A stretch of DNA of 21,004 nt from a virus: the IMG/VR virus record IMGVR_UViG_3300013132_000313, positions 1 to 21,004 of that record; one strand, given 5' to 3'. Of this stretch, positions 1 to 21,004 are shown piece after piece. Made by a program: the position numbers and the translations under genes. The notes below the pieces were generated by a model, which saw nothing but the letters and a program-made list of their open reading frames with translations, was not told the origin of the DNA and made no database searches. Position 1 is the stretch's first letter; the number at the start of each line of letters is the position of its first letter.

Positions 1-1712
1 AAGATTACCGCCATAACATTTCTAATTGTTGGTACAAATCCAAGTGGTGTGTTTTTTTGTTTTATTAATTTTGCGAGCGACTCTGTTAAAGCCTTTTCAA
101 TTTCAGTTCTTTTAGTTGCCAAAATTTTTGACATTTCATCCATTAAATCTACGAACCTTTCTTTTCCGTTAAAAATAAAATAAACACTTTTTGGTACTAA
201 CTCTCCGTCTTCATTTTTAAAACTAGTTCCTTGTGTCTTATTAACCTTTTCAAATTCTGCGGCTAACTTATTAAGAGCTTCTTGGTCAGGTTGTGCGTTA
301 TTTTTTCTTTGTTTATAAGTTTCCGTAAAATCAATTGAGTCACTTTCTAATAACTCTTCAAATAAAAATATTTTAGTGGTAACTTTGTTTGTAATTTCAC
401 AAGGGGTAACTTTACCGTCTATGGTATAAGAACCCCCCTCACCACAAGTTTCATTAGATTTTAATTTTTCATTATAAAATTGAATTATTTTAGTTAGTTC
501 TGAAATTGCGGTGTCTGTACTTACTTTAGCGGCCTCAAATTCTTTTTTAAATGTATATATTTTAGTTTTATTTTCATTTTTTAATATGAAAAATGACTCA
601 GTGTCAATCCATTTCTTAAACCAAGAATCATAATAATCTATAACATCTCCACGATATTTTCCTAAATTATCTTTATATTCGGAAAGATTAGTTAGCGGGT
701 CTAAATTGGCCTTTGTAAAAGTTTCTAATATTTCAGTAATAAATTGGTCTAACCTTTTTTGCATTTGAACTACGGTTATCTCAGGAAAATCGTCAGGTAT
801 TAAACCTTTTGACTTATATTCAGAATATACCTCTTTAATTTTTTGAGTTCCGTATCTAACAACTTGAGTTTTAACTGTTTTATCTTTATTTAAAGTTACC
901 TGAGGACCTCCCGTTGTATTTTTTGGACTTGTTTGTACCGTAGATTTATACATTCTAGGTACTGCCATTAGGGATGCTATCGACACTTCAGATATCATAC
1001 TGTATTTGTATGAGAACAATGTTAAATCAATTTCAAAATTTCCTGTTCCAGGATTATAAGACGAATTAAAATCTTGTAACATTAAGGGCAATCTTAAAGC
1101 TTTACCATAGTACCCTTTAATCGTTAAATAGAATAATGGATATGGTAAATTAAAAAATGCCGAATAAGGAGAATCATTACCACTTTCAAATAATGCTTTA
1201 CCCTTAATATCTTCTAATTTTATTGTTATTACAGGCTCAAAATCCAACCCTTGTTTAACACTAATTGATTTAATTCCTAACAAACCGTTGTCAGTCGCTT
1301 TAAACTCTTTGTTAGACATTGTGGACTGATTATAATAATACTGTTCAGTTTTATCTGATTTAAAAGGCGGTACAACCGATATTTTTCTTTGGTTAACTCC
1401 TTCACCTTTTAATGTGTCTTTACCGGTTATTTCATCGGTATAAGCGTTGTCAATAAAAGTTTTTTCTCCCGGATTTAAAAAATTAATAGAACTTACAGAT
1501 ATTGTCCTAAGATTATCTGAATTTGACGCACCAACAATAAGTTTTGTTCTTGGTAATACTTTACATTCTAAATTAGCATACATGACTAAGTCTTCATGTC
1601 TAATTAATCTTTCTTTAGCCCTACCATTTTCATCAATAACCTTGTTTGGGTCAATTATCGAAATGTTATTGTAATCAAATTCGACTAATATGTTTTCAGC
1701 GTTATCTGCCAT
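1..1712 (-). CDS. Baseplate-type structural protein, 3' end outside window
   Basis: About 570 residues are visible from the ATG at 1712 (MADNAENILVEF) and the frame stays open to the left edge, so the C-terminus is missing. No signal peptide or membrane segment is visible. Residues about 140-260 contain a beta-rich stretch with LPYPLFYLTIKGYYGKALRL, then GNFEIDLTLFSYKYSMISEV. I associate this kind of segment with structural/baseplate proteins of marine T4-like phages, but I cannot match it to a named T4 protein. The rest is Lys/Glu-rich and probably helical. The start overlaps the end of the gp53-like gene by 11 bases, so the two are probably translationally coupled. There is no Shine-Dalgarno sequence. 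The position downstream of tape measure and hub genes supports a baseplate role; the exact part is unknown. Confidence 0.6.
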   Translation of the reverse strand, partial: MADNAENILVEFDYNNISIIDPNKVIDENGRAKERLIRHEDLVMYANLECKVLPRTKLIVGASNSDNLRTISVSSINFLNPGEKTFIDNAYTDEITGKDTLKGEGVNQRKISVVPPFKSDKTEQYYYNQSTMSNKEFKATDNGLLGIKSISVKQGLDFEPVITIKLEDIKGKALFESGNDSPYSAFFNLPYPLFYLTIKGYYGKALRLPLMLQDFNSSYNPGTGNFEIDLTLFSYKYSMISEVSIASLMAVPRMYKSTVQTSPKNTTGGPQVTLNKDKTVKTQVVRYGTQKIKEVYSEYKSKGLIPDDFPEITVVQMQKRLDQFITEILETFTKANLDPLTNLSEYKDNLGKYRGDVIDYYDSWFKKWIDTESFFILKNENKTKIYTFKKEFEAAKVSTDTAISELTKIIQFYNEKLKSNETCGEGGSYTIDGKVTPCEITNKVTTKIFLFEELLESDSIDFTETYKQRKNNAQPDQEALNKLAAEFEKVNKTQGTSFKNEDGELVPKSVYFIFNGKERFVDLMDEMSKILATKRTEIEKALTESLAKLIKQKNTPLGFVPTIRNVMAVI

Positions 1713-2028
1713 AATAGTAAAAATGTAAATTTAACTCTGCATTGTAATCTTGTAAAGAAGATAGTAATGGGAATGGTATGTTTAATACCGCACCATCATT
1801 AATATTCCATTCTAATCCTCCGTATCTTGGGTTAGCGGCCATAATTAACCAGCCAAAAGTTGGCGAACCATAAAATTGTTGAGACACTTTATCCAATCTT
1901 GATTGGTCTATTTTATAGATATATTTTTTATCTGTTGTTTTTTCGGGTATCTTAACGTACGGCACAACGGTTTGTTGTCCATTAGTTAAAAATGTTTCAT
2001 ATCTATTATATACTTGTCTTTTTCCCAT
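1702..2028 (-). CDS. LysM-like baseplate wedge protein (T4 gp53-type)
   Basis: This is a 108-residue protein. Residues about 36-85 form a LysM-like module: YIYKIDQSRLDKVSQQFYGS, then a Trp-containing helix (GWLIMAANP) and a short hydrophobic C-terminal strand. The pattern 'Y.I....RLD..S..FYG....W.I...N' is typical of phage baseplate proteins related to T4 gp53, which joins adjacent wedges; T4 gp53 is longer. I chose the ATG at 2028. The frame could open 15 bases upstream at a TTG (2043), but that lies inside the preceding gene, and the ATG sits just after that gene's TAA. It is tightly coupled to the 1691-residue protein upstream and overlaps the next gene by 11 bases. The LysM fold call is firm; gp53 equivalence is an inference from fold and context. 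Confidence 0.68.
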   Translation of the reverse strand: MGKRQVYNRYETFLTNGQQTVVPYVKIPEKTTDKKYIYKIDQSRLDKVSQQFYGSPTFGWLIMAANPRYGGLEWNINDGAVLNIPFPLLSSLQDYNAELNLHFYYYGR

Positions 2029-2029
2029 T

Positions 2030-5000
2030 TTACTTAAAATCAAATTTAAATTTACCCTCCCATGTTTTAGTGTCCGAATTTACATCTACATCTTTCCAAA
2101 CATTGTTAACCAAATTTTCTTTTTCTGTTTTTTTGTCTGTTGGTATTATTGTTGTGTATTTAAATTTCCTAACTTTATTTGGTGAAAAAATATCTACTTT
2201 TTCAAAATCAATGAAGGCTTGTTTTTCTTTTATATTTTTAAAATATTTTTTTTGTTCTTTTAATTCTTCATCAACAACAACTTTAAACTCATCACAAATT
2301 TTTTCTAATTTTTTTTCAAACTTATTTACGTCTTTTAACCCTTCTCTTAATAAGAAATTAAGAAATTCAGTTAAATTATTTTTATCTGAAAAAACTCGAC
2401 ACATAACCATGTAAAATCTTTTATCTTGTAATGTTAAACTATTTAATTTTTGAGATAACGGTTTAAAATTTCCAGCACCTTCTTTTGTTTTTGGATAAAT
2501 TTCTGATAATAAAAATATGTCTGGTAATCTAATAAATTCATTAAATTTATTATAGTTAATTCCTAGATTTTCATAATCCAATCTTAACTCTTTTAAAGTA
2601 CTATTAACCCCTGTTGGCGGGTTAGATTGAGTTACTTCATTTGTTCCTTCTACTAAATAAACAAATGGTTTGCCGTTTTCTAAAATTTTACCATCAGTTC
2701 TTGAATTAACAACGTTTAATTTTCTAAAGTTCTGTATCATATCTTGTTGAAAGATTGTAAAAGTCTTAACATTATCAAAAATCGCGGAATTAAATTCATT
2801 TAAATGATTTGTAACAAACGCCTCTAAATTATACCTTAATCTCTCAATATCTGCATCAGTAAACATGTTTAAATCTTTTATTTTTTTAATAATAAAATTA
2901 TTAAACCCTGTTTTAATGTCTTCAATCACCTTTTCACCTAAAAAATTTAATTTATTACCTAAATTAACCGGACTTCCAAAAATTTCAACTTCTTTAGTAT
3001 CAGGACTAGAGTTATCATCCTCTTTAGCCAATAAAAAATTACCTTTTGTGTATTGTCTTTCTGTTGTCACTAATTGCCAAATTCCATAGTTATACTGTTC
3101 TGATATTTTTTCCGCAGTATTATAAACATTAGTAAAATACTGTTTAGACAAGGATAATGTTTGGTCAACAACTTTTTGATATGTTGTAAATCCAGTCTCT
3201 CCCGCTCCGGTTGTATCAGTAATTGGTACTGTTGTTGCAATATCACCGATAGTTTTACCACCTCTTCTTTCAGGTTGTGTTTGAGTTTGGTTTTGTTCTG
3301 CAACTATTTCTTTTTCAAAAATTTCGTTGAATATTTCTTGGTCTAATTTAGAAGTGTCTTCTGTCCAAACCGCTCTTTCATCATAGATTTCGGTATTTGC
3401 ATAATAATTAAAAGACAACGCATTTTGTAATTGTTCCACCGGTCTTGCTAGTCCGTGACCTCCAATAAAATCAAATGATAATGTAACCTTAGCAATCATT
3501 GGTTGAACTCCAATACCTTCAGGATTTAAATCAAATAGAAGCGGGTCATAGGTTATTTGTAAATTTCTAGGGATAATTTTTGTATGGTAAAAATCTCCAA
3601 TTCTTAAAATTAAAATTGGTGGTGCCCCAAATGCGGTGTTTAAAGCATCATTATGTTTTGGTTTACCATCAGGACCTATTACAGGAATAGTCTCTCCAGG
3701 TCTAACGCATTGATTTAAAAAAGTAAGTCTTGCATTTAACCCTTCAGGTGTCATAGAATGAAACACAGGGTTAAAGTATTTTAGTTTTTCTCTGATTGAA
3801 TCGTAAACAAATGGAGAACTTTCTTTAATCATTTCAAAATAATCACATTCGGATAATAATCGTCTTAAAATTTTTTTGCCAATCCCATCTTTTAATTTTT
3901 TCTTCACATCAATTATAGGTCTTGGTGGTGGGGGTATAATATATTTAGGGTCTTCAAGTCCTACGGTTGTTGGCTCGGGAGTTATTGTGGTTGTTATATT
4001 TTTTGGTGGTGTAGGTTCAGTCTTTTTAGTTACTTTAACTGAAGATATTCTCACTCTTCTACACGCCATCGCGTCTCTAGAATATATGTTTGCCGATTGA
4101 GTGACTTTACCGTTTTTATCTTTTATGTCTGTAGTACAATTAATTTCTTGACCTGAGCCCGATTCTGATTTTGGTATTGTAATACCTTCACCCTCACCTT
4201 CTTCACCAACAATTTCAAAATTTCCGTTTTTGGTGTACGCAGATAATATAGTCTTATTAAAGTATTGTTTAACAGAATCAATTCTTCGTTTTGATAGCGC
4301 AATATTATAATCTTTAGATGATAGGGCAGATGCAGAACCTTTTAAAGTTACTTTTATCTTATTACCTTCTTTAAGAATTTTTTCGGACTGCTTTAAAAAA
4401 GAATTTTCACCATCGGTAAATGTTTTCCAATTAGAAATTACAAAATTATTAAAAAAATCATTAGTGTCTTTTTGTTGTGAATTATCACCAAATAAACCTT
4501 TTGACGTGTCTTCGTATTTTTTTATATTTGCTTGTGATGTGTATGACTGATATGAAATATCAAAGGAAACATCTGCGGTGGTTGAGGTTTTGTTTTGAGG
4601 TCCTGGTGTATCGTTTTCAAAATAAAACCCCAAATCAATAAACTTACTTTCGATTTCTGTTACATTTGAGTTAGGCTGTTCTTTAGTGTCTTTTCTATCT
4701 TCTATACCAGCATTTGATGGCGGTACAATATTTTGTTTCGGTATTTGTTCTAACACCCCCTCAATCTCTTCTTTTGTTAATCTTGGTTGTGATATTATTT
4801 CTTGTAATTCTTGTAGTTCACTCATTTTAAATGTGTTGAACTTTTTTGCTAAGGTATATAAATCATATTTAACACATCCGGCAAAAAAAGAATTTAAAAT
4901 AGAATCTATTTTTTGATTGTCGGTATTTTTTAATTGTTTATCCACTAATAAATTTAAAACAGATGGGCTATCAACAATAATTTTCCAACTTAAACTACCT

Positions 5001-7105
5001 GTTCTTGTCGTATCTTTATATGTATAAATTTGTTCTGGTCTACCTAAAAATGGGGTTGCATTCCAATTGGCGGTACTACTATCATTAAAAGAAATATCGT
5101 ATGGCGGAAACCACATAACTCGACCTCCATTAGGTCCTTTTTCGCAGTCAGGTAATTCGTCATAAGTATAACCAGGTCTGCTTGATGTTCTCCAAGCCAA
5201 ATTTTCTAAAGAAAACATATATTTTTTTGCGTAACGCTCTCCCTTATTATTTCTAACAATATTTGTAGAATCCTCACCCTTCATGGGGGCAATATTCAAA
5301 TTATAGGTATTATCTAAAACCGAATAACTAAATCGTCTTCCTTCTTTTGTTATACCATCCGATTTTTGTAAATCAGGGTAAGTATAATAAGGAGTGTCTT
5401 TTGTAAAAACTCTACAATACTCAATACCAACCTCAGTCCCTTCTTTAGATATTGTATTTTCTCCAGTAACACTATCGTAATAATAAATTACTTGAGAACC
5501 TTTTGTCATTTCTTTATACCCATCATTAAAAACTTTGCTAACTTGATTAATTGCGTTACCTACATGTTTTAATCTTGATATTCCTGAAACGTTGTCTGCG
5601 GAATTGATTAATCTTTGGGTTTGGTCTAAAATTGAACCTTTTTTAAATTCTACCGATGTTGATTCTCCTTTAGTGTAGTCGCTTTTAACTTCATTGAATT
5701 CTGAATCGATGTCTCCGTCACCTCCTCCAATGGTCGCTCTATATCCTGCAGAATTTTTTCTTGATGGTGATGTCCAAACAAAACTACCCCCAATACCTCC
5801 GGCATTTATTGACGGTTTTGCCGCAAGACCAAAATTAATCTTACTTTGATTTCCTTCATATAAAATACCAAGTTCGGATGGTCCATAAACAGGTGTTTGT
5901 GTTTGTCTTCCAAATTGGTCTACAGGTATTTGATTTGGTGGCGAATTTATTGTTGATGGTTCGGAATTTTTAGAACCAACATAATAACCTCCTTTAGAAC
6001 CTGATAATAAAGAAAGTGCGGTTTGAACTATTGTTTGACCAATACCTAATATACCACCAAAAGTTCTATCGTAAGCCGGTTGATATCTATTATAATCTAA
6101 AGTATTAAACAATACAGACCTTTGTCCATTCCCTGTATTTGCAATAAATATTTGAGATGGGTTTCTTCTTAGATTCAATATAGGACCTAAAAACCCACCT
6201 GTTAATGAGTTTATAACATTTAACGCGGTTGATGTTTGACTTGTTTGAACTCCTCCTTTTGTATTTTCTTCAAAATAATCTCCTGGTATTGGTGACACCG
6301 GAAAATAAGTCCCTGATAGTTTTAATGCTAATGCACCTGCCCTTGCCAATGGTGTTTCAGGTACGGTGATTGTATAATCTTTTCTTATTAAAGGTTGTTT
6401 TCCAGACACCAATAAAGACGCCTCAAATGGGTCTTGTAACGCGTTCAAATTAACTAATCCAATGGTTGAACGATAAATTTCGGACGCAATTCTTTCTTGG
6501 AACGCAAATTTTAATCTTTCCGCACCTAATTTAGCAATAAAAGAGTCTTCGGATAAAGGACCGTTTGTCCCTGTTGGGTTGTTTTCTAATAGTATTGAAT
6601 ACGGTGAATATGTTGAGGGTTCAAAGCTAGGTGGACTCCAATACGGTTGATGTATTGCGTCGGGCATTTCAATATCGGTAACAATGACCATGTTATTAAA
6701 CCCACCAACCGGCCCAAATGTATTGGCATTGTATGCGGTATTAATATTAAATTCGTTAACAATATCTAATCTTGTATCTCTAGTCTCATTTGTTTGATAA
6801 TATTCTCCTTCGTTAGTTGTTAGAGTATTGGCATTTAAATTATAATATTTCCAACTATTGATATCGTAACCACTATCAGGTGCGAATTTGTTTAACACTT
6901 TATTATCGTTAGCAAAAACATCTTGACCAATTAAATTATTTGGTGAATCGATTACATTATAAACGGAAATTGTTGGTTCGTAAGTTACCTGACCAACTGA
7001 AGGTGTATAAGTACCAGGAACATTATACGGCGGTAAATTTCTAGCAATTAAATCGTTTCTAAAAGTTTGTGTTGACGCAAAAGATAATTGTGGTCTTGTT
7101 GGCAT
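2030..7105 (-). CDS. Giant baseplate/tail structural protein with internal OmpA-like domain
   Basis: This 1691-residue protein lies directly downstream of the tape measure. Visible segments are: (1) residues 1-280, rich in Asn, Tyr and Pro, with an amphipathic stretch ERLKFAFQERIASEIYRS near 200; (2) about 655-710, containing RVMWFPPYDISFND, then TRTGSLSWKIIVDSPS, which I have seen in structural proteins of T4-like phages; (3) about 880-1020, an OmpA-like domain with KVTLKGSAS, DYNIALSKRRIDSVKQYF and the closing ACRRVRI, the fold that binds peptidoglycan in OmpA/Pal proteins; (4) a Pro/Thr linker; (5) about 1160-1240 with ILRIGDFYHTKIIPRNL and FIGGHGLARPVEQLQNALSF; (6) a long helical, Lys/Glu-rich C-terminus. 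No signal peptide is present. It probably forms part of the baseplate hub or its periphery. Gene position resembles T4 genes 27/48/54, but I see no clear homology to them. A TATTTATA box lies 15 bases before the ATG. Confidence 0.7.
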   Translation of the reverse strand: MPTRPQLSFASTQTFRNDLIARNLPPYNVPGTYTPSVGQVTYEPTISVYNVIDSPNNLIGQDVFANDNKVLNKFAPDSGYDINSWKYYNLNANTLTTNEGEYYQTNETRDTRLDIVNEFNINTAYNANTFGPVGGFNNMVIVTDIEMPDAIHQPYWSPPSFEPSTYSPYSILLENNPTGTNGPLSEDSFIAKLGAERLKFAFQERIASEIYRSTIGLVNLNALQDPFEASLLVSGKQPLIRKDYTITVPETPLARAGALALKLSGTYFPVSPIPGDYFEENTKGGVQTSQTSTALNVINSLTGGFLGPILNLRRNPSQIFIANTGNGQRSVLFNTLDYNRYQPAYDRTFGGILGIGQTIVQTALSLLSGSKGGYYVGSKNSEPSTINSPPNQIPVDQFGRQTQTPVYGPSELGILYEGNQSKINFGLAAKPSINAGGIGGSFVWTSPSRKNSAGYRATIGGGDGDIDSEFNEVKSDYTKGESTSVEFKKGSILDQTQRLINSADNVSGISRLKHVGNAINQVSKVFNDGYKEMTKGSQVIYYYDSVTGENTISKEGTEVGIEYCRVFTKDTPYYTYPDLQKSDGITKEGRRFSYSVLDNTYNLNIAPMKGEDSTNIVRNNKGERYAKKYMFSLENLAWRTSSRPGYTYDELPDCEKGPNGGRVMWFPPYDISFNDSSTANWNATPFLGRPEQIYTYKDTTRTGSLSWKIIVDSPSVLNLLVDKQLKNTDNQKIDSILNSFFAGCVKYDLYTLAKKFNTFKMSELQELQEIISQPRLTKEEIEGVLEQIPKQNIVPPSNAGIEDRKDTKEQPNSNVTEIESKFIDLGFYFENDTPGPQNKTSTTADVSFDISYQSYTSQANIKKYEDTSKGLFGDNSQQKDTNDFFNNFVISNWKTFTDGENSFLKQSEKILKEGNKIKVTLKGSASALSSKDYNIALSKRRIDSVKQYFNKTILSAYTKNGNFEIVGEEGEGEGITIPKSESGSGQEINCTTDIKDKNGKVTQSANIYSRDAMACRRVRISSVKVTKKTEPTPPKNITTTITPEPTTVGLEDPKYIIPPPPRPIIDVKKKLKDGIGKKILRRLLSECDYFEMIKESSPFVYDSIREKLKYFNPVFHSMTPEGLNARLTFLNQCVRPGETIPVIGPDGKPKHNDALNTAFGAPPILILRIGDFYHTKIIPRNLQITYDPLLFDLNPEGIGVQPMIAKVTLSFDFIGGHGLARPVEQLQNALSFNYYANTEIYDERAVWTEDTSKLDQEIFNEIFEKEIVAEQNQTQTQPERRGGKTIGDIATTVPITDTTGAGETGFTTYQKVVDQTLSLSKQYFTNVYNTAEKISEQYNYGIWQLVTTERQYTKGNFLLAKEDDNSSPDTKEVEIFGSPVNLGNKLNFLGEKVIEDIKTGFNNFIIKKIKDLNMFTDADIERLRYNLEAFVTNHLNEFNSAIFDNVKTFTIFQQDMIQNFRKLNVVNSRTDGKILENGKPFVYLVEGTNEVTQSNPPTGVNSTLKELRLDYENLGINYNKFNEFIRLPDIFLLSEIYPKTKEGAGNFKPLSQKLNSLTLQDKRFYMVMCRVFSDKNNLTEFLNFLLREGLKDVNKFEKKLEKICDEFKVVVDEELKEQKKYFKNIKEKQAFIDFEKVDIFSPNKVRKFKYTTIIPTDKKTEKENLVNNVWKDVDVNSDTKTWEGKFKFDFK

Positions 7106-7120
7106 TTATCTAATTTTATA

Positions 7121-7128
7121 TATAAATA
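7121..7128 (-). promoter_or_regulatory. TATTTATA box before giant baseplate gene
   Basis: In minus sense TATTTATA is followed by TATAAAA and lies 15 bases before the ATG at 7105. It is one of nine such boxes in sense orientation in this window. It is nearly identical to the flanks of the tube-gene box (TATTTATATATAAA). Confidence 0.4.
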
Positions 7129-7160
7129 GGTAAATCTATATTTTTTTTTAAAAAAGTTAA

Positions 7161-9083
7161 TTATGTCAAATTAAAATTTGAGGTAACCTCTTTCATTTTT
7201 CCAATAAATTCTTGAACAAAAAGAGTGTCTTTCATTGTTTTTTTAACTATTTCAGTATCTATTTGTGGGGGAGCATCTATTTTAATTGTAATGTCTATTT
7301 TTCCTTCACCAGTTCCTACTTTCTTCTCTGAAGAAACCACTTCAGGTTTTTTATTTGCCATATCCGTAATTGTAGTTTCTATGGGTTCTGATTTTGACAC
7401 CGATTTTAAATTTTCTAATTTTGTTATCATTTCTGATAATCCGGTACCAACATATAAATCATCCTCTTTTAATGTTTTAAATGTTCCCATTTTAGGACTA
7501 ATTATCGCATCTTCAATGTCGAAGATATTTTTAGCTGCGTCAACTATTTGTTGTAACGAGGCTAAATTAACTCCGCCGGTTTGGATGATTCCAAAACTTG
7601 CTTGTCCAAGGTTTGAAATCTTTTCTGTAATTTCTATAATATTTTCTTTGGCATCTATAATGTCATGGTCATTTGCCAAATTTTTTATCGCCGTTCCCAA
7701 GTCGTTAAAATTATTTATTTGTGTGGGGTCAGGAAATCTATTATCAATTTTTTGTGTTATTCCAAAAGTACCTTTTTCTTTTGTCATTTTATCAAACACT
7801 TTTTCGGAACCTGTTTTAACTGTTTTACCCAAACCCCTCGTAATTGCCTCACCTTCTTTAGACGCCGCGAAGGACGCCGGAATTACTCCTGTAAATAATG
7901 CGATACCTGTGTTTATTTCTCCTAACACATCTAATTGACTTTCTTGAATCTCCTCAATGCTTTTTGGTTTTGCGGCGTCTAAGAGTGTTTCAATACCTTT
8001 TTGACCTTCTTTACTTGCGTTGGCTAACGCTTTATCCAACTCCATTTCTTCACCATTAACGGTAATCATCATCTTACCCTCTTTCATTTCCGCCAAGTTG
8101 ACCAACATTTGTTTTTGTTCTTCATCAACAAAACTTGGAAATTTAATTTTCTCCATCTTCATCGCGGTTTCCGCGCTTGACAAAGCCATTTTTTGTAAAG
8201 TACCTTGCGACAATCCCAAAGATTTTTCAATTTCTCTCATTTGTCTTTTGGCGCCAGGTAAAATTTCAAATTGTCCCTTTTCATTTAACTGAACAAATTG
8301 TTTTGACATTTCGGCAATTTGTCTTTGTAATTCTTCAGGGTCATTTTCCGCCATATTCATTAAATTAAGCGGGTCTAAAAGTTCTGATTGTGTAACACCT
8401 AATCTTTGTAATTCGGCGGCCATTTTAATCGCTCCTTCAGGATTAAAAGCTTTTTCTGCGGTTTGCATAATTTGAGTCATATCTATTCTCATGGAAGTTG
8501 CGTGTGCCGCCATTCTAGCCAAACCATCAACACCGTCTTTAAAATTATAATAATTTAAATTTTTTAAATTTGCAACAACCGCCGCGGATACTGCCTGTGC
8601 GTTCACACCTTGTTGTCTTGCAACATTTACAACATCACCCATTTTTTTACCTGCTTCAAGAGCAGAAACTCCAATGTCTTTAAAACCTCCGACCATTGTT
8701 TTTACCTCAACTCCAGATACTTTTGTCGCGGCAAATAATTCTTTTTGAGCTTCAGTACCTAAAGTAATATTTCTACCTAATTCTTTGGGTACCGCAATTT
8801 GATTGGCGAATAAATCATCGTAAGTCGCCCCTAATTTAAAAGCTTCATCTCTTGAAGCAACTATCGCTTTTTTAATACCTAATACCTGTTCTTGTCCAAC
8901 TCCAAAACTTTTGGCAACTTCCATCGCCTTAATATCCATACCTCCAAGATATCCAAGGATGTCAGATTGGGATGATGCAATACTTTTAAATTTTTCTGAT
9001 AAACTAGATAGACTAAATAAATCGGATAATCCGGTTATTTTGGGTTGTTCATTAATTCCTGACGTACTTGAGTTAGACTGCAT
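7161..9083 (-). CDS. Tail tape measure protein
   Basis: This 640-residue, mostly helical, Ala/Lys/Glu/Met-rich protein begins MQSNSSTSGINEQ. It contains heptad-like stretches (MAAELQRLGVTQSELLDPLN; NDPEELQRQIAEMSKQFVQL) and one Gly/Ala hydrophobic segment near residue 395 (GIALFTGVIPASFAAS), all usual in tape measures. Tape measures fill the tail tube and set its length at about 0.15 nm per residue. 640 residues would give roughly 95 nm, close to the T4 tail (gp29 is 590 residues). It sits after the gp26/gp51-like assembly gene and before the giant baseplate protein, the expected slot. The C-terminus is beta-rich (GEGKIDITIKIDAPPQIDTE). A TATTTATT box lies 17 bases before the ATG. The long plus-strand frame opposite (7225-7938) is a shadow. 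Confidence 0.82.
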   Translation of the reverse strand: MQSNSSTSGINEQPKITGLSDLFSLSSLSEKFKSIASSQSDILGYLGGMDIKAMEVAKSFGVGQEQVLGIKKAIVASRDEAFKLGATYDDLFANQIAVPKELGRNITLGTEAQKELFAATKVSGVEVKTMVGGFKDIGVSALEAGKKMGDVVNVARQQGVNAQAVSAAVVANLKNLNYYNFKDGVDGLARMAAHATSMRIDMTQIMQTAEKAFNPEGAIKMAAELQRLGVTQSELLDPLNLMNMAENDPEELQRQIAEMSKQFVQLNEKGQFEILPGAKRQMREIEKSLGLSQGTLQKMALSSAETAMKMEKIKFPSFVDEEQKQMLVNLAEMKEGKMMITVNGEEMELDKALANASKEGQKGIETLLDAAKPKSIEEIQESQLDVLGEINTGIALFTGVIPASFAASKEGEAITRGLGKTVKTGSEKVFDKMTKEKGTFGITQKIDNRFPDPTQINNFNDLGTAIKNLANDHDIIDAKENIIEITEKISNLGQASFGIIQTGGVNLASLQQIVDAAKNIFDIEDAIISPKMGTFKTLKEDDLYVGTGLSEMITKLENLKSVSKSEPIETTITDMANKKPEVVSSEKKVGTGEGKIDITIKIDAPPQIDTEIVKKTMKDTLFVQEFIGKMKEVTSNFNLT

Positions 9084-9100
9084 AATATTTTAAGTTTTAT

Positions 9101-9108
9101 AATAAATA
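9101..9108 (-). promoter_or_regulatory. TATTTATT box before tape measure gene
   Basis: In minus sense TATTTATTATAAAA, 17 bases before the ATG at 9083. One-base variant of the shared box. Confidence 0.38.
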
Positions 9109-9117
9109 GACAATTAT

Positions 9118-9306
9118 TTAATTTTTTGGTTGGTTATCTTCTATTATTCTATTTATTATGTACTTTCTAATGTAGGTTGGAATAGTGTTAAATTCATTAT
9201 AATTCATTCTAATGAATTTTGCCAAAAAATAATATTCTTCAATTAAATTAATCCTATACTCAAAAGAAAGGCCGAAAAAATTCAACCCCAAAGGTAATAT
9301 TAACAT
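9118..9306 (-). CDS. Small ORF overlapping the hub assembly gene; possible +1 frameshift extension
   Basis: This 62-codon frame overlaps the last 47 bases of the hub assembly gene in the +1 frame. Its coding part looks real from FEYRINLIEEYYFLAKF onward, a compact helical segment ending in KYIINRIIEDNQ. Two expression routes are possible. It may start at the ATG at 9306, which has an AGGAG at 9316-9320 (9-base spacing), unusual in this window where starts generally lack such sites. Alternatively it may be fused to the upstream protein by a +1 shift at TTT-TGA-G (9265-9259), giving ...VEFFRPFF joined to EYRINLIEEYY. The frame is closed by a TAA immediately before the ATG at 9306, so any shift must occur within the overlap. 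In T4, genes 26 and 51 are adjacent, and in siphophages and P2 the tail chaperone genes before the tape measure use frameshifting. Confidence 0.55.
   Translation of the reverse strand: MLILPLGLNFFGLSFEYRINLIEEYYFLAKFIRMNYNEFNTIPTYIRKYIINRIIEDNQPKN
9259..9265 (-). other. Candidate +1 frameshift site TTT-TGA-G
   Basis: In minus-strand sense the hub assembly gene ends TTC TTT TGA followed by G. A Phe-tRNA slipping +1 on TTT-T would bypass the UGA and continue as GAG TAT AGG in the overlapping ORF, much as CUU-UGA works in bacterial prfB. GGG-G and CCT-T, also shift-prone, occur 12-30 bases upstream. No stimulatory Shine-Dalgarno at the prfB distance and no clear downstream pseudoknot are visible. 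This is a prediction. Confidence 0.3.
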
Positions 9307-10027
9307 TTACCATTTCTCCTGATGGGGCTTGAACTTGTCTTGTTAAATCTAATGATGGAACATTTTCTAACAAGAAATTTTTTATGTATTTTGAATCCAT
9401 TATGGGTAATTGGTCAACAAAAGAAGTTATTCTGTTTCTATCCGTTGAGCCATCTAATTCCACTATTTCTTTATTTAATCTCCATGAAACTAAAGGAGCA
9501 ACTCTTCCTTGTGGATAATTTTCCGCAAGTTTATTTAATTCTTCTGTTTCAAAATAAGATAATGGTCTAATTTTAACCGTTGATTCTGTTCTTGGTAATT
9601 TTACGTCAAAAGTACCATCATGATTTGGACTTACTTTTGGTCTTTTAATATTTAATTCATCTAATAATATTCTAGCCTCAAAAGTTTTATTTGTTTTTGG
9701 GTCGGTAAGATTAATAACGTATTCAGGTCCAAATGAAGAGTTTCTTAAAAAGATTAATAACGCTTCAATATCGGCAGTTAATAATTCGTTAATTTTAAGT
9801 TCCGGTTCGTATAATTTATTTCTTATTAAGTTGGTAATTAAATAGTCTCCTTTTTTTTGAACCGCGTCAATTATAATATTCTCATCATTTGCGGTTAAAT
9901 ATCCTATTTTTACCGTTTTTTGTTTATTTTTATAAAACACTCCTCCTGTTGGTAGTGTCACTACATCATGTGGCAAGTTAAAATTTGAAGTTGCCGCTTG
10001 TATTACATTTGATTCTAAGTTTTCCAT
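9260..10027 (-). CDS. Baseplate hub assembly protein, T4 gp26/gp51-like
   Basis: This 255-residue protein carries the hallmarks of the T4-type baseplate hub assembly family. An N-terminal LPTGGVFYKNKQKTVKIGYL leads into LTANDENIII, followed by a helical segment with LLTADIEALLIFLRNSSFG and EYVINLTDPKTNK. The C-terminus contains a helical bundle and ends VNITFGVEFFRPFF. In T4, gp26 and gp51 are needed to assemble the central hub; related proteins in other T4-like phages run about 200-260 residues, which fits. It lies directly upstream of the tape measure, the usual chaperone position. A strong terminator ends the preceding tube transcript at about 10083-10112. The TATTTATA box just beyond it (10072-10079) may therefore drive this gene, with a leader of about 40 bases. 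The 3' end is overlapped by a small ORF and may support a +1 frameshift. Confidence 0.72.
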   Translation of the reverse strand: MENLESNVIQAATSNFNLPHDVVTLPTGGVFYKNKQKTVKIGYLTANDENIIIDAVQKKGDYLITNLIRNKLYEPELKINELLTADIEALLIFLRNSSFGPEYVINLTDPKTNKTFEARILLDELNIKRPKVSPNHDGTFDVKLPRTESTVKIRPLSYFETEELNKLAENYPQGRVAPLVSWRLNKEIVELDGSTDRNRITSFVDQLPIMDSKYIKNFLLENVPSLDLTRQVQAPSGEMVNVNITFGVEFFRPFF

Positions 10028-10071
10028 TTAAAATTAGTTTTTATTACTAATGTTAATTATAAAGTTATAGA

Positions 10072-10079
10072 TATAAATA
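10072..10079 (-). promoter_or_regulatory. TATTTATA box before hub assembly gene
   Basis: In minus sense this box begins at the end of the T-run of the tube terminator and lies 44 bases before the ATG at 10027. The order terminator, box, gene suggests a fresh start of transcription. Confidence 0.42.
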
Positions 10080-10112
10080 AAAAATTCCCAAATAAATTAA
10101 TATTTGGGAATT
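10079..10112 (-). terminator. Intrinsic terminator of tail tube gene
   Basis: Perfect 12-bp stem: AATTCCCAAATA (10083-10094) pairs with TATTTGGGAATT (10101-10112) around a 6-base loop. A run of T follows in minus sense (10084-10079). It lies about 20 bases after the tube stop codon. Confidence 0.85.
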
Positions 10113-10133
10113 AAAATATATGTTATTGTTAAA

Positions 10134-10622
10134 TTAATATACTAAAATACAACGGTCCATACGTATGTTAGTTGTGATAGTTGCTATTTTGTCACTATCA
10201 TAACCAAGTGAACCTCCATCGTAACCTGTTAAAAACGCTCCTTCAAGAATCCATTTTTCAACAACAACCCCTGTAGGGTCTAACATTTCAAGGTCTACGT
10301 TTTTCTTATAACCGGCCGCATAACCCATACGTCCTGTTACAGATTCTGCACATAAACGAATCCATTCCATAACCGCTTGAGACGCAGAAGGACCTATTGG
10401 GTCTCTAAAAGTAACAGAAATCTCTTGCCATTCAAATCGTCCTGCAACATAAGTTGAAGTATTCAAAAATGGTATCGGTGTTGAAGTTATTTTTAAAGAT
10501 GGTCTTTTAGTAGTTTCAACAAACCATTCGTTGATTCCTAAGTCGCTAGGAAATCTTAATATGAATCGATTATTTCTTTTCGGTTCATACGGTACGGGCA
10601 TTTTCATTAATAAATCAGCCAT
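10134..10622 (-). CDS. Tail tube protein, T4 gp19-like
   Basis: This 162-residue protein is almost exactly the length of T4 gp19 (163). It opens with PVPYEPKRNNRFILRFPSDL, the typical N-terminal strand. It contains the central KRPSLKITSTPIPFLNTSTY and WQEISVTFRDPIGPSASQAV segments, and ends with a strand rich in Thr/Ile (KIATITTNIRMDRCILVY). It forms the stacked hexameric rings of the inner tail tube that the sheath contracts around. A terminator hairpin follows the stop and a TATTTATA box lies 34 bases before the ATG, so it is probably an abundant monocistronic late message. In T4 this gene directly follows the sheath gene; here a HAD-family gene separates them. Confidence 0.9.
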   Translation of the reverse strand: MADLLMKMPVPYEPKRNNRFILRFPSDLGINEWFVETTKRPSLKITSTPIPFLNTSTYVAGRFEWQEISVTFRDPIGPSASQAVMEWIRLCAESVTGRMGYAAGYKKNVDLEMLDPTGVVVEKWILEGAFLTGYDGGSLGYDSDKIATITTNIRMDRCILVY

Positions 10623-10656
10623 TGTTATATTTGTTTTTTAATTTTTATTCTTTATA

Positions 10657-10664
10657 TATAAATA
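10657..10664 (-). promoter_or_regulatory. TATTTATA box before tail tube gene
   Basis: In minus sense TATTTATATATAAA, 34 bases before the ATG at 10622. It would give this abundant protein a dedicated message. Confidence 0.45.
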
Positions 10665-10690
10665 TATCGTCTTATTTTTTTATTTAAAAA

Positions 10691-11530
10691 TTATTTATCT
10701 TTAAATATACTTTTCTTTCCTCCTTTTGTTGAATAAAGTTTAAAATCTAAACCTTCTCCACCTTCTAATTCTTTACCAAATTCTTTATGATACGCTTTAA
10801 GGTTTTTTAAATCATCGTCAGAAACTCCCAATTTAGGCACAAAATTATTTGACACCATATTTTTTAAGAAAGCCTTTTTACCAATAATGTTTGACATTTC
10901 TTTAATATAACCAATAAACTCTCTTAATGCTTCATTTTTTAATAATTCTGGTTTAGCCGCAGACCCTTGTCCATATGATACCGGATAAAATTTACACATA
11001 TCCAAATACTCTCTAATAATATCCATATTTCTTGGTGTTTCTTCCCCAACTAAATCTCTAAACTTATTTAAATTTTTAACACATTCTTTAGCATCTAAAC
11101 CCATATGATTTGAGATTAATAAATTATAACAAGCCTCTTTTAAAACATAAGGGGTATGTCCTCTTGCTGTTATAATCGCAAATATAGAACCACCGTTTAA
11201 CGCCTCAACAAAGTCGTCCCAAGCAGGACCTTTTTTGGCTACCATTGAGTCTACTATGAAATTCTTGTCTCCCTCAACTGAAAAATATTTAAATGTGTTA
11301 GGAGCAAAACTTTTAATAATATGTCCATCATATTCAAAATCTTCGACACCAATTTTATCTCTATAATGAGCAAAATCTTCTGTTGTCATTCCAACTTCAT
11401 TTCCTTTATCATCTAATAAAATTAATTTTGTTGGCATTTCTAAAATATTATCATCCCAATCAAAGGCATAATATTTCATATCTGGCGTTCCAGTCTCGTC
11501 AATTCCTTCTTTTAATTTATATCTTCTCAT
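10691..11530 (-). CDS. HAD-superfamily hydrolase-like protein
   Basis: This is a 279-residue protein. Residues 20-28 hold YYAFDWDDN, a HAD motif I with the paired aspartates D24 and D26 expected for a phosphoryl-aspartate mechanism. FAIITARGHTP near 117-126 fits motif II (Thr). A lysine in AAKPELLK near 191 and acidic residues in GVSDDDLK near 250 could serve as motifs III and IV, but these are less certain. Substrate unknown; families with this layout include nucleotidases and polynucleotide phosphatases. The placement between sheath and tube genes is odd for an enzyme. The N-terminus MRRYKLKE has an L-x-E that could in principle be a prohead-protease site, but this is weak. It lies 57 bases after the sheath gene beyond a hairpin, so expression may be by partial read-through. 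No clear TATTTAT box precedes it. Confidence 0.7.
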   Translation of the reverse strand: MRRYKLKEGIDETGTPDMKYYAFDWDDNILEMPTKLILLDDKGNEVGMTTEDFAHYRDKIGVEDFEYDGHIIKSFAPNTFKYFSVEGDKNFIVDSMVAKKGPAWDDFVEALNGGSIFAIITARGHTPYVLKEACYNLLISNHMGLDAKECVKNLNKFRDLVGEETPRNMDIIREYLDMCKFYPVSYGQGSAAKPELLKNEALREFIGYIKEMSNIIGKKAFLKNMVSNNFVPKLGVSDDDLKNLKAYHKEFGKELEGGEGLDFKLYSTKGGKKSIFKDK

Positions 11531-11540
11531 TATTAATTAA

Positions 11541-11575
11541 ATATAAAGACAGGTCAGTTTTTTTTCTGACCTGTC
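11541..11575 (-). terminator. Intrinsic terminator of tail sheath gene
   Basis: Perfect 10-bp stem: GACAGGTCAG (11548-11557) and CTGACCTGTC (11566-11575) around an 8-base A/T loop, 12 bases after the sheath stop. In minus sense it is followed by TTTATAT, a weaker T-run than at the tube gene, so some read-through into the HAD gene is likely. Confidence 0.75.
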
Positions 11576-11587
11576 ATTTATTTGTTT

Positions 11588-14500
11588 TTAGATGTTTTCA
11601 AAAGACGCCCCTGTCGGTGTAATATAGAATGTAATATCTATAAACTCTAACGCTCTTGTCGGTTTGATATAAATCTTACCTGTTAATTGATTTCTATCTA
11701 AGTCTGCAGGGTCTGAAGATACTGTTACACGGAAATCGTATAAACCTCTATCTCTTCTAATTGCGTCTAAGATTGGATTAACCGCGTCTAAGAAATCTTG
11801 TCTTACTTTATCGTCATTTTGTTCAAATAACAATCTAACAGATACTGCCGAAATTAATTTACGAGCTTGTAATAACAATCTTCTTACATTGATTCTGTCA
11901 AGAGCAGATTCTCTAATTTGTAGAGTTTTGTTACCCCAAATTACTGTTCCCACATCTGAGAATGTCGCGATTGGGTTGATTCTACCTTTATATAGAGTAT
12001 CTCTATCTTCTTGTGTTAATTTCTTTCTAGCTTTAATTGCGTTTACAATACCTCTTGTATAACCTGCCGCCGCAAACCAAGGGAACGCGATGTTATCAGT
12101 TAATGCTAAGTTTCTTGTAACTTCCGCAGTTGCTGGAATGTAAATTTGTGTATTATTAACCGCATCTCTTGTTAATACCCAAGGATAATAAGTTGCGGTA
12201 TAATTAGAATCAATTGCCGCTTCTTCAAGATTATCAACCGCCTCTTGTGGATAGATTAAATATGTTGAATCTCCCGGAGTTGGGACAAATAGGTTGTAGT
12301 CAGGTGTTGTTGTAATATACAACGAATCAGCTCTATCAAACTCAATCATTTCAACTGCATTTCCAACAAGGTCGGAATTGTTTACATAATCAATACCAGG
12401 GGTTACAAATAAGTTAATATTTACCGCCTCAGGGTTTGAGAATGTTCTAATACCTAAAAGGTATGCGTAATAATCTGTGTTTGCCCAATCAACAGTATTA
12501 TCACCAACCGATATTTGTTTAAATGCCCCCCATCCTGTTGCGGTTGGGTATTTTATTGAGGTACAAGCTCCTTTTAAATATCCGCTTCTACCTAATACAA
12601 ATCTATCTGAGTTAGTTCTTGATTCTCTGTAGATATCCCATCCGTCAAAACCTCCCGCACATACTAATGAGAATTTACGCGCAAATAATCTATAATATGG
12701 ATTAGTCTCATCTTGAGGGTCCGAAGTAAATTCGCCAGAACCAACAAAATACGCTGGTGTACCACTAGTTGTAAAACCATTAGAAATTGTAATTCCCGAT
12801 GCGTTTTTATCCATGTGGAAACCTCTTGTTTTATAGAACCATTCGTCTCCAGTTACATCAGTACAAACGTCCAATGGAAGTTGTTTACCTTTGTATTGGT
12901 AGAAATCAGTGTCAAAACCAATCGTATCTGAGATACCTAAATAAGTTCTTCTAACATTATCACCACTAGTTCTAATCGCGTCGTCCGCACCTGTTGATAA
13001 ACCAAATGGAGGGTTGTAAACTACTTCACCTGGGAAATCATATTTTGTTTTGTATATAGGGAATGGCGGTCTAAATCCTCCACTTCCGCCGTATTCACGG
13101 AAACTATACCCTTGGAATCCGCAAGGTAATGCGTCAATCGGAGCGTCTTCGTTCATTTCCAACATAACGTATTTTGAATTTAATTGGAACTCTCCGTCAG
13201 CGGTTCCTATTTTTTTAGCCACGAAATTATTTAATCCCGGATTCATACTACAATTAGTGAAACTTTCTAAAACAGAAGGTGCTGAGTCAGAATCAAAGAA
13301 ATCTCTAACAAGAACATCAAACGTTCCGTTTCCAAATGATATGTTTTGAATTGAAATTTTAACTTCTGTATTCGCATCATTACCATCAGCAATTGTTATA
13401 AACTTAAATAAGTTATAAACTTTACTACCTCTTAATTCAGATACTAACCATGGTGAACTTGGTGATTGGTATTTTTCTAAATACCAAGCAATTGATGAAG
13501 GGTCAGAACCTTGTCTTGCGTTAGGTAACGCTAAAATATCACAATTTAAACCTCTGATATATCCTTTTCTCCAAGCCCAAGTTAATAAATTTTGGAATCT
13601 TTCTTCAACAAATAAAGGAACCGTTTGTCTTGGTTTTCCAAAGTTAGATTGGCCGAAAACTTTTGTAAGATATCTTGGGTCAGAGTTTTGGAATGAAGTT
13701 TCAAAGAAGAAATTTTCGCCGTCTTTATTTGTTACATTTAATCCAAATACTGAAAAAGGATTTTTTGTAACACCTGAATAAGTTCCAGAACAATCCATAG
13801 TTACATCGTTCAAGTTTTGAACTTCGTAAACTGCTCCGTCATCAGAAGAATATGTTGCTAAACCTCTTGAACGTAATGTCGCAATTACTAAATCATCATA
13901 ATCCAAATACGCAGTGCCTGAATAATAATATATTCTACCATTTAAATTACCAGTATAACATTTAACAGGTTGTACTGTTGTTGTGGTTGTTGTAGAAATT
14001 GGGGTTGGGGTAACACAAGGGTTTGTAGTTGTAGTTGTTGTTGAAGTTGAAGTTGTCGTGGTTGAATTTGGTACTAGTGTAACACCTGATACGTATGTGT
14101 AAAATGAAGACCCGGTATACATACCAGAACCTACATTATCAAATAATGCGTAATACCAAGGGTCGTTATTAGGGTCTGAATAATCTACGTTATTTGAACT
14201 TACAGTATCTAAACTAAATACGTTAGTTGATGCCGTATAAACAGTATTTAAAACATCGTAAGTATCTCCCGAAATAACCCCATAATAATAAATGTTAACA
14301 CCTTCTTCGTCATCAGGAAAATCGGCGCTAATAACTTCAAATACTTGACTATTCAGGTTTTGACCTATAGACGAAACCGAACCATTAAATTTTTCATATG
14401 GTAAATTTAATTTTGCTAAAATTGCGTCAGGTAATCCTGTAACATCGTATTGAATATTGTCGGCATTATCTGTACAAGCCGTAAATGGAACTGTAAAGTC

Positions 14501-14923
14501 TTCAACCCAATACTCATCACAATTAAATTCGCAATTAACAACGCTTCCAGTATAGCACCAAAAATTAACTGTTGAAGGGTCAACATTTGCTTTAGTAGAT
14601 ATTGTCCAAGAAGGACCCGCATCATAACCTGAAAGACCTAAAATTCTTGTAACAAATAATTGGTTTGATTGTTGTAAATAAGCTTTAGCAATATACGCTG
14701 ATTCATATTTAGGTATTTGTGTATTAACGAATTTTTCAGGTGAAGTCTCACCAAACACTGTGGTGAATTCATCAAAATTTCTTATAAAAATTGGTTCGAA
14801 AGCGGGACCTTTTTGTGTCTCACCAACGATACCTAAAGTCGTAACACCAACACTTTGTGCTACGAAACTCAAATCTACTTCTGAAGTATAAACCCCAGGT
14901 GATACGAATACTTTGTTTGCCAT
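11588..14923 (-). CDS. Tail sheath protein, T4 gp18-like, with large Thr-rich insertion
   Basis: This is an 1111-residue protein. The N-terminus (VFVSPGVYTSEVDLSFVAQS, then GIVGETQKGPAFEP) and C-terminus (ESALDRINVRRLLLQARKLI, LFEQNDDKVRQDFLDAVNPI, YIKPTRALEFIDITF) are classic contractile-sheath elements, including the terminal domain that links neighbouring subunits. Core segments near 440-600 (PLFVEERFQNLLTWAWRKGY; GTFDVLVRDFFDS) also fit. T4 gp18 is 659 residues. The excess lies mainly between about 105 and 420, where a Cys-containing beta-rich insert carries a Thr/Ser tract at about 286-318 with NPCVTPTP in its middle. Such an insert would project from the outer tail surface. A TATTTATT box lies 33 bases upstream and a hairpin terminator follows the stop, so it is probably a strongly expressed separate message. 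Confidence 0.9.
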   Translation of the reverse strand: MANKVFVSPGVYTSEVDLSFVAQSVGVTTLGIVGETQKGPAFEPIFIRNFDEFTTVFGETSPEKFVNTQIPKYESAYIAKAYLQQSNQLFVTRILGLSGYDAGPSWTISTKANVDPSTVNFWCYTGSVVNCEFNCDEYWVEDFTVPFTACTDNADNIQYDVTGLPDAILAKLNLPYEKFNGSVSSIGQNLNSQVFEVISADFPDDEEGVNIYYYGVISGDTYDVLNTVYTASTNVFSLDTVSSNNVDYSDPNNDPWYYALFDNVGSGMYTGSSFYTYVSGVTLVPNSTTTTSTSTTTTTTNPCVTPTPISTTTTTTVQPVKCYTGNLNGRIYYYSGTAYLDYDDLVIATLRSRGLATYSSDDGAVYEVQNLNDVTMDCSGTYSGVTKNPFSVFGLNVTNKDGENFFFETSFQNSDPRYLTKVFGQSNFGKPRQTVPLFVEERFQNLLTWAWRKGYIRGLNCDILALPNARQGSDPSSIAWYLEKYQSPSSPWLVSELRGSKVYNLFKFITIADGNDANTEVKISIQNISFGNGTFDVLVRDFFDSDSAPSVLESFTNCSMNPGLNNFVAKKIGTADGEFQLNSKYVMLEMNEDAPIDALPCGFQGYSFREYGGSGGFRPPFPIYKTKYDFPGEVVYNPPFGLSTGADDAIRTSGDNVRRTYLGISDTIGFDTDFYQYKGKQLPLDVCTDVTGDEWFYKTRGFHMDKNASGITISNGFTTSGTPAYFVGSGEFTSDPQDETNPYYRLFARKFSLVCAGGFDGWDIYRESRTNSDRFVLGRSGYLKGACTSIKYPTATGWGAFKQISVGDNTVDWANTDYYAYLLGIRTFSNPEAVNINLFVTPGIDYVNNSDLVGNAVEMIEFDRADSLYITTTPDYNLFVPTPGDSTYLIYPQEAVDNLEEAAIDSNYTATYYPWVLTRDAVNNTQIYIPATAEVTRNLALTDNIAFPWFAAAGYTRGIVNAIKARKKLTQEDRDTLYKGRINPIATFSDVGTVIWGNKTLQIRESALDRINVRRLLLQARKLISAVSVRLLFEQNDDKVRQDFLDAVNPILDAIRRDRGLYDFRVTVSSDPADLDRNQLTGKIYIKPTRALEFIDITFYITPTGASFENI

Positions 14924-14956
14924 TATCGTAATTTTTTTTAGTTATTTATTTTTTTA

Positions 14957-14964
14957 AATAAATA
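14957..14964 (-). promoter_or_regulatory. TATTTATT box before sheath gene
   Basis: In minus sense TATTTATT, 33 bases before the ATG at 14923, almost the same spacing as for the tube gene. The leader is A-rich without a Shine-Dalgarno sequence. Confidence 0.42.
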
Positions 14965-15001
14965 TTACAAAAAAAACCAAAATTCTTTACTTTATTAATA
15001 G

Positions 15002-15009
15002 TATTTATA
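15002..15009 (+). promoter_or_regulatory. TATTTATA box before ribbon-helix-helix gene
   Basis: Plus-sense TATTTATA, 34 bases before the ATG at 15044. There is no overlapping reverse match, so this copy shows that the box, not its complement TATAAATA, is what lies on the sense strand. The three half-sites of the putative operator lie between it and the ATG. Confidence 0.42.
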
Positions 15010-15014
15010 ATTTA

Positions 15015-15043
15015 GGTAGAATATTTTCTGCCTTTTTTCTACC
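15015..15043 (+). promoter_or_regulatory. Putative operator: three half-sites spaced 11 bp
   Basis: GGTAGAA (15015-15021) is followed by TTCTGCC (15026-15032) and TTCTACC (15037-15043). The second and third are direct repeats with one mismatch; the first is the exact inverse complement of the third. Centres are 11 bases apart, about one helical turn, as expected for adjacent DNA-binding dimers. The last abuts the ATG of the ribbon-helix-helix gene. In RNA the same repeats could fold over the start codon. Confidence 0.45.
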
Positions 15044-15208
15044 ATGAAAAATGAACCTAAGAAAATAAAAAATCTCAAAATATCTATTGAGACTCACAAC
15101 GTGTTAAAAACATATTGTGAAAAAAATGGAATTAAAATGTATCGTTTTCTTGAGAAGTTGATTATTGAAAAGTGTAAAGAAAAAAAAGATATTTATGGCG
15201 AAAACTAA
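15044..15208 (+). CDS. Small ribbon-helix-helix-like DNA-binding protein
   Basis: This is a 54-residue basic protein. The pattern KNLKISIETHNVLKTYCEKN followed by GIKMYRFLEKLIIEKCKE fits the ribbon-helix-helix fold: one short strand with alternating side chains (KISI), a helix, a Gly turn (NGIK) and a second helix. Such proteins (Arc, CopG and many phage proteins) bind DNA as dimers through the paired strands and often repress their own promoter. It lies on the opposite strand inside the tail cassette, between the sheath and gp15-like genes. Its stop overlaps the convergent gp15-like stop by 4 bases. A TATTTATA box (15002) and three half-sites spaced 11 bp apart, ending immediately before its ATG, suggest autoregulation. 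It could also control the divergent sheath promoter about 80 bases away. Confidence 0.66.
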   Translation: MKNEPKKIKNLKISIETHNVLKTYCEKNGIKMYRFLEKLIIEKCKEKKDIYGEN

Positions 15209-16242
15209 ATTAGTTTAGATATTAACTCCATTTTTGATTCTTTTGTATTGTCTTGTTTAGTTATTATAATTTTTAAAATGTCATTGGTATTGATTTGTAT
15301 TTCACTAATATCACTACCATAATATTCATTATTTATGAATATATCATATGATTCAATATTTTTTGTTGTTCCTACGTTTAAATTTGTTTTATAATCAAAA
15401 AATTGACTTATTAATGTTATACCATTTAGAAATAAAACATCAAGATTAGTGGTTTCATTTATCTCAAAAGATTTTGGGTTTCTTTTTATCTTACCACTAT
15501 CAAATTCTAAAACCGTTAATGCTCTTGTTATTGCGGGCGATACGGTGAATTCATTTTCGTCAATTAAGAAACCTAATAAAGTAAACTCATAACTTTGGAT
15601 ATAGTATTTTCTTTTTTCTAAATCCATTACAGATTCATCATTAATGTTACCCATAACAATAGGGATATAATGACCTTTAATATTTGTGTAAGCTTGTTTC
15701 GAAGAAAATTTTTCAATAATAATTTTATTAAAATCATTTAATTCTCTCATTCTATTACAAACTATTTTTACTTGATATGTAATATCAACAGGGACTGGTT
15801 GTGGTATTTTATAAATGTCCATTCCGGCTCTTGTTCCATCCCATGTTGGGACTTGAGCATAAAAATATTGTCTTCTATTTGGGATAGTATAAAGTGTTGA
15901 AGGATTTGTCCCGTATTTTACTTCGGGTATTCTAACAACCGTAATAAAGGGGGGTTCAATATTTTTATCTTCGTTTTGAAACGTCCAAGTTTGTGTAAAT
16001 TGAGCCCAATTTTGGGTTGTGATTAATATATCAACAGTTGGAACTTTCTTTCCTTCGACAACTAATTTTAAATCTTCCTTAACAAAGTCCAAAAATCCAC
16101 CATCCAAATCGGAATGTAATATCGACTTAGGTAAATACGTCCCATCCTTTTGTATTTTTTCCAAAAGTTCTTTTCTTCGCGAAAAAAGAATTTCAGGCTC
16201 AGTTAGTGAAATATTTTTCTTTACTTTTTTTGGTAGTGGCAT
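15205..16242 (-). CDS. Tail sheath stabiliser/completion protein, T4 gp15-like
   Basis: This is a 345-residue protein. Residues about 68-130 (VPTVDILITTQNWAQFTQTW ... PFITVVRIP) and 150-235 (PVDITYQVKIVCNRMRELND, then HYIPIV and KRKYYIQSYEFTLLGFLIDE) follow the order seen in T4 gp15. That order is a strand region, 'P..I.Y...I..R...D.......I', then an 'RRR.YIQS.EFTL.G'-type strand. gp15 caps the tail and locks the last sheath ring. T4 gp15 is 272 residues; here about 75 extra residues at the C-terminus (LDVLFLNGITLISQFFDYKT onward) look like an added beta domain. It is 33 bases downstream of the neck-like gene with no box or terminator between, so one operon is likely. The next gene in this direction is the sheath, consistent with T4 order. 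Confidence 0.58.
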   Translation of the reverse strand: MPLPKKVKKNISLTEPEILFSRRKELLEKIQKDGTYLPKSILHSDLDGGFLDFVKEDLKLVVEGKKVPTVDILITTQNWAQFTQTWTFQNEDKNIEPPFITVVRIPEVKYGTNPSTLYTIPNRRQYFYAQVPTWDGTRAGMDIYKIPQPVPVDITYQVKIVCNRMRELNDFNKIIIEKFSSKQAYTNIKGHYIPIVMGNINDESVMDLEKRKYYIQSYEFTLLGFLIDENEFTVSPAITRALTVLEFDSGKIKRNPKSFEINETTNLDVLFLNGITLISQFFDYKTNLNVGTTKNIESYDIFINNEYYGSDISEIQINTNDILKIIITKQDNTKESKMELISKLI

Positions 16243-16275
16243 TATTAATTACATTAATTATTACTAGTTTTTATA

Positions 16276-16794
16276 TTATAATCCTCTAAATTCATTATCT
16301 ACAACAGCAGAAGCAATAATACTTCTATAATAAGGTCTTATACCTGCATAATTATGTTTATTATCTGAAATAACTCTACCATCATTAGTAACTGTATAAT
16401 ATCTAACTCTAGTTTCACTTTCATAATAACCAATATAATCACCAAAATTAATATCAACATCTAATTCATCTAATTGTTTTTGATAAACCGCGACTTTTAA
16501 ATTGCCAGGTTCTACCTGATTTAATTTACTGTTAGTTCCTAAATTTTTATTTTCAGGTGCCAATATTTGAACAAACCCTTTAAATTCTACAGGGGGTAAA
16601 AACTTAATTCCGTCTTTAACTGTTTCACCATAAACGTTATCTGTTTTTGTTTTTTTTCTGTCCACCCTATAAAGAACTAAATTAAAGTTCATATCTCCGT
16701 ACAACCATTCTTCACCTATTGAAATGTCTAAGTTAAAATCTTGGTCTCCAAAAAATTTTCCTAATCTAGTTATCGGAACTTTATTATTTGACAT
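16276..16794 (-). CDS. Neck / head-tail connector-like protein
   Basis: This 172-residue protein is predicted to be mainly beta. It begins MSNNKVPITRLGKFFGDQDF and contains EEWLYGDMNFNLVLYRVDRK, DNVYGETVKDGIKFLPPVEF and a Tyr-rich YYESETRVRYYTV segment. The 'D.VYGE....F.PP' stretch is seen in neck proteins of T4-like phages. Its place directly before a gp15-like gene matches T4 genes 13/14, but sequence support is modest. It is the first gene of the minus-strand cassette in this window, divergent from the SNF2 helicase gene. The TATTTATA in minus sense ends only 3 bases before the ATG, which would put the transcript start inside the gene, so its true promoter is unclear. Confidence 0.45.
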   Translation of the reverse strand: MSNNKVPITRLGKFFGDQDFNLDISIGEEWLYGDMNFNLVLYRVDRKKTKTDNVYGETVKDGIKFLPPVEFKGFVQILAPENKNLGTNSKLNQVEPGNLKVAVYQKQLDELDVDINFGDYIGYYESETRVRYYTVTNDGRVISDNKHNYAGIRPYYRSIIASAVVDNEFRGL

Positions 16795-16805
16795 ATTTAT
16801 AAATA
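16794..16805 (+). promoter_or_regulatory. 12-bp palindromic TATTTATA box in divergent region
   Basis: TATTTATAAATA is a perfect palindrome, so it holds the box on both strands. On the plus strand (16794-16801) it lies 42 bases before the helicase GTG. On the minus strand it ends 3 bases before the neck-like ATG, too close for an ordinary leader. The helicase is the likelier target. Confidence 0.35.
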
Positions 16806-16843
16806 CTTCTTATTATTGTTTTAATTTTTTTTATTAAAATATT

Positions 16844-18607
16844 GTGACTTCAGGTCTTACAAATAATCTTATCGAACACAATGCGTTATCTATATTAGAT
16901 TCATATGATGGTGCAAATAATTTTATATTAAAATTAAAACACCAAAAAGAAACTAACAAAAAGTTTTTTCCCACAAGGTCACAATCAGAATACATTGTGA
17001 ATAATCATAACAAAACCCCAAAGGTCGCAAAAAAATGGGTTGAGTTAGACCCTTATTTTGCAAAGAAAATTGCTGAAGAAAAATTATATAGTAAAGTACC
17101 TACTGAAGTTTGGGTTGAAAAATTATTAACCGAAAAAGAAAAATCTTATCATATTTGGGGTAAAGTATTTTCAGGTGAAACTCTTCACGACTTTTGGTTA
17201 CCAAAGGGTGCGTTATTAAAAACTCACACAACTAAAGTGGTCGAAATTGACTACCTTAAATATTCTCATAGACCTCCGTTAAATCATCAAAAAGAAGCGA
17301 TAGAAAAATTGGTTGGTTCTAAAAGATTTATATTGGCGGACGATATGGGTTTGGGTAAAACTATCTCAGCAACTATAGCCGCTTTGGAAACAAACGCTAA
17401 AAAAGTATTAATTATCTGTCCCGCGTCTTTAAAGATTAATTGGGAAAGAGAGATTAGAAACTATACGGACAGAAGTATTTTTATTTGTGAAGGTAAAAAC
17501 TTTTCATTAGAACACGACTTTGTAATAACAAATTACGATATCCTTAAAAACTTTTATGATTTAAAAAATAAAGAAGATTCTATGATTGGTAAGTTTAATC
17601 CTGAACTTATTATAATCGATGAATCGCATTATATCCAAAATGGGACGGCCAATAGGACAAAACTTGTTAATAGTTTTGCCAAAAAATCCGAATATCTTTG
17701 GTTGTTAACAGGAACTCCAATGACAAATAGACCGATGAACTATTTTAATTTACTTCAATTAATTGAAAGTCCCGTGGCTCAAAATTGGATGGCATATGCT
17801 ATCAGGTATTGTCAAGGATATCAGTTTAAGGCTGGTAATAGAAAGATATGGAATGTTAGTGGGGCGTCTAATTTAGAAGAATTAAGAGATAGAACTTCAA
17901 AACAAGTATTGAGAAGATTAAAAACGGATGTGTTAGATTTACCCGAAAAGATTATTACTCCCGTTTATTTAAGATTAAAGTCTAAATTATATGAAGGATT
18001 AATGGGTGAATACTTTGATTGGTATAGAACAAAGGGTGAAGAATCAAAATCACTCACAATTCAGTTTACCAAACTTATGAAAGTAAGACAGGTGATTGCC
18101 GAAGAAAAAATAGAACATACCATTGAACTTGCACAAAACATAATAGACCAAGAAAAGAAAGTTATTATCTTTACAAACTTCACGGATACATTAAATAGAA
18201 TTGCAGACCACTTTGGGAAACAGGCGGTAAGATTAGACGGAAGTTCATCCAAACCACAAAGACAATATGCGGTTGACCAATTTCAAGAAAACGATAAAAT
18301 AAAAGTATTTGTTGGGAATGTTAAGGCGGCGGGTGTTGGTCTCACATTAACCGCCGCAGAATCTGTTATAATTAATGACTTGTCATTTGTTCCGGGGGAT
18401 TTATCACAAGCCGAAGATAGAGCGTATAGATACGGTCAAAAAAACAATGTTCTTGTTTATTATCCAATATTTGAAAACACGATTGAAGGGGTTATTTACG
18501 ATATAGTAAATTCTAAAAAATCTGTTATAGAAACCGTAATGGGCGATAATTTGGATAGGGGGGATATTGTTGAAGAAATAATGAACAAAATAAATTCGAT
18601 AAAGTGA
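16844..18607 (+). CDS. SNF2-family (superfamily 2) DNA helicase/translocase
   Basis: This 587-residue protein carries all core motifs: Q-like HQKEAIEKL; Walker A DDMGLGKT (166-173, K172); CPASLKINW; DESH (259-262) for Mg-ATP; TGTP (289-292); FTNFTD near 446; AAGVGLTLTA from 495; and QAEDRAYRYGQ (522-532) with arginines R526 and R529. The final motif is the SNF2 signature (QAEDR.HR.GQ), with Tyr in place of the usual His. The first ~130 residues are a separate domain, possibly DNA-binding as in annealing helicases of the SMARCAL1/HARP type. It probably remodels forks or recombination intermediates, the job UvsW does in T4. The start is GTG at 16844: an in-frame stop lies three codons upstream and no ATG is near. 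A TATTTATA box on this strand lies 42 bases upstream. It is transcribed away from the tail genes. Confidence 0.88.
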   Translation: MTSGLTNNLIEHNALSILDSYDGANNFILKLKHQKETNKKFFPTRSQSEYIVNNHNKTPKVAKKWVELDPYFAKKIAEEKLYSKVPTEVWVEKLLTEKEKSYHIWGKVFSGETLHDFWLPKGALLKTHTTKVVEIDYLKYSHRPPLNHQKEAIEKLVGSKRFILADDMGLGKTISATIAALETNAKKVLIICPASLKINWEREIRNYTDRSIFICEGKNFSLEHDFVITNYDILKNFYDLKNKEDSMIGKFNPELIIIDESHYIQNGTANRTKLVNSFAKKSEYLWLLTGTPMTNRPMNYFNLLQLIESPVAQNWMAYAIRYCQGYQFKAGNRKIWNVSGASNLEELRDRTSKQVLRRLKTDVLDLPEKIITPVYLRLKSKLYEGLMGEYFDWYRTKGEESKSLTIQFTKLMKVRQVIAEEKIEHTIELAQNIIDQEKKVIIFTNFTDTLNRIADHFGKQAVRLDGSSSKPQRQYAVDQFQENDKIKVFVGNVKAAGVGLTLTAAESVIINDLSFVPGDLSQAEDRAYRYGQKNNVLVYYPIFENTIEGVIYDIVNSKKSVIETVMGDNLDRGDIVEEIMNKINSIK

Positions 18608-18609
18608 AT

Positions 18610-18640
18610 TTTGCCAAGTCAAAATGTTTTTGTATATTTG
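18610..18640 (+). promoter_or_regulatory. Bacteroidota-type promoter of the CAP gene
   Basis: TTTG (18610-18613) and TATATTTG (18633-18640) are separated by 19 bases, an exact fit to the Bacteroidota housekeeping consensus TTTG-N19..21-TAnnTTTG. It starts 2 bases after the helicase stop. The -7 box ends only 4 bases before the ATG at 18645, so the message would be leaderless or nearly so. It suggests transcription by unmodified host polymerase, unlike the genes with TATTTATA boxes. Confidence 0.6.
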
Positions 18641-18644
18641 TGGT

Positions 18645-19199
18645 ATGAAAATATTTATAATTTTTATTTTAATGTCTTTTACTCTAAGTTCTCAAACTTA
18701 TACGGAAAAAACTTTTAATATCCAAATTTTTAATAAAAAACTATATGACAAAATTAATCATTATAGGAAAAAAAATAATTTAGATACTCTAATCTATTCT
18801 AAAGTTTCTGAAAAAAATATTTCTAAAGTTAATGTAAATAAGATGATTGAAAAATCTCTTTGTTATCATCCCGATGTTAATTTTTATGGTAAAGATAAGT
18901 TAAGTGAAAACATCTTCAACGAGTACTATAAGATTTTGAAATTTAAAAAAATAAATAAAATTGATGATTATATCCAATACGCCGAAATATCGGCATTCAC
19001 ATCGAAAAAGTTTAACACATATGATAAACTCGCCGAGTATTTTTTAACGGGTTGGATAGATTCTCCAAAACACAAAGAAATCCTAACAAATAATTTTGAG
19101 TTCGGTGATTCCGTTATGGCTTCATGTTATATCGGTAATGATAATAAAGGAACTTATGTCTCATTTAACTTTTTAATAATGTCAACTTGGAGTGAGTAA
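18645..19199 (+). CDS. Secreted CAP-domain (SCP/PR1-like) protein
   Basis: This is a 184-residue protein. A signal peptide (MKIFIIFILMSFTLSSQ, cleavage near 16-17) would export it to the periplasm. The CAP fold is supported by helix LYDKINHYRKKNNL, H75 (CYHPDV), E88 (KLSENIF, the usual GENI motif), H143 (WIDSPKHKEIL, the usual W..SPGHR) and a final strand VSFNFLIMSTW. The His/Glu/His cleft residues of CAP proteins are thus kept. C73 and C161 could form a disulphide, fitting export. I chose the ATG at 18645, not 18624, because the earlier one puts MFLYICG in front of a good signal peptide and overlaps the promoter. CAP functions vary (lipid binding, protease-like); the role in a phage is unknown. 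It ends 2 bases before the convergent OmpA-like gene's stop. Confidence 0.72.
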   Translation: MKIFIIFILMSFTLSSQTYTEKTFNIQIFNKKLYDKINHYRKKNNLDTLIYSKVSEKNISKVNVNKMIEKSLCYHPDVNFYGKDKLSENIFNEYYKILKFKKINKIDDYIQYAEISAFTSKKFNTYDKLAEYFLTGWIDSPKHKEILTNNFEFGDSVMASCYIGNDNKGTYVSFNFLIMSTWSE

Positions 19200-19201
19200 A
19201 A

Positions 19202-20368
19202 TTATATATATTTTTTTACCAAATCCTCAAAAGAATTTTTAGGTGAACTATAGGACTTTGTTTCGGGACTATATTTTGGTAAATTCATGTATTGTTTTAA
19301 TTCGTTCATAAGGTTATTATTAGTAATAATATTTTCTCCTACATCAGGTGCGTTACCAATAGTTATTTTAACTATCTTACCTTTATCCCATGAAAAATTC
19401 CATCTTATAAAAGGCTGAATTTTGGTGTCTATTTGTATCTTTTTTTTGGCAATATCATCCGAAAACATTTTATTAAATTTTATTTCATAGATAGCCAAAA
19501 ACGATTCTGAACCCGGAACCGCTTTACCGTCATAGGGTAAAGTATAGTTCGGGTTATTACTTAAAGGTATTTGCCATGTGTTATTTTTTGAACATCTATT
19601 TGGGACCACACTATCGATTTTAGCTCTTGTTTTATTACCTGAGATTCCGGCACAATTATAACTACCCTGTATAATATATTTAGGGTCAAATCTTGGTTCA
19701 AATCTTTCAGTTGTCGTGGTTTTTACATAATTAAATTTTAAATTTACAGACACAAATTGACCCGGCAAAAATTTTGGGTCTCTACGAGTATCATTATCCC
19801 CAAATCCTCCCGTGTTAATGACATAGGCGGAAGATTTTTTTGGGATTTCATTATTAACAGTAATTCCTTGTTGTGATAAAAACGCAATTAAATTATTTAA
19901 GAATATTTGAGCTCTTTGTGTTGCCAAATTTTTATTTGATGTATAACCAGAATCTGTTGGAGTTGTTTTTGCCGCAGTTTTTCTATCATTTTCCATATCA
20001 TAACCCGTTGGATTTCCTCCCCAAGTGTTACTAGCACCACCAATAACATCAATAAAAGTTAGTTGAATGTTTTTTTCCTCCAACATTTTTTTAGTTTCGG
20101 GGTTGGTGTTGATAAGATTCATTATTCCGTCTGTAAAAGTTTTAAAGGTGTCTGGACTAACAGCATTTGAACCCGTAGGAAAATTAACATTTTGAGTATA
20201 AGGACCGATAGGAATACCTTCTTTAGTTACTTCGGTTATTTTAACTCCCGTATCGGTTTTTTCTTTAGTTACAGTTTTTGTAACCTGTTCGGAAATTAAT
20301 TTTCCTGTTTCGTAATTAAGTAAAAATTTAATTCTATTTAATTCTTCAAGTATATTAATGTTGTTCAT
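19202..20368 (-). CDS. OmpA-like protein with N-terminal propeptide-like tag
   Basis: This is a 388-residue protein. Residues 1-27 form an amphipathic helix with LEELNRIKFLLNYETGKLIS, ending I25-S26-E27 before Q28, a match to the [LI]-x-E cleavage rule of T4-type prohead proteases. Residues about 100-215 resemble an OmpA domain: LTFIDVIGGASNTWGG, then NLATQRAQIFLNNLIAFLSQ (cf. N..LS..RA..V...L), GGFGDND and a closing strand GQFVSVNLKF. The match is weaker than for the OmpA domain in the giant baseplate protein. Residues 225-388 are unfamiliar and carry two cysteines (SYNCAG, NRCSKN). There is no secretion signal. It is divergent from the SOD gene, with a TATTTATA box 13 bases before the ATG. 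It may be a virion protein; the function is unknown. Confidence 0.55.
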   Translation of the reverse strand: MNNINILEELNRIKFLLNYETGKLISEQVTKTVTKEKTDTGVKITEVTKEGIPIGPYTQNVNFPTGSNAVSPDTFKTFTDGIMNLINTNPETKKMLEEKNIQLTFIDVIGGASNTWGGNPTGYDMENDRKTAAKTTPTDSGYTSNKNLATQRAQIFLNNLIAFLSQQGITVNNEIPKKSSAYVINTGGFGDNDTRRDPKFLPGQFVSVNLKFNYVKTTTTERFEPRFDPKYIIQGSYNCAGISGNKTRAKIDSVVPNRCSKNNTWQIPLSNNPNYTLPYDGKAVPGSESFLAIYEIKFNKMFSDDIAKKKIQIDTKIQPFIRWNFSWDKGKIVKITIGNAPDVGENIITNNNLMNELKQYMNLPKYSPETKSYSSPKNSFEDLVKKYI

Positions 20369-20381
20369 AGATATTTTTTAT

Positions 20382-20389
20382 TATAAATA
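20382..20389 (-). promoter_or_regulatory. TATTTATA box before OmpA-like gene
   Basis: Left half of a 16-bp perfect palindrome (20382-20397). In minus sense it reads TATTTATAATAAAA and lies 13 bases before the ATG at 20368. Confidence 0.4.
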
Positions 20390-20397
20390 TATTTATA
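20390..20397 (+). promoter_or_regulatory. TATTTATA box before SOD gene
   Basis: Right half of the 16-bp palindrome. Plus-sense TATTTATA lies 21 bases before the GTG at 20419. The two boxes are back to back and point outward, so the pair would fire both genes together. Confidence 0.4.
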
Positions 20398-20418
20398 TGT
20401 AATAAACGCGATTTGTTT

Positions 20419-21004
20419 GTGAAAAACCAATTTGAAAATAAATCAAAATTACTTTTAGAAAGTATTAAAAGAATAGAAAGCGGTAATTTTCTATTAACCG
20501 AAATGAAAAAAATCGGTATTGAAAAGTTACCTTACTCATATTCGTCTTTGAATAAATTTATCGATTCTAAGACGATGGATGTTCATTATAACAAACATTA
20601 TAAGGGTTATGTTAAAAAGTTGAATAACGCTCTTTCCAAAAAAGAATATGGTGATATTGAACTCGAAGAAATTATTAAATCTATTAGTAAGTTTAATAAA
20701 ACAATACGAAATAATGCTGGTGGAGCTTTTAATCACGCATTATTTTGGAAAATGTTATCACCAAAAAAACAAGAACCTAAAAGAGAGTTATTAAAAAAAA
20801 TAAAAAAAGATTTTGGAACATACTCAAACTTTAAAAATAAATTTGAGGAGTTGGCAAAAGGTTCTTTTGGTAGTGGATGGATTTGGTTAGTTGTGACCAA
20901 ACAAAACAAATTAAAATTAATGACAACCCCAAATCAAGATAACCCACTGATGAATGTTATTGAAGGTGGCGGGTTTCCTATTTTAGGTTTAGATTTATGG
21001 GAAC
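20419..21004 (+). CDS. Mn-type superoxide dismutase with N-terminal extension, 3' end outside window
   Basis: 195 residues are visible and the frame runs off the right edge. It is an Fe/Mn-SOD: LPYSYSSLNKFIDSKTM, ligand H56 (DVHYNKHYKGYV), ligand H106 in RNNAGGAFNHALFW, GSFGSGWIWLV, and D192 in LDLWE. The fourth ligand, His after WE, falls at the cut codon, which begins with C. NNAGG and TPNQDNPL favour Mn (or dual-metal) over Fe forms. It disproportionates superoxide. The frame opens without an ATG before residue 29. Starting at GTG 20419 gives a 28-residue extension (LLLESIKRIESGNFLLTE) ending L-T-E. Starting at ATG 20503 gives a normal-length enzyme. Cleavage after E28 would yield the same mature protein. 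A TATTTATA box lies 21 bases before the GTG. Phage-encoded SODs are rare. Confidence 0.88.
   Translation, partial: MKNQFENKSKLLLESIKRIESGNFLLTEMKKIGIEKLPYSYSSLNKFIDSKTMDVHYNKHYKGYVKKLNNALSKKEYGDIELEEIIKSISKFNKTIRNNAGGAFNHALFWKMLSPKKQEPKRELLKKIKKDFGTYSNFKNKFEELAKGSFGSGWIWLVVTKQNKLKLMTTPNQDNPLMNVIEGGGFPILGLDLWE

Follow-up and report, generated by a model that had tools for sequence, protein, structure and literature searches.

The superoxide dismutase (SOD) gene at the right end of the window, that is, of the whole 21,004-base virus fragment that we analysed, appears to encode the enzyme that comes first in a cargo polyprotein. The leader of this polyprotein would carry it to the prohead interior, where the prohead protease would cut it. 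We give cleavage and packaging a probability of around 80%, whereas delivery into the host and an antioxidant role at infection are less certain. The chain would consist of a helical leader followed by a MnSOD-type domain and, in most cases, a PD-(D/E)XK nuclease-like domain. As the capsid-targeting sequences do in T4 internal proteins, the leader would bind the prohead core during assembly. A gp21-like S77 prohead protease would then cut behind three [LI]-x-E motifs, one where leader and SOD meet and two downstream of the SOD, so that a dismutase of normal length and the nuclease-like domain come free within the head. Both would probably enter the host with the DNA, where superoxide would be scavenged by the SOD as infection begins, ahead of phage gene expression. 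The SOD is probably packed in the particle because its chain has cut sites like those of capsid maturation. The coordinates are given in Table 1; a re-reading of the sequence confirmed the positions and residues that the first-pass annotation had given for the leaders of the SOD and of the OmpA-like protein. The protease, the major capsid protein (MCP) and the C-terminus of the SOD are all absent from the fragment and were seen in relatives instead.

Table 1. Features of the window and predicted cut sites
Feature	Position	Strand	Remarks
Virus fragment (window)	21,004 bases		T4-like tail genes, and SOD/OmpA-like gene pair at right end
Baseplate gene	9260-10027		T4-like tail
Tube gene	10134-10622		T4-like tail
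Sheath-like large protein	11588-14923	-	Read as sheath from position and conservation
OmpA-like protein	19202-20368	-	388 aa; divergent from the SOD gene; one homologue, in L005
OmpA-like leader	20288-20368	-	27 residues, MNNINILEELNRIKFLLNYETGKLISE then Q; E27, ends LISE
I-S-E site of OmpA-like leader	20288-20296	-	Predicted cut after E27
SOD gene	20419-21004	+	Divergent from the OmpA-like gene; cut off
SOD leader, propeptide-like	20419-20502	+	GTG start, 28 residues, ends LLTE
SOD leader/core junction			(GTG)KNQFENKSKLLLESIKRIESGNFLLTE, then MKKIGIEKLPY; E28/M29
L-x-E site (LTE) at leader/SOD junction	20494-20502	+	Predicted cut after 20502
Fe/Mn SOD domain, incomplete	20503-21004	+	Pfam PF00081 and PF02777; runs off fragment end

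Regarding the leader, a scan of IMG/VR gave 80 close viral relatives of the SOD, and two further scans with distant members raised the set to 238 loci, which correspond to 103 distinct leaders, some contigs being recurrent. In all 103 leaders an [ILM]-x-E motif lies exactly at the SOD core (the P3 residue is I in 67, L in 35 and M in one), although [LI]xE is short and common in proteins, and most of these relatives are one phage group and not independent. The motif was found at the SOD junction in none of 80 cellular relatives (GTDB genomes, mostly Bacteroidota). When the leaders were anchored at the cut, the Glu at position -1 was the sole invariant column (51 of 51, entropy 0, against 1.0-3.0 bits in the others), and in the full SOD alignment only M1 and E30 were invariant within the leader. 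The viral leaders are 23-30 aa long where measured, mostly 30.

Judging from its substitutions, the leader evolves as coding sequence and hence is translated, because the pairwise dN/dS in the SOD frame was 0.13-0.25, as opposed to about 1 (0.87-1.17) in the 90 bases upstream; the shifted frames gave 0.55-0.82 and 1.8-4.0. Furthermore, the Met following the Glu is replaced by Ala in four relatives (L010, L012, L013 and L020), therefore translation does not start there in those phages. Because of these substitutions and the leader dN/dS we rejected the ATG at 20503 as the SOD start. A GTG start was also found in the relative L005, whose leader has 27 residues. Homologues that lacked the extension, or conservation upstream of the ATG, were looked for as evidence against the first reading of a propeptide-like extension, and none was found among the 103 cases; the dN/dS values and the 103 leaders argue instead for a conserved, translated, propeptide-like leader with the gp21 motif. 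A tblastn search of phages with the short leader gave no matches.

The SOD itself has both domains of the Fe/Mn family and, by eye, Mn-type residues (GGAFNH, NQD). Its metal ligands H58, H108, D194 and H198 (L007 numbering) are invariant in the relatives, from which the last His, beyond position 21004, was read. The complete relatives are mostly about 510 aa long and have two more sites after the SOD, typically KLNE/S and, ten residues on, VLSE/GKSERC (the slash marks the predicted cut). In L007 the three predicted cut residues are E30, E238 and E248. The second and third LxE were found in 60/60 and 59/60 sequences of the first relative set and, by position, in 104 and 99 of the 108 long sequences of a larger and looser set, where 95 sequences have both post-SOD sites, 9 the first alone (several of them with a displaced later LxE) and 4 the second alone. 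The PDB profile match of the SOD spans L007 residues 39-229, between E30 and E238, which agrees with the earlier claim that cutting behind this Glu would yield a dismutase of normal length. The AlphaFold2 model of L007, moderate overall (mean pLDDT 77.8, pTM 0.55), drops in confidence at the sites (residues 22-41 and about 231-250) and also in parts of the SOD.

The leader is predicted to be helical in the AlphaFold2 model, as would suit a helix that is never cut, serving for oligomerisation or partner binding, with a structural Glu and the SOD as an ordinary metabolic gene in the infected cell. Cleavage is a prediction from sequence, and the SODs of Vibrio phage 2.275.O and of the PA5oct group sit among non-structural genes, which also fits. 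Nevertheless, only the hydrophobic-x-Glu is constant in an otherwise variable leader, the same motif is seen again downstream of the SOD and within the MCP, and the model confidence is lowest at the site, so we regard an uncut helix as improbable.

The chain with its nuclease-like passenger was missed by the first-pass annotation because the fragment ends at 21004. Modelled alone, this C-terminal domain reached a pLDDT of 90.8, and it has invariant E...D...QxK residues across the relatives. Its best PDB matches in Foldseek were the Hjc resolvase 4tkd and I-Ssp6803I 2ost, at an E of about 5e-3 and with probabilities of 0.97-0.99, therefore a PD-(D/E)XK nuclease-like fold is likely but not certain. 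Both the core fold and the E...D...(E/Q)xK residues were recognized, the activity being predicted only.

A gp21-like protease, which the first reading had proposed to look for, was found in the relatives: PF03420 (Peptidase_S77) was detected in four out of 19 related records, the records being possibly fragmentary. The S77 protease and a Gp23-type MCP with a like site occur in the same genome in relatives G001, G010, G011 and G016. All five related MCPs have LINE/A, at what we take to be the position of the T4 gp23 processing site. In the cultured Flavobacterium phage immuto we saw a protease, the sequence IVSE/A at the position of the MCP and a single leader-like protein. In G001 (a 322 kb record) the protease (117086-117811) is within the head operon, beside the Gp23-type MCP, and from sequence and gene order the neighbours are read as terminase, portal and scaffold. 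A relative of the nuclease-like domain stands alone there between protease and scaffold (118104-119060), with a short leader-like start (MKITISEGQYKILSE). Its location, together with the cutting of T4 gp22 into fragments (PMC9026906), would be in line with a polyprotein that is part of the scaffold or of head assembly, with SOD and nuclease-like domains that serve assembly and for the most part are fragmented or expelled by the time DNA is packaged. We think this unlikely, as the SOD ligands and the nuclease residues are invariant and the sites spare the folded domains, to judge from the span of the PDB match and the troughs of AlphaFold2 confidence.

The cargo polyprotein can be compared with T4, where gp21 cuts at L/I-X-E and the capsid-targeting sequences are removed there (PMC9026906). 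T4 IPI-IPIII and Alt also have an N-terminal leader ending [LI]-x-E, with unrelated bodies behind similar leaders, and the T4 route is matched in the SOD-phage relatives by the S77 protease and by a Gp23 MCP whose site is of that kind. However, the leader of the T4 internal proteins has 10-19 residues versus mostly 30 (23-30 aa) in the SOD phages, therefore we file the SOD leader as a variant working like a capsid-targeting sequence and not as a T4 internal protein. The SOD phages also differ in having a metabolic enzyme as passenger, several enzymes per chain with sites between them, and a leader that can be internal.

As to what happens after packaging, the invariant junction Glu (103/103) also fits a SOD that is cut and packaged but acts in the virion alone, in genome protection or metal storage, and is never delivered. 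The T4 internal proteins and Alt, which are the model of the route, are ejected (PMC9026906), and a SOD combined with a nuclease-like domain would make sense inside a cell; neither point is a test, and we consider a virion-only SOD possible, but rather doubtful. If the cargo polyprotein is true, these phages carry a ready-made antioxidant enzyme in the particle, therefore dealing with reactive oxygen may be important from the very onset of infection. Cargo polyproteins cut in this way would also extend the T4 internal-protein idea, and the proteome that uncultured phages inject could then be read from their sequences by the rule of leaders ending [LI]-x-E. A virus-encoded Cu-Zn SOD has been reported in the particle of PBCV-1; it is of another SOD family and another virus than the Fe/Mn SOD described here, and the likeness is that of a virion SOD. 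The giant phages SPN3US and phiKZ are alike in that many head proteins are cut after Glu by a gp21-related protease, but they are a different phage group, and no SOD is noted among the cleaved head proteins in the excerpts of PMC10052503 and PMC9026906. In the open-licence literature we found no report of a SOD with prohead processing. An equivalent full-length fusion (50% identity) is A0A6J5L953, 501 aa, which is annotated as SOD only ('superoxide dismutase [uncultured Caudovirales phage]'), a name that gives neither the leader nor the fused domain.

The composition of the chain varies among the relatives. L258, L259 and L273 have one more domain besides the nuclease-like one. In L285 and L333 the SOD is joined straight to what is the last domain in L258 (52-54% identity, 317 aa), and in L026 and L057 the chain stops soon after the SOD. 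Moreover, seven loci (L281, L285, L286, L308, L322, L326 and L333) have an extra domain, some 125 aa long, fused ahead of the leader. It has an HExxH motif in the five copies examined, its Pfam match is weak only (DUF6055, E = 0.007), and it also occurs as a separate gene (G001:66915-67304 and L186:2107-2472). The leader of the fused forms is internal and still ends in hydrophobic-x-Glu ahead of the SOD. We rejected as a cut site the MYE with which the fused HExxH domain ends, as the free-standing protein naturally ends in ...TMYE; the junction may be a fusion relic, therefore it was left out of the site counts.

Entry into the host along with the DNA is predicted for the polyvalent proteins of phages and conjugative elements (Iyer et al. 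2017, PMC5512222). The SOD chains share with them disparate enzyme domains in one chain (at least two in the relatives) that are swapped between relatives, and HExxH domains. However, zincin-like metallopeptidases were proposed for the processing of polyvalent proteins in the abstract of that paper, as opposed to the prohead protease predicted here at [LI]-x-E, and superoxide is not mentioned in its text. From the sequences, we read the SOD polyprotein as a variation on two known themes, the internal proteins of T4 and the 'polyvalent' proteins of phages. We also lean, with some reserve, towards a prohead protease that would work as polyprotein processor in a family of large phages, with modular head cargo (HExxH, SOD and PD-(D/E)XK domains, swapped) behind one removable, possibly internal leader cut at [LI]-x-E, and many further proteins tagged by a few recurring leader types.

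The OmpA-like protein probably takes the same prohead route as the SOD, but this is less certain. Its 27-residue leader ending LISE, proposed by the first-pass annotation, is present, and the homologue in L005 (28% identical) keeps ISE/Q at residue 27 and is likewise divergent and near the SOD, with one small gene between. Scans with both proteins gave no further relatives, therefore the support for this leader comes from two sequences. The pattern LE.[LI].RI, which was said to be shared by the two leaders, does occur in both of them (LEELNRI, LESIKRI). It is kept neither in the L005 proteins nor in SOD leaders generally, therefore we read it as coincidence and rejected it as a family feature. 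Regarding the body of the protein, whose OmpA likeness is a proposal of the first-pass annotation, the NCBIfam match to PdsO (E = 0.1) is far below its cut-off, and Pfam, PHROGs and PDB sequence searches gave no match. The leader of the OmpA-like protein is similar to the leaders of an unrelated family that includes G001:238169, which end Y[IL]xE/Q or similar; the likeness is suggestive but no proof. G001:238169-238861 (L097:18169-18861) and nine homologues have the leader I..EI.RY..IN.YI[TN]E/Q and then a long proline-rich stretch.

A second leader type, RLTESDL..(I/V)VKR, was found on 13 protein groups with unrelated bodies. GH19-like, peptidoglycan-binding and WYL-domain proteins are seen behind leaders of this sort. 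It occurs as MKKxIRLTESDLxRIVKRxIxE in L086-L102 of G001 (at 28683, 36500, 37247, 39107, 39492, 39811, 40077 and 316370) and also in L162-L175, ending in hydrophobic-x-Glu in all copies read. A DNA pattern for this leader gave 14 more viral contigs, not all independent because L162/L168 and L166/L174 share N-termini; the frames read all reach [IM]xE, which the pattern did not demand. In G001 as a whole, [LI]xE is enriched at residues 3-25 (178/7,810 vs 421/32,981 at residues 60-200, p = 7e-13), with crude ORF calls and a composition that may differ near N-termini. An alignment-wide scan for N-terminal sites gave few families only, partly because most records are without the head region. As a general tag, the motif EExxRIKxLL had 13 matches in 1,344 proteins, a small number. 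EEINRIKxLL-like motifs were also seen at C-termini, after LTE or LNE (G001:96493-97215, G001:306427-307839 and L005:106-933); they are few copies, possibly C-terminal counterparts of the leaders.

Regarding SODs elsewhere, several cellular relatives have what look like export signals at the N-terminus, and the nearest ones (L335, L337, L338, L347 and others) often have RRxFI-type N-termini like Tat export signals, therefore the leader of the phage SOD may stand where these proteins have an export signal. The SOD of Vibrio phage 2.275.O (L159:3013-3582) has no N-terminal LxE leader, and its C-terminal tail LDESVNIRHLINFISK resembles the post-SOD linker of the polyprotein family. The SOD of Pseudomonas phage Callisto (L161:3007-3555, PA5oct group) starts MNDSIKKYISIAE, then AASS, and this start could be a short T4-like targeting sequence.

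The phage family is large and made up of uncultured, T4-like phages. Its hosts are probably Bacteroidota, because of the cellular SOD relatives and of MCP matches including Flavobacterium and Rhodothermus phages, even if a Microcystis phage comes first among the MCP matches listed. Annotated phages, searched at the DNA and the protein level, gave no match for the sheath/tube region or the OmpA-like protein. Between the sheath-like and tube genes lies a conserved protein (10691-11530, minus strand) with a HAD-like FDWDDN motif; NCBIfam, Pfam and PHROGs searches gave no match for it, and homologues are present in most related records. The sheath-like protein has internal low-complexity Thr/Ser-rich stretches (TTTTSTSTTTTTT).
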